Below are positions 1 to 49,536 of a stretch of 49,536 nucleotides of DNA, in pieces (the stretch's first letter is position 1; every line of letters begins with the position of its first letter). Origin of the DNA: an uncultured Luminiphilus sp. (lineage in GTDB: Bacteria > Pseudomonadota > Gammaproteobacteria > Pseudomonadales > Halieaceae); contig CAJJBO010000032.1 of the NCBI GenBank assembly GCA_905182485.1, forward strand, positions 1 through 49,536, given 5' to 3'. The translations under genes and the position numbers were made by a program. The notes under the pieces are model-generated. The model had not been told where the DNA came from. It searched no databases and saw only the letters and a list, made by a program, of their open reading frames with translations.

Positions 1-643
1 TAAACAGTGGGCTGACCCCGTGACGGGATCTTCAGGCACGTCGTAATGGGGCGCGAACATTCTGGACACAAAGTCGAACTTGTGCCCGGCATGTTCGACC
101 AATAACGCAGTGCTCAGCGATCGCAGCCAAGGCCGCGATATTCGGCTTTAACGTCTGCACAGACGTCTCGCCGTCTAATTCATAGAGTATTTGCCATGGC
201 TCGTCGCAAGGACGGACCGCCGACACAACTCGAGCCCCTAACGCGGCCTCAAGCCCCGCTTCCACTGTATGCGACTCATATTCAACGGCAGGCAAATCCA
301 GTGTCAACCGATCACCTTGCGGTTGCGCGTGAAGCAGCCCTCGAAAACGGGTCTGAAAAGAGAGCGTTTCGGCCGACACCTGCATCTCACGCAGTAAAAC
401 GTGCGCCGTGGCGAGCGTGGCGTGACCACACAACGGCACCTCCTCTACCGGCGTAAACCATCTGAGCTCAAAGGTGCTCGCCGCAACGGGGACAAAAAAA
501 GCGGTCTCTGACAAATTGTGCTGTGCCGCCAACGCCTGAAGTTGATGATCTGGCAACCAGTGATCCAATGGCATGACTGCAGCGGGATTGCCACCAAAAG
601 GCAGATCCGTAAACGCGTTCACAATGTAATACGGCAAACTCAT
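1..643 (-). CDS. PhzF family isomerase-like protein, 3' end outside window, frameshifted
   Basis: The N-terminus ([20 protein letters not shown]) and the block LSETAFFV followed by [20 protein letters not shown] are typical of the PhzF (phenazine biosynthesis-like) family, whose members are cytosolic cofactor-free isomerases/epimerases of about 260-300 aa. I start at the ATG at 643; a longer frame to 688 adds 15 residues unlike the family. Near 105-118 the frame breaks after AALAAIAEH. The next frame continues as [20 protein letters not shown] and then DPVTGSAHC, the conserved second-half motif, up to the window edge. The family call is safe; the substrate is unknown. The gene is followed on the same strand by nothing visible and preceded, about 90 bp away, by a transaminase, so a joint amino-acid role is possible but only inferred. 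The frameshift looks like an indel error. Confidence 0.85.
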
Positions 644-733
644 TAGCGATCCCTTAGCCTTGCCAGAGCATGCGACGCCTGCGCACATTAGTCCCAGTGA
701 AGCTCTCTTTCGCAGTGACCTCGATCATACCGC

Positions 734-2054
734 TTACGCCAATTCGTCTAGCGTTTCCGCTAGCGCCTCGACCAGCGAGGTCATCTGCTCTCGCTGCATG
801 ACAAAGTGCGGCGCGAGTTGAATCGTATCTCCCTCCGTAGCGCACTAAGAATCCTTTTTCCCAGAGACGCATGCCCACCTCGAAGGGACGTCGCAATGGC
901 TCGCCAGGATACGGTGCCAGTGTGATCGCTCCGGCAAACCCATAATTTCTCACATCGGTGACATGGGGCTTTCCGGCGATGCCATCGTGCAATAACGCCT
1001 CCCAAAATGGTGCTTCCTGCGCCACACGCGCAGGCAACTCATCACGCACCAATATGTCGAGGGCAGCGATACCCGCCGCACAGGCGACCGGGTGTCCGGA
1101 GTAGGTGTACCCGTGGGCAAACTCAAGCGCATAGTCCGGTCCGCCGTGGGCCATGAAGGTGTCATAAATTTCAGCCGTCGCGACCACCGCCCCCATGGGA
1201 ACGGCGCCATTCGTGATTTGCTTGGCGAGATTTAAAATATCGGGCGTCACGCCAAATGCTTCGGCGCCAGTGTAAGCCCCATACGACCCAATCCTGGTAA
1301 TCACCTCATCAAAAATCAACAAGATATCGTTGCGATCGCAGAGCGCTCGTAATCGTTGCAAATAACCAACGGGGGGCGGAATCACTCCGGCTGATCCTGC
1401 CATCGGCTCGACAATCACGGCTGCGATGGTGGAGGCGTCATGCAAGGTGATCAGTTCAGACAATTCATCTGCAAGATACGCACCGTGCTCGGGCATACCG
1501 CGACAAAATTGATTTTCAGGAAGCATCGTGTGCCGAAGGTGGTCCGACTTCTAAAGAACGCCGATACCGCCGGTCGCCGTCCGACCGATACCGCCGACCG
1601 CCGTCCCGCCATAATTCACACCGTGATAGCCCTTTTGCCGTCCAATGAAGCGGGTCTTGGCGGGTTGCCCCTTGAGGCGCCAATAGGCCCGTGCCATTTT
1701 GAGCGAGGTATCGGCGGATTCAGAGCCGGAGTTGGTATAGAACACATAGTCCAGCCCCTCTGGCATGAGCGCTTTTAAACGATTGGCCAGCTCAAAAGCC
1801 GTGGGATGCCCAAACTGAAAAGGCGGACAAAAATCAAGCGTCTCAATTTGGTGGGCAACCGCTTTTGAGACTTCTGGATGACCATGCCCCAGCCCGGAGG
1901 TCCACAGTCCAGAATGGCCGTCAAGAATCTGCCGACCCTGATCATCAGTGAACCAGACACCCTTTGCGCCCACAATGATCCTGGGGTCACGTTTAAACTG
2001 ACGATTGCCGGTATATGGCATCCAGTAAGCATCTAGCGATAACGTGTCGGACAT
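734..2054 (-). pseudogene. Class III omega-amino acid:pyruvate aminotransferase, disrupted
   Basis: PLP-dependent class III transaminase resembling omega-amino acid (beta-alanine):pyruvate transaminases, about 440 aa. Visible landmarks are the N-terminal YWMPYTGNRQFKRDPR, SGLWTSGLGHGHPEV, YTNSGSESADTSLKMAR, VEPMAGSAGVIPPP, FDEVITRIGSYGAY and NLAKQITNGAVPMGAV, with the PLP lysine in the last. It is broken twice. A TAG at 1551-1553 interrupts the frame after a garbled GGIGRTATGGIG stretch, yet the same frame resumes as KSDHLRHTMLPENQF. Near 832-838, after GFLVRYGG, the frame slips: the conserved end DTIQLAPHFVMQREQMTSL is read in the next frame and stops at 734-736. Removing these defects restores a normal family protein, so sequencing error is likely; true decay cannot be excluded. 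Upstream of the phzF-like gene on the same strand. Confidence 0.85.
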
Positions 2055-2174
2055 ACTTCCCCCCCATTCGCCGCGTAGTGTAACCCCTAAATCGACATCG
2101 CTAACTCACCCTTTTGGGATAGACAGCGCGTCCCGAAACAGTTAGAACAGAACTCTTATTATTGGAGGTTAATC

Positions 2175-2639
2175 ATGACGGCCAAATCCTTGGTAGCACT
2201 GCTCGCCCTACTCGTTTCATTGTCGAGCGCAGTCTCGGCACACATCGAAAAAACAGAGCCCCTGCAGTCGTTACGACAATCCTATTTCGCGCTGTTAGGG
2301 ATGACTTTCGCACCGATGGGGGACATGGTGAAAGGCAAAATAGAATGGGACGCCACCCGCTTCTCTGCGTGGGCAGATGACTTGCATCACGCTTCACAAT
2401 CGCGACGATGAGGGCGAGCTCGACCACCGGCACGAGGCACCACTCGAGCCAAACCCAATATCTGGTCCAACATGGACGACTTCCAAAGCAAACTGGATGA
2501 CTTTCGTGCTGCCACCGCCAGCCTTGCCGAGATCGCGACTGAGGGTGACCCGGGGAGCAGCCGAGAGCAATTTGTGGCAACGGGCGGCACGTGCAAGGCC
2601 TGTCACGACGAATACAAATCGAAGGACTATCTTTACTAG
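2175..2639 (+). pseudogene. Cytochrome c' precursor, two compensating frameshifts
   Basis: Secreted c-type cytochrome of the cytochrome c' family (four-helix bundle, haem at the C-terminus). Residues 1-22 form a Sec signal peptide (SLVALLALLVSLSSAVSA). The first half contains the family pattern FAPMGDMVKGKIEWDATRF. The C-terminal part reads PNIWSNMDDFQSKLDDFRAA and ends with the haem motif CKACH followed by DEYKSKDYLY. In between, an in-frame TGA at 2409 cuts the frame. The intervening 40 bp read sensibly in another frame (IATMRASSTT), so there is one indel near 2400 and a compensating one near 2440. A strong ribosome binding site (GGAGG, 2163-2168 region) precedes the ATG. The adjacent gene on the other strand is a b-type cytochrome, a common partner of cytochrome c'. 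Confidence 0.85.
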
Positions 2640-2876
2640 ACTTAACTGAGGGGCTCTCCACTACGCGCCCTCTTTACTGAGCGCCTTCTTCGCCAGCACT
2701 CAGTCCCGTTGCGTTTTATGTAATAGGACCCCTCTCATTGAATGGGTTCTTTATTGTGAGAGGCCCTGGGGCTGCCTGGGGCTAAAACTCACTGCGTTTA
2801 GCCATCATCGCAGTGTCCAGTACCGCGACGCCTCGCGTTGACCACGAGCGGCCCTTCAGTGCGTCAACCCTGCCCC

Positions 2877-3521
2877 TTAGTAATAACTCGGCGCCTCAGG
2901 CGCAATGCTAATGAGCCACAAGAGCGTCAGGCCAATCGTCGCCGCCATCAGCGCCGCCAACCACAGTGGTTTAGGTCGAGTCTCGCTGACTTTATAGCTC
3001 GATCGACCGCGGACCATGGCTTGGATCAGCGGCTGTTTTTTTCGCCACTGGTACCAAATGACAGCAAGCAAGTGCAGCGCAATGAGTCCCTGCAGAAGCA
3101 TCCAGTTCAGCGCGTGCCATTCGGTCAACGTACCCGACCAATCTCCCGCCCAGTAGGCAAAAGGCGCCTCAAATAAAATATCGTCTTGACTAAACAAACC
3201 TGAAGCAGCCTGCGTGATCAGTAAGGTGAGCAATGCCAACACTGACAACGCACCCAGTGGATTGTGTCCCGCATAGCGCTGGCCCGAGCGAAGGTAGCTC
3301 ATAATCGCGCGCGGCCCCGCCACAAAAGCGTTAAAACGGCTGGGTTGGCTCCCGAACCACCCCCACAGAACGCGCGTCAGGACGAGGCAGAGAATGCTGC
3401 AGCCTACCCACTGATGAATGGTCATTTCGCCTTGCTCGCCACTCCACCACATGACACCCACCGCCACCACCAAGTACCAGTGAATGATCCGCACAGATGC
3501 ATCCCAAATCGGATAATGCAT
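2877..3521 (-). CDS. Cytochrome b561-family di-haem membrane protein
   Basis: A 214-residue integral membrane protein of the prokaryotic cytochrome b561 / Ni-Fe-hydrogenase-type cytochrome b family (PF01292 type). It starts with the family pattern PIWDASVRIIHWYLV. His14 in the first transmembrane segment, His36 near the second, and histidines in EWHALNW and ALHLLAVIWYQW are candidate haem ligands. Four main helices are followed by an extra hydrophobic C-terminal helix (PLWLAALMAATIGLTLLWLI). In the family these proteins pass electrons from quinol or to a periplasmic c-type cytochrome. The gene faces the cytochrome c' gene tail to tail and lies 14 bp downstream of the M20 amidohydrolase on its own strand. 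The redox partnership is inferred from proximity. Confidence 0.85.
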   Translation of the reverse strand: MHYPIWDASVRIIHWYLVVAVGVMWWSGEQGEMTIHQWVGCSILCLVLTRVLWGWFGSQPSRFNAFVAGPRAIMSYLRSGQRYAGHNPLGALSVLALLTLLITQAASGLFSQDDILFEAPFAYWAGDWSGTLTEWHALNWMLLQGLIALHLLAVIWYQWRKKQPLIQAMVRGRSSYKVSETRPKPLWLAALMAATIGLTLLWLISIAPEAPSYY

Positions 3522-3535
3522 AAAATTTGACTCAG

Positions 3536-4861
3536 TCAGTCGCCCAGTAACGCCAGCAAGGCGGTCACCGAGGCCTCAACGCCCAGCGTCACTGAGGCAT
3601 CGGGTTCAATTTTAAACAGTGGCGAATGATGAGAGGGAACCGGTTCTCCGCCTGCCCTTTCCCGCGCAAAGTCGGCAGCAGGCGTGCCGCCCACGGCGAA
3701 ATACAGGCTGGGGATATAGGGATCCACCGTAAAAACAGGGAAATCCTCGGCACCCATTCCCAAGCGTTCCCCCGAGAACACGGTTCCGGCGCCAAAATGA
3801 TCGTCCCACACCGCCATGATCCGCTCCGTAAGCGCTTTATCGTTTAGCGTCGGGGGCACGCTCTCATTCGAGACAATGACGGTCGGTAAACGACCCTCGG
3901 GAAGCCCTGCAACGCGGCCCATGTTTTCCGCCACCCTGCGGATACCATCCAGTAGCAAGGTACGATCCGCGGCCGACTCACTGCGAACGGTCAGCTGCAA
4001 GTGAGCCAAATCGGAAATAATGTTGTGCTTGGTACCACTATGGAAGGCACCCACCGTGATCACGCCCGGCCGCCGTGGCGGCAAACTGCGGCTAACAACC
4101 GTCTGCAGTCCCATGACAATCTGAGAGCCCAAGACAATCGGATCAATCCCTCTGTGAGGCGATGCCCCATGTGCACCGACCCCCGGTATATAAATATCGA
4201 CGGTATCAGCACCAGAATAGGGCGAGTCCGTCGACGCACCCACCGACGAGGTGAGTTTTGCTTCGCCATGAAATGCCATCGCGTAGTCGGGTTGCCCAAA
4301 GCGCTCCCAGAGATTGTCTGCTCGCATCGCCGCTGCTCCCATTACCCGCTCCTCCGCAGGCTGCCCGATCAGCATCAATGTGCCGCGCCATTGATCTCGC
4401 TTTGCCGCCATTAACTCAGCTGTCCCCACGAGACTCGTGATATGCACATCGTGACCGCAGGCATGCATCACGAAGACTTCGTCACCATTCGGGTCAACCT
4501 GTTTGGCTTGCGAGGCATACAATAAGCCCGATTTTTCTTCTACCGGCAAACCGTCCATGTCAGCTCTAAACATGACCAGTGGGCCTTCGCCATTTTCCAT
4601 CAGCGCCACAATGCCAGTCCCTCCCACACCCCGATGCACCGTGAATCCCAATAAGGCGAGCTCATCAGCGAGTCGCGCCGAAGTTTGATGCTCCATGGTC
4701 GACAGTTCTGGATTCTGATGAAAATACAGAAACAGATCTTTGAGCTTTGATTGGTATATTAATTCCACCTCCTGCGCCAAGGAATCAGCATGGGCCGTGG
4801 TCTGCATGCCGCACGACAGCAACAGACACAGGAGGATAAAAACACGATGTAGCTGGGTCAT
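3536..4861 (-). CDS. Secreted M20 family amidohydrolase / carboxypeptidase
   Basis: M20D-type metallo-amidohydrolase, the family of aminoacylases, IAA-amino acid hydrolases and similar enzymes, which remove the acyl group from N-acyl amino acids. Metal-ligand motifs are visible: MFRADMDGLPVEE, HACGHDVH at about residues 133-140, PAEER, LGMGAEDFPVF, and the C-terminal HHSPLF. The central lid domain contains GAHGASPHRGIDPI. A Sec signal peptide (HRVFILLCLLLSCGMQTTAHA) marks it as periplasmic, which is usual for this subgroup in marine bacteria. I chose the ATG at 4861; a GTG three codons earlier is also possible. At 441 aa it is of normal length and undisturbed. The specific substrate cannot be read from sequence. 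Confidence 0.9.
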   Translation of the reverse strand: MTQLHRVFILLCLLLSCGMQTTAHADSLAQEVELIYQSKLKDLFLYFHQNPELSTMEHQTSARLADELALLGFTVHRGVGGTGIVALMENGEGPLVMFRADMDGLPVEEKSGLLYASQAKQVDPNGDEVFVMHACGHDVHITSLVGTAELMAAKRDQWRGTLMLIGQPAEERVMGAAAMRADNLWERFGQPDYAMAFHGEAKLTSSVGASTDSPYSGADTVDIYIPGVGAHGASPHRGIDPIVLGSQIVMGLQTVVSRSLPPRRPGVITVGAFHSGTKHNIISDLAHLQLTVRSESAADRTLLLDGIRRVAENMGRVAGLPEGRLPTVIVSNESVPPTLNDKALTERIMAVWDDHFGAGTVFSGERLGMGAEDFPVFTVDPYIPSLYFAVGGTPAADFARERAGGEPVPSHHSPLFKIEPDASVTLGVEASVTALLALLGD

Positions 4862-5024
4862 GATGCGCACTCGAAGGTCGATAGTTAAATGCGATAATAC
4901 CCCATTAGCGCGCTGTCAAAGGGCTTTACGCGTTGCAGATTCATGGCAGTCGGGTTAGTGTCCTCTCGCGCTGCAGAGTGCGCTGAATCAAATATCCGCC
5001 GGCACGGAAATGGAACAACACTGA

Positions 5025-5546
5025 GTGAATAGCGAAGAAATCAAAGCCCGCTTTGGCAGTTATCATGTGGATGTGCTTGAGCAAGATCAGACAAGCCGTT
5101 TCGCAAACTTATACAGCATTCATGACGGCGTGGCGGTGTGTCGCACGCTGGCGATCACGCGCTTCTCTCAGCCTATTAGGCCCGCACTTAAGGACGCGGA
5201 CAAGCAAATAAGAGCCGGACACAGTATCGGTAATACGTTACAGCAGGCCGGTCTGTTGATGTCGCGAGAAGTCATCATCGAAGCCAGAACGCCCTGTGGT
5301 CAGCAATTCTCGACGTTATGCGCCCAGACGGTGCTGGTGGACTCGCCCGTTTACCTGCGGGTTTACCGGCTTCATGCCGGTACGGAGCCACAAAAGCTGA
5401 CCCCCTACGCCATTATCGCCGAGGCACATCACCCCGAGCACACCGCGGTGCATGCCGGACTCAGGTCCCTCAGCGACCTCGACGCCTCACAGTGGGAATC
5501 CGACGCCAAATGGTCAGTCGATGCGTTACTACAAGCTCTCGCTTAA
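5025..5546 (+). CDS. Hypothetical protein, 173 aa
   Basis: An open frame of 173 codons starting at GTG 5025; the nearby ATG at 5010 leads to an immediate stop. The protein is soluble, without signal peptide or membrane segments, and has a plausible mixed alpha/beta composition. It contains stretches such as VCRTLAITRF, AGHSIGNTLQQAGL and PVYLRVYRLHAG. I do not recognise the family. It stands alone between the M20 amidohydrolase (divergent) and the DUF442 gene (convergent). Codon use matches its neighbours and the frame is long for chance, so I treat it as a real gene. Confidence 0.6.
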   Translation: MNSEEIKARFGSYHVDVLEQDQTSRFANLYSIHDGVAVCRTLAITRFSQPIRPALKDADKQIRAGHSIGNTLQQAGLLMSREVIIEARTPCGQQFSTLCAQTVLVDSPVYLRVYRLHAGTEPQKLTPYAIIAEAHHPEHTAVHAGLRSLSDLDASQWESDAKWSVDALLQALA

Positions 5547-5578
5547 ACCACTATCCCTTAGGTTAGGGCCAGCTTCCT

Positions 5579-5598
5579 AGTGGACCCTTGCGTCCACT
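5579..5598. terminator. Hairpin between convergent genes
   Basis: A 7-bp perfect stem (AGTGGAC / GTCCACT) with a 6-nt loop sits between two convergent genes. There is no clear T-run on either side, so it is a weak candidate for a bidirectional terminator. Confidence 0.3.
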
Positions 5599-5620
5599 GT
5601 TCTGCAAGCTCGGTACGTTG

Positions 5621-6022
5621 TTATCGGACCGCTGCCATGCTCAGGTCAAAACCGATGCCGCGCGCCACGGCGATGGCATCGGCCCTGCCCCCCTCGTCTC
5701 TCGACAATATCCATAAATTGGCACAGCGTGTGCCTGAGCGACAATACGCCAAGACCTTCTGATTGGGGTCATCAAAGAGCGCCCCCAACCCCTCGAGGTC
5801 GGCGCCGGGAAAATTCATCACACCCACGGGATACCGAATAAACAATACCTCGGCTTCATGGCAGGCTGCTTCCATCTCGTCCATCCCTGCCTGACCCGGC
5901 GACTCGCCATCCGGTCGGTTACACACCACGGTGGTAAAACCCTGAGCAGCCAGGCCTCCAATATCCTGAGGCGTGATCTGCGCTGCCACAGACAGCGATT
6001 CGGTCAATTTATACACTGACAT
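5621..6022 (-). CDS. DUF442 / TIGR01244 family sulfurtransferase-phosphatase-like protein
   Basis: A 133-residue cytosolic protein of the DUF442 (beta-lactamase hydrolase-like N-domain, TIGR01244) family. It opens with LTESLSVAAQITPQDIGGLAAQGFTTVVCNRPDGE in substance, and the active-site loop is YCRSGTRC, with a nucleophilic cysteine in a CxxGxR loop of rhodanese / tyrosine-phosphatase type. The family is often linked to sulfide metabolism or fused to a persulfide dioxygenase-like domain; here it is a stand-alone domain of full family length. It is 30 bp downstream of purC on the same strand and may simply be co-transcribed. Confidence 0.85.
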   Translation of the reverse strand: MSVYKLTESLSVAAQITPQDIGGLAAQGFTTVVCNRPDGESPGQAGMDEMEAACHEAEVLFIRYPVGVMNFPGADLEGLGALFDDPNQKVLAYCRSGTRCANLWILSRDEGGRADAIAVARGIGFDLSMAAVR

Positions 6023-6052
6023 CTGTTTACCTTTTCAAGTTGAGCACTGCGC

Positions 6053-7150
6053 TCATTGCGCAATACCAAAATCCTCAGCGAGGACCGCCATCATACTTTC
6101 TAAGGGCTGGTTGGGCACCTCAACCGGCGCCCCGATAATACGCTCCGCCAAGGAGAGGTAAATCTCAGATAAACTTCTCAACATGCCCGCCGGTAATGCA
6201 TGTGACTGAGCGAGCCGCTGGCGCTCTTCGAATCGGCGGTGATCTAATAATAAATCGGGATCATTCACATGGTGCAGCAGTGCCTGCCGGAACTCTTCTT
6301 TGCTGTTTTCCACGACGCTACCTGCGCGATAGGCGACGCCATCCCAAATTCTCGACGAATCAGGCGTGCCGACCTCGTCCATATAAATCAGCGTATCCCG
6401 GCCCTGTTCATCACGAGCATAGCCAAACTCAAACTTGGTGTCGACCAGCATCAAATCCAATGGGTTCAACCGATCCGCAATGAGCGCCACGCCCTCCCTC
6501 AACAGACGTTCATAATGACCCACATCGCTCTGGGATTGAAACCCAAACGCCTGCCAATGGGTGAGCAGCTGTGCTCTGGACACATTGGTATCGTCGGCTT
6601 CCGGCACCCCCTCAAGGCCCCGCATAACGCCCTTTGTCGAAGGGGTTAACAAAGTCTCTCTCAGCCTTTGATCACGGTGTAACCCATCAGGCAGCTCGAT
6701 ACCGCAAAACAGGCGTTCCCCGCGCTCATAAGCGCGCCACATTGAGCCCGTAATAAAACGTCGCGCAATGGCCTCCACGAGCACAGGTCTAGCACGCTGC
6801 ACAATCCACACGAGTGGGTGAGGCACCTCTAGGATGTGGCTGCGCGCTAACCCCGCTTGCTTGAACTCACTGAACCAAAATTGTGAAATGGCATTCAGTG
6901 CGGCTCCCTTTCCAGGGACGCCCGCCAAACCCTCGTCGCCATGCCAAATACAGTCAAAGGCCGAGATACGATCACTGATCACCATGACGGCTAACTCGGC
7001 GTCAGCCGCTACCGGATATCCTCTGTCGGCAATCAGACGCGCACTATCCTCCGGCGTCAGCCAGTAAACTGAGCGCACTTTCCCTGAGTGCACCGGCCCG
7101 CTGCAGCGAATGGGCAGCGAATCGTTGACTGCGAGGACCTCTGAATCCAA
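6053..7150 (-). CDS. purC: Phosphoribosylaminoimidazole-succinocarboxamide synthase (long form)
   Basis: SAICAR synthase, purine biosynthesis step 8: it condenses CAIR with aspartate using ATP. The family is recognised from [65 protein letters not shown] and [15 protein letters not shown], which include the nucleotide- and CAIR-binding elements. At 365 aa this is the long form found in many Vibrio/Alteromonas-like gammaproteobacteria rather than the short (about 237 aa) E. coli-type enzyme. It begins with TTG at 7150, preceded by an AAGGA site; no closer ATG gives the conserved N-terminus. The gene is transcribed away from the TonB receptor gene, with about 100 bp of shared upstream region. 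Confidence 0.95.
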
Positions 7151-7250
7151 TTTCTTTTCCTTACCGACTTGGCTTACGCCACAGTTTTGCCCAAAATACG
7201 CGCCGTTGTCACGATCTACGTGACGTGTGTTACCTCACAGGATGTTTTTA

Positions 7251-9338
7251 ATGCGAATCTCCCCTCTCTTGCTTACCCCGCGGCTGACGCCGCTCCTCGC
7301 TGCTTATTTAAGTGCCATGAGTACAGTGGGTAGTGCGCAGCAATATGACGCTGAAAAGGATGAAGCGACGAACCCTGAGGAAGTGGAGACCGTTATCGTG
7401 ACCGCCCGTCGCACTGACGAGGCTGGATTCGATCTGGCGACGTCATGGGCAGTCCTCGACCAAGCCAGTATTGAGCGCGTGGCCGCCCAGCATAGCAACC
7501 AACTATTCAATCGCGTCTCAGGCGCTTGGGTGAGCCGCGGCAATGGACAAGAGTCTTTGGTGTCATTGCGCTCTCCCGTGTTAACGGGTGCCGGAAGCTG
7601 TGGTGCGTTCATGACCGCACAGGACGGCATCAGCATGCGGTCGCCCGGTTTTTGCAACGTCAATCAACTGTTCGACGCCAATCTACTGCAAGCCGGTCGC
7701 GTTGAAGTCTTGAAGGGACCCGGCGCGGTGGTGTTTGGCTCAAACGCGCTGTACGGCATTATCAACGTGGTCACGCGGTCTGTCGGCAACACACCCAATC
7801 AGGTTCGTGTCGAGGGGGGCTCACGAGATTACTATCGCGTCTCAGCCAGTGGGGCTGTTGGCAGTGGCATCGCCCTGTCAGCGCAAACCAGCCAATACGG
7901 TGGGTATCAAGACGCCTCGGGCTATGATCAGCAAAAGGCAACGCTGCGTATCGACCAAGAATGGGGTAACTGGCGCGTCGATGGTGCGCTTGAAGGCAGT
8001 CAGCTGGACCAAGAAACGGCGGGCTATATTCGAGGCTTTGAAGCCTATGAGGACGATCAGGCCCGCAAGGAAAATCCCAATCCTGAAGCTTATCGGAACG
8101 CCTGGTCTGGCAGAGGCCATATCGGCCTAACGCGCGACTGGGGCGATTCATCCGAGCTCACTATCCGCCCTTTTTGGCGCAGTAACAGCATGACCTTCTT
8201 GCAACATTATTTACCGTGGCAAGCCACCGAGACCAATCGTCACCATAGCTTGGGTGTGCAGGTGTCTGCGCGCGGAACACACAATGCGTTGAGCTGGCTC
8301 GTCGGAATTGATGCGGACCACACGGAAGGCGCACTCGTTGAAAATCAGGCCGACTTTTTTAGCCCCAATCAACCAGACGGTATTCACTATGATTACGACG
8401 TCGATGCCGACACGGTGGCCGCCTTTACGCATCTTGATTGGTCACTCACTGAGCGATGGCAACTTGGTGCCGGCATCAGATTGGAAGACACCCGATACGA
8501 CTATGCCAATAATGCGTCAGACGGCGCGGTTTGCGCACCCACAGCGAGCGCCTGCCGGTTTTATCGACCTGCTGACAGAAAGGATAATTTCAGAGATTGG
8601 ACAGGCAACCTATCCGTCAGTCATCACACCGACACGACAACGGTTTACGGCCAGGTGGCGCGTGGCTTCAGAGCACCGCAAACGACCGAGCTCTATCGAC
8701 TGCAAGCGGGTCAAACTGTTGCCGAAATCGATTCAGAAGAAGCCGAGAGCGTCGAGCTCGGTGTCCGCGGCGCCGTCAGTTCCTTGTCTTATGATCTGAG
8801 CGTTTACTGGACCACCAAAGAGAATGTCATTTTTCAGGACCGCGATCGTTTCAATGTATCCGGTGCTGAAACGACTCATCGCGGCGTCGAATTGGCAGCA
8901 AGCTGGCGCCTCTCTCCCACCTGGGCCGTCAGCGGCAATGCCAGTTATGCCCGACATCGTTACAACAGCGACATTCAATTGCTGGGATCTCGCGGCAGCA
9001 TCGACGGCAATGATATTGATACCGCCCCAAAGCATTTTGGGTCACTGCAGCTCACGGCAGACCTCGCCAATTACAACATTCCCATCACGGGGGAGCTAGA
9101 GTGGGTATGGTTGGCAAAATACTGGCTAGACCCCAACAATCAACATGAGTACGAGGGGCACGATTTGTTAAATCTGCGTGCTTCCTGGCAAATCACCCAA
9201 GCCGTCGCCGTGTCGCTGGTCGCGACCAACTTGCTCGACGAGGGCTATGCGGAACGCGCTGACTATGGATTTGGAAGCTATCGTTATTTCGTGGGTGAAC
9301 CGAGAAGCGCCGTACTGGGCATCACCTTCGCGTTATAG
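7251..9338 (+). CDS. TonB-dependent outer membrane receptor
   Basis: A 695-residue TonB-dependent receptor. After a Sec signal peptide ending near TVGSAQQ comes the TonB box region EVETVIVTARR. The plug domain contains VLDQASIERV, GISMRSPGFCNVNQ and RVEVLKGPGAVVFGSNALYG, the hallmark plug motif. A long beta-barrel rich in alternating aromatic residues follows, ending with FVGEPRSAVLGITFAL. Two cysteines in the plug (GAGSCGAF and SPGFCN) may form a disulfide. I start at ATG 7251, which has AGGA eight bases upstream; GTG 7227 and ATG 7242 are less likely. The ligand cannot be told from sequence, and I see no Fur box in the 100 bp upstream. Confidence 0.92.
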   Translation: MRISPLLLTPRLTPLLAAYLSAMSTVGSAQQYDAEKDEATNPEEVETVIVTARRTDEAGFDLATSWAVLDQASIERVAAQHSNQLFNRVSGAWVSRGNGQESLVSLRSPVLTGAGSCGAFMTAQDGISMRSPGFCNVNQLFDANLLQAGRVEVLKGPGAVVFGSNALYGIINVVTRSVGNTPNQVRVEGGSRDYYRVSASGAVGSGIALSAQTSQYGGYQDASGYDQQKATLRIDQEWGNWRVDGALEGSQLDQETAGYIRGFEAYEDDQARKENPNPEAYRNAWSGRGHIGLTRDWGDSSELTIRPFWRSNSMTFLQHYLPWQATETNRHHSLGVQVSARGTHNALSWLVGIDADHTEGALVENQADFFSPNQPDGIHYDYDVDADTVAAFTHLDWSLTERWQLGAGIRLEDTRYDYANNASDGAVCAPTASACRFYRPADRKDNFRDWTGNLSVSHHTDTTTVYGQVARGFRAPQTTELYRLQAGQTVAEIDSEEAESVELGVRGAVSSLSYDLSVYWTTKENVIFQDRDRFNVSGAETTHRGVELAASWRLSPTWAVSGNASYARHRYNSDIQLLGSRGSIDGNDIDTAPKHFGSLQLTADLANYNIPITGELEWVWLAKYWLDPNNQHEYEGHDLLNLRASWQITQAVAVSLVATNLLDEGYAERADYGFGSYRYFVGEPRSAVLGITFAL

Positions 9339-9381
9339 GGCGCAGCGCGAGCTGCGAATTAGGAACGCCAAACAAGCGACC

Positions 9382-10389
9382 TTAGCGGTAGGGCCGCAAC
9401 CCTGTGGCGTCACGAATGCGCTCCATCAGGGCGCTACTCTGCGGTCGCAAACGCGCAGCGCCCGCCTGCAATATGCTCTCAAGCTGCCCCGGATCGGCCA
9501 TTAAGCGCTCATAGTGCTCGCGGGCGGGCAACAGCTCGTCATTCACCCGCTCGAATAGCTGTCGCTTCGCTTCTCCCCAGCCGATCCCATCGGCGAAGGC
9601 TTGCCGCATTTGCTGCCTCTCTGCTTCGTCTGCAAAAGCACACCAAATCTGAAAAACGGTCGCATCGTCGGCGTCCTTTGGCTCGCCCGGCTCCAGTAAA
9701 TTCGTTTTAATTTTATTGATCGATTTTTGTAACTGCTTGGGCGTACCGAACAAGGGAATCGTGTTGCCGTAGCTTTTACTCATCTTTCTGCCATCGAGAC
9801 CCTGCAATATCGCAACGTGATCACCGACCACTGCTTCGGGAAGTGTAAAAATTGTGCCGTAGTGATGATTAAATCGTTGAGCAATATCACGGGCCATCTC
9901 GACGTGCTGGATCTGGTCTCGCCCGACTGGCACGCGATGAGCATTGAAGATCAAGATATCCGCCGCCATCAAAACCGGATATGAAAAGAGTCCCATGGTT
10001 GTTCCAAAATCGGGATCCTCCCCCGCTGCTTCGTTGGCCTGCACTGACGCCTTATAGGCGTGGGCACGATTCATCAAGCCTTTCGCCGCAGAACAGCTCA
10101 ATATCCAACTGAGTTCCGTGATTTCGGGAATATCGGACTGGCGATAAAAAAAACTGTGTTCGGGGTCCAATCCCAGCGCCAGCCACGTCGCCGCAATTTC
10201 TCGGCTAGATTGAGCGACCTCGTCTGGATTTTGATTCTTGATCAGGGCATGAAAATCCGCCAAGAACAGATAAGCCTCAACATCAGGTTGTTGCGACGCG
10301 GCGATCGCCGGGCGGATAGCGCCTACATAGTTTCCCAGGTGAGGCGTTCCCGTTGTGGTAATCCCTGTCAGTACTCTCGTCGTTGTCAT
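9382..10389 (-). CDS. trpS: Tryptophanyl-tRNA synthetase
   Basis: Class Ic aminoacyl-tRNA synthetase that charges tRNA-Trp. The HIGH-equivalent is TPHLGNY (residues 15-21), and the KMSKS loop [10 protein letters not shown] lies at residues 200-209. The intermediate [20 protein letters not shown] and [16 protein letters not shown] are characteristic of TrpS. At 335 aa it is the normal bacterial length. A GGAG site lies eight bases before the ATG. It is the last gene of the minus-strand run tsaB-uppP-apeB-trpS, 19 bp after apeB, and converges with the TonB receptor gene. Confidence 0.96.
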
Positions 10390-10408
10390 GGTGTCATCTC
10401 CTTATGAC

Positions 10409-11689
10409 CTACGCGACTCTGCGATAGAACGCATTCAGTAACGCTACCAATGGCGGTATGTCGCCCGCACAGGCCAGCTCCCGAATCGAATGCATAGCGA
10501 GCGTCGGGATACCGATATCGGTTGTCGGTATCCCCGTTTCTGTCGCGGTAATCGGTCCGATCGTGCTCCCACAGGCTAAGTCTGAGCGCATCACAAAAGT
10601 CTGCAGCTCAATCTCAGTGCGCTCCGCCAAAACGCGTAAGCGAGCCGCCCCCTCCCCCGTTGTCGCATAGCGTTGGTTGCGGTTTATTTTAATGACGGGG
10701 CCATCACCGAGTCTGGGGCTGTGTTGATCATCATGCCGGTCGGCGTAATTGGGGTGCGTCGCATGCGCGTTGTCGACTGACATCATCCACGATTGCGCGC
10801 GCATCATCCGGTTGAGCTTCGGGTCGGGTGCGAGTGCTGCAAGGGCGTCCATCAGCATAGGTCCTTGCGCACCAACCGTTGAGGCGCTGCCCACTTCCTC
10901 GTGATCAGTGGCGACAAACAGTGACCATTCGGCATCATCCGCATCAATCAGCGCGCGCATACCAGCAAAGCAACTCAGCAAGTTGTCCAGCCGCGCCGAT
11001 GTGATGAAGTCGCCATCGATACCAATTTGGTTGGGTGGCTGGGTGTCATAAAGCGAGAGTTCGTAGTCCATGACTCTAGCGCCTTGCCATTGGGAGTCGA
11101 CACGGGCCAGCTCCTGAGCAAGCCATGCTTTTAAATCGTATTGCTCGTGCTCGCCCAACATCACCAGAGGCACCACATCTTTCTGACGATTAATACTGCG
11201 CTGAGTGTTTGCTTCTCGGTCGAGATGGATCGCTAGGCTGGGGATCACCGCGACGGCTCTTCCTGTATCAAATAGCGTGGTTCTCAGCGCGCTGTCTGGA
11301 GTCAGCATGGTAACCCGCCCTGCCATCCCCAAATCTCGATCAAACCAGGGATTCAACAACGCGCCACCATAGACGTCTACGCCGAGTTGAATACAGCCAT
11401 CTCGGCCCTTCACCGGGTTAGGCTTAACAGACAGATTAGGGCTATCCGTATGGGCACCTACCAAGCGCAGCCCTGTCTCAACGCCACTCTGCCCTGCACG
11501 CACCGCCATTAAGGAGCTGCCTTGATGCACCACAAAATAGCCTTTCCCGGGGGTCATGCGTACCGCATCAAATTGGTCCAGCTGTTCGAAGCCTGCCCGT
11601 TGCAACGTTTTTGCCATCACCTCAACCGCATGAAAAGGCGTAATGGATCCGCTCAAAAAAGTCATTAATTCGTCAATGTGTGTTGTCAC
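10409..11689 (-). CDS. apeB: M18 family aminopeptidase
   Basis: Cytosolic dinuclear zinc aminopeptidase of family M18 (ApeB / aspartyl aminopeptidase type), 426 aa, acting on N-terminal residues of peptides. Family motifs seen are LRLVGAHTDSPNLSVKPNP (first metal ligands), DVYGGALLNPWFDRDLGMAG, FVATDHEEVGSASTVGA (catalytic glutamates), MSVDNAHATHPNYADRHD and the C-terminal SIRELACAGD. The start is GTG at 11689, adjacent to the uppP stop, so translation is probably coupled. Confidence 0.93.
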   Translation of the reverse strand: MTTHIDELMTFLSGSITPFHAVEVMAKTLQRAGFEQLDQFDAVRMTPGKGYFVVHQGSSLMAVRAGQSGVETGLRLVGAHTDSPNLSVKPNPVKGRDGCIQLGVDVYGGALLNPWFDRDLGMAGRVTMLTPDSALRTTLFDTGRAVAVIPSLAIHLDREANTQRSINRQKDVVPLVMLGEHEQYDLKAWLAQELARVDSQWQGARVMDYELSLYDTQPPNQIGIDGDFITSARLDNLLSCFAGMRALIDADDAEWSLFVATDHEEVGSASTVGAQGPMLMDALAALAPDPKLNRMMRAQSWMMSVDNAHATHPNYADRHDDQHSPRLGDGPVIKINRNQRYATTGEGAARLRVLAERTEIELQTFVMRSDLACGSTIGPITATETGIPTTDIGIPTLAMHSIRELACAGDIPPLVALLNAFYRRVA

Positions 11690-12487
11690 TCAAAGTCCCT
11701 CGACTATCCCTATCCACAACATGAAGCCCAGTAAAAGTCGGTATACCACGAAAGGCATCAATCCTATTTTGCTCACCCAGTATATGAAGGCGCTTATCGT
11801 TGCATAGGCGAAGCATCCGGACACTAAAAAAGCGATCACATAATAAGCGCCCGCATGGGCTGACAGACTGATGTGATCGCTCATCAGCATGATGAATACG
11901 GCGCCCGCAATCACCGGCACACTGAGTAAAAAAGAGAAGCGGGCAGCGATGGTTGGATGGTAGCCCAGAAACAGCGCCGCCGTGATCGTAATGCCAGAAC
12001 GCGAAGTGCCAGGAATCAGTGCGAGGATCTGGGCGCAGCCAATGAGAAAAGCATCACGAGCTCGTATAGCAGTGTGCCGACGCTGGCCGCGACGAGAGAC
12101 CCAATCAGCACAACCCAACAAAACGCCAAACAATAAGGTCGTGGTGGTGATGACGACCACCGTACGCGCCTCGCCCGCAATCAGCTCCTTGAGTAGAAAA
12201 CCTGCCAGTAAGACCGGTAAGGTGGCAATGATGAGCGTCCAACATTCTGATCGATCGAGCCCACTACCAGGCATGAGGGCACGTGCCAAGCCGAAAAGAG
12301 TCTGTCGAAAATAAAATACGACCGCGCATAAGGTGCCGGCGTGGACACTGATGTCAAAGGCCAAACCTTGATCAGGCCACCCCAAGAGTTCGGAAGGCAA
12401 CAATAGATGCGCCGAGCTGGAGACCGGCAAGAACTCTGTCACGCCTTGAATCAGCGCCAAAGTGACAACCTGCAGCCAGTCAATCAT
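11690..12487 (-). CDS. uppP: Undecaprenyl-diphosphatase
   Basis: Integral membrane undecaprenyl pyrophosphate phosphatase (BacA/UppP type), which recycles the lipid carrier for peptidoglycan and polysaccharide synthesis. The two family signatures are ALIQGVTEFLPVSSSAHL near the N-terminus and the second active-site repeat IPGTSRSGITITAALFLG. About eight hydrophobic segments span its 265 residues. I start at the ATG at 12487 (MIDWLQ), which overlaps the end of tsaB by 8 bp; an 11-codon upstream extension is not family-like. It is the middle gene of a tight minus-strand unit. Confidence 0.95.
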   Translation of the reverse strand: MIDWLQVVTLALIQGVTEFLPVSSSAHLLLPSELLGWPDQGLAFDISVHAGTLCAVVFYFRQTLFGLARALMPGSGLDRSECWTLIIATLPVLLAGFLLKELIAGEARTVVVITTTTLLFGVLLGCADWVSRRGQRRHTAIRARDAFLIGCAQILALIPGTSRSGITITAALFLGYHPTIAARFSFLLSVPVIAGAVFIMLMSDHISLSAHAGAYYVIAFLVSGCFAYATISAFIYWVSKIGLMPFVVYRLLLGFMLWIGIVEGL

Positions 12488-13193
12488 GGCGGCCTTGCTC
12501 CGATAATTTTTTCCAGCCAATATTTTGCTGCACGTATTGAGGCGACAGCGAATGAGCAGGCTGTAGCGCTAACGCCAGTGAACCGGTTGATAAGCGCTGC
12601 GCCATCACCGCCGCGTCCGGCGTGATGTCGGGATACACGGTACTCAGGTGCTGCAGCTGCGGGGGAAAGCGCTCAGCATGAGCCAGACCCGATCCAATGA
12701 TGGCGACGGAAGCTAGATCAGCCCGCAGCGTTAATGCCTCTGGCGGACAGATGAAAGCCGCTTCTTCTGCGTGGAAGTGATCCTCCCGCCACTGACCCCA
12801 AATGCCATAGAGCTGACCAATTTGAGCATCGATAGTCGAAAGGACCCATTGGCCCTCCGATAGCAGGCCTAGCGCCGCCGCGCTGTAAACCTGGGCCGAT
12901 AAAGAACAAAATCCGTGAATCGGAATGTCTCTGGCCCAAGCCAACCCCTGAGCCACGCTGACCGCGACCCTGAGACCCGTGAAAGAGCCGGGCCCTACGC
13001 CGCAAGCAATGACGTCTACCGCTGAAGCGAGCGAGCGCTCTGCAAGGATGTCGGTCAACATACCGAGAATATGTCGGTTGTGGGCTCTGGCGAGCCGCTC
13101 ATGGCGAGCACGCAAATCTCCCTCACCACACAACGCAAGGGTGCAGGCATCAGTGGCAGTATCAAGCGCTAGAACACGCGACATGGATGACAT
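12480..13193 (-). CDS. tsaB: tRNA threonylcarbamoyladenosine biosynthesis protein TsaB
   Basis: TsaB (YeaZ), the dimerisation partner of TsaD in formation of t6A at position 37 of ANN-decoding tRNAs. The N-terminal VLALDTATDACTLAL and the GVGPGSFTGLRVAVSVAQGLA block are diagnostic of this ASKHA-fold family. The C-terminus SPQYVQQNIGWKKL matches the usual YLR..AWKK ending. Length 237 aa is typical. An alternative start is the ATG three codons downstream. It heads the tsaB-uppP-apeB-trpS run and is transcribed divergently from mobA, with only about 50 bp between them. Confidence 0.93.
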   Translation of the reverse strand: MSSMSRVLALDTATDACTLALCGEGDLRARHERLARAHNRHILGMLTDILAERSLASAVDVIACGVGPGSFTGLRVAVSVAQGLAWARDIPIHGFCSLSAQVYSAAALGLLSEGQWVLSTIDAQIGQLYGIWGQWREDHFHAEEAAFICPPEALTLRADLASVAIIGSGLAHAERFPPQLQHLSTVYPDITPDAAVMAQRLSTGSLALALQPAHSLSPQYVQQNIGWKKLSEQGRHD

Positions 13194-13242
13194 GAGCTAT
13201 AGTCCAACAGGAGAGAGGATGATCCCATAGAGAGACGAGTCT

Positions 13243-13800
13243 GTGAACGCCACACGAGCCTACAGCTTGGGTATTTTGGCCGGTGGTCAAGGCCGTCGCT
13301 GGCATGGCCGCGATAAGGGTTTAATCGCGTTTAACGGCAAACCTCTGCTGGCAGACGTCTGCGCTGCCACGCTCGCTACCGAGCGCTTAGTCTGCTGCCG
13401 CAACAACCCGCGGTTCTATCAGCACTATGCCGATCGAGTGCTGTGCGAAGTGGCGCCGGATTTAGGCCCCTGTGCCGGCATCACTGCATTACTCTACGCC
13501 GCGGCGACACCGGATATCATCATTCTCCCGGTAGATTTAATGGGTGCACCACTCCAGGTCATCGAGACGCTGGAAACACAATGGCAACAAGACGATCTTG
13601 CGATCGTATTGACTGACTCAAGCGGCCGCCACTCGCCTTGCTTGCGTCTCAGCACCCAGCTGCTCGATGACTGCACTGCTTTTGTTGACAGCGGTGGCGT
13701 GAAGCTCAAGGCCTTATTGACGTCACTCAATGCACGGGCGATCTCGGTGCCTGATGAGTGGCTGGCCAATGCGAATACACCAGAGGCTCTAAGGACTTAA
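13243..13800 (+). CDS. mobA: Molybdenum cofactor guanylyltransferase
   Basis: MobA transfers GMP to molybdopterin to make the bis-MGD cofactor. The nucleotidyltransferase motif LAGGQGRRWHGRDKG (residues 12-26) is the family signature, followed by PDLGPCAGITALL and the metal-binding ILPVDLMGAP, equivalent to the usual PCD. The length of 185 aa is normal. The start is GTG at 13243. It is a single gene here, but a likely client enzyme, the bis-MGD molybdopterin oxidoreductase, lies at 28560-30676. Confidence 0.9.
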   Translation: MNATRAYSLGILAGGQGRRWHGRDKGLIAFNGKPLLADVCAATLATERLVCCRNNPRFYQHYADRVLCEVAPDLGPCAGITALLYAAATPDIIILPVDLMGAPLQVIETLETQWQQDDLAIVLTDSSGRHSPCLRLSTQLLDDCTAFVDSGGVKLKALLTSLNARAISVPDEWLANANTPEALRT

Positions 13801-13841
13801 GACGCCATCTGAACCAGCAGCACGAAGCGCATCACCTTCCA

Positions 13842-14228
13842 TCAGCAATTCCATCTCAGATTTCTGCGCATCACGCCATACCAGGAAGGCAACGACTCCG
13901 CACCCTGCTCGTACCACAGCAGCGCAAGATATCCCGTCATCAGCGCCAATGATGCCAACCATGCCTGCGCGGTCAAAACCGCTGCGACGGCAAATAAAAC
14001 CAAGCCATTACTCACGAGTAGCCGCGCCCTGTGCGGCGCATCAAAGGACTGCACGCGACCCCATAAGGTACCGGCTAAAAAACACAGTATACCGAGTGAG
14101 TAAATAATGAACCCTTGCACAGAGATCGCAGCTGGCCAATCTTCCAGCGACCACGACGCCGCCAGGAACCCATAGAACGGCAGCAGACCCGCGTAACCCA
14201 AAGTGAGCATCACAGCGCGGTTATTCAT
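13842..14228 (-). CDS. DUF3429 family membrane protein
   Basis: A 128-residue protein with four predicted transmembrane segments, resembling the DUF3429 family: LTLGYAGLLPFYGFL, FIIYSLGILCFLAGTLWG, LVLFAVAAVLTAQAWLA and a last helix ending near YLALLWYEQ. It has no known function. I start at the ATG at 14228 (MNNRAV) because a further upstream frame runs through a strong terminator hairpin. The first helix begins 10 residues later, as in the family. It converges with mobA. Confidence 0.75.
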   Translation of the reverse strand: MNNRAVMLTLGYAGLLPFYGFLAASWSLEDWPAAISVQGFIIYSLGILCFLAGTLWGRVQSFDAPHRARLLVSNGLVLFAVAAVLTAQAWLASLALMTGYLALLWYEQGAESLPSWYGVMRRNLRWNC

Positions 14229-14240
14229 AGACCCTCTCCC

Positions 14241-14267
14241 AAAAAAAAACCCGGCCAAAAGGCCGGG
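14241..14267 (-). terminator. Strong rho-independent terminator (minus strand)
   Basis: On the minus strand a 7-bp GC stem (CCCGGCC / GGCCGGG, loop of 4) is followed by nine T residues. It ends a minus-strand transcript coming from above 14270, just 13 bp before the DUF3429 start, which implies something is transcribed on the minus strand in the otherwise obscure 14280-14900 stretch. Confidence 0.85.
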
Positions 14268-14355
14268 GCAATAATTTGTCATCTGGGGGAAGATGACTAA
14301 ACCAGATAGTCATTTACCTAGTTGCAAAGAATTACGAGCCGGTTTTACAGGTGGA

Positions 14356-14553
14356 TCACTCAAAACCTGAAAAGTTGACCGCAGACGCTAGGCCCTTCTG
14401 TGTTGCTCCGTAGCAGACGATGTCACCGATCGACCCACCGCACCGAAAAAAAAGCGCAACGTCAGGCACACTGGCAGGCAGCGGTCGAGGATTGCACCAG
14501 TTCCTTATCATTACGGAGCCAGGCTTAACAGTACGACCGTCGGGTAGCGCCAC
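14356..14553 (-). CDS. Hypothetical small protein, start uncertain
   Basis: A minus-strand frame that is open from 14688 to a stop at 14356-14358 (110 codons). The only conventional start is GTG at 14553, giving 65 residues (ALPDGRTVKPGSVMIRNW and onward, ending AVNFSGFE). It holds four cysteines in the second half. The upstream open part (DSELAAQIKIIDEASHPPG) also looks protein-like, so the real start may lie earlier or be lost through an indel. Support for expression is the strong terminator about 90 bp downstream. I do not recognise the family. Confidence 0.35.
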   Translation of the reverse strand: MALPDGRTVKPGSVMIRNWCNPRPLPASVPDVALFFRCGGSIGDIVCYGATQKGLASAVNFSGFE

Positions 14554-14559
14554 CTCTAA

Positions 14560-15025
14560 ACAGGCACTGGGGTGCCCGAAGCGTGGCCTGCTAACCCCAG
14601 GTGGGTGCGATGCTTCGTCGATTATTTTTATCTGTGCAGCCAGCTCAGAATCGGTTTCAACGGCGCGCAGGGCCCTGCCGTTATTGCCTTATAGCCAATC
14701 CGCCTGATGGCACACTCTGCTGATAAGAAATTAGTTTTAGCCACCCTCGTCGAGAGGGGGTACCTTATCAAGTGGAGCCATTTCCCGGGCTAGAGCACAT
14801 TGAGCGCAGAACCGAGCGCCAGGTCACGATAAGACCCGCTGACCATCTGGTCAGCTTGACAGGTCGGCGGCAGCATTTTATTGCTGGCGCCAGCGCTCGC
14901 AGCCCATTTCCTGTGTGACCCACCTCGAGTGGGTACGTTGTCGCATCACTGCGAAGAGGCGGAAAAAACACGCCTTTCGCAAACCGCGGCCTAAGCCGCC
15001 TCACAACGGGAGAAGTGGTCAGATT
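14560..15025. other. Gene-poor stretch with hairpins upstream of rmf
   Basis: I find no convincing coding frame here. It holds an 18-bp perfect inverted repeat (8-bp arms, 2-nt centre) at 14838-14855, and a 6-bp stem with 5-nt loop at about 14918-14934 (ACCCAC / GTGGGT). Some of this may be the untranslated leader and control region of rmf, or an unannotated RNA. No tRNA cloverleaf was seen. Confidence 0.4.
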
Positions 15026-15229
15026 ATGAAAAGATTTAAGCGGAACCGTATTCAACGCGCCTTTGAAAAGGGATATCAACTTGGCCTTGCTGGGCGTTCC
15101 CGAGAAAACTGCCCCTTTCTGACGGGTTTAGCCAGAATCCGATGGCTAGACGGCTGGCAAGAGGGTCGCAGCGACTGGCAAGAGGGGCTGTCAGACGCCA
15201 TTACATGTTATAAATTGTCCGGGTTCTGA
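15026..15229 (+). CDS. rmf: Ribosome modulation factor
   Basis: Rmf drives dimerisation of 70S ribosomes into inactive 100S particles in stationary phase. The protein begins MKRFKRNRIQRAFEKGYQLG and continues AGRSRENCPF and WLDGWQEGRSDW. It aligns along its length with E. coli Rmf, including the RGYQAGIAGRSKEMCP region. At 67 aa it is about 12 residues longer than the E. coli protein (55 aa), with an added C-terminal tail ending CYKLSGF. The upstream extension of the frame to 14915 is basic and not family-like, so I start at ATG 15026. Standalone gene with a long hairpin-rich leader. Confidence 0.9.
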   Translation: MKRFKRNRIQRAFEKGYQLGLAGRSRENCPFLTGLARIRWLDGWQEGRSDWQEGLSDAITCYKLSGF

Positions 15230-15273
15230 CCGGCAAGCCGAGCGCACGGCCCGTAATGGGGGAAACTGCGAAC

Positions 15274-15336
15274 GTTTAGGCCTTGAAATGGTCAGAAATG
15301 GCGCCATTTCTGAATCTGTCTACATAAAGGCCTAAC
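15274..15336. promoter_or_regulatory. 22-bp perfect palindrome within larger inverted repeat
   Basis: A perfect 22-bp palindrome at 15292-15313 (TCAGAAATGGC and its complement) is flanked by a second inverted pair, GTTTAGGCCTT near 15274-15284 and AAAGGCCTAAC at 15326-15336. It lies between rmf and moxR and ends right before the moxR start. It could be the rmf terminator stem (no T-run follows), an operator, or a leader structure masking moxR translation. Confidence 0.5.
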
Positions 15337-15338
15337 TT

Positions 15339-16295
15339 GTGAACTACCAACTTCTCGCGAACCTCGAACATTGGCTCGGGCAACAAATTGTTGGCCAGCA
15401 AGACCTCATCCATAAATTGCTGATCGCCCTACTAGCCGACGGGCACCTGCTGGTCGAGGGCGCACCGGGCCTCGCCAAAACGCGGGCGATCAAGCAAATG
15501 GCAGAGGGCATTGAGGGCGATTTCCACCGCATTCAATTTACGCCCGACCTGTTACCCGGCGACATCACGGGTACCGATATTTTTCGACCCCAGACCGGGA
15601 CATTTGAGTTCCAGCAAGGGCCCATCTTCAATAATTTAGTACTGGCGGATGAAATCAACAGAGCGCCTGCAAAGGTTCAATCTGCGCTGCTAGAGGCTAT
15701 GGCGGAACGACAAGTCAGTATTGGCAGCAAGACTTATGCCCTACCCCCGCTCTTTCTGGTGATGGCAACCCAAAATCCGATCGAACAAGAAGGGACCTAC
15801 CCCCTCCCCGAGGCACAGCTCGACCGTTTTCTCATGCACGTCAGAGTGTCCTATCCAGACCGTGATGCAGAGCAAGCTATTTTGCGGCTGGCACGCAGCG
15901 AGGCAAGTGGTGAGCAATCTCAACCCGATCGCGCGGTCTCACAAGCAGACATCTTTGCCGCGCGCCAAGGCGCCCTAGAGGTCCATATGGCCCCGGCGGT
16001 CGAGGAGTACATCATCCAACTGGTCATCGCCACCCGCGATCCGAGTCTATACGACGCGGAACTCGCCGATTGGTTAGAGTATGGCGCCAGTCCGCGAGCC
16101 ACCATTGCGCTTGATCGCTGTGCGCGAGCTAATGCGTGGATTGAGGGCAGAGACTATGTCAGTCCAGATGATGTTCAGAAAGTGGTCTTCGACTGTCTCA
16201 GGCACCGGCTGATCGTCTCCTTTGAGGCAGAGGCCGCAGGCGTCACCAGTGATCAAATCATCGAACGGTTGATTGAGCGTATCCCCGTTGCCTGA
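15339..16295 (+). CDS. MoxR family AAA+ ATPase
   Basis: MoxR-type AAA+ chaperone, 318 aa, the usual first gene of Bat (Bacteroides aerotolerance-like) operons. It probably works with the VWA proteins encoded downstream in assembling or maturing envelope or metalloenzyme complexes. Walker A is GAPGLAKT (residues 41-48), and Walker B is VLADEINRAP (101-110). MATQNPIEQEGTYPLPEAQLDRF carries the sensor and arginine-finger region typical of MoxR. The start is GTG 15339. The next gene overlaps its 3' end, and the six genes to 22121 form one operon. Confidence 0.93.
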   Translation: MNYQLLANLEHWLGQQIVGQQDLIHKLLIALLADGHLLVEGAPGLAKTRAIKQMAEGIEGDFHRIQFTPDLLPGDITGTDIFRPQTGTFEFQQGPIFNNLVLADEINRAPAKVQSALLEAMAERQVSIGSKTYALPPLFLVMATQNPIEQEGTYPLPEAQLDRFLMHVRVSYPDRDAEQAILRLARSEASGEQSQPDRAVSQADIFAARQGALEVHMAPAVEEYIIQLVIATRDPSLYDAELADWLEYGASPRATIALDRCARANAWIEGRDYVSPDDVQKVVFDCLRHRLIVSFEAEAAGVTSDQIIERLIERIPVA

Positions 16296-17229
16296 CAGCC
16301 TCGTTCATCGCTCAATCGATGGTCCATCTGGTGCAGTCGTGTTATCCGACGCGCTGATCGCCAGTCGATTTTCGGCTCGGTTTGTCAATGTGACGGGCCA
16401 AACGCGTGCACTGGCCAATTTAGCGGGCATGAAACGGGCTCGCCAACGAGGCCGCGGCGTCGAGTTCGATGAAGTGCGAGCCTACGCCGCTGGCGACGAT
16501 GTCCGCGCGATTGATTGGCGGGTCACCGCACGATCCGGTACTGCACACACCAAACTATTTCACGAAGATCGAGAGCAACCCATTCTGGTGGCCATCGATC
16601 AGCGCACACCGATGAAGTTTGGCTCAACTCAGTGCTTCAAGTCGGTCATGGCGGCGCACGTGGGTACCCTGGCATTGTGGTCAGCACTTGGCGCTGGCGA
16701 GCGTGTTGGCGGCGTGGTGTTAGGCGATAACTCGCTGTCCGATACTCGACCCAAACGGAGTCAGCATAGCGTGCTGCGGGTGATCGGTGATCTTGTTCAC
16801 GAGGGCGCGCCAAACGCTGATGATAACGCACCGAGTAACGATCTCTCCGACTTACTCCAGCAACTGGAACGCATTGCTCGTCCGGGCACTCGCATTTTTT
16901 TAATCAGCGACTTCCATGATTTATTGGAAGCCGACAATTTCTCACCATTACGCCGGCTAGCGCGCCGCACACAACTGGTAGGGATCGCGGTTAACGACCG
17001 CTTAGAGGCAGAGCTGCCGCGCTCGGGGCACTACTCCGTCACCGATGGCAATCATCACTCCTCCCTAGATACTGGCGCCGACACTATCCGAGAGGCCTAT
17101 GCCAGCCAGTATCGCTCAAATCAGGAGCTCACTGCGCGCCGGCTTCGCGAGCTGCGCATCCCGCTGCTGAAGATAAGCACTGGCGATGACCCGCTGAGGC
17201 AACTGCTAACGGTGTTCCCAGCAAAATGA
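16273..17229 (+). CDS. DUF58 domain-containing protein
   Basis: Second gene of the Bat operon. DUF58 proteins have a VWA-like fold, and the signature GRGVEFDEVRAYAAGDDVRAIDWRVTAR is clear near residue 55, followed by LFHEDREQPILVAID and FLISDFHDL. No transmembrane helix is present in this version, which is the shorter (318 aa) form common in proteobacterial Bat operons. The start is uncertain: TTG at 16273 overlaps moxR by 23 bp and TTG 16288 overlaps by 8 bp; neither has a strong ribosome site, as expected of coupled translation. Confidence 0.9.
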   Translation: MSVSPLPDSLVHRSIDGPSGAVVLSDALIASRFSARFVNVTGQTRALANLAGMKRARQRGRGVEFDEVRAYAAGDDVRAIDWRVTARSGTAHTKLFHEDREQPILVAIDQRTPMKFGSTQCFKSVMAAHVGTLALWSALGAGERVGGVVLGDNSLSDTRPKRSQHSVLRVIGDLVHEGAPNADDNAPSNDLSDLLQQLERIARPGTRIFLISDFHDLLEADNFSPLRRLARRTQLVGIAVNDRLEAELPRSGHYSVTDGNHHSSLDTGADTIREAYASQYRSNQELTARRLRELRIPLLKISTGDDPLRQLLTVFPAK

Positions 17230-17681
17230 ACCCCGATATGATGCTGGCACAACTGGCGCCGTTGCGAGCGCCTGAGTCGATCGGATCGTGGCCCTTGGCA
17301 CTCGGATGGTGGATTATTCTCGCATCGGCGATCGTTGGCCTATTGTTGATTGGTCGATGGCTTCGACGACGCTACCGTCGCGCTCAGTACCGGCGAGCCG
17401 CGCTCTCCCAACTGCGCCTCCTAAGAGCTGCTGAAGTCAGCACCACAGACATTAACCAATTATTGAAAGCAGCGGCATTGAGAGCGTTCCCCGCAGAACA
17501 GGTGGCAGCACTTCATGGTCAGCAATGGCAAAATTTTCTGCTCAAGACCTGTAAGGACCTACCTACCGATGGGCTTGCAGATCTCGATTTGCTTTATGCG
17601 GCGCATCCACCAGCCGCTACCGAACCCCTGCTGCTCATGGCTGAATATTGGGTCCGCCGTCATGAGGTGTCGGATGCTTGA
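17226..17681 (+). CDS. DUF4381 domain-containing membrane protein
   Basis: Third gene of the Bat operon, 151 aa. One transmembrane helix near residues 25-45 (WPLALGWWIILASAIVGLLLIGRWL) is followed by a basic cytoplasmic segment (RRRYRRAQYRRAAL) and a helical domain with INQLLKAAALRAFP. These are the features of the DUF4381 family that sits at this operon position. It overlaps the DUF58 gene by 4 bp (ATGA), and the next gene by 8 bp. Function unknown; a membrane adaptor role is inferred from context. Confidence 0.88.
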   Translation: MNPDMMLAQLAPLRAPESIGSWPLALGWWIILASAIVGLLLIGRWLRRRYRRAQYRRAALSQLRLLRAAEVSTTDINQLLKAAALRAFPAEQVAALHGQQWQNFLLKTCKDLPTDGLADLDLLYAAHPPAATEPLLLMAEYWVRRHEVSDA

Positions 17682-18659
17682 GTGGATGTGGCCTTGGGTA
17701 TTTGTGGTGGCACCGGTGCCCGTATTAATTTTCTATTTCAGTCGAGGGGGTTCTCTGCAGCCTGCGGCACTCAGAGCCCCTTTTGCCGCCCGGTGGCAAT
17801 CCTTATCAGGCACTCGGCAACCCAGTCAGTCAGGGCGATAGGAAGGGGCTTGTTGTGGGCTGCTTGGATGCTTCTGATTGCAGCCATCGCTCGACCTCAA
17901 TGGATTGGCGAACCCATTGAACTCCCTAATACGGGGCGCGACCTCATGTTGGGGCTTGACCTATCCGGCAGTATGCAAATTGAAGACATGCAGATCGGCA
18001 ATCGATTGGTTCCGAGAATTACGGCAGTCAAATCGATTGCTGCCGACTTTACGCAACGCCGCCAAGGTGATCGCGTCGGGCTTATTTTGTTCGGCACACG
18101 GGCTTACCTGCAGGCACCGCTCACCTTCGATCTTGAAACGGTGACCCGCTTCATCGATGAGGCGCAACTCGGGTTTGCTGGTGAGGACACAGCAATCGGT
18201 GATGCATTGGGACTCGCGATCAAACGGCTGCGCGATCGTCCCGCAACATCACGTATTTTCATACTGCTTACCGATGGCCAAGACACCGCCAGTACGGTCG
18301 ACCCAATGGAAGCGGCTGCGCTAGCCGCTCAGCTCGATGTGAAAATCTATACCATTGGCATTAGCCGCAACCTCGGCAGAACGACTAGAGGCCGAGTCGA
18401 AGTAGATGAAGCCATGCTGAATGCCGTCGCTGAAGCCACCGGAGGGCGCTACTTTAGAGCGACCTCACCGGCGGAGCTTGAGGCGATCTATGCGTTACTC
18501 GATACCCTTGAGCCGGTGGAACAGGATGCCAGTACCTTTCGTCCAAAACGCGCCCTCAGTTGGGTGCCGTTACTGGGCGCGTTGGGGCTCGCTTGCTGGC
18601 TCGCGCTGCTGCACAGCGGGTGGCTGAGTCGTCGCAATAGCGGGCTAGCTCATGGTTGA
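17674..18659 (+). CDS. batA: VWA domain membrane protein, BatA-like, frameshifted
   Basis: BatA-type protein: N-terminal membrane helices, a von Willebrand A domain with MIDAS site, and a C-terminal helix. The true N-terminus starts at ATG 17674 (LEWMWPWVFVVAPVPVLIFY) and stays in that frame to about 17840. There the frame breaks, and the sequence resumes one frame over as IGRGLLWAAWMLLIAAIARP. The MIDAS motif is LDLSGSMQIED, with further metal ligands in GEDTAIGDALG and LLTDGQDTAS. The C-terminal helix is WVPLLGALGLACWLALLH. The defect lies in the GGGCGATAGGAAGGGG stretch and is most likely an indel error. It overlaps the DUF4381 gene and the next VWA gene. Confidence 0.88.
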
Positions 18660-20455
18660 TGGGTTTCATTTATTGCGTCCAGAGTTGCTCTGGGGATTGT
18701 TGATCTGCCCCCTGCTGGCCGTTGCATTGTGGCATCGGCGCACACGGCAAGGCGACTGGAGCCGAGCCATCGATCCAAAACTGCTCCCCTACCTAATGCC
18801 GGATCACAGCGATAAAACCCGCCAGACGACGATCTGGATGCCCACCCTACTGCTCAGCCTCATCGTACTCGCTGCGGCAGGACCCAGCCTGCGGCAGGTG
18901 GAATTACCGGTTATCAAGCGCGCAGACGCGCTGGTATTGGTATTAGATCTCAGCGCGTCGATGCTGGCGGCAGACGTTCAACCCAGTCGAATACAACGCG
19001 CTCGACAAAAGATACTCGATTTGCTGAACTTGAGAGTCGAAGGGGTGACCGGTCTGGTGGTGTTTGCAGGTGACGCCCACGTGGTCACGCCACTAACGGA
19101 TGACACACGCACCATTGCTAATTTGATGCCTGCGCTGTCGCCCGACATTATGCCTTTGCCCGGCGCCAACGCGACCAGCGGCATCGAGGCCGCTGCCAAT
19201 CTATTGATCACTGCTGGCGCGCAAGGCGGCCAAATCTTACTCATGACTGACGGCCTGCCCGGCTTTGACCCAGTCCGCGCAAAAAACGCGCTAGAGCGCA
19301 GCGGTGCTGCTCTCGCCGTGCTGGCAATTGGCACCAAAGCAGGCGCTCCTATCCCGCTCCCCAATGGCGGATTCCTCAAAGATGACGCAGGCGAAATTGT
19401 GATCCCCACGCTTGACCTCCGTGCGATAGATCAAGTCGCCAGCGCTTTGAGCGCGCCGGTCGAACGGATGAGCTTAGACGAACGTGATATCGAATCATTG
19501 ACCAGACGAAATGTACTAGCGGCCCAAGGCGAACTCGATCTAGCGAGACAAACCGATGCCTGGCTAGACCAAGGATTCTGGCTGGCTGCGCTCGTTGCCT
19601 TGCTGCTCCTCCCTGCATTTCGAAAGGGCGCCCTGGTTAGCGTTTTGCTGCTAGTGATGATAATGCAACCAGAAACGGCCGAGGCGGCGGAGTGGGAGGA
19701 CCTTGCAGCCCCCTGCCCCCGCAAGCGGCGCCCAGCGCCTTGCTGACGGTGACCCAAGTGGCGCCGCCGAACGATTCGAGCAGACGTCATGGCGTGGCAT
19801 GGCAGAATTTGAGGCAGGCGCCTATGATCGAGCAGCCACCAGCTTTGCCTCCGAGCCATCTGCCGATGGGTTGTTCAATCAAGGGAATGCTTTGGCGATG
19901 CAGGGAGATCTACAAGGCGCCATTAACGCCTATGAAAAGAGTTTATCCCTGCAGCCCAGTGCAGAAGATGCCATTGCCAATCGCGACTTTATTCAAGCAC
20001 TGCTCGACCAACAAGAGGACCAGGACCAAGAACAGCAAGAGGGAGAAGAGCAAAGCCAACAAGACGAGCAATCTGAACAAAATGACGCGTCTGACTCAGA
20101 TAGTGGGGGGGATGGCGAGTCGTCGGACCAACAAAACGACTCACAGCAAGCGAGCGACGGGCAAGAAGATGACGCGAGCGATCAGGGCGAACCTCAAGCA
20201 GAGTCCGAGCAACAGCCCGGTGACCAAGCTCCGAATACCGCTGATGCGGATCGACAGGCCGCCGACCAACTTGAGGCGGCCACACAGGAACAAATGGCTA
20301 AATTCGATGAGGCGCTAGAGGAGCAGCAAGCGCTGGAACAGTGGTTGCGCCGTGTGCCTGATGACCCCGGTGGACTGTTGCGACGCAAGTTCCGCTATCA
20401 AACCATGCAAAGACTCAGGGAGGGTGACAAACCCGATGAATCGATTCGCTGGTAA
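18652..20455 (+). CDS. VWA-TPR fusion membrane protein, BatB/BatC-like, frameshifted
   Basis: BatB and BatC fused in one chain of about 600 aa, as usual in gammaproteobacteria. Order: N-terminal helices, VWA domain with MIDAS LDLSASMLAADVQPSR and LLMTDGLPGF, a helix near FWLAALVALLLLPAF, and a second near ALVSVLLLVMIMQPETAEA. TPR repeats (FNQGNALAMQGDLQGAINAY, SLQPSAEDAIANRDF) follow. A long Glu/Gln/Asp/Ser-rich low-complexity segment (about 19990-20290) comes next, then a conserved C-terminal tail (WLRRVPDDPGGLLRRKFRYQ). Near 19700, after EAAEWEDL, the frame shifts by one; the TPR part continues as QPPAPASGAQRLADGDPSGA. Probably an indel error at the C-rich run there. Confidence 0.87.
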
Positions 20456-22121
20456 AACGCAGCCACAACGCGTGACCGTCTGGAGCCTCATAGCGACTAT
20501 GCTACTGTGGTCTGCTGCGGCGATGGCCGATCTCTCAGCGACCGCGGATCGACGTGACATTGCTTTGGGAGAGACACTGCGACTCACCCTGCTCGGTGAT
20601 GCAGGCGAACAGCCCAGTGAAATCGACCTCACGCCGCTGAACCGCGATTGGGAAATACTCTCGCGCTCTAGCGCGACCAATGCACGTTTTATCAACGGTC
20701 GTAACAACGTCACACGAACACTAGAGCTGGAACTCGCTCCGCTGCGCGAAGGTACGCTCGCTATCCCCTCTCTGATGACGGGGGGTCGCCGTACGACACC
20801 GATATCGATTCTGGTCAATCCTGAGCCACTGATCGCTCCTGGCGATGCCACCGTGTTGTTTGAATCCAGCATTGACCAGCCCAGCTTATACGTTCAAGCG
20901 GAGCTCATGCTCACCATCACCCTGCAACAAGCCATTAATTTAGAGAGCCCAGAAATTTCAGCGCTTGATATTGCGGACGCCGTAGTGGAGCCGCTAGAGC
21001 GCCAATCTTTCCAGCGACGAGTCGGTAACCGGACGTGGTTGGTCACCGAATTGCGCTACGTAATCTATCCACAAAAAAGTGGCACGCTATCGATTCCTGC
21101 CGTCGAATTTACAGCACGCGAAGTTCAAGCTGGGCGCACATTATTGGGCTCGCGCCTTGGAAGACGCATCCGCTTATCGTCCGAACCGCTCGCGGTTACC
21201 GTTAAAAGTGTGCCTGCTGCGTTTCCTGGCGATGTTTGGCTTCCAGCCAGAACACTGGCGTTGACGGAAGATTGGTCAATTGATCCCGAGACTTTGTCGG
21301 TGGGAGATTCCACAACGCGCACGCTCACACTGATCGCTGAGGGCCTCCAAGGGAGCCAGCTGCCGCCGCTGAGCAGCGTGCAAGGCGCCCTCAACATTCC
21401 TGAGCTCCGTTTCTATCCCGATCAAGAATCGATTGATCAAAGTGAAATCGCTCGAGGACTTCAGGGAATCCGGACCCAAAGCGAAGCGCTGGTAGCCAGA
21501 GCGGATGGCAATTGGACGTTGCCCGAAATTCGTATCCCCTGGTGGAACACACAAACCGATCAACTGGAGTATGCAGTACTCGAGGCGAGAGATATTGCCG
21601 TCCAAACCGCTGATGTGCTCGATGATGAAACCGCATCCAGCACCCTTTCCGACGCGACCTTGCCTATGGCAACCCTGCCGGTGTGGATAGGGCTCGTCGG
21701 AGTGGCAGGCTGGCTTATCGCTATCGGCCTAGCGATCGCACTGTGGCGACTGCGTCCAAAGTCCATGGGCACAGACACTCCACAGGGTGGTCTCGCCGCT
21801 CTGCGAGGCGGCGACAAGCGTCTGGCGTTGGTCGAGGTGAAACGCGCCCTATCGCAGCAAGATGCGTCGGGCGTACGAACCGCATTACAACACTGGGCAG
21901 CGCGCCATCATGGGCGATCGTTTTCCTCACTCAGCGACATTGCCAGAGCCAGCAGCCCCTCATTAGCCGTAATACTGAGTGAACTTGATCGTTCGATCTA
22001 TGGGGCCACTGACGCTGAGTGGCGCCAGCTTGGACTGATAGAGGCACTCCGCGAGGAGCCAGCGCCGGAGCGCATTGGCGACGCGCACGATGAGGCCATG
22101 GCGTTGTACCCCTCGCGATAA
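20436..22121 (+). CDS. batD: BatD-like oxygen tolerance protein
   Basis: BatD family protein (PF13584 type), about 561 aa, the last gene of the operon. It starts at ATG 20436 (NRFAGKTQPQ), behind a GGAGG site and inside the end of the preceding gene. A signal peptide ends near AAAMA. The periplasmic beta-domain begins DLSATADRRDIALGETLRL, and the family block NRDWEILSRSSATNARFING follows. A transmembrane helix lies near VWIGLVGVAGWLIAIGLAIALW, then a cytoplasmic tail of about 110 residues. BatD proteins are thought to present a periplasmic scaffold to the VWA proteins. No defect seen. Confidence 0.92.
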   Translation: MNRFAGKTQPQRVTVWSLIATMLLWSAAAMADLSATADRRDIALGETLRLTLLGDAGEQPSEIDLTPLNRDWEILSRSSATNARFINGRNNVTRTLELELAPLREGTLAIPSLMTGGRRTTPISILVNPEPLIAPGDATVLFESSIDQPSLYVQAELMLTITLQQAINLESPEISALDIADAVVEPLERQSFQRRVGNRTWLVTELRYVIYPQKSGTLSIPAVEFTAREVQAGRTLLGSRLGRRIRLSSEPLAVTVKSVPAAFPGDVWLPARTLALTEDWSIDPETLSVGDSTTRTLTLIAEGLQGSQLPPLSSVQGALNIPELRFYPDQESIDQSEIARGLQGIRTQSEALVARADGNWTLPEIRIPWWNTQTDQLEYAVLEARDIAVQTADVLDDETASSTLSDATLPMATLPVWIGLVGVAGWLIAIGLAIALWRLRPKSMGTDTPQGGLAALRGGDKRLALVEVKRALSQQDASGVRTALQHWAARHHGRSFSSLSDIARASSPSLAVILSELDRSIYGATDAEWRQLGLIEALREEPAPERIGDAHDEAMALYPSR

Positions 22122-22142
22122 AACATCGTGCTCGGCCTGCGT

Positions 22143-22220
22143 TTACTGATCACCTTGCCAGCAATGCTGCATCAGCATGGCCAACCAACCGTGCCAACAG
22201 CTGTGCTTATCGCAGCACAT
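22143..22220 (-). CDS. Possible 25-aa Cys/His/Trp-rich micropeptide
   Basis: A short frame about 97 bp beyond the pepN stop on the same strand, with a GGGGA element four bases before its ATG. The product begins MCCDKHSCWHGW and holds four cysteines, three histidines and three tryptophans in 25 residues, a composition that suits metal binding. Chance is a serious alternative. Confidence 0.2.
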   Translation of the reverse strand: MCCDKHSCWHGWLAMLMQHCWQGDQ

Positions 22221-22316
22221 TTTTCCCCGGTGCTCGGCCCGCACCCTCCAGTGTCTGAGTCGGGGGAAAAGGCGGATCAAAGGACTTCAGACGCACTCTA
22301 GAGGGCCACCCAGACG

Positions 22317-24916
22317 TTACGGTGCGTCACTCAACGCACGACTCACCACCTCAAAAATGTCTTTGGGCAAGGGGTCGATCGCCGCGATTTCCTCGAGTAC
22401 CTCCCGCATCAAATCTTGACCGGCGGCATACCGACGCCAGCGCGTTAATGGCGCGAGCATGCGCGCGGCAATTTGTGGATTACTGGCCTGAATTTTTAAG
22501 ATGACGTCACCGAGCAAGCGATATCCTGCGCCGTCCGCGCGATGAAACGCAATGGGGTTTCCCCCGGCAAAAGCGCTCACCAGCGCCCGCAATTTATTGG
22601 GATTACGCCAGTCAAACGCGTCATGCTCCATTAACAATCTGACGCTCTTGACGCAGTCCTCTGCGGGACGGGTTGCTTGAATGGTGAACCATTGATTCAC
22701 GACAAGCGCCTCGTGCTGCCAGCGCTCATAAAACGCCGCGAGCACCTGCTCACGTGCTGCTGGTGTCTCGTACTGAACGAGCCATCGCAATGTTGCCAAT
22801 CGGTCTGTCAGATTATCGGCTTGCTCGTGTAAAGCGCGAATCGCCGACAGGTCACCCTCGCCCGCTGCCAGTAAAAAGTCCTGCGCCACATGTTGCAGAG
22901 CGCGAACACCGATATCACCCGCGCTGGCACGATAGGCACCTTGCAGACGGTATTGCGAGCAGACCCGCTGCCAGTGATCGACTAGTCGACTACCCAACAG
23001 CGCCTTCATTTTCTGTCGACGAGCATGGTTAGCCGCTACGTCAACCAAACCCTTTTGTGCCGCTCGATCAGCCAAGTACTCCTCACTCGGCAACGTCACG
23101 GTCAATGCCTTCATCGCAGGATCCATTGCGCCGGTTAACACACGCTCACAAGCCTGAGTTAATTCCGAGTTGATCTCCTCGGGCGTCTCGCTAGGCATGG
23201 TCCCTAGCGATTCCATCGAGCGAGCCAGTAAATGTTGCGCCGCATCCCACGCCACGAATGCATCGTCATCGCATCCCATCAACATCAGCAAATCTGCATC
23301 GGACTGTTCTGTGGTGATTCGGATGGGCGCCGAAAATCCTCGAAGCAATGAAGGCACGGGCTCAGCGGGTATATCTTCAAAAATAAAGGTCTGCTCGGGC
23401 TCGGTGAGCTCCAGCACACGCGTCGTCCCCTCACCCAAGTCAATGGGCTGAGCGTCCACCACTAACCCGGTGGCAACAGGAATCACCAGCGGTACGTCTT
23501 GAGCACCTTCCTTCAGACGCGGATTATGCTGCCGCAGCGTCAAATGGTAGCGCTGCAACGCCGCATCGTAGCGGCCCTCAAACTGCACCTCAGGCGTACC
23601 CGGCTGTTCGTACCAACGTCTAAACTGTTCGAGGTCACGACCCGACGCCTCAGACAAACTGTCGACAAAGTCATCACAGGTCACAGCTTGTCCATCAAAG
23701 CGCTCAAAATATAATTTGGTCCCGGCAAAAAAGGCCTCTGCGCCTAACAGGGTGTGCAGCATGCGCACCACCTCAGCGCCTTTTTCGTAGACGGTCAGGG
23801 TATAAAAATTAGAGATGTCGACAAAGGCATCAGGACGGACTGGGTGGGCCATCGGCCCAGCATCCTCAGCAAACTGATGCGTGCGCAAGAACATGACGTC
23901 CTCAACCCGTTTCACGCCGCGTGAATTCATGTCCGCAGAGAATTCCGCGTCGCGGAACACAGTGAATCCTTCTTTTAACGTGAGCTGGAACCAATCACGA
24001 CAGGTTATGCGATTACCTGTCCAATTGTGGAAGTACTCGTGCGCAATTATCGCCTCAATACTTTCAAAATTACGATCCACTGAAGTTTGGGCGCTGGCTA
24101 GGACGGCCGATGTTGAGACTCTTATTTTCCATTGCCCCCATATTGAAATCGTCGACCGCCACAATATTGTAGAGATCGAGGTCGTACTCGAGGCCATAGA
24201 CCTCCTCATCCCAGCGCATTGCGTTTTTCAGCGACACCATGGCGTGATCACAATAACTCAGATCTTTTTCCTCTACCCAAATGTGCAGGTCGACCCGCTT
24301 ACCGGAGCATGTAGTGAACACATCAGAAACAGGTTTTAGATCGCCTGCCACCATGGCAAAAAGATGGGCTGGTTTTGGGTGTGGATCATGCCAACTCACC
24401 CAATGCCGACCATTTTCAAGCTGGCCTTTTTGTTCTAAATTACCATTGGATAACATAATCGGCCAATCTGCTTTTTCTGCCTCAATTGACACTGTAAAAA
24501 CAGCCATTATATCGGGACGATCTGGATAATAAGTAATTCTACGAAACCCTTCCGCTTCGCATTGAGTACACAATAAACGACCAGAATGGTACAAACCTTC
24601 TAACGCCGTATTTTTATCTGGGTGAATTAGAACTTCAATTTCTAAATCGAACTGTTCAGGCACTTTAGAAATCAACAAGGCTTTATCGGTACGTAAGTAC
24701 TCATTTCCTTGAAGTTCACGACCATCTAAGCTGCTCACCATTGAGTTGCAGCGGCGCTGCGGCCGCACCGCGACGCACAAAAGACAGCGTCGCCGTGACG
24801 TCAGTTCGCCCCGAAAATATCTGAACCGACAGCGAGACTGCCGTCACGGTAAAATCGGGCGTCTGATAATCCACCCGGCGGATCGTAGCGGGTAGGCCCT
24901 CTCGGAATGCCATCAT
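22317..24916 (-). CDS. pepN: Aminopeptidase N (M1 family), two frameshifts
   Basis: Cytosolic M1 zinc aminopeptidase, about 866 codons, matching the E. coli PepN length (870). Landmarks are TIRRVDYQTPDFTV at the N-terminus, FNMGAMENK (substrate-binding exopeptidase motif), the zinc site HEYFHNWTGNRITCRDWF with the distal glutamate in LKEGFTVFRDAEF, and a helical C-terminal domain to the end. It is broken near 24725-24735 (LNGEQL, then LDGRELQGNEY one frame over) and near 24110 (MENKSLNI, then SAVLASAQTSVDRNFESIEA). Both junctions lie inside conserved sequence, so indel errors are the simple explanation. Its start overlaps the DUF2797 gene by 4 bp. Gene order pepN-DUF2797-DUF1315 is common in gammaproteobacteria. 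Confidence 0.92.
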
Positions 24917-25746
24917 GATGCTCTCACCTCAATATCAACTTCGTAGCCACCAAATTTACGGATGTTCAGCACACCCGTGTCGAGGATTAAATACTGCCCC
25001 TTAATCCCCATCAACGTGCCCTCGACGACGGGCTGCTTATCAAAATTATGTGCTTTGACCTTCTCGGGCCAGCTCAGTACCGGATAGCGAATCGTCGTCT
25101 CTGGCTCATCCTCCAATAATTCAAAGGCCTCTTCACCGTGCTGTCGCTTTAAGTCATCGATGCCTTCTCGACAACTGTCCATCAGGCTTTTTCGTATGGC
25201 CTCAAGATCTTGGGGATCGCTATCTCCCTTGAGCATGGTTTGCCAGGCGGTGCGGTCACCGACCTCTTGTGCGCATAACACCTCTAAAAGCCCGGATTGA
25301 TAGCGAGTTTGCACTCGCGCAATGGGCTTGGCTTGTGTCGCGCCCTGATCCATCCAGCGAGTGGGCACTTGTGTGCCACGGGTAATACCCACTTTGACAC
25401 TCGACGTGTTCGCTAAGTAGACGATATGGGGGACTTGGCAATTTAAGGCCGCCCACTCGGGTTCTCGGCACGTCCCTTCAGCAAGGTGACATTTTGCGGG
25501 ACTCATGATGCAGGTGTCGCAGGCGGCTAGCTTGCGGAAACAGGGATAACAGTGGCCCTGATTAAAACTCTTTTTTGTCAGTCGCTTGCAAGCGACACAC
25601 TCGATCACACCGGTAAAAGATAGGCGCAGCGGCAATCCCAAAAGATCATTGACCGATAAACCACCCTGATCTGGCAACAACGTGATCACCACCTCGGCCA
25701 GCTCTGTTTTCATTTTACGCAACATACCGCGTAGTTCAGTCACCAA
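24913..25746 (-). CDS. DUF2797 family protein
   Basis: A 277-residue cytosolic protein of the DUF2797 family. It has a cysteine-rich N-terminal part with four-cysteine zinc-ribbon-like pairs (ECVACKRLTKKSFNQGHCYPC and CDTCIMSPAKCHL), then VKVGITRGTQVPTRWMDQGA, which resembles GIY-YIG-like endonuclease domain segments in this family. It ends with a beta-rich IKGQYLILDTGVLNIRKFGG. Function is unknown. GTG 25746 overlaps the DUF1315 gene by 11 bp; ATG 25725 is an alternative start. It overlaps pepN by 4 bp. Confidence 0.87.
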   Translation of the reverse strand: MVTELRGMLRKMKTELAEVVITLLPDQGGLSVNDLLGLPLRLSFTGVIECVACKRLTKKSFNQGHCYPCFRKLAACDTCIMSPAKCHLAEGTCREPEWAALNCQVPHIVYLANTSSVKVGITRGTQVPTRWMDQGATQAKPIARVQTRYQSGLLEVLCAQEVGDRTAWQTMLKGDSDPQDLEAIRKSLMDSCREGIDDLKRQHGEEAFELLEDEPETTIRYPVLSWPEKVKAHNFDKQPVVEGTLMGIKGQYLILDTGVLNIRKFGGYEVDIEVRAS

Positions 25747-26002
25747 GTGGCTCCTTCCAGTTTAGGGGTGCGGGGTCATCGCGAACCACATTTGCCTTGC
25801 TACCTTTATCAATGAAGCCAACACGCTCGTCGGGCGCCAGGTGCAGCTCTCCCCAGGTAATGACTGCCTGCATCGCTGACTGCCGCTGATTATCCGACAA
25901 CCCACGCCCATCTGGCCAACGGCCAATCGCTAGCGCCTCAACGAGACGGTCGTAGGTTTTTCTGTCCATCTGACGCACTGACTGCCGATAAACGTCTGAC
26001 AC
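25736..26002 (-). CDS. DUF1315 (YeaC-like) family protein
   Basis: A small 88-residue protein of the DUF1315/YeaC family, recognised from MDRKTYDRLVEALAIGRWPDG and QAVITWGELHLAPDERVGFI. I place the start at GTG 26002, one base after the rhomboid stop; a longer frame to 26032 would overlap that gene. Function is unknown, but it is regularly found beside DUF2797 and pepN, as here. Confidence 0.85.
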   Translation of the reverse strand: MSDVYRQSVRQMDRKTYDRLVEALAIGRWPDGRGLSDNQRQSAMQAVITWGELHLAPDERVGFIDKGSKANVVRDDPAPLNWKEPLGD

Positions 26003-26003
26003 C

Positions 26004-26642
26004 TCAGCGCCTCCCAAAAGTGTGTGGCGCAATGCTCAGTAGCATGCCCACCAGACAGCCCGTTAACAGCCCCCCCACATGAGCGCCATTAGCCACCGCC
26101 CCTGCACCAATGAATTCCATACTGCCCGCCATACCGATCAACAACCAAATGAGCATGAAGGCAAACACCGCCATCGGCGGCGGCAGGATCCAACCGGGCC
26201 TTCGCCAGTGCGAGACCAAGATAACGCCCATAAAGGCATAGACCACTCCTGACATACCACCAAAAATAGACGGGCCCTCCCACAGGTACTGACAATAATT
26301 GCTGCCCATTGCTGTCACACCGTACAGTGCGAACACATTAGCGGACCCCAATCGATGTTCGATTCGTTGACCAAACTCCCAAAGCCATAAGCAGTTAAAA
26401 ACCATGTGCAGCCAACCAAAATGAATCAACGTGGGGGTAATCAATCTCCACCACTCGGTGCCCATCTCGCCGAACGCCACATAACCGCCGGCGGCACGAA
26501 ACGGCACAAAATTGAACAGCTGCAACATGCCCATCCACTGCAGCGGGTAAAACAGCAAAAAACAGCCAACGGTCACTGCCACCAATAAGAAGGTCGCAGG
26601 GGCTCGCTGTATTGCAGGTGGGGCGCTACTGAACGAGGGCAT
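26004..26642 (-). CDS. Rhomboid family intramembrane serine protease
   Basis: A 212-residue protein with about six transmembrane helices. The rhomboid catalytic serine is in GGMSGVVYAFMG (GxSG motif), and the partner histidine in NGAHVGGLLTGCLVG. The first loop contains WWRLITPTLIHFGWLHMVFNCLWLW, the classical rhomboid signature with the WR and HxxxN elements. Rhomboids cleave membrane proteins within the bilayer. I start at ATG 26642, overlapping the end of nadK by 17 bp; the longer frame to 26777 is antisense-like filler inside nadK. Substrate unknown. Confidence 0.9.
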   Translation of the reverse strand: MPSFSSAPPAIQRAPATFLLVAVTVGCFLLFYPLQWMGMLQLFNFVPFRAAGGYVAFGEMGTEWWRLITPTLIHFGWLHMVFNCLWLWEFGQRIEHRLGSANVFALYGVTAMGSNYCQYLWEGPSIFGGMSGVVYAFMGVILVSHWRRPGWILPPPMAVFAFMLIWLLIGMAGSMEFIGAGAVANGAHVGGLLTGCLVGMLLSIAPHTFGRR

Positions 26643-27510
26643 CTGACCAGCGAAGTTTGTCCCGGCAGGTCGCATAAAAACTATAGCCGGGAGGATGCAG
26701 TAACGTGAGCTCACGCGATTTTTTACGGATACGCACCGAGTCGCCGGGCAAGGCAGTGATAGAGATTTGGCCATCACACGTTATGGGAGGATGGATATCA
26801 TTACGCGAGACGACATCGATCCGAATCTCACTGTGACCACTGACTACAATAGGACGACTGGTCAATGAGTGAGGAAACATGGGGACTAACACCAGCGCGT
26901 CAAGATCAGGCGAGACAATGGGTCCGCCTGCCGACAAGGAATAGGCTGTTGACCCTGTTGGGGTGGCCACCAGCAAGCCGTCCGCGTTCAAGCGATACAC
27001 AAAATCACCATCGATACTGAGTTCGAACTCCACCATTTGTGCTGATGCGCCGGAGTTCACAACGATGTCATTGAGGGCCTCTCCCCGACCCACCACCTGC
27101 TCGCCACGCCACACCTCGGCATCCAACAAAAATCGCCGATCACTGAGATACTCACCGTTCAGAATGGCACTGACTTGCTCCAGCAAGTCGTCGGGGCTCA
27201 CATCGGTGAGAAATCCTAGCCTTCCCCGGTTGATGCCGATCACAGGGGTATCGTGTTTGACTAACGTGCGCGCAGCGCTAAGCAAACTGCCATCACCGCC
27301 AATTACGATCGCCAGATCAACCATGGTGCCAATTTGTTCGCGGGACGCCATTTCACGGCGCTCAAAATGAGCGAGCGTAGCGAGGCGATCCTCGATCGTC
27401 ACCTGAATATTACGTTGGTCTAAGAGCTTCAAGAGCCCAGACACCACTTCCTCGACCCCAGGGTGCTCTCTGCGTCCGAGCAGCCCAACGTGTGTGAACG
27501 TCGTCGTCAT
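26626..27510 (-). CDS. nadK: NAD kinase
   Basis: ATP-dependent NAD kinase, 294 aa, which produces NADP. The phosphate-binding GGDGS is at residues 71-75, followed by INRGRLGFLTDVSPDDL, the LNDIVVNSGA region and DGLLVATPTGSTAYSLSAGGPIV, all diagnostic for the family. The frame is intact and starts at ATG 27510, 25 bp after the lipA stop. It belongs to the minus-strand unit from 30676 to 22317. Confidence 0.96.
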   Translation of the reverse strand: MTTTFTHVGLLGRREHPGVEEVVSGLLKLLDQRNIQVTIEDRLATLAHFERREMASREQIGTMVDLAIVIGGDGSLLSAARTLVKHDTPVIGINRGRLGFLTDVSPDDLLEQVSAILNGEYLSDRRFLLDAEVWRGEQVVGRGEALNDIVVNSGASAQMVEFELSIDGDFVYRLNADGLLVATPTGSTAYSLSAGGPIVSPDLDALVLVPMFPHSLTSRPIVVSGHSEIRIDVVSRNDIHPPITCDGQISITALPGDSVRIRKKSRELTLLHPPGYSFYATCRDKLRWSDALVQ

Positions 27511-27535
27511 AAGCGGGTAGCAACCTGTTTAACCA

Positions 27536-28541
27536 TCAGCTTATCCCTCCTCCAAGGCCTACGTTATTATGCTCCAATACCCTCTCGGCGCGATAGCTAG
27601 AGCGCACAAAAACGCCCGATACTACCTCCATAAACCCTCTTTCTAACCCCCACTCCCGATAGCGCTCGAATTCTTCTGGCGTCACGAAGCGTTCCACCCG
27701 CAGGTGGTGCTTAGTCGGCTGCAGATATTGCCCCAGTGTGAGGACATCAACATTGTGCGCACGAAGATCATCCATGCATTGTTTCAGTTCTGCTTCGCTC
27801 TCGCCCAAACCGAGCATCAGTGAAGTCTTGGTGATCACCTTAGGTCGATATGCTTTTCGCGTAGGCCAACACATCTAGTGTCTGCTGATACCCCGCTCTC
27901 GGATCTCTGACAGGGTGCGTCAGGCCGCTCTACGGTCGCTCGCGATCGCGGCATCATCACCTAAAGCTAAATCAAGCAGCACCTCAATGGCTTTTTGATC
28001 GCCCAAAAAAGTCAAGGCGTGAGCGCTTCGACCGCGGTTTCCGGGTTCTGATGCTTCGTCGCCGTGACGACTGCTGCATAGTGCGCCGCACCCCCATCAC
28101 TGAGATCATCTCGGTTGACTGACGTCCAGGACAACGTAGCGCAGGTCCATCAACTGCACGGCCTGAGCCGTGTTAGCCGGCTCTTCGCCATCGAGGCCAG
28201 CCATTCGGATTACCCGTATTCACGGAACAAAAACGGCAGGCACGGGTGCACACGTCGCCCATTAACATGATCGTAGCGGTGCCCGCGCTCCAGCATTCAC
28301 TGATGTTGGGGCACTTGGCCTCCTCACAGACTGTCGCCAAGCGATGCTCATGCACGATCGACCTGACTGCGTCAAACTTGGGGCTGCTCTGTATCCGCAT
28401 CCTTAACCAATCGGGCTTCGGCAGTGGGGCAGTCTCTGTCGACGAGGCTTTGATGCCGTCCTTAATGACGCGCATCCCCCGTTCATTGACATACTTTTCA
28501 CCGCTATCGATGGCAGCCAGCGGGATCCGTTCTTCAGTCAT
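27536..28541 (-). pseudogene. lipA: Lipoyl synthase, multiply frameshifted
   Basis: Radical SAM lipoyl synthase, which inserts sulfur into octanoyl groups of 2-oxoacid dehydrogenases and GcvH. The N-terminal 110 residues are intact: auxiliary-cluster cysteines 72, 77 and 83 ([12 protein letters not shown]), and radical-SAM cysteines 98, 102 and 105 (CTRACRFC). The C-terminal part is intact from [17 protein letters not shown] to LGGGIS. Between about 27865 and 28200 the family sequence can be followed only by hopping frames: [72 protein letters not shown]. One break sits on a T-run, others on a CC and a stray A. With about six indels in 330 bp, this is the worst local patch of the window. Begins 18 bp after the molybdopterin enzyme. 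Confidence 0.88.
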
Positions 28542-28559
28542 CGTTGCCTCCCGCGTGCA

Positions 28560-30676
28560 TCAGGCCGCCGCTCCGAGACTGAGCTGGACCGCCAGCCCAT
28601 TTAAAGCGGCGTTACCCGACAACTGGTCGATAAACTGGTCATCGGTAATGTCGTTGCAGCTCACGCCTGCGTGCTGGCTAGCGGTCTCTGCCCGAGTCCC
28701 AGGCTGGCCATGCCCATAACCATGGGGCAAGCTTACGACGCCCTGCATGACATCATCCGTGCAGGCCAACTCGGCTTCAATACTCCCGATACGACTATGA
28801 ATTTTGATCAACGTTCCGGCCTGCCAACCCTCTCTCTGTGCGTCCGCTGTATTCATTAACAATTGACACCTTGGCTTACCTTTCATTAATCGATGATGGT
28901 TATGCATCCAAGAGTTGTTGTCTCTCACATGCCGCCGACCGATCAAACGATACGTTTCTGTTTGCTCAGGCTGCTCGTTAACCAGACGATGAATGTCCTC
29001 AAACACGGCATCGATCGCCAGATGAATGCGCTTACCGGGCGTTTGAAGCCGCTCTGGGCAAGATGGCTCAAGCGGCCCCATGTCGATACCAGAGGGATGC
29101 GCTTTTAATTTTTCAATACTCAGCTGCCACTTAGTCTGATCTCCGTAAGGCCCGGCGCGCAATGCGCTATCGACTAAACGGTCTGGTGCCATCCGGGGCA
29201 TTGCCGCTAAGTTTAATCGTTCGGCAAGACGCTCTCCAAGTTCCGAAAATATCTCCCAATCATGAAAGGCGCCATCGGGCCCATCGATATTGGAAAGGAA
29301 GTAACGGGCGGTATTGCGAATCCGGCGATAGGGAATGCAATATCGTAATGGTCATGCTCTAGGGCGCTGGTGGGCGGTAAAATAATATCCGCATGGCGGG
29401 TAGTTTCATTAATATAGAAATCAATATCCTTAGTTATGGAAGCGTCCAGCGCCTGTCCGTTGGGTGTCGACAAAACGGGGTTGCCGGCACCGGTGACCAT
29501 CAACTTGATCTGTCCCTCTCCGGGGGTGCGAATTTCATCGGCCATCGCCGCTGCAGGCAGCTCGTAATTAAACTCAGGTAAACCGCGCTTTCGACTTGTA
29601 AACCGAGCGAAACCGCCCGGACTGGTATTGGCCACCTGATCCATTGCCGGCGCCGTAAAAAGACTGCCGCCCGGCTTATCAAGATTCCCGGTGACCACAT
29701 TGATGACCTGTATCGCCCACTGACACAGTGCGCCATAGGCTTGGGTGCTCACCCCCATCCGCCCGTAACAAATACCTGCCTCGGCCGCCGCCATCTCGTG
29801 GGCGATGCGCTCGATATCGGCCGCTGCAATACCGGTTCGCTCCTCGGCCCATTGTGGCGTCAACTCTGTCACGGCCGCCCCAACCTCATCTACGCCATCT
29901 GTGTGTGACGTCATTGCGCCCGGATCCACCAGCCCATCCCGGAACAACACATGAATCATGGCCAGTAAGAAAGTCGCATCGGTCCCTGGCTTAATAAAGT
30001 GATGCTCGCTGGCCATCTCAGCTGTCTCAGTTCGTCGCGGATCGATCACCACCAGCTTACCGCCTCTCGCTCGCAAGTCTTTCAGCCGTCGGCGCACGTC
30101 AGGAACGGTCCAGAGGCTGCCATTTGAGGCCAGCGGGTTTGCACCGAGCATCAGAAAGTAATGCGTTCGATCGACGTCGGGAATAGGTTGCAACAGCATG
30201 TGACCAAAGCACCACAGGGACACCAAATGATGGGGTAACTGATCGACGGATGTCGCAGAGAAGCGATTACGTGTTCGGATATGCCTGAACAAGTTTCGCT
30301 GATGCGTCAGCATTCCGTAGTTGTGAACCGCAGGGTTGCCAAAGTACGCCCCGACCGCATCCACCCCATGATCACGAATGGTTGTTGCCAGCGCATCGGC
30401 CGCCAGATCAAATGCCTCGCCCCATTCAATTGCTTCATGATGGTACACGCCTGGCGCTGACCGCACTCTCTTCAATGGCTTGCGCAGTCGATCAGGGTCC
30501 TCATGAATGTCTTGCAAGGCGACCGCCTTTGGACAGATATGCCCGCGACTGAGTGGGTCGGCCCGATCACCCCGAATATCGACAACCCTCTCGCCCTCGG
30601 TTTGAATAACCAGCCCACACATGGCCTCACATAAGTGGCAGACTCGGTGATGCGTTACGGTTTCGTTATCACTCAT
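28560..30676 (-). CDS. Molybdopterin (bis-MGD) oxidoreductase, frameshifted
   Basis: A 705-residue member of the molybdopterin oxidoreductase (DMSO reductase / formate dehydrogenase-like) family. An N-terminal [4Fe-4S] site uses Cys13, Cys16, Cys20 and Cys48 (CHLCEAMC, RGHICPKA). The central parts contain FLMLGANPLASNGSLW, KLVVIDPRRTETAE and GNLDKPGGSLF. The C-terminal molydopterin dinucleotide-binding domain includes LLMNTADAQREGWQAG. No signal peptide is present, so it is cytosolic. The frame breaks near 29330 (DIAFPI, then RIRNTARYFLSNIDGPDGAF one frame over). Substrate unknown: the active-site ligand residue cannot be assigned with confidence. It leads the tight minus-strand operon with lipA and nadK; mobA at 13243 would supply its cofactor. 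Confidence 0.87.
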
Positions 30677-30760
30677 GCTCGACTCTTCGTCATCATTAAT
30701 AAGGGCACTACATTATAGGATGTCGCTGGATCCATTTTCACAGGACTGATACCCGCGGGG

Positions 30761-30836
30761 CTTATACTCACAAACTCATACTCATACTCACAAACTCATA
30801 CCCACAGACTCATACCCACAGACTCATATTCACGTC
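30761..30836. repeat. 14-bp tandem repeat array
   Basis: Five copies of a 14-bp unit (consensus CTCATACYCACARA) at 30761-30774, 30781-30794, 30795-30808, 30809-30822 and 30823-30836, with a 6-bp partial unit after the first. The copies at 30795 and 30809 are identical. The array lies between the start of the molybdopterin oxidoreductase gene and the end of the crotonase gene. There are no spacers, so this is a simple tandem repeat and not a CRISPR array. Confidence 0.85.
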
Positions 30837-30855
30837 GCCGCACTGCCTCACAGGG

Positions 30856-30915
30856 CTACTACTCACAAGATCGATGCCCACACGATCCATGCCCACAAGA
30901 CCGACGCTCACAGAG
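30856..30915. repeat. Degenerate 15-bp tandem repeat
   Basis: Four diverged 15-bp units (pattern YCBAYGCCCACAAGA) run from 30856 to 30915, directly after the 14-bp array and clearly related to it through the CCACA/CTCACA core. It ends about 30 bp short of the crotonase stop codon. Confidence 0.7.
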
Positions 30916-30943
30916 CAGACGATAAAAGGCGCCACCGACTCCG

Positions 30944-31723
30944 TCACGAAAACCGAGGTGCCCTGCCCTCCATCTGAGCCATGACTGCTTCGGTTTGGTT
31001 AGCTTGCCCAATAATGTCGTCTTGCTCTCGCGACTCTGCCAATAACAAGTCCTCGTCGCTAATGTGTGCCAGTGCGTTAGACAATCGCTTCGCAGCGCGA
31101 ATCGCGTCAGGATTCTTACCCGCAATCTCGTGCGCCAGCGACATCGCTCGCGCCAGCGGATCTTCCGCCACTTCTGTCGCAAAACCCATCTCATGCGCCG
31201 TTGCGCCTGAGAACTCGGCATTGGTATAGACTAATTTGCGCAATACGTCGTCGCGCACATTGCCTCGCCACAGCGGGTAACCGGCCATATCGGGCACCAG
31301 ACCCCAGCGCATTTCCATCACGCTACACCGCGTATCGGGATGCACAATACGGATATCAGCGCCGGATAATATATTGAGTCCACCGCCAATCGCCACGCCA
31401 TGCGCAGCAGCGATGACCGGCACAGGTAGCGTTCGCCAGCCCCAAGCCACTTGCTGGAAGCGATTGGTCGCACCATGGGTCCGCTCGAGCAGTTTTGTCG
31501 GCGCGGCATCGCCCTGCAAACTCGCCATATCAAGCCCGGCACAAAACCCCCTGCCCTCACCCGAGACCACCACCGCGCGAACATCAGACTGCACCGCCAA
31601 CTCAGCGATCGCTGAGATAATGGCGTCGAACATGGCCGAATCGAGTGCATTGATTTTATCCGCTCGGGTCAGGGTTACGTGGGCAATATGATCCGAAGTA
31701 GTGATTGAGACTCTGTTGCTCAT
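30944..31723 (-). CDS. Enoyl-CoA hydratase/isomerase (crotonase) family protein
   Basis: A 259-residue crotonase-fold enzyme. The oxyanion-hole segments are GRGFCAGLDMASL and AHGVAIGGGLNILSGADIRI, and the later block VMEMRWGLVPDMAGYPLWRG holds an acidic pair, as in hydratase or dienoyl-CoA isomerase-like members. It continues with EFSGATAHEMGFATEV. The exact CoA substrate is not readable from sequence. I start at ATG 31723, which has GGAG upstream; the frame to 31786 adds an unlike N-terminus. The gene stands between the repeat array and asnB on the same strand, with its own upstream gap of 150 bp. Confidence 0.9.
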   Translation of the reverse strand: MSNRVSITTSDHIAHVTLTRADKINALDSAMFDAIISAIAELAVQSDVRAVVVSGEGRGFCAGLDMASLQGDAAPTKLLERTHGATNRFQQVAWGWRTLPVPVIAAAHGVAIGGGLNILSGADIRIVHPDTRCSVMEMRWGLVPDMAGYPLWRGNVRDDVLRKLVYTNAEFSGATAHEMGFATEVAEDPLARAMSLAHEIAGKNPDAIRAAKRLSNALAHISDEDLLLAESREQDDIIGQANQTEAVMAQMEGRAPRFS

Positions 31724-31873
31724 AAAACAGCTCCATTTTGATGACGCGTTTTGATGACGCGTTAAATACTGCCTAAAGTTGGACATAATTTATGCCAAAA
31801 TAACGCAGAGCAGAGAGGCTTAGTATAACGCTCGATGGTCGAAACGCGGCATCAACCCAATCATGCGCTTACT

Positions 31874-33672
31874 TCATTCATTCAAGTAGGTCAGCGGATC
31901 AACTAGCCCGGGCAACTCCGTCACCGTCGACTCGACAAAGAGGCGATGCCAAAGCGCAAACTGTAACAGGCTCATTAACAGTCTCCCTGCACCACCTGAG
32001 CGTTGCTGAGTGGCTAGGGCTAATGTGACACCCTTTGGATTAAACCACCGCCTTATCGATTCATTGTTCAGTAGTATCTGACCCAGCGATGCTAGGCGGT
32101 CACCCCGCCACCAGTCATTAACTGGTACATAGAAACCGCGTTTTTTGGCTGCAAAGTGCTCTGTGGGCATAAAGTCCGCCGCCCATTGCTTGAGAATTTT
32201 CTTACCTTCGTGTCGGTCACTTTTTAGGCCATCGGGCAGCATGAGCCCCCACTCGACGATTCTGCGATCGACAAAGGGCATGCGCCCCTCGACACCTTGC
32301 GCCATCAACATACGATCGGCTTTGACCAGCAGGTTGTTTGGCAACGCATGCTCAAGATCTAACGCCTGCATTTTTTGCAAGGCGCTCCAGCTCGCTGGGT
32401 ACGCCTTCCAGCTCTCGATCAGCGGCGTGCGCCAGTGCGCGCGCGCGGCCTGTAAATCTGGCCCCAGTAACTGATTGGCCATACTGCCGCGCAGATCACC
32501 TCTGGCGCGAAATCCACCGGTTCCTGGAAATAAACAGCTTTTTATAAGGCGTTCGGCAACACCGGTACGGTAACGACCGTAACCGGCAAAGCTCTCATCG
32601 CCGCCCTCACCCGAAAAAACGACCTTCATCGTTTTAGAGGCCTCTTCTGCCAACAGTAAGGTTGGCAAATTGGCCGGGTCGCGCATTAAGTCATCAGCGG
32701 CCCACACGGTTTGCAATAGCCGAGATAATAAGGCGTCGGGTTCAGGTGTGATCACCCGATGGTGCGTGCCAAAGTGGGTCGCCAGCCGAGTCGCCACATC
32801 GAGCTCGTCCCCGACGGAAGATCCTGGAAATCCGATAGAAAAAGTATGAATATCCTCCATACCATATCGGCGCATAAGCCCCAGTAACACTGTGGAATCC
32901 ACGCCGCCCGACAGAAACAACCCAATCGGCACGTCGGCACGTTGATGCTGAGTGAAGACGTCCTCCATTAACGAGTCTAACGAAGCGATCGGATCGGCAT
33001 GACGCATTGGGGCGGTGTGAGCCACCGACCAATGACGCCATCGCTCAACACATTGACCGGCCCTGGTTACTAGGCGAAGGACATGTCATGAGAGTCGAAG
33101 AGATGTAGGTGGCTGCAGTGGATGCTGCGCCTCCAAAGTTACACGTGGCGGAGGACGTCGGGGTGAAGCTACTTCCGGTAACGGTCACGATAGTACCGCC
33201 AGCCTGGCTCCCAGACGTTGGGTTGATGGCCGAGGCAATACAATGGCTTCATTCCCAAGGGGTCACGTGCCAGCAGCACTTCGTCTTGCTCGGCGTCATG
33301 CAGCGCAAAGGCATACATGCCCTCCAGCCTTCTCAGGACGTCTCGGCCCCAGGCAGCGTACCCTTGCAGGATGACCTCTGAGTCCGATTGCGTCGCAAAA
33401 CGTGCGCCCTGGGCTACGAGTTCGTCTCTCAACTCGATGTGGTTATAAATCTCTCCATTTGCCACCAATGCAAAACGGCCACAGTGTGACCGCAAAGGCT
33501 GAGCGCCGCCCTCAAGATCAATAATCGATAGCCGGGTATGGCCCAACGCCACTCCGCCCTGCTCATAGACTCCCTGACCATCCGGACCACGATGCCCCAA
33601 CGCTAACAGCGCACTATCGATCCGATCTGCTGGTCGTCCTATTTTTGCGGCAAAGCCGACTAGCCCGCACAT
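31874..33672 (-). CDS. asnB: Asparagine synthetase (glutamine-hydrolysing) family, frameshifted
   Basis: A two-domain glutamine amidotransferase of AsnB type. The N-terminal class II glutaminase domain begins MCGLVGFAAK with nucleophile Cys2 and has HRGPDGQG, ANGEIYNH and ARDPLGMKPLY. The C-terminal synthetase domain has the PP-loop LFLSGGVDSTVLLG, the GGDESFAGYGRY block and AKKRGFYVPVNDWW. Between about 33035 and 33185 the reading frame is lost: family-like residues (HVLRLVTRAGQCVERWRHW) appear just before the synthetase ORF, but the preceding 100 bp do not give one clean frame, so several indels or a small deletion are present. Members like this also occur in polysaccharide and secondary pathways. 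The glycosyltransferase on the opposite strand suggests a surface-polymer role, which is unproven. Confidence 0.85.
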
Positions 33673-33836
33673 GCTCCTACGGTGCCTTACCTATAACCTG
33701 ACCAGACATAGTCAACTTCCCTTCGCAAAAACCCATCGAGGCGATTGGGGAGTGTAACGCAGGCGCTCGCGTCACCACATCATCGATACGCCCCTATGCT
33801 AATCTGACTCGAGCTTTCAGGAGATTGTTAACCGTC

Positions 33837-34943
33837 ATGCGTCCAAAACTCGCGATTCTGGTCTCCTTCTCAGGGCAAGGTGGGGTGGAGCGGATGATTG
33901 CCAACCTCAGCCAATCGCTTGCAATAGAGCCGATCGATCTGGATATTCTTTTGATTAAGGCAAAGGGGCCCCATATCGCCGCGCTGCCCGACACGGCCAA
34001 TGTCATTCATTTGCGAGCGCGACATACGGCCACTAGCATCTTCGAAGTGGCACGCTACCTGCGGCGTGAAAAACCAGATGCCCTTCTCGCGGTAAAGCAC
34101 CGCGGCATGATTGCGGCACTGCAGGCTAAAACACTGGCTCGCACCTCGACACCCATTTCAGGTCGCCTGGGCACCACGGTTTCAGCGGCACTGGCGAATA
34201 AATCGTCTCGGCGTCGGGCGCGATGGTTCAGCACCATGCGGCGCTATTACCCCAAATTACATCGACTGATCGCAGTTTCGCAGGGTGTCGCTGATGATGT
34301 CATCGCCATTACCGGCATGTCAGACCGTCAGGTCACCGTGGTCCGCAACCCCACCGTCACTCCGGCGATGCTGGCCGCCGCCGCGCTCCCGGTTGAGCAT
34401 CCGTGGTTTGCACAGGATGCACTGCCCGTGGTGCTCGGTGTGGGCCGACTGACAGAGCAAAAAGATTTTCCGACCTTGCTTCGAGCCTTCGCAGAGGTCG
34501 AAAGAGAACGCGACGCAAGACTGGTGATCTTGGGTGAGGGCCAGCTGCGAGAAGCCCTGCTCGAGCAAGCTCGACAGTTAGGCATTGCCGACAAAGTGGC
34601 ATTCCCGGGTTTTACACACAATCCGTGGGCATGGATGCACCGTGCCTCCGTTTTCGTCTTGTCGTCGAGATGGGAAGGTTCGCCAAACACCCTCACAGAA
34701 GCCCTCGCATTAGGCACACCGGTGGTCAGCACCGACTGCCCCAGTGGCCCAAAAGAGCTATTAAGCGGCGGTAGTATTGCGCCACTGGTACCGATGGGCG
34801 ATATCACCGCATTAAGTGAGGCCATTCTATCGACCCTCTCCAATCCACCCGAAGCTGCGACGTTGATTAACGCCGTGAAAGATTACCACCAAGATGTCAG
34901 CGCCAAGGGCTACCTCGACGCGCTCGGTCTTATCACCAGCTGA
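33837..34943 (+). CDS. Glycosyltransferase family 4-type protein
   Basis: A 368-residue GT-B fold glycosyltransferase with a glycosyl transferase group 1 C-terminal domain. The N-terminal domain starts LAILVSFSGQGGVERMIANL. The C-terminal half has VVLGVGRLTEQKDFPTLLRAF, RLVILGEGQLREAL, VAFPGFTHNPWAWM and the donor-binding EGSPNTLTEALALGTPVVST with the EX7E pattern. It is predicted cytoplasmic or membrane-peripheral and to build a surface glycan. I start at ATG 33837 with AGGAG upstream; TTG 33825 is less likely. It is transcribed divergently from asnB. Confidence 0.9.
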   Translation: MRPKLAILVSFSGQGGVERMIANLSQSLAIEPIDLDILLIKAKGPHIAALPDTANVIHLRARHTATSIFEVARYLRREKPDALLAVKHRGMIAALQAKTLARTSTPISGRLGTTVSAALANKSSRRRARWFSTMRRYYPKLHRLIAVSQGVADDVIAITGMSDRQVTVVRNPTVTPAMLAAAALPVEHPWFAQDALPVVLGVGRLTEQKDFPTLLRAFAEVERERDARLVILGEGQLREALLEQARQLGIADKVAFPGFTHNPWAWMHRASVFVLSSRWEGSPNTLTEALALGTPVVSTDCPSGPKELLSGGSIAPLVPMGDITALSEAILSTLSNPPEAATLINAVKDYHQDVSAKGYLDALGLITS

Positions 34944-35063
34944 CCCCAACGAGACGCGACAAGCCGCCCGATCGATACGACTGGCTGAGTCCTGTTTCAG
35001 GGGTGGCGCCCCATCACGATCTGCCCGACAATCGAAGCTGCCATTCACAGGAGACATCCGCAC

Positions 35064-35552
35064 ATGTCCACACTACGATCATTCATTATTACCAGCCTAA
35101 CGGCGTTGCTCTTGACGGGCATGAGCAACAGTACTGCCGCCAACGATCAGGATGAGATCCTTGCTTTGTATCAGGGCTGGATTCGAGCGGTCGAGTCGAG
35201 CGATATTGATGGCTATGTGGGGGGACTCCACCCCGACGTCAGCCTGCGCCCACCCGGCGTTACCGGTCTGGATGGCCGAGATAACTACCAAACGTTCCTT
35301 GGGCCGGTTTTTGCCACCGCCCGTTATGAGATCACCGTCGACACCCCTCACAGCATCACCATGATGGGTGATGCTGCAGTGGTAGAATACGATTACACCA
35401 TTCGCCGCATTGTCGATCCAAGTGCGGATGCTGAGCTCCCTGAGGGCGCCATCGAAGGTGACTCCACGACGTCTCATTACATCGACATCGTTGCGAAAGA
35501 CCCCGCAGGGGCATGGAAGATACGCCTGCACAGTTGGTCTCAAACGCTATGA
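35064..35552 (+). CDS. Secreted NTF2/SnoaL-like protein
   Basis: A 162-residue protein with a signal peptide (residues 1-25, SFIITSLTALLLTGMSNSTAA) and a domain of SnoaL/NTF2 type. The opening helix DEILALYQGWIRAVESSDI, the beta-hairpin with HPDVSLRPPGVTGLDGRDNY, and the C-terminal WKIRLHSWSQ are typical of this alpha+beta cone fold. Such proteins include delta5-ketosteroid isomerase-like enzymes and non-catalytic binders, so no reaction can be assigned. Its stop overlaps the SDR start (ATGA), giving a coupled pair. Confidence 0.75.
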   Translation: MSTLRSFIITSLTALLLTGMSNSTAANDQDEILALYQGWIRAVESSDIDGYVGGLHPDVSLRPPGVTGLDGRDNYQTFLGPVFATARYEITVDTPHSITMMGDAAVVEYDYTIRRIVDPSADAELPEGAIEGDSTTSHYIDIVAKDPAGAWKIRLHSWSQTL

Positions 35553-36328
35553 TCGAAAAGCGCTATGCGTTGATTACCGGCGCGTCCTCTGGACTCGGCG
35601 CCGAGTTTGCACAGCAATTGGCGGCCCTAGGGCATCCCCTGATTTTGGTGGCCAGACGCGAGGATAAGCTGGCAGCGCTGGCGTCGACACTGCATGAGCA
35701 ATACGGTGCAGCAGTAGAGGTGATCGCCGCTGACCTAAGCCAACCCGACACACCGCAAAAAATTGCGGCCACCTGCTCAACGTCAGGCTGGCAGGTGGAT
35801 TGGTTAATTAACAACGCCGGTGTTGCGGGACCAGATCTGCTCAAAGATCGGGATTGGTCTCAGCAACAGGCTTTTTATCAACTGATGATGCTATCCGTCG
35901 CCGAAATGTGTCACCTTTTTATTCCCTCAATGGTAGAGCGCGGACAGGGCCGCGTGATCAACATTGCGTCGGTTGCAGCGCGTGTGCCGCGCTCAGGGGG
36001 ATGTAACTATGGACCCGCTAAAGCCTACGTTGTTGCACTGTCCGAGGAGCTCCATTTGAGCGTCGCCGGACAGGGCGTCAACGTGTCGGCGTTGTGCCCT
36101 GGATTCACCCACACCGAATTCCATGAGACCGCTGGGCTCATGGATATGAAAAACAAGATGGCTAAGTGGCTTTGGTACGAGGCCAAAGTGGTGGTCTGCG
36201 ATGGCATCAACGGCGTTGAAGACGGCAAGTCTGTCGTGGTGTCGGGTCGTCTGTATCGTTGGCTAGACCCCATTTTCCAGTCCGTTTGGACAAGGCGATT
36301 TCTTCGCATCAAGGCACGGCCCGATTAA
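35549..36328 (+). CDS. Short-chain dehydrogenase/reductase
   Basis: A 259-residue classical SDR. The NAD(P)-binding GASSGLGAEFAQQLA is at residues 10-24, NNAG appears in WLINNAGVAG, and the catalytic Ser-Tyr-Lys set is in INIASVAARV and NYGPAKAYVVAL. The VARRE sequence after the second beta strand suggests NADPH preference, which is only inferred. The C-terminal region LYRWLDPIFQSVWTRRFLRI could contact the membrane. It overlaps the NTF2-like gene by 4 bp and is followed 45 bp later by the flavoprotein gene. Confidence 0.9.
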   Translation: MIEKRYALITGASSGLGAEFAQQLAALGHPLILVARREDKLAALASTLHEQYGAAVEVIAADLSQPDTPQKIAATCSTSGWQVDWLINNAGVAGPDLLKDRDWSQQQAFYQLMMLSVAEMCHLFIPSMVERGQGRVINIASVAARVPRSGGCNYGPAKAYVVALSEELHLSVAGQGVNVSALCPGFTHTEFHETAGLMDMKNKMAKWLWYEAKVVVCDGINGVEDGKSVVVSGRLYRWLDPIFQSVWTRRFLRIKARPD

Positions 36329-36373
36329 GCGCTGCGCACTACCAATTCACATCACGATTGATAGGAGGGATCT

Positions 36374-37878
36374 GTGAGCCTGAAACTGAGTAGACGAGAC
36401 ACACTGCTCGCGGCAGCTTCCATCCCGCTATGGGGCGCCGCCACCGGTCATACCAAGCCAGCCGATCACTATGATGTCATCGTCATTGGTGGCGGTATGA
36501 TTGGTCTTGCATTTTTGCCGCACTCGGTGGCGCGCGCGTGCTGCTGGTTGAAAAAAGTCCCTCGTTGGGCGGTACGTTGTTTTGGTCTACTGGCCAGATT
36601 GCAGGTTCCGGTACGGTTTTTCAGCAACGGCTCGGTATCGAGGACAGCCCAGATGCGCATTTTGCCGATTGCATGCGCATCAATGGCGCCACCGCGGACC
36701 CCGGACTCACTCGTTTAACGGTCGATCATGCGGGAGACACCATCAACTGGCTGGCCCACCAAGGCTTCGAAGTCATGGACGGACATCCGGTCACCGGGAT
36801 CGGCCACGATCACTTTACGACTCGCCGGTATCAGCAAGGGACCAAAAGCGGGCTGTCAATTCTTGACGCACTGCTGCCGAGCCTCAATCAGGCCATCAGC
36901 AACCAGCAGGTCACCCTGCTCACGGGCACGTCGGCAACGGCCCTGCTGCAGCAACCCTCCGGTGCCATCACAGGCGTTACGGTAGAAGGACCCTTTGGAC
37001 GTCAAGACGTAAAAGCGTCCCATGTCGTCGTTGCCACGGGTGGCTGCGCTGCCAATCCGAGATTGTTCGAGGAGCTACATGGCGTGCCGCTGTATGCGCA
37101 GACGGCCTACCCAACATCACTGGGCAGTGGCCTGCTATTGGGAATGTCTGCCGGCGCGGCGATCGTTGGCGCGGAAAAGTACGCCTGCTTACCAGGACTC
37201 ATTCCAGATGCCTATCGCTACCCCTGCCAGATGTTTGCTTACGCCCCCCTAAACCCTGCGGCTCGATCGCCCTGGGAAATCATCGTCAACGCCCAAGGCA
37301 AGCGATTTGTGAGAGAAGATCACCCCAGCGTGCATCAGATTGAGCGCGGTATTTATCGACAACCGGGGCATCGGCACTGGGCTATTTTTGACGCTGAAAT
37401 GCTTGAAAAATCGGACCCTATCATTCCCGACTGGACCCGACAAAAAATTGCCAACGAGCATCAAAGTAACCCCATGTTTCACAGCGCCATGACAGTGAAT
37501 GAGCTGGCGTTCCGAGCAGGCCTGAACCCCGCCACCCTCACCGCAACCGTCAATGATTACAATCACAGCATCGCTGTTGGCACAGTAGATGCTCATGGCC
37601 GTATATTACGGCCCTCGCCACTAGCAAAGCCGCCGTTCTACAGCATCGCCATGCAAGGCTGGACCTTGGTCTCCTTCGCGGGGCTCAGCATCGATGCCAG
37701 CTTGCGAGTGCTGGATCGCGAAGCACGGCCGATCCAAAATTTATACGCCATTGGCGAAGTGATTGGTGCAGGCGCTACGTCTGGGGCGGCTTATACCAAT
37801 GGCATGCTGGTAACGCCCGCGATCACCTTTGGACGCTTATTAGGCCAACGGCTCGCTTCCGGGCAGTCTGCTGCCTAG
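36374..37878 (+). CDS. Tat-exported FAD-dependent oxidoreductase, frameshifted
   Basis: A flavoprotein of the fumarate reductase / 3-ketosteroid dehydrogenase-like family, about 500 aa. It begins at GTG 36374 behind GGAGGG with a twin-arginine signal (SRRDTLLAAASIPLWG). The dinucleotide fold starts DVIVIGGGMIGLA. A frameshift at the T-run 36509-36514 breaks it; it resumes as AALGGARVLLVEKSPSLGGT. Later FAD and substrate segments are HVVVATGGCAANPRLFEELHG, LYAIGEVIGAGATSGAAYTNG and a C-terminal GRLLGQRLASG. Periplasmic flavoproteins of this type use diverse organic acceptors. Context with an NTF2-like protein and an SDR suggests oxidation or reduction of a ketone or steroid-like compound; this is inference only. 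Confidence 0.85.
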
Positions 37879-37893
37879 AAGGCGACCAAACTT

Positions 37894-37967
37894 GTTCTTG
37901 GGCCGATTCTGACGCCCGATTGAGCGACAAATGTCGTTCTTGGGCCGATTTTGGCGTCCGATTTAGC
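37894..37967. repeat. Imperfect 32-bp direct repeat, period 42 bp
   Basis: Two copies of a 32-bp element (start GTTCTTGGGCCGATT), 37894-37925 and 37936-37967, differ at about four positions. They lie directly after the flavoprotein stop and upstream of the secreted-protein gene. Each copy has GGGCCGATT and GCCCGATT-type parts, which read as a short partial repetition within the unit. Confidence 0.7.
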
Positions 37968-38061
37968 AAAAAGTGACACCGCGACCTAATTGATGGCAAT
38001 TACTTTGCACTGAGCCATGGCCGTTGATACATTCCTGAGCACCTATAACTGGGAGATCCCT

Positions 38062-38442
38062 ATGAAAACCAAAGGTTTTGTATCGGCAGTTAGCGCTTTG
38101 ATGTTGTTGTCCCCATTCGCCTCTGCGGGTGATCCAGTCCAAATGTGGAAATGCAATATCAACGGTGACGTTTCAGAAGAGTCCGTGATTGAGCAGGCGG
38201 GCAAGTGGAAGCAAGCGGCATCTAAGTTGGCCGGTGGCGGTGATATGGACGTTCACGTTCTGTTTCCCGTAGCAGTGGGTGCAGACGGTGACGGTACCGA
38301 CGTCCAGTATGTTGTTTCTTGGGGTTCCTTTGGGGACTTCGGCGAATGGTGGGGTGCCTATCCTGGATCAGACGTCGCACAGATGGAGCGTGAAACGCTG
38401 ACCTGCCACGGCTCTGCCCTGTGGGAGGCTGACGAAATTTAA
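38062..38442 (+). CDS. Small secreted protein, single-domain member of a Cys-bounded family
   Basis: A 126-residue exported protein. The signal peptide covers about residues 1-22 (GFVSAVSALMLLSPFASA); I start at ATG 38062, which has GGGAG upstream. The mature part opens with VQMWKCNINGDVSEESV, has aromatic segments VVSWGSFGDFGEWWGAYPG, and closes with ETLTCHGSALWEADE. The Cys near the start and the Cys near the end could form a disulfide. The same layout recurs in the two secreted proteins at 48353 and 49210. Ferredoxin-like (Dabb/NIPSNAP-like) folds have similar length and spacing, but that is a guess. A strong terminator follows, so it is its own transcription unit. Function unknown. Confidence 0.8.
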   Translation: MKTKGFVSAVSALMLLSPFASAGDPVQMWKCNINGDVSEESVIEQAGKWKQAASKLAGGGDMDVHVLFPVAVGADGDGTDVQYVVSWGSFGDFGEWWGAYPGSDVAQMERETLTCHGSALWEADEI

Positions 38443-38464
38443 GCACCGCGCTTAGTATTGTCAG

Positions 38465-38488
38465 GGCCACCTAAGGGTGGCCTTTTTT
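38465..38488 (+). terminator. Rho-independent terminator
   Basis: A 7-bp stem (GGCCACC / GGTGGCC) with TAAG loop is followed by six T residues, 22 bp after the secreted-protein stop. It separates this gene from the amidinotransferase operon 60 bp downstream. Confidence 0.92.
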
Positions 38489-38550
38489 GTGACGCATCGT
38501 TCCCCCGAACTGATCGAATTCTCTTTAAATTTAACCTTGAGTAAGCACTG

Positions 38551-39600
38551 ATGCCCAGAGTCTGGAGTTGTAACGAGTGGGATCCGTTGGAAGAGGTCAT
38601 TGTGGGGAATCCTTTGGGTGCCCGTTTTCCCTTTGCCGACCCGAGTACTCGGCTGGCGGAATACCCAGATCGCGCACTCGATGCGCTGCCACAGGGCGTT
38701 TTCCCTGATCAAATTATTGAAGAAACAGAAGAAGATTTGCAGGCCTTTGTTGAAGCACTCGAAGCAAGGGGCATCACTGTCAACAGGCCCGATGTTTGGC
38801 CGCATGAGCAGGTCATCAAGACCCCCCACTGGGAATGCCAGGGCTACTACAACTACTGCCCCAGAGACGTACTGCTCGTGATCGGCGATGCCGTTATCGA
38901 AACACCCAACGTCATTAGGGGCCGATCTCTCGAGACGGGCTCCTACCGTCGTTTACTCACGGAGTATCTCGAAGAGGGCGCGAATTGGTTCGCAGCCCCC
39001 AAGCCCCTGCTCGAGGACCGGTTATTTGAATATGACGCGTCAGCACCAACGCCTCGCAATATCGAACCCGCCTTTGATGCAGCCAATGTATTACGATTTG
39101 GCCGAGATTTGCTGTACCTCGTGAGTGCAACGGGTAATGAATTGGGCGGACGCTGGCTGCAACGTGTCTTAGGAGACGAGTTTACCGTGCACTTTATGAA
39201 AGACGTCTACTATGGCAGCCACATTGACTCGACCTTGGTCGCACTCAAGCCCGGTCTGTTACTCGCGAATCCCGCACGATTATCAGCAGATACCATCCCA
39301 CCGTTTTTAAAACAGTGGGAGATACTCTTTAGCCCTCCCATGGAAAATCAAGATCGCTACAGTGCCGAGTATTTACAGCAAGCGATCGGCAGCGAGTGGA
39401 TTGACATGAATCTTTTCAGCTTAGGCCCCGACACAGTCGTCGTGGACCGTGATCAAACGGCGCTGATCAAATTATTAGAAAGTCACCAAATGGAGGTGAT
39501 CCCCTTAAAGCTCAGGCACTCTCGCATGATGGGTGGTGGCTTTCATTGTGTCACCCTGGACACACGCCGCCGCGGTAAGATGGAGTCGTATTTCGACTAA
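38551..39600 (+). CDS. Amidinotransferase (glycine/inosamine-phosphate amidinotransferase family)
   Basis: A 349-residue arginine-dependent amidinotransferase. It starts VWSCNEWDPLEEVIVGNPLG, the family N-terminal pattern. The catalytic Asp-His-Cys triad is visible as Asp176 (AFDAANVLRF), His224 (YYGSHIDST) and Cys333 (GGGFHCVTLD), with spacing close to that of human AGAT. These enzymes move the amidino group of arginine onto a primary amine, giving a guanidine compound and ornithine. Relatives include AGAT, StrB1, AmtA (phaseolotoxin), CyrA and SxtG; the acceptor cannot be told from sequence. It lies 33 bp before the Pls/PosA-type NRPS on the same strand, after a terminator, so the two form a two-gene unit. 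The frame is intact. Confidence 0.92.
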   Translation: MPRVWSCNEWDPLEEVIVGNPLGARFPFADPSTRLAEYPDRALDALPQGVFPDQIIEETEEDLQAFVEALEARGITVNRPDVWPHEQVIKTPHWECQGYYNYCPRDVLLVIGDAVIETPNVIRGRSLETGSYRRLLTEYLEEGANWFAAPKPLLEDRLFEYDASAPTPRNIEPAFDAANVLRFGRDLLYLVSATGNELGGRWLQRVLGDEFTVHFMKDVYYGSHIDSTLVALKPGLLLANPARLSADTIPPFLKQWEILFSPPMENQDRYSAEYLQQAIGSEWIDMNLFSLGPDTVVVDRDQTALIKLLESHQMEVIPLKLRHSRMMGGGFHCVTLDTRRRGKMESYFD

Positions 39601-39633
39601 GCTGCGCATGTTGTTCGCGCACTGCCCAGACTT

Positions 39634-42600
39634 ATGACACTCCTATGGATAACGCTTCTCCTCCTACTACTGACCGCCGCCTGGTTGCGCTACTGCGCTA
39701 TTGCGGCGGGAAGCGCTGAGCCCTTACCGACCAAAACCGTACTCAGTCAGCCCGCACCGAGGGACATCTGGGGATCTCATCACCACCAAATAGGTGCACG
39801 TTGGCTACACGAGATTTTTGAGCGCTCAGCAGCACGGTTCCCTGATCTGATTGCGCTAACTGTTCCCGAATCGGGAGAGTCTCTTAGCTACGCCGAACTC
39901 GACGCCAAAGCCAACCACTTCGCGGGCCATCTCCGTCACCACCTGAGTGGCAGCAATGAGGTCGTGGCGGTGCAATTACGGCAAGACTCTGCCGACATCG
40001 TCGCACTGCACCTAGCGATTCTCAAAGCCGGCGCGACGCAAGTCTTTATTGACCCGGATTCACCCAGCCACCTTTACCAACAGATACTGGCGGATGCAGC
40101 GCCCACCGTGTTGATCACCGAAACGCGACTGGCATCCCTCACTGACGCCCCTTTTGGCGTTACAGGCATGACGATACGCTCTCTTGAATCACTCAAGGTC
40201 GCCGATAGCCGCGCTGTTCCGTCTCAGGCAAGTTCGGATTCTCAAGCTGGGTGGTCGTCTCACCCCAGCGCTGGTCAGGATTCACCATCCCAGCGCGTCG
40301 CCGCCCTCTTTTATACCAGCGGCACCACCGGCACACCTAAGGGGGTTGAATGCGCCCATGCGGGATATATCAATCTCGTGCAATCTTATGCGACCTATTA
40401 CGATTTTGTAGCCGGGAGTGACGCGAGCTCGCTCACCTCTTCGCTCGGTTATGACGGCAGCATTTCTGAACTGTATAGCGCCTGGGTCGCTGGTTGTGAG
40501 GTCGTCTTACTCACAAAAGCGGCACTGCGCTCGGGTCCCGAACTCCTCCCGATTTTAAGAGATCACTCTGTGACCGCGCTATTTTGCCCGCCCGTGTTGC
40601 TCTCCACCTTAACTGCCAATCCTGAAAGTGATCTGCCTTACCCTATATGCCGCTATATCGTGCCAGCGGGAGAGGCCTTTCCCGCCTCACTGGTTGAGCC
40701 CTGGTCGCGAGCGCGCCGACAGATCGTCAATACTTATGGTCCCACCGAGGTCAGTACGGACACCAGTCGGCAACTTTTGCGGCCCAACGAACCGGTCACG
40801 ATTGGCAGCCCCTTTGCAGGGGTGAGCTACCTCGTTCTGGATCCCGCCACATTGGAACTGCTACCCCACGGCACAGAAGGCGAGCTCTGCATTGGTGGCT
40901 GCCAGCTGGCACACGGGTACCGTAATAGACCTGAAGCCACCGCGAAACAATTTTTCACCCATCCCCAATTCGGTCGCCTGTATCGATCGGGTGATCGATG
41001 CCATGTTGACCCCATAACCCTGAGAGTTCATTTTCACGGTCGTCTCGATGCTCAGCTCAAGGTTCGGGGATTTCGCGTCGAAGCGCAGCCGATTGAATCG
41101 CTGTTGCAAGATCACTTTGCCGAGTTCGAAACTGCGGTGCTCGATTGTCAAAACAGCGAGCTGATCGCCTTCATTCGCGCGCCATCGCTGTGGCATCAAA
41201 CACAAGCATACGCAAATGTGCAGCTACTCGAGCAACCGCTGCTGGCTGAGGCGCAGGCGCTCGTAGGGCAAAAATTCCCTCCCTATGCCGTACCCAGCCG
41301 GGTGTTTCTGATCGACCAATTCGACCTCCTCGCCGCGTCGGGCAAGATCGATCGGCGCGGGTTACCACAGGTTACCGCGCTTGCCAGCACACCCAACCAG
41401 AGACCCGTACTTAGCCCACAACACGATGACGCCGTGGGCGAGTCGCTGGATGTCGGCGTGCTGGCGCTATGCCGGGCACAATTGGGCAGCGAACTTGGTT
41501 GGCGCGACGACTTTGTTCAGTGGGGCGCTCATTCGATTGCCATTGCGCAACTCACACAAACACTGCAAGCGGCCGGCTACCCTGTGACCGTCCGAGCTCT
41601 GCTGAGCGAATATCGCTGTGCCGCAGATATCGCGGCACTCACTTGCACAATGCAACCAGAAGCAGAACCCGCCAGCCATCAACCCAGCCTGCCGACTCTG
41701 GACGACACTGAGGTCGAGAGCCGGGTGTACTCATTTCGCTCTTTCAGTGCACTGCAGGCGAGTGCCTCGGTTTTACTGCGCGTACCGCTGGTGCTCGTTG
41801 CGGGACTGGGACTGGCGATTATTGATCCAGAGATCCTGCTGCTCGCGGGCGACGTGTTGGGCTTTTTAAGCGCCACCATTATTAGTTATTGCCTCTATAT
41901 GATTGTGCCCTTGGTGAATTTGAGCTGGGTCGTTTTGCTACGTCTGATCCAGCGTGGAATGGCGGTAGAAGCCACATTAGAACCGGGACGCTATCAAAAA
42001 TATTCCAGTCACCATCTGCAGGTCTGGTGGATGGAACAACAAGCGGGCTTTGTCTTGAGGCCGCTGGTAAATGGCCTGAGAAGTCCGAACCTTTTTAATT
42101 GGGCTTTACGTCGTCTTGGCGCGCACATTCACCCCGGCACCTTTATTGCACAAAGCACCGAATGGTATGGCCCGCTTTCTCTGATGACGATTGAGGAAGG
42201 CGCGGTGATTCAGGCAGGCGCGCAAATCAGCACGATCGAATGGGAATCTTCTGTATTTACCCTAAAACCCATACACATTGGCCCCCGCGCTCGAGTGGGG
42301 AGTCGAGCCATGGTGTCCGCGGGCGGCACCCTCGGGGAGGGTTCGTGGTTAACGCCGTTGTCGTCGCTGCAAAACGCCTGCGACCCCTATACACAGGTCA
42401 GTGGTGTTCCGGGTGCCGTGGTGGGCACGCTTCATCAAGTGAAAACACCCGATCAGCCGCAGCGCAGCGGGCTCATCATGGCCGCCATCGATGTGCGCAA
42501 TGTCCTGCTGCAGCTGGTACTCGAACTGTCATTGGTAGTGATCCCAGGCGCGTTTATCGCGCTGATCGCGTCGTTTTTTCTCGGCCTGGACGCGCTCAAT

Positions 42601-43917
42601 AGGTTCAACGTGGACGGTGCTGCGCTTACCCTCGGTGGCATTCTCAAAATAGGGGGCGCTGGCATCGCCGGCATCTGGATCGGCGTGTTGTCTAGTTCGC
42701 TTCTGCTTTGCCTTTTTCTTAGGCTGACGCCTACCCCGCCGGGATGGATCAGCGCCTTCAGCCTCACGGGGACTCTGGCCCGATATCGACAAACCAAAAT
42801 GAATCAAATTCAGCAAATGTGGGGTTGGAGTCTGACGGGGCAGTATCTGCGGGCACTGGCCGGCGTGAAATTCTCTCGAGTCGGCGCCTCAGAATGCGAC
42901 GCGCTCGTAAATGTATTACCCGAACAACTCGACGCGGATGCCAATATTTTTATCGCTCAAGGGTGTTACTGCAACGTGTTAGACGAACACGGCGCATTTC
43001 TTTTGGTCAAGCCATTGCGATTACCCGCGGGCTTTTTCGCTAGCAATAACGCCATGATTGAACCGGGCGCGCTGCCTGGCAATTTGCTCCTAGGGGTTTC
43101 GACGCCAATTGGGCCCCACGACTGCCGAGAACAGTACACAGATCGTCCAGACCTGCCGCGGGTTCTCGCAGGAAACCCACCGCTATCGCTCGGCGCGACG
43201 TCGCAGCCGGCGCAACCTGTTCACCCTAGGCCATCCTGGTGGGTCTTCATGATGCGTTTTGTATTAAATGATTTTGCCTCCGTTGGCGTTGTACCGGGCA
43301 TCACCGTCTGTCTCGCCACCACGCTGCTGGTATCTCTCAATGCCCTAGGTTTCAGCAATATTGGGGCGGCACTGGTCACCAGCATCCTATTCCCGATCAG
43401 CTTGCCGCTGCTCGCATTGCTCATTAAGTATCTGCTCGTAGGCAATTCCTGGGGAGTAAAAAACAGTGCTCCTTTTTGGTCGGTGCGCCACTTTGCGTAC
43501 TTTCTTGCACAAGATTGCTTTTTTAGACTCATGTCGAGCTTTATGAGTACCATCGCAGGCACCGCGCTGGCTAACCCGTTGTTGCGGCGGTTTGGCTGTC
43601 GAATCGGCCAACGAAGCCTGATCGGGCTACCCATTCAGCTCTCTGACTGGCACGCCGTGGACATTGGTGATGACTGCGTGGTGAACGGCCAAATGCAGCT
43701 CCACAGCTTTGAGAATCGCATACTGAATGTGGCGCGAACCAAGATTGGCAACAACACTGTGATCAACCATGGCTCAATGCTGATGGGTGGCGCCACGCTA
43801 GCAGATAATGTGACGGTGTCTCCGCAGTCATTGATCCTAAAGGCGATGCAGCTCCCGCCCGGACTGCACACAGGCAGTCCGACTCAACCCGTCAATCCCG
43901 AGCCCCTGCCACACTAA
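39634..43917 (+). CDS. Pls/PosA-type membrane NRPS (A-T-transmembrane/LbH domains)
   Basis: A 1427-residue single-module NRPS like epsilon-poly-L-lysine synthetase (Pls) and the TIGR02353 terminal domain. Order: N-terminal hydrophobic helix (TLLWITLLLLLLTAAWL); adenylation domain about 55-580 with A3 FYTSGTTGTPKG (near 225), A5 NTYGPTE (near 368), A8 GRLDAQLKVRGFRVE (near 472) and A10 Lys571 (SGKIDRRG); thiolation domain with WGAHSIAIAQL, phosphopantetheine Ser634; then membrane helices near 710-770, 950-1030 and 1197-1270 alternating with soluble domains. Two of the soluble parts look like left-handed beta-helices (near 829-915 and 1318-1420, e.g. VGSRAMVSAGGTLGEGSWL, IGNNTVINHGSMLMGGA). There is no condensation or thioesterase domain. 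By hand alignment to GrsA the pocket residues read D-G-S-F-V-A-T-T-D-K; the late acidic residue would suit a basic substrate. The frame is intact over 4.3 kb. Confidence 0.88.
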   Translation: MTLLWITLLLLLLTAAWLRYCAIAAGSAEPLPTKTVLSQPAPRDIWGSHHHQIGARWLHEIFERSAARFPDLIALTVPESGESLSYAELDAKANHFAGHLRHHLSGSNEVVAVQLRQDSADIVALHLAILKAGATQVFIDPDSPSHLYQQILADAAPTVLITETRLASLTDAPFGVTGMTIRSLESLKVADSRAVPSQASSDSQAGWSSHPSAGQDSPSQRVAALFYTSGTTGTPKGVECAHAGYINLVQSYATYYDFVAGSDASSLTSSLGYDGSISELYSAWVAGCEVVLLTKAALRSGPELLPILRDHSVTALFCPPVLLSTLTANPESDLPYPICRYIVPAGEAFPASLVEPWSRARRQIVNTYGPTEVSTDTSRQLLRPNEPVTIGSPFAGVSYLVLDPATLELLPHGTEGELCIGGCQLAHGYRNRPEATAKQFFTHPQFGRLYRSGDRCHVDPITLRVHFHGRLDAQLKVRGFRVEAQPIESLLQDHFAEFETAVLDCQNSELIAFIRAPSLWHQTQAYANVQLLEQPLLAEAQALVGQKFPPYAVPSRVFLIDQFDLLAASGKIDRRGLPQVTALASTPNQRPVLSPQHDDAVGESLDVGVLALCRAQLGSELGWRDDFVQWGAHSIAIAQLTQTLQAAGYPVTVRALLSEYRCAADIAALTCTMQPEAEPASHQPSLPTLDDTEVESRVYSFRSFSALQASASVLLRVPLVLVAGLGLAIIDPEILLLAGDVLGFLSATIISYCLYMIVPLVNLSWVVLLRLIQRGMAVEATLEPGRYQKYSSHHLQVWWMEQQAGFVLRPLVNGLRSPNLFNWALRRLGAHIHPGTFIAQSTEWYGPLSLMTIEEGAVIQAGAQISTIEWESSVFTLKPIHIGPRARVGSRAMVSAGGTLGEGSWLTPLSSLQNACDPYTQVSGVPGAVVGTLHQVKTPDQPQRSGLIMAAIDVRNVLLQLVLELSLVVIPGAFIALIASFFLGLDALNRFNVDGAALTLGGILKIGGAGIAGIWIGVLSSSLLLCLFLRLTPTPPGWISAFSLTGTLARYRQTKMNQIQQMWGWSLTGQYLRALAGVKFSRVGASECDALVNVLPEQLDADANIFIAQGCYCNVLDEHGAFLLVKPLRLPAGFFASNNAMIEPGALPGNLLLGVSTPIGPHDCREQYTDRPDLPRVLAGNPPLSLGATSQPAQPVHPRPSWWVFMMRFVLNDFASVGVVPGITVCLATTLLVSLNALGFSNIGAALVTSILFPISLPLLALLIKYLLVGNSWGVKNSAPFWSVRHFAYFLAQDCFFRLMSSFMSTIAGTALANPLLRRFGCRIGQRSLIGLPIQLSDWHAVDIGDDCVVNGQMQLHSFENRILNVARTKIGNNTVINHGSMLMGGATLADNVTVSPQSLILKAMQLPPGLHTGSPTQPVNPEPLPH

Positions 43918-44002
43918 GCCTGGAGTCTTTTTAGCGAGCCACTCTAGCTAGGGCAGTCGACGGGGCAGCGCCTGCAGTTAGCGCAAGGTCGCGCGACCGC
44001 AC

Positions 44003-45184
44003 CTATCGAATCGACTCCCAGCGAAGATTGGTGATGGAGCGCCATAACCATTCCATCGGCCCGAGGCGGAATCGCTGACACCACCAGTGACAGATCACCA
44101 GCTGTGCGAGATACACCATGACCGCAAAGCAGCACACCGCGAAGGGCCCCCATTGGAAAGCTTTGCCGAGGCCGTAGCCATAGAATACTGTCGTGAAAAT
44201 AAGGGTCTGGCTGAGGTACGCCGATAAACTCACCCGACCTGCGCTGGCAACACGCGTACGAAGGGCGATAAAGCGATCGCTTCGGATCCAGCACCATACA
44301 CTGACGAACCAAGCGCCAGTCAGCAATAGCGTGGCGCCAAGATAGACCATATCTCCAAACAGCACCCAGAGCGCTGACGCAGTTGATTTGCCAAACACCT
44401 GGTAGCCCATGGTTGCGGCTAAATAGCGCTCTCCTCCCATCAACACAAGGCCCGCCAGCCAGCAACCTGCCGCCATACGAAAACAAGATGACATCGACAG
44501 TCTCTGCAGTCGAGACCACCCAACGCGCATGAAACAAACACCGCATAAAAAAAAGGTCAGTACCAGCAGTCCTGAATCGGGATATTGCCAGTCGGCCCAG
44601 AACAACTCTGGGATGTTCTCACGATGGTAATCGAGCACGTCGGCAAAATCACCGATTGATAACGGTGAGTGGGCCAAGTCGTCTTCAAGCCATTCACTGG
44701 CCTCGTCTCTGTCCTCCGGCGGCCATTCGTCGCCACGATCATCCGCTAATAAATGCCCCAAAGGAAAACTGAGACTGAGCACAACACCTACACACACAAG
44801 CCAATGATTGGGAAGACGATTGAGCACCAACAACAGTAGGCCAAGTTCCGCATACAACATGAGAATGTCGCCCTCAAACAACAGACCATGCAGGCAACCC
44901 AAAGCCATCAGAACCAGCAGTCTTCGAACCGCGCGCCCCACCGTGTAACCAGGGGACAGGCTCTGCAGGTAAAAGCCCATGCCGAATAATAAACTGTAAA
45001 GCGCCCAGAACTTCGACTCAAAGAGGGTGTGCTTGAGCGTCCAGACAATGCGGTCCAAGGGATCTGTCCACGCGGTAGCATCAGCGCCGAAACTGAATAC
45101 GTTGACGATTAAGATGCCAAATAGCGCGACACCCCGGAGCACATCAAAAAAGGCGATCCGCTCGTTGGCAGGCGTCACCACCAT
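44003..45184 (-). CDS. DUF418 domain membrane protein
   Basis: A 393-residue polytopic membrane protein with about ten helices. It begins ANERIAFFDVLRGVALFGILIVN, the N-terminal signature of DUF418 (YeiB-like, acyltransferase_3-related) proteins, and has SKFWALYSLLFGMGFYLQ and the C-terminal DUF418 part with GRVSLSAYLSQTLIFTTVFYGYGLG. Function is not known; YeiB-like proteins have been proposed as transporters or acyltransferases. A charged insert (DDRGDEWPPEDRDEASEWLE) sits in the first large loop. It faces the NRPS gene, with 85 bp between their ends. Confidence 0.88.
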   Translation of the reverse strand: MVVTPANERIAFFDVLRGVALFGILIVNVFSFGADATAWTDPLDRIVWTLKHTLFESKFWALYSLLFGMGFYLQSLSPGYTVGRAVRRLLVLMALGCLHGLLFEGDILMLYAELGLLLLVLNRLPNHWLVCVGVVLSLSFPLGHLLADDRGDEWPPEDRDEASEWLEDDLAHSPLSIGDFADVLDYHRENIPELFWADWQYPDSGLLVLTFFLCGVCFMRVGWSRLQRLSMSSCFRMAAGCWLAGLVLMGGERYLAATMGYQVFGKSTASALWVLFGDMVYLGATLLLTGAWFVSVWCWIRSDRFIALRTRVASAGRVSLSAYLSQTLIFTTVFYGYGLGKAFQWGPFAVCCFAVMVYLAQLVICHWWCQRFRLGPMEWLWRSITNLRWESIR

Positions 45185-45732
45185 GAGTCACGCACTTTTC
45201 GCTCAGACCCGCACATGATTCCACATCCTATTAACAACCTCACTGCTTGGCCTTTGCTCAATCACTTTACGCTCGACCGTCATCCAGCCGAACTAAGCGG
45301 CAACGCAAGAAGCCAGGACAGCCAGGCAGTGGCCGACCACGTTGATCGAGCGGCCACTCGTCATCGCATCATGGTATCTCGGCGTCGGTTTCACAAGCCG
45401 CACCAGCGGCGAAGCAACCTATTCAACCGCCCATCGTGCTGGACTTGTTTGCACTATGATGATCATGTTCGAATAACGCGTGGGCACTGCCCTATGCTGC
45501 TCTATTTCAAGCAAAGAGGGCCGTACCTCGCGGCCAGCATCAAACTCTGTAGGAAGGTATTATCATGCGTCATCCGCCGCATTGCTCTATTCTGGCGCTC
45601 ACCCCGTCTGTGCCGTCATAAGACGACCTCACTGTTTACGACGCCTCGCCCAGATAGGAAACCCATGACGCACTTTTTGCCTCCCCTATTAACACCCAGT
45701 CTGTTACCCCTGCGTGTTGCCGGTCTGACGCC
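45185..45732. other. Long intergenic region upstream of azlC
   Basis: A 548-bp gap between the divergent DUF418 and azlC genes. A 173-codon plus-strand frame (45215-45736) spans it, but its Arg/His/Cys-rich composition does not look like a natural protein. Two short frames with good ribosome sites are present: ATG 45563 (GGAAGG upstream, 16 codons) and ATG 45665 (see the leader ORF). The rest presumably holds promoters; I could not pin a -35/-10 pair with confidence. Confidence 0.4.
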
Positions 45733-45736
45733 ATGA
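45665..45736 (+). CDS. Possible Leu/Pro-rich leader peptide of azlC
   Basis: A 23-codon frame (MTHFLPPLLTPSLLPLRVAG and then LTP) with AGGA seven bases upstream, whose stop overlaps the azlC start (ATGA at 45733). Seven of its residues are leucine and five proline. A leucine-rich leader coupled to a branched-chain amino-acid exporter gene would make regulatory sense, but the frame could equally be chance or the tail of a longer noncoding frame. Confidence 0.3.
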   Translation: MTHFLPPLLTPSLLPLRVAGLTP

Positions 45737-46419
45737 GCAGTGAGCGATCGTCACCCGTGATCAGCGGCGCCTTGGGCGCCCTGCCGCTGTTTATTCCCGC
45801 GATTCCCTTCGCGTTCGTATTTGGTGTGGTGGTTGCCAATGCGGGCATTCCAGAGTGGCTGGGCTGGTCTTCATCCCCCATTATATTTGGCGGCGCTATT
45901 CAGGTGACGTTGTTTACGTTGATTGGCGAGGGCGCATCGGTCGCCGCCGCCGTCAGTGCCGCCTTGGTGGTGGGGGCGCGTCACATGCTTTATTCCGTTG
46001 CGCTGGCACCTCAATTTCAAAATCAACCCACTTGGTTTAGATGGGTCGGGCCTTACGTCCTCATTGACCAGGTCTTCGTATTAAGCCAGCTCAATCCCAT
46101 CAAAGAACCAAATACCTTCCGACGGTATTTTCTGGCTGCAGGCTTCACCTTTTGGTCATTGTGGATGCTGTTCACCGCAATAGGCGTCTTGCTCGGCCCT
46201 GCTATTCCCGCGAGTTGGGGTGTCGAGTTTGCCGCGCCGGTGCTCTTCGTCAGCCTGATGATGGCGGCCAGTAACCGCCCGGATAAAATCGGAGCGGCAC
46301 TCCTCGCCATGATCATGACCTATCTATTTGCCGAGCTCCCTAATCGCGCAGGACTATTGGTGGCTGTGCTCATTAGCGTCCTCATCATGTTGCTGGTAAC
46401 GCGTCGAGGTCAGCCATGA
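45733..46419 (+). CDS. azlC: AzlC family branched-chain amino acid permease subunit
   Basis: A 228-residue membrane protein of the AzlC (LIV-E) family, the large subunit of a branched-chain amino-acid exporter. Seen are GALGALPLFIPAIPFAFVFGVVV at the N-terminus, the conserved VGARHMLYSVALAPQF, and WVGPYVLIDQVFVLSQL. About six to seven helices are predicted. It starts at ATG 45733, overlapping a small leader frame, and overlaps azlD by 4 bp (ATGA). In E. coli the equivalent pair is YgaZ/YgaH, which exports valine. Confidence 0.92.
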   Translation: MSSERSSPVISGALGALPLFIPAIPFAFVFGVVVANAGIPEWLGWSSSPIIFGGAIQVTLFTLIGEGASVAAAVSAALVVGARHMLYSVALAPQFQNQPTWFRWVGPYVLIDQVFVLSQLNPIKEPNTFRRYFLAAGFTFWSLWMLFTAIGVLLGPAIPASWGVEFAAPVLFVSLMMAASNRPDKIGAALLAMIMTYLFAELPNRAGLLVAVLISVLIMLLVTRRGQP

Positions 46420-46722
46420 TTCTCACTGCGATCATCCTAACGGGGATTGGCTCCTACCTCATGCGGGTCTTTTTTATCTTTGCATTGGCTCGCTATCAAT
46501 TCCCACCCATCATGTTGCAAGCACTCGAGTATGTTGCCCCGACGGTGATGGCCGCGCTGGTGGTCTCGCTATTGACCACGCCCGACGGCGAACTCGTTCG
46601 CCGGTGTGCCTGAAATCGTGGGCCTCGTCGGCACCGCGATCGTAGCCAAAGTGAGCGGCAACCATATTCTCGCGCTGCTCACCGGAATGTCGATTTACTG
46701 GTTACTCGGCTGGCTCCTTTAA
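46416..46722 (+). CDS. azlD: AzlD domain small exporter subunit, frameshifted
   Basis: The small partner of AzlC, about 102 aa with four helices. The N-terminal part ILTAIILTGIGSYLMRVFFIF and the ALEYVAPTVMAALVVSLL block are family-typical. The frame breaks near 46595 (PDGEL, then FAGVPEIVGLVGTAIVAKVS one frame over) and the true C-terminus WLLGWLL ends with TAA at 46720-46722. A single-base indel explains the 307-bp span. Confidence 0.88.
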
Positions 46723-46853
46723 GGCGAATGAATTGCCAGCTGAGGGTCATGGCGAGAACAAAGAGACGCTCGACACGGTCGCTACAGGCCATGAGGGAAT
46801 TCGTACAATGCTAGATCGCAAGCTTGTCCATCAAGTCATCTACCAATAACGCC

Positions 46854-48151
46854 ATGTCTCACTTCCCCCCCACCGTTGCCGCCGCCGTCGTCATTGCCAA
46901 TATGATTGGCACCGGCGTCTTTACGAGCCTGGGCTTCCAGTTAATGGATATTCAATCAGCCCCTGTGCTCATGATGCTGTGGGTCGTTGGGGGATTATCG
47001 GCGCTTTGTGGCGCCTTGAGCTATGCGGAGCTGGGGGCCGCGCTCCCAAAGTCGGGCGGCGAATATCATTTTCTGACCGAAATCTACCACCCCTGTGCCG
47101 GCTTTATCTCTGGGTGGGTCTCTGCCACGGTCGGCTTTGCCGCCCCGACCGCGCTCGCTGCGTTGACACTGGGTAGCTATTTAGCCGCCAGCGGTTTATC
47201 CGTGAATCCAACATGGGTTGCCACTGTCGCCATCGTGTTGCTGACCACGGCTCATTGCACCAGTCACCGCCGCAGTGGCGGGACACAAACCGCTTTTACG
47301 CTGCTAAAACTCATATTGATCCTTGGGTTCTCGGCAGCCGCGCTGCTGCTCGGGTCCACGGAGCATCAAGCAGACTTCATGTGGACAAGCGACTCTGGAG
47401 CATTGTTGGGCAGTGGGGCATTTGCTGTCTCACTGATCTACGTGAACTACGCTTACTCTGGCTGGAATGCGGCGACCTACATCAGTGGCGAGCTGGCATC
47501 ACCGCAAAAGAGTCTGCCCTGGGTTCTCGGTATCAGCACCACAGTGGTGGCGGTGCTTTACTGCTTGCTGAACTATGTCTTTTTGTCGGTTGCACCGATG
47601 GAGGCAATGATCGGCAAAGTCGAAATTGGTGTTATTGCGGCCGAATTTGCCTTCGGTTCAACACTAGGAACCTTCATCTTCCCGCGCTCGCTTTGCTCCT
47701 CATCTCAACCATTAGCGCGATGATCTTGGCTGGGCCTCGGGTTTTACAACGCATCGGCCAAGACTATCCGCGATTTGCCCCACTTGCGCGACAAAACCGG
47801 GACGGCATTCCTGTGACAGCCATCCTGTTTCAGTCAGCTACTTCCTTATTGTTTCTCTGGACCGCTTCTTTCGAGCAGATTCTCATCTTCTCTGGCGCCA
47901 CCATGGCGCTCAATACCTTCGCCACCGTACTCGGACTCTTTGTACTCCGATGGCGACAGCCCGGCTTGCGCCGGCCATTTCGCGTCTCCTTTTATCCGAT
48001 CACACCGCTTATTTTTCTCGGCATCACGGGTTGGACCCTCATCTATATCGTGCTTCAGCGGCCGGTAGAGGCCCTCATCACCTTGGCGATTCTGGCGAGT
48101 GGCGGGCTGGTTTATCTCTTGCTGCGCGCTTCCAAAGGGGAAGAAGCCTAA
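46854..48151 (+). CDS. APC family amino acid permease, frameshifted
   Basis: An amino acid-polyamine-organocation transporter of about 432 aa. Helix 1 carries the substrate-binding IANMIGTGVFTSLGF glycine motif, followed by LSALCGALSYAELGAALPKSGG and GFISGWVSATVGFAAPTALA. The frame breaks near 47685 (STLGTFI, then LPALALLLISTISAMILAGP one frame over) and ends with LRASKGEEA. Upstream of the chosen ATG 46854 there is no ribosome site. A better one (GAGGGA) precedes ATG 46808, a 13-codon frame that stops just before, so the start may also be affected by an indel. The substrate is an amino acid or polyamine. Confidence 0.85.
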
Positions 48152-48280
48152 CCCACGCTGGCCAAGCAGGCGTTGCATAATTGTGACGGTGGACTGCTTA
48201 AGTGTTGCTTTACCTCTTACCAAGACCTCGCTTATTTTTCTGTGGATCGCGTGCTGATACTCGGCTATCACCAAGTCACA

Positions 48281-48310
48281 ATTGAAAATGATTCTCATTT
48301 TCAATATCAT
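48281..48310 (+). promoter_or_regulatory. Fur box inside a sigma-70 promoter
   Basis: An 11-3-11 perfect inverted repeat at 48281-48305 contains GAAAATGATTCTCATTTTC (48284-48302), which matches 15 of 19 positions of the E. coli Fur consensus. It overlaps TTGAAA (-35, 48282-48287), a 17-bp spacer and TATCAT (-10, 48305-48310). Binding here would block RNA polymerase. The secreted-protein gene begins 43 bp downstream of the -10. Confidence 0.8.
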
Positions 48311-48352
48311 GACGCGGGAGAACTTCTATAAAACGATAAAAAGGAACTCTAT

Positions 48353-49135
48353 ATGCAGTGCTTAAAATCAGCTTGGCGAGTCATGATGATTTTACCGATC
48401 TTAACCTCCTCCTTTGTGCTGGCCGATGATCACATGCTAAACGGTATGAACGTGCAGCAGCCGTTTAACCTGCAGGCAAACTTATGCAAGCTCAATCCCG
48501 GCGTTAGCCTTGACGATTACCACGCAATGGTCGAGGACTATCTCGCATGGGCTGAAAAAAACGACGTGGACCCCGTTTTTGTTCGTCAATTCCCACTCTT
48601 TGCGCACCAGACTCTGGCGCGCCCCTGGCCCTACGATTTTGTCGAATTTTTAGCCAGCGACTACGAGCGCTGGGGGAAATCCTGGGACCTGTGGCTCACT
48701 TCAAAATCGGGGATGGCACTGAACGAACGCTGGCAATCCCTGGCAGTCTGCGATGTGAAGCAAGCGCATGCTCAAGTGCTTTACGCCAACCGAGAAGCAC
48801 TTGAAAGCGATGACGATCGCTACGTCACCTGGAATTGGTGCACGCCTAAAGTTGGTTGGGAGCAGCTAGAGCAAAAACATAATGAATATGTTGCTGATAT
48901 CAAGAGAGATTCAGCTGGGATGATTGGCTGGGCATTAATGTTTCCGCATACGGGAGGCGCAGACTCACCGGGCGAATTTGCACACTTGGCAATCTACCCT
49001 GACATCGAGTCATTCATGAAACGAAGAAAGATGGAGGCAAACGGTGGTTGGAGAGGTCTGCGAGAGTACTATCAAACATATGCAGACTGTGGCGGAGAGC
49101 AGCTAATGAGCGAAGCGGTGATGCTGAGACCCTGA
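48353..49135 (+). CDS. Secreted two-domain Cys-bounded protein, probably Fur-controlled
   Basis: A 260-residue exported protein of unknown function; its signal peptide ends near SSFVLADD. AAGGA lies seven bases before the ATG at 48353. The mature part looks like two copies of the domain seen in the 38062 and 49210 proteins. The first runs from NLCKLNPGVSLDDYHAMV to LAVCDVKQAHAQVLYAN, the second from WNWCTPKVGWEQLEQKHNEY to TYADCGGEQLMSEAV. Each has a Cys at its start, a Cys near its end, an aromatic centre and a helix. This repeat structure is my own reading. A Fur box sits in its promoter, so expression should rise when iron is scarce. The 49210 gene follows 74 bp later. Confidence 0.8.
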   Translation: MQCLKSAWRVMMILPILTSSFVLADDHMLNGMNVQQPFNLQANLCKLNPGVSLDDYHAMVEDYLAWAEKNDVDPVFVRQFPLFAHQTLARPWPYDFVEFLASDYERWGKSWDLWLTSKSGMALNERWQSLAVCDVKQAHAQVLYANREALESDDDRYVTWNWCTPKVGWEQLEQKHNEYVADIKRDSAGMIGWALMFPHTGGADSPGEFAHLAIYPDIESFMKRRKMEANGGWRGLREYYQTYADCGGEQLMSEAVMLRP

Positions 49136-49209
49136 CGCAGGGCCACTATAAGGACAAACCAGCCGTCTCCGTGCGGCATTGAGTCACAATCTCACTAGGA
49201 GAAAAAATC

Positions 49210-49536
49210 ATGAGATCTCACGCTTTAATTGGCGCTATTTGCTTAGCAGCGGTACCACTGGGATTCGCCGATAGCCATACTAACGATCCGCTCGAGTGGA
49301 GCAGAGGTGCTCCTCTCGAAATCTACGGTTGCAAATTCAAAGAGGGCATCAAAGGCTATGAGCAGTCGCAAAAATTTGTTGATAGTTGGAACGAATGGGC
49401 CGACGCAAATGACGCGTTCGGCTCTCATGTAGCGCAACTGATGTGGACGGAGTTTTCCGACGGTGATTACCCGTCTGATTTCACCTGGATGGGCTATTGG
49501 GACGGCTATCCTGAGGCAGGTAAAGACATGGATATC
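49210..49536 (+). CDS. Secreted Cys-bounded family protein, partial at window end
   Basis: The gene runs off the right edge; 109 codons are visible. AGGAG lies upstream of ATG 49210. The signal peptide is SHALIGAICLAAVPLGFADS. The mature sequence has LEIYGCKFKEGIKGYEQSQK, then VDSWNEWADAND and FTWMGYWDGYPEAGKDMD. The Cys, the Trp-rich helix and the aromatic YWDGYPE resemble the 38062 protein (GSFGDFGEWWGAYPG) and the halves of the 48353 protein. It probably shares the Fur-controlled transcript of 48353. Function unknown. Confidence 0.78.
   Translation, partial: MRSHALIGAICLAAVPLGFADSHTNDPLEWSRGAPLEIYGCKFKEGIKGYEQSQKFVDSWNEWADANDAFGSHVAQLMWTEFSDGDYPSDFTWMGYWDGYPEAGKDMDI

Follow-up and report, generated by a model that had tools for sequence, protein, structure and literature searches.

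The window, the whole stretch of 49,536 nucleotides analysed here from an uncultured Luminiphilus sp. of the Halieaceae, carries two intact neighbouring genes on the forward strand, separated by 33 bp and with the amidinotransferase (AT) first, as an earlier note on this DNA had described. Both open reading frames were read directly from the window and encode proteins of 349 and 1427 residues, the second a nonribosomal peptide synthetase (NRPS). The features of the locus are as follows.

38062..38442, + strand: small secreted protein, 126 aa from the conserved Met (reading frame open from 38017)
38463..38484, + strand: terminator-like hairpin (Rho-independent) between the secreted-protein gene and the AT gene; 9 pairs, 6 of them G-C, loop of 4, T tail
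38551..39600, + strand: StrB1-like L-arginine amidinotransferase, 349 aa, triad Asp176-His224-Cys333 (open reading frame and homology)
39634..43917, + strand: single-module membrane NRPS, 1427 aa, with an N-terminal hydrophobic segment, adenylation (A) domain, peptidyl carrier (PCP) domain and membrane/left-handed β-helix C-terminal domain
39649..39705, + strand: N-terminal hydrophobic segment of the NRPS, residues 6–24, with the family motif AWx(R/K/Q)Y
40453..40761, + strand: substrate-pocket region of the A domain, D274 G275 S278 F317 V343 A345 T367 T375 D376
41461..41640, + strand: PCP domain, residues 610–669 (PF00550)
41719..43914, + strand: C-terminal domain of the NRPS, three repeats of a TM-helix pair and a β-helix (AF2 pLDDT 82.7, pTM 0.84)
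43696-43713, + strand: QxHxxE motif of the C-terminal domain, residues 1355–1360, common to canonical Pls/PosA-type proteins
44003..45184, − strand: DUF418 (YeiB-like) membrane protein, convergent, co-conserved with the cluster

The pair had also been described as insulated by an upstream terminator. A hairpin with a T tail does lie there, but the secreted-protein gene above it belongs to the conserved locus: its homologues accompany the cluster within the genus and are present at 7 of 14 NRPS-linked loci from outside the genus. Insulated should therefore not be taken as unconnected. Terminator-like hairpins are no commoner in the region than chance (7 found, 7.1 expected from shuffled sequences), and no RNA family reached its gathering score between positions 36000 and 47000. 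The secreted protein has a start that by eye resembles a signal peptide and a predicted ferredoxin-like/dimeric α-β barrel fold (AF2 pLDDT 84.3), which gives weak matches to PDB folds (best E 1.6e-4).

Among the 57 genomes of the window's genus that were searched, the AT was found in 26 and the NRPS in 26. Both are present in 25, on one contig in 21 and split between contigs in 4; the two discordant genomes (G024 and G037) are cut at contig ends. The genes are thus adjacent in the genus wherever the contigs allow. Outside the genus set, an NRPS lies directly downstream at 14 of the 17 loci whose AT is at least 55% identical, and by record name these 14 belong to Pseudomonadota, Acidobacteriota, Planctomycetota and Verrucomicrobiota. 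HTCC2080, HTCC2148 and Zhengella mangrovi are carriers of the pair that are strains rather than metagenome-assembled genomes. PPTase-like sequences occur within the locus at 7 of the 14. The linkage, on which the earlier note had made its reading depend, is therefore real and conserved both in the genus and beyond it, and a chance neighbourhood is rejected on the same grounds. The remaining 3 of the 17 loci and a Robbsia plasmid copy are without such an NRPS, indicating that the AT is not tied to the NRPS everywhere.

The best solved relative of the AT is the inosamine-phosphate amidinotransferase StrB1 (1bwd; E 1.3e-108, 366 bits), to which it is homologous along its whole length; HsvA, SxtG and AGAT entries score 188–213 bits, and none of the models of Pfam or NCBIfam matched it at E 1e-3 or better. 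Asp176, His224 and Cys333 are invariant in all 17 aligned genus sequences, the window included, and align to Asp179, His227 and Cys332 of StrB1, which we take to be its catalytic triad. These observations bear out the assignment to the AGAT family with a complete Asp-His-Cys triad. The residues before the catalytic His are YGSH in the AT and ASTH in StrB1. The two differ in genomic setting. A StrB1-type copy taken from a plasmid locus of streptomycin-like character (L158) does not group within the branch that contains the AT–NRPS pair. AGAT-family enzymes are known for small-molecule acceptors.

Of 72,556 plasmid records, 36 contain an AT homologue at E 1e-40. The best one, from Robbsia (L157, 62%), has no Pls-like gene annotated within 9 kb. 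Related ATs are seen in unrelated neighbourhoods in Robbsia and in Hyalangium (L102). Six of 26 genomes with a TIGR02353 (Pls/PosA) match also contain an AT homologue of 38–42% identity; in one (G241) it shares a contig with the TIGR02353 gene at a distance of about 26 kb, and in the others it is on a separate contig or about 1.1 Mb (G122) or 2.7 Mb (G277) away.

Pfam recognises three families in the NRPS, AMP-binding (62–429), PP-binding (610–669) and hexapeptide repeat (1369–1402), with no condensation or thioesterase match. The resulting order, A-PCP-membrane, is that of the Pls/PosA cationic homopolymer synthetases. Hydropathy clusters at residues 712–772, 947–1029 and 1217–1264, and the AF2 model predicts three pairs of TM helices, six helices in all, and three soluble β-helix segments of ∼180 residues, the repeats described for PosA in the accessible part of one study (PMC10522769) and the arrangement that marks Pls/PosA enzymes. 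The naming of the C-terminal fold beyond hexapeptide acyltransferases applies to the first repeat only. TIGR02353 aligns to residues 781–1410 (5.1e-35, 121–123 bits), below its cut-off of 423.1, which is passed in 25 of 398 genomes of the phylum. Identity to four Pls/PosA-type controls in the C-terminal domain is 16–22%, and 27 well-conserved positions, QxHxxE included, are common to the NRPS family and the canonical proteins. In plasmid records the NRPS had no match at E 1e-150; for its C-terminal domain the only matches, from four records of Streptomyces, were partial (16% covered).

The pocket code DGSF[V/I]ATTD is unchanged in all 32 readable family members. Asp is present at position 1, as in the Pls/PosA-type controls (26 of 26, L123–L148), but position 3 is Ser where every control has Glu, which places the family as a sister clade of Pls/PosA rather than within it. 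Strict membership is excluded by the pocket together with the TIGR02353 cut-off; of the earlier description as a synthetase of the ε-poly-lysine-synthetase type, the architecture holds and the strict type does not. Position 2 is Gly in 32 of 32, where the synthetase of poly(L-2,3-diaminopropionate) (PDAP) is reported to have Phe (PMC10522769, as far as its accessible text goes). Gly would leave more room, as guanidinylated L-2,3-diaminopropionate (Dap) needs. Besides Asp274, the only acidic residue of the code is Asp376 (position 9), a candidate ligand. The accessible part of a review of A domains (PMC11253843) has no guanidino or Dap substrate except for a table row on CmnG.

What is new here is that sbnA and sbnB, the Dap genes, lie in the same locus as the AT–NRPS pair in many relatives. 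Both are present at 7 of the 14 outside loci; in one of the seven without them (L085) the sequence stops 0.6 kb upstream of the AT gene. The strains HTCC2080 and HTCC2148 also have sbnAB beside the pair. Strong SbnB matches (E below 1e-78) were obtained in 15 of the 57 genus genomes, 14 of them among the 27 AT/NRPS carriers versus one other (Fisher p 3.5e-5), and in that one (G042) the contig ends inside the adjacent DUF418 gene. As a background, 3 of 398 genomes in the phylum have an SbnB at E 1e-60. Identity between the SbnBs of the Luminiphilus type and the L081 type is only 27–33%, and each of the two is nearer to the SbnB of another genome (L151, 35–40%, and L152, 43–44%, respectively), so the pair probably acquired Dap genes on two or more occasions; recruitment looks repeated from these sequences. 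SbnA and SbnB functions in these loci are putative, assigned by family models only. The curated cut-offs (TIGR03945/TIGR03944) are passed by both proteins of L081 and L082, by the SbnB of L084 and by the SbnB of ten genus genomes, while the Luminiphilus pair of L049 falls below both (311 vs 326.9 and 265 vs 350), as does the SbnA of L090 below its own. A diaminopropionate ammonia-lyase lies upstream in L077 (NF006058, 487 bits, cut-off 276), though with another model, TIGR03528, it stays short of the threshold (343 vs 532).

Taken together, the pair, often with Dap genes, in marine bacteria and scattered other phyla probably makes a guanidine-bearing small peptide or polymer at the membrane. 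That it is a dedicated pathway to a guanidine-bearing, Dap-derived product has in our judgement an even chance of being correct. In such a pathway SbnA and SbnB, judged by family, would form Dap in the relatives, the window lineage being without them. With L-arginine as donor, the AT would amidinate one of the amines of Dap, and a guanidino-Dap, for example 3-guanidinoalanine, would result. The A domain, itself evident from the sequence, would convert this presumed substrate to the aminoacyl-AMP and load it onto the PCP. The membrane domain, with its predicted three-fold β-helix, may then join the thioester to a further monomer, giving an oligomer, or to an acceptor, without condensation or thioesterase domains, by a chemistry like that of Pls/PosA. 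Tailoring, transfer or handling of the product beyond the membrane would probably fall to the membrane proteins of the DUF418 or TraX kind and to the small secreted protein. The linked source of a primary amine strengthens the earlier proposal that a guanidinylated amino acid is activated by the NRPS. The guanidinylated cationic homopolymer, put forward with it, is kept as just one option and is unsupported as stated, since isopeptide polymers of the class grow via the amine of the side chain, and this amine would be blocked by amidination. An acidic residue would be the expected partner of a guanidinium, and that Asp376 is the sole candidate beside Asp274 counts against the guanidino-Dap reading.

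The A domain might instead activate unmodified Dap, as PDAP synthetase does, with the AT amidinating free amines of the chain, during its growth or once it is complete, or else a chain starter. The pocket (Gly not Phe at position 2, Ser not Glu at position 3) and the small-molecule acceptors for which AGAT-family enzymes are known argue against this, and we consider it unlikely. It does accord with the sbnAB linkage and with Streptomyces albulus, whose PDAP synthetase is a Pls-type NRPS with cysteine-synthase-like and ornithine-cyclodeaminase-like suppliers (PMC4668381), but the available text of that paper mentions no AT. It is also conceivable, if somewhat unlikely, that the synthetase is no polymerase and passes a single activated residue (guanidino-Dap or a different one) to an acceptor at the membrane, be it a lipid, a glycan, a polyamine or a protein. 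Against this, PosA and Pls, for which the same predicted fold is described and with which the QxHxxE positions are shared, are polymerases.

The main difficulty for a Dap-derived product is that sbnAB have been lost in the window's own lineage while the AT and NRPS stay under purifying selection (dN/dS 0.059 and 0.124, respectively, against G023). No SbnB match was obtained in G000, G004 (97% complete), G012, G013 or G023, there are no traces of sbnA or sbnB within the window, and SbnA-family matches in G000 are below the cut-off (best 206 of 350 bits). Dap must then come from elsewhere or not be the substrate. In another conceivable arrangement the AT product, for example amidinated glycine or an amidinated polyamine, is the acceptor, to which the NRPS would attach, through an amide bond, some other amino acid that it has activated. 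The retention of both genes without sbnAB and the ATs of Robbsia and Hyalangium fit this arrangement; repeated recruitment of sbnAB is left unexplained by it unless Dap is the A-domain substrate, and we regard it as improbable. The locus could also be decaying, or its two genes be neighbours by accident: sbnB is broken (G025/L047) or absent in several carriers, and G046 and G002 have breaks in the NRPS reading frame, possibly through assembly errors. Adjacency through the genus and four phyla and the low dN/dS values make this hardly credible.

The boldest form of the guanidino-Dap reading is that a new membrane NRPS clade has spread horizontally across four phyla or more and uses Dap from SbnA/SbnB enzymes, themselves recruited repeatedly, to make a natural oligo- or poly(diaminopropionate) with guanidino groups. 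Such a product, a cationic polymer or surface modification resembling a short polyarginine, would be hitherto undescribed. We put this forward tentatively, as possible but rather doubtful. Guanidinylated cationic polymers are produced by chemical synthesis for delivery and antimicrobial use; a ribosome-independent natural route to them would, if true, be new. The analysis provides a testable precursor (Dap) and product class (a guanidino amino acid oligomer or conjugate) for a cluster of the Halieaceae, a family called abundant in coastal seawater in the accessible text of one report (PMC10100682). Searches of open-licence PMC papers for an amidinotransferase with a poly-lysine synthetase, with diaminopropionate or with SbnA and SbnB found none, and among the matches listed, by their titles and abstract starts, no report of this pairing or such a product appears.

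Besides StrB1, three known systems bear comparison. The PDAP synthetase of S. albulus PD-1 shares the A-PCP-TM order without condensation or thioesterase domains, and two enzymes of the SbnA/SbnB kind make its L-Dap; its system differs in the pocket Phe, in the AT, which goes unmentioned in the available text (PMC4668381), and in the sbnAB-type genes, which the window lineage lacks. Several pair-linked proteins pass the TIGR03945/TIGR03944 models of SbnA/SbnB of staphyloferrin B biosynthesis, but the latter sit with siderophore synthetases and the former beside an AT and a membrane NRPS. PosA, the δ-poly-L-ornithine synthetase, has the same domain order, three TM pairs and three β-helix segments, and posA of A. 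baumannii is reported as a single-gene operon (both from the accessible part of PMC10522769). The window NRPS differs from the PosA/TIGR02353 family in its extra N-terminal hydrophobic segment and in having no Glu at pocket position 3. The Pls/PosA fold thus extends to a sister clade whose substrate pocket is different and strictly invariant, and this can help to reveal how the membrane domain forms amide bonds.

The window spans one entire contig (C32), part of a 2.17 Mb genome that is 69.6% complete. Its near relatives are Luminiphilus and Halieaceae MAGs together with HTCC2080; HTCC2080 and HTCC2148 are unclassified Halieaceae according to NCBI. The two neighbouring genes described in the earlier note, an amidinotransferase (AT) and a synthetase (NRPS) 33 bp apart on one strand, were confirmed, as was a terminator-like hairpin upstream of AT:

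38062-38442: gene for a small secreted protein, without a Pfam or NCBIfam match
38463-38484: terminator-like hairpin
38551-39600, + strand: ORF of AT, 349 residues
39634-43917, same strand as AT: ORF of the NRPS, 1427 residues

The nearest solved structure to AT is StrB1 (1bwd; E 1.3e-108), and the proposed Asp-His-Cys triad corresponds to Asp176, His224 and Cys333, kept in 17/17 aligned genus sequences, the window's included. The synthetase contains an A domain, a PCP and a hexapeptide repeat, with hydrophobic clusters in three groups plus one N-terminal. The domain search found no condensation or thioesterase domain in it, in line with the claimed A-T-membrane module. The epsilon-poly-lysine-synthetase type given in the note did not hold in the strict sense: the Pls/PosA model TIGR02353 matches weakly (121 bits; cut-off 423.1), and position 3 of the substrate pocket is Ser where control proteins carry Glu.

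Among the 57 genomes of the genus set, which counts the window's own, AT is present in 26 (68-100% identity, leaving out a 36% homologue in G014) and the NRPS C-terminal domain in 26 (E below 1e-100). Both occur in 25 genomes, on one contig in 21 and on two contigs in four (G003, G004, G036 and G052); the two discordant genomes (G024 and G037) are both cut by contig ends. Two carriers show a break in the NRPS frame, possibly from assembly errors: G002, and G046, where the break falls among ambiguous bases. Twenty genus stretches were taken, of which 18 (L044-L061) hold the cluster, whole or partial, and two (L062 and L063) only distant AT homologues. Up to the contig limits, the gene order in the 18 is small secreted protein, AT, NRPS and an opposite-strand DUF418 gene. 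A PPTase gene follows the NRPS in one sister clade (PF01648 for L054 and L051; tblastn matches in L051-L058 and L061).

Two AT peptide patterns, scanned against 84,980 species genomes, returned 49 loci: 26 from genus-type records, 17 others in which AT reaches 55% identity or more (L076-L082, L084, L085, L087, L089, L090, L092, L098-L100 and L102), five 37-38% homologues, four of them in Kaiserbacteria/Patescibacteria records, and a single match of 15 residues where a contig ends. No NRPS was found in the fetched stretches around the five homologues. At 14 of the 17 outside loci the NRPS lies directly downstream of AT, counting L089 and L099, where only its start precedes the contig end; L087, L100 and L102 have none directly downstream, and the L100 stretch starts just before AT. 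By record name the 14 belong to Pseudomonadota, Acidobacteriota, Planctomycetota and Verrucomicrobiota. Twelve of the loci come from MAGs, with L085 and L089 in the same one, and L077-L079 are almost duplicates of each other. HTCC2148 (L076) is of the window's family and lies outside the 57-genome set. The earlier note would have been refuted had related genomes never linked the two genes; they are linked within the genus and beyond it. In an AT tree of 36 rows, whose bootstrap had not settled and which has poorly resolved inner forks and some long branches, the pair members form one branch (99/99) that includes the NRPS-less L087, L100 and L102 and a Robbsia copy (L157); the StrB1-type copy L158 falls outside.

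The Robbsia AT (62% identity; R. andropogonis plasmid p3, NZ_CP139167.1:144264-145367) adjoins a 'PGM1-related peptide ligase', an SDR and an aldehyde dehydrogenase, with no Pls-like NRPS annotated within 9 kb. The 56%-identity AT of Hyalangium versicolor (L102:8622-16618) lies by a GntC/capreomycidine synthase-like PLP enzyme (below cut-off) and HIT, NUDIX and PEP-utiliser genes; this is another uncharacterised guanidine-type cluster.

Several accessory genes accompany the pair. The small secreted protein, with a ferredoxin-like/dimeric alpha-beta barrel fold predicted by a structure model, and the DUF418 gene occur at the same seven of the 14 NRPS-linked outside loci (L076-L079, L082, L090 and L092), DUF418 being Pfam-supported in L077, L082, L090 and L092. 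Linked DUF418 copies show 39-41% identity in L090 and L092 and 32% in the cut L082 copy; elsewhere in the phylum, 4 of 149 genomes have relatives (E 1e-20), which are 31-35% identical. TraX-family proteins replace DUF418 at L084 and L098. PPTase-like sequences were found at seven of the 14 (L080, L081, L082, L084, L085, L090 and L092), that of L081 below NCBIfam cut-offs. Our guess is that the accessory proteins handle or transfer an exported product. The secreted protein is conserved with the cluster across phyla, in tandem copies at L090, and S41-type peptidases lie close to AT or NRPS at L080, L081, L087 and L098.

Two extra genes near many clusters encode SbnA and SbnB (models TIGR03945/TIGR03944), which synthesize L-2,3-diaminopropionate (Dap). 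Both are present at seven of the 14 linked outside loci (L076, L080, L081, L082, L084, L090 and L099). Strong SbnB (E below 1e-78) was found in 15/57 genus genomes, namely 14 of the 27 AT-or-NRPS carriers plus G042 (Fisher p 3.5e-5), a genome without AT or NRPS whose contig stops inside the adjoining DUF418 gene; SbnA/B of L049 score below both model cut-offs. Across the phylum, E 1e-60 was reached in 3/398 sampled genomes. Two of these three (G361, L145 and L151; G281, L135 and L153) also encode a canonical TIGR02353 synthetase, on a contig other than that of SbnB. By pairwise identity, Luminiphilus-type SbnBs (L049, L076, L095 and L101) and L081-type SbnBs (L080, L081, L084 and L099) are 27-33% identical, and each type is closer to another genome's SbnB (L151, 35-40%; L152, 43-44%), which suggests that SbnB was recruited to the pair on separate occasions; those of L082 and L090 are intermediate. 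Divergently upstream of the pair, L077:3840-8898 holds a diaminopropionate ammonia-lyase (NF006058, 487 bits, cut-off 276; below cut-off with TIGR03528, 343 against 532), an EutA-like protein, a peptidase-family protein, a glutamine amidotransferase and a peptide-type ABC transporter ATPase. This set may serve to recycle or take up the product or its monomer. L078 and L079 have ORFs placed like the lyase gene.

No trace of sbnAB was found in the window, and no SbnB match in its genome (G000), G004 (97% complete), G012, G013 or G023; SbnA-family hits in G000 are all below cut-off. G040 and G046 have AzlC directly after DUF418, and in G025 the middle of sbnB is missing, leaving a pseudogene (L047:14874-15393), with sbnA, AT and NRPS open. 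The genus seems to have lost Dap synthesis on more than one occasion. In the single genome pair compared, window and G023, AT has a Nei-Gojobori dN/dS of 0.059 and NRPS one of 0.124; four neighbour genes span 0.045-0.102. With sbnAB absent yet these ratios low, either the window lineage obtains Dap elsewhere or Dap is not the substrate.

Residues of the A-domain pocket were located by alignment, through the GrsA pocket positions. The nine positions covered read D G S F V/I A T T D in 32/32 readable members of a 34-member alignment, L101 (frame interruption) and L061 (without an A domain) being unreadable. As a control, 26 proteins from the TIGR02353 search were used (25 above cut-off and L148; fragments L149 and L150 excluded). 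In all 26 the code opens with Asp and has Glu in third place, and the codes obtained include, letter for letter, the published ones of PosA (DMEHNGTVS) and the Bdellovibrionales (DSECYGGVT; PMC10522769). In the accessible part of that paper, position 2 tracks side-chain length, Phe going with Dap/Dab, Met with Orn and Ala with Lys; Gly at position 2 is found in the epsilon-poly-beta-lysine type, and DGSF[V/I]ATTD is absent among the codes quoted. Against these rules and the controls, a pocket with Gly 2, Ser 3 and Asp 9 matches neither bare Dap nor a canonical cationic-homopolymer synthetase; judging from the residues, the better-fitting candidate is a guanidinylated residue of greater length.

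What the analysis shows are the genes and their domains, the linkage, an invariant pocket and a predicted fold. The most likely route, in which we infer every reaction, would begin with L-Dap from SbnA/B or another source, which AT would convert with L-Arg to guanidino-Dap. The synthetase would then activate guanidino-Dap as aminoacyl-AMP and load it as a PCP thioester, and the membrane domain would form the amide bond. Because amidination of the side-chain amine would block isopeptide growth in the manner of poly-lysine, serious candidates for the product route are oligomers joined by alpha-peptide bonds and the transfer of a single residue. The earlier note knew of no described system coupling an amidinotransferase to a Pls-type synthetase, and none was found in the literature searched. 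Poly(Dap) is already known to be made by a Pls-type synthetase fed by two SbnA/B-kind enzymes (PMC4668381), a system resembled here by the synthetase and, in relatives, by SbnA/B-kind genes. A synthetase fed by such enzymes is the known part; its pairing, as a Pls-like synthetase, with an amidinotransferase would be the new one.
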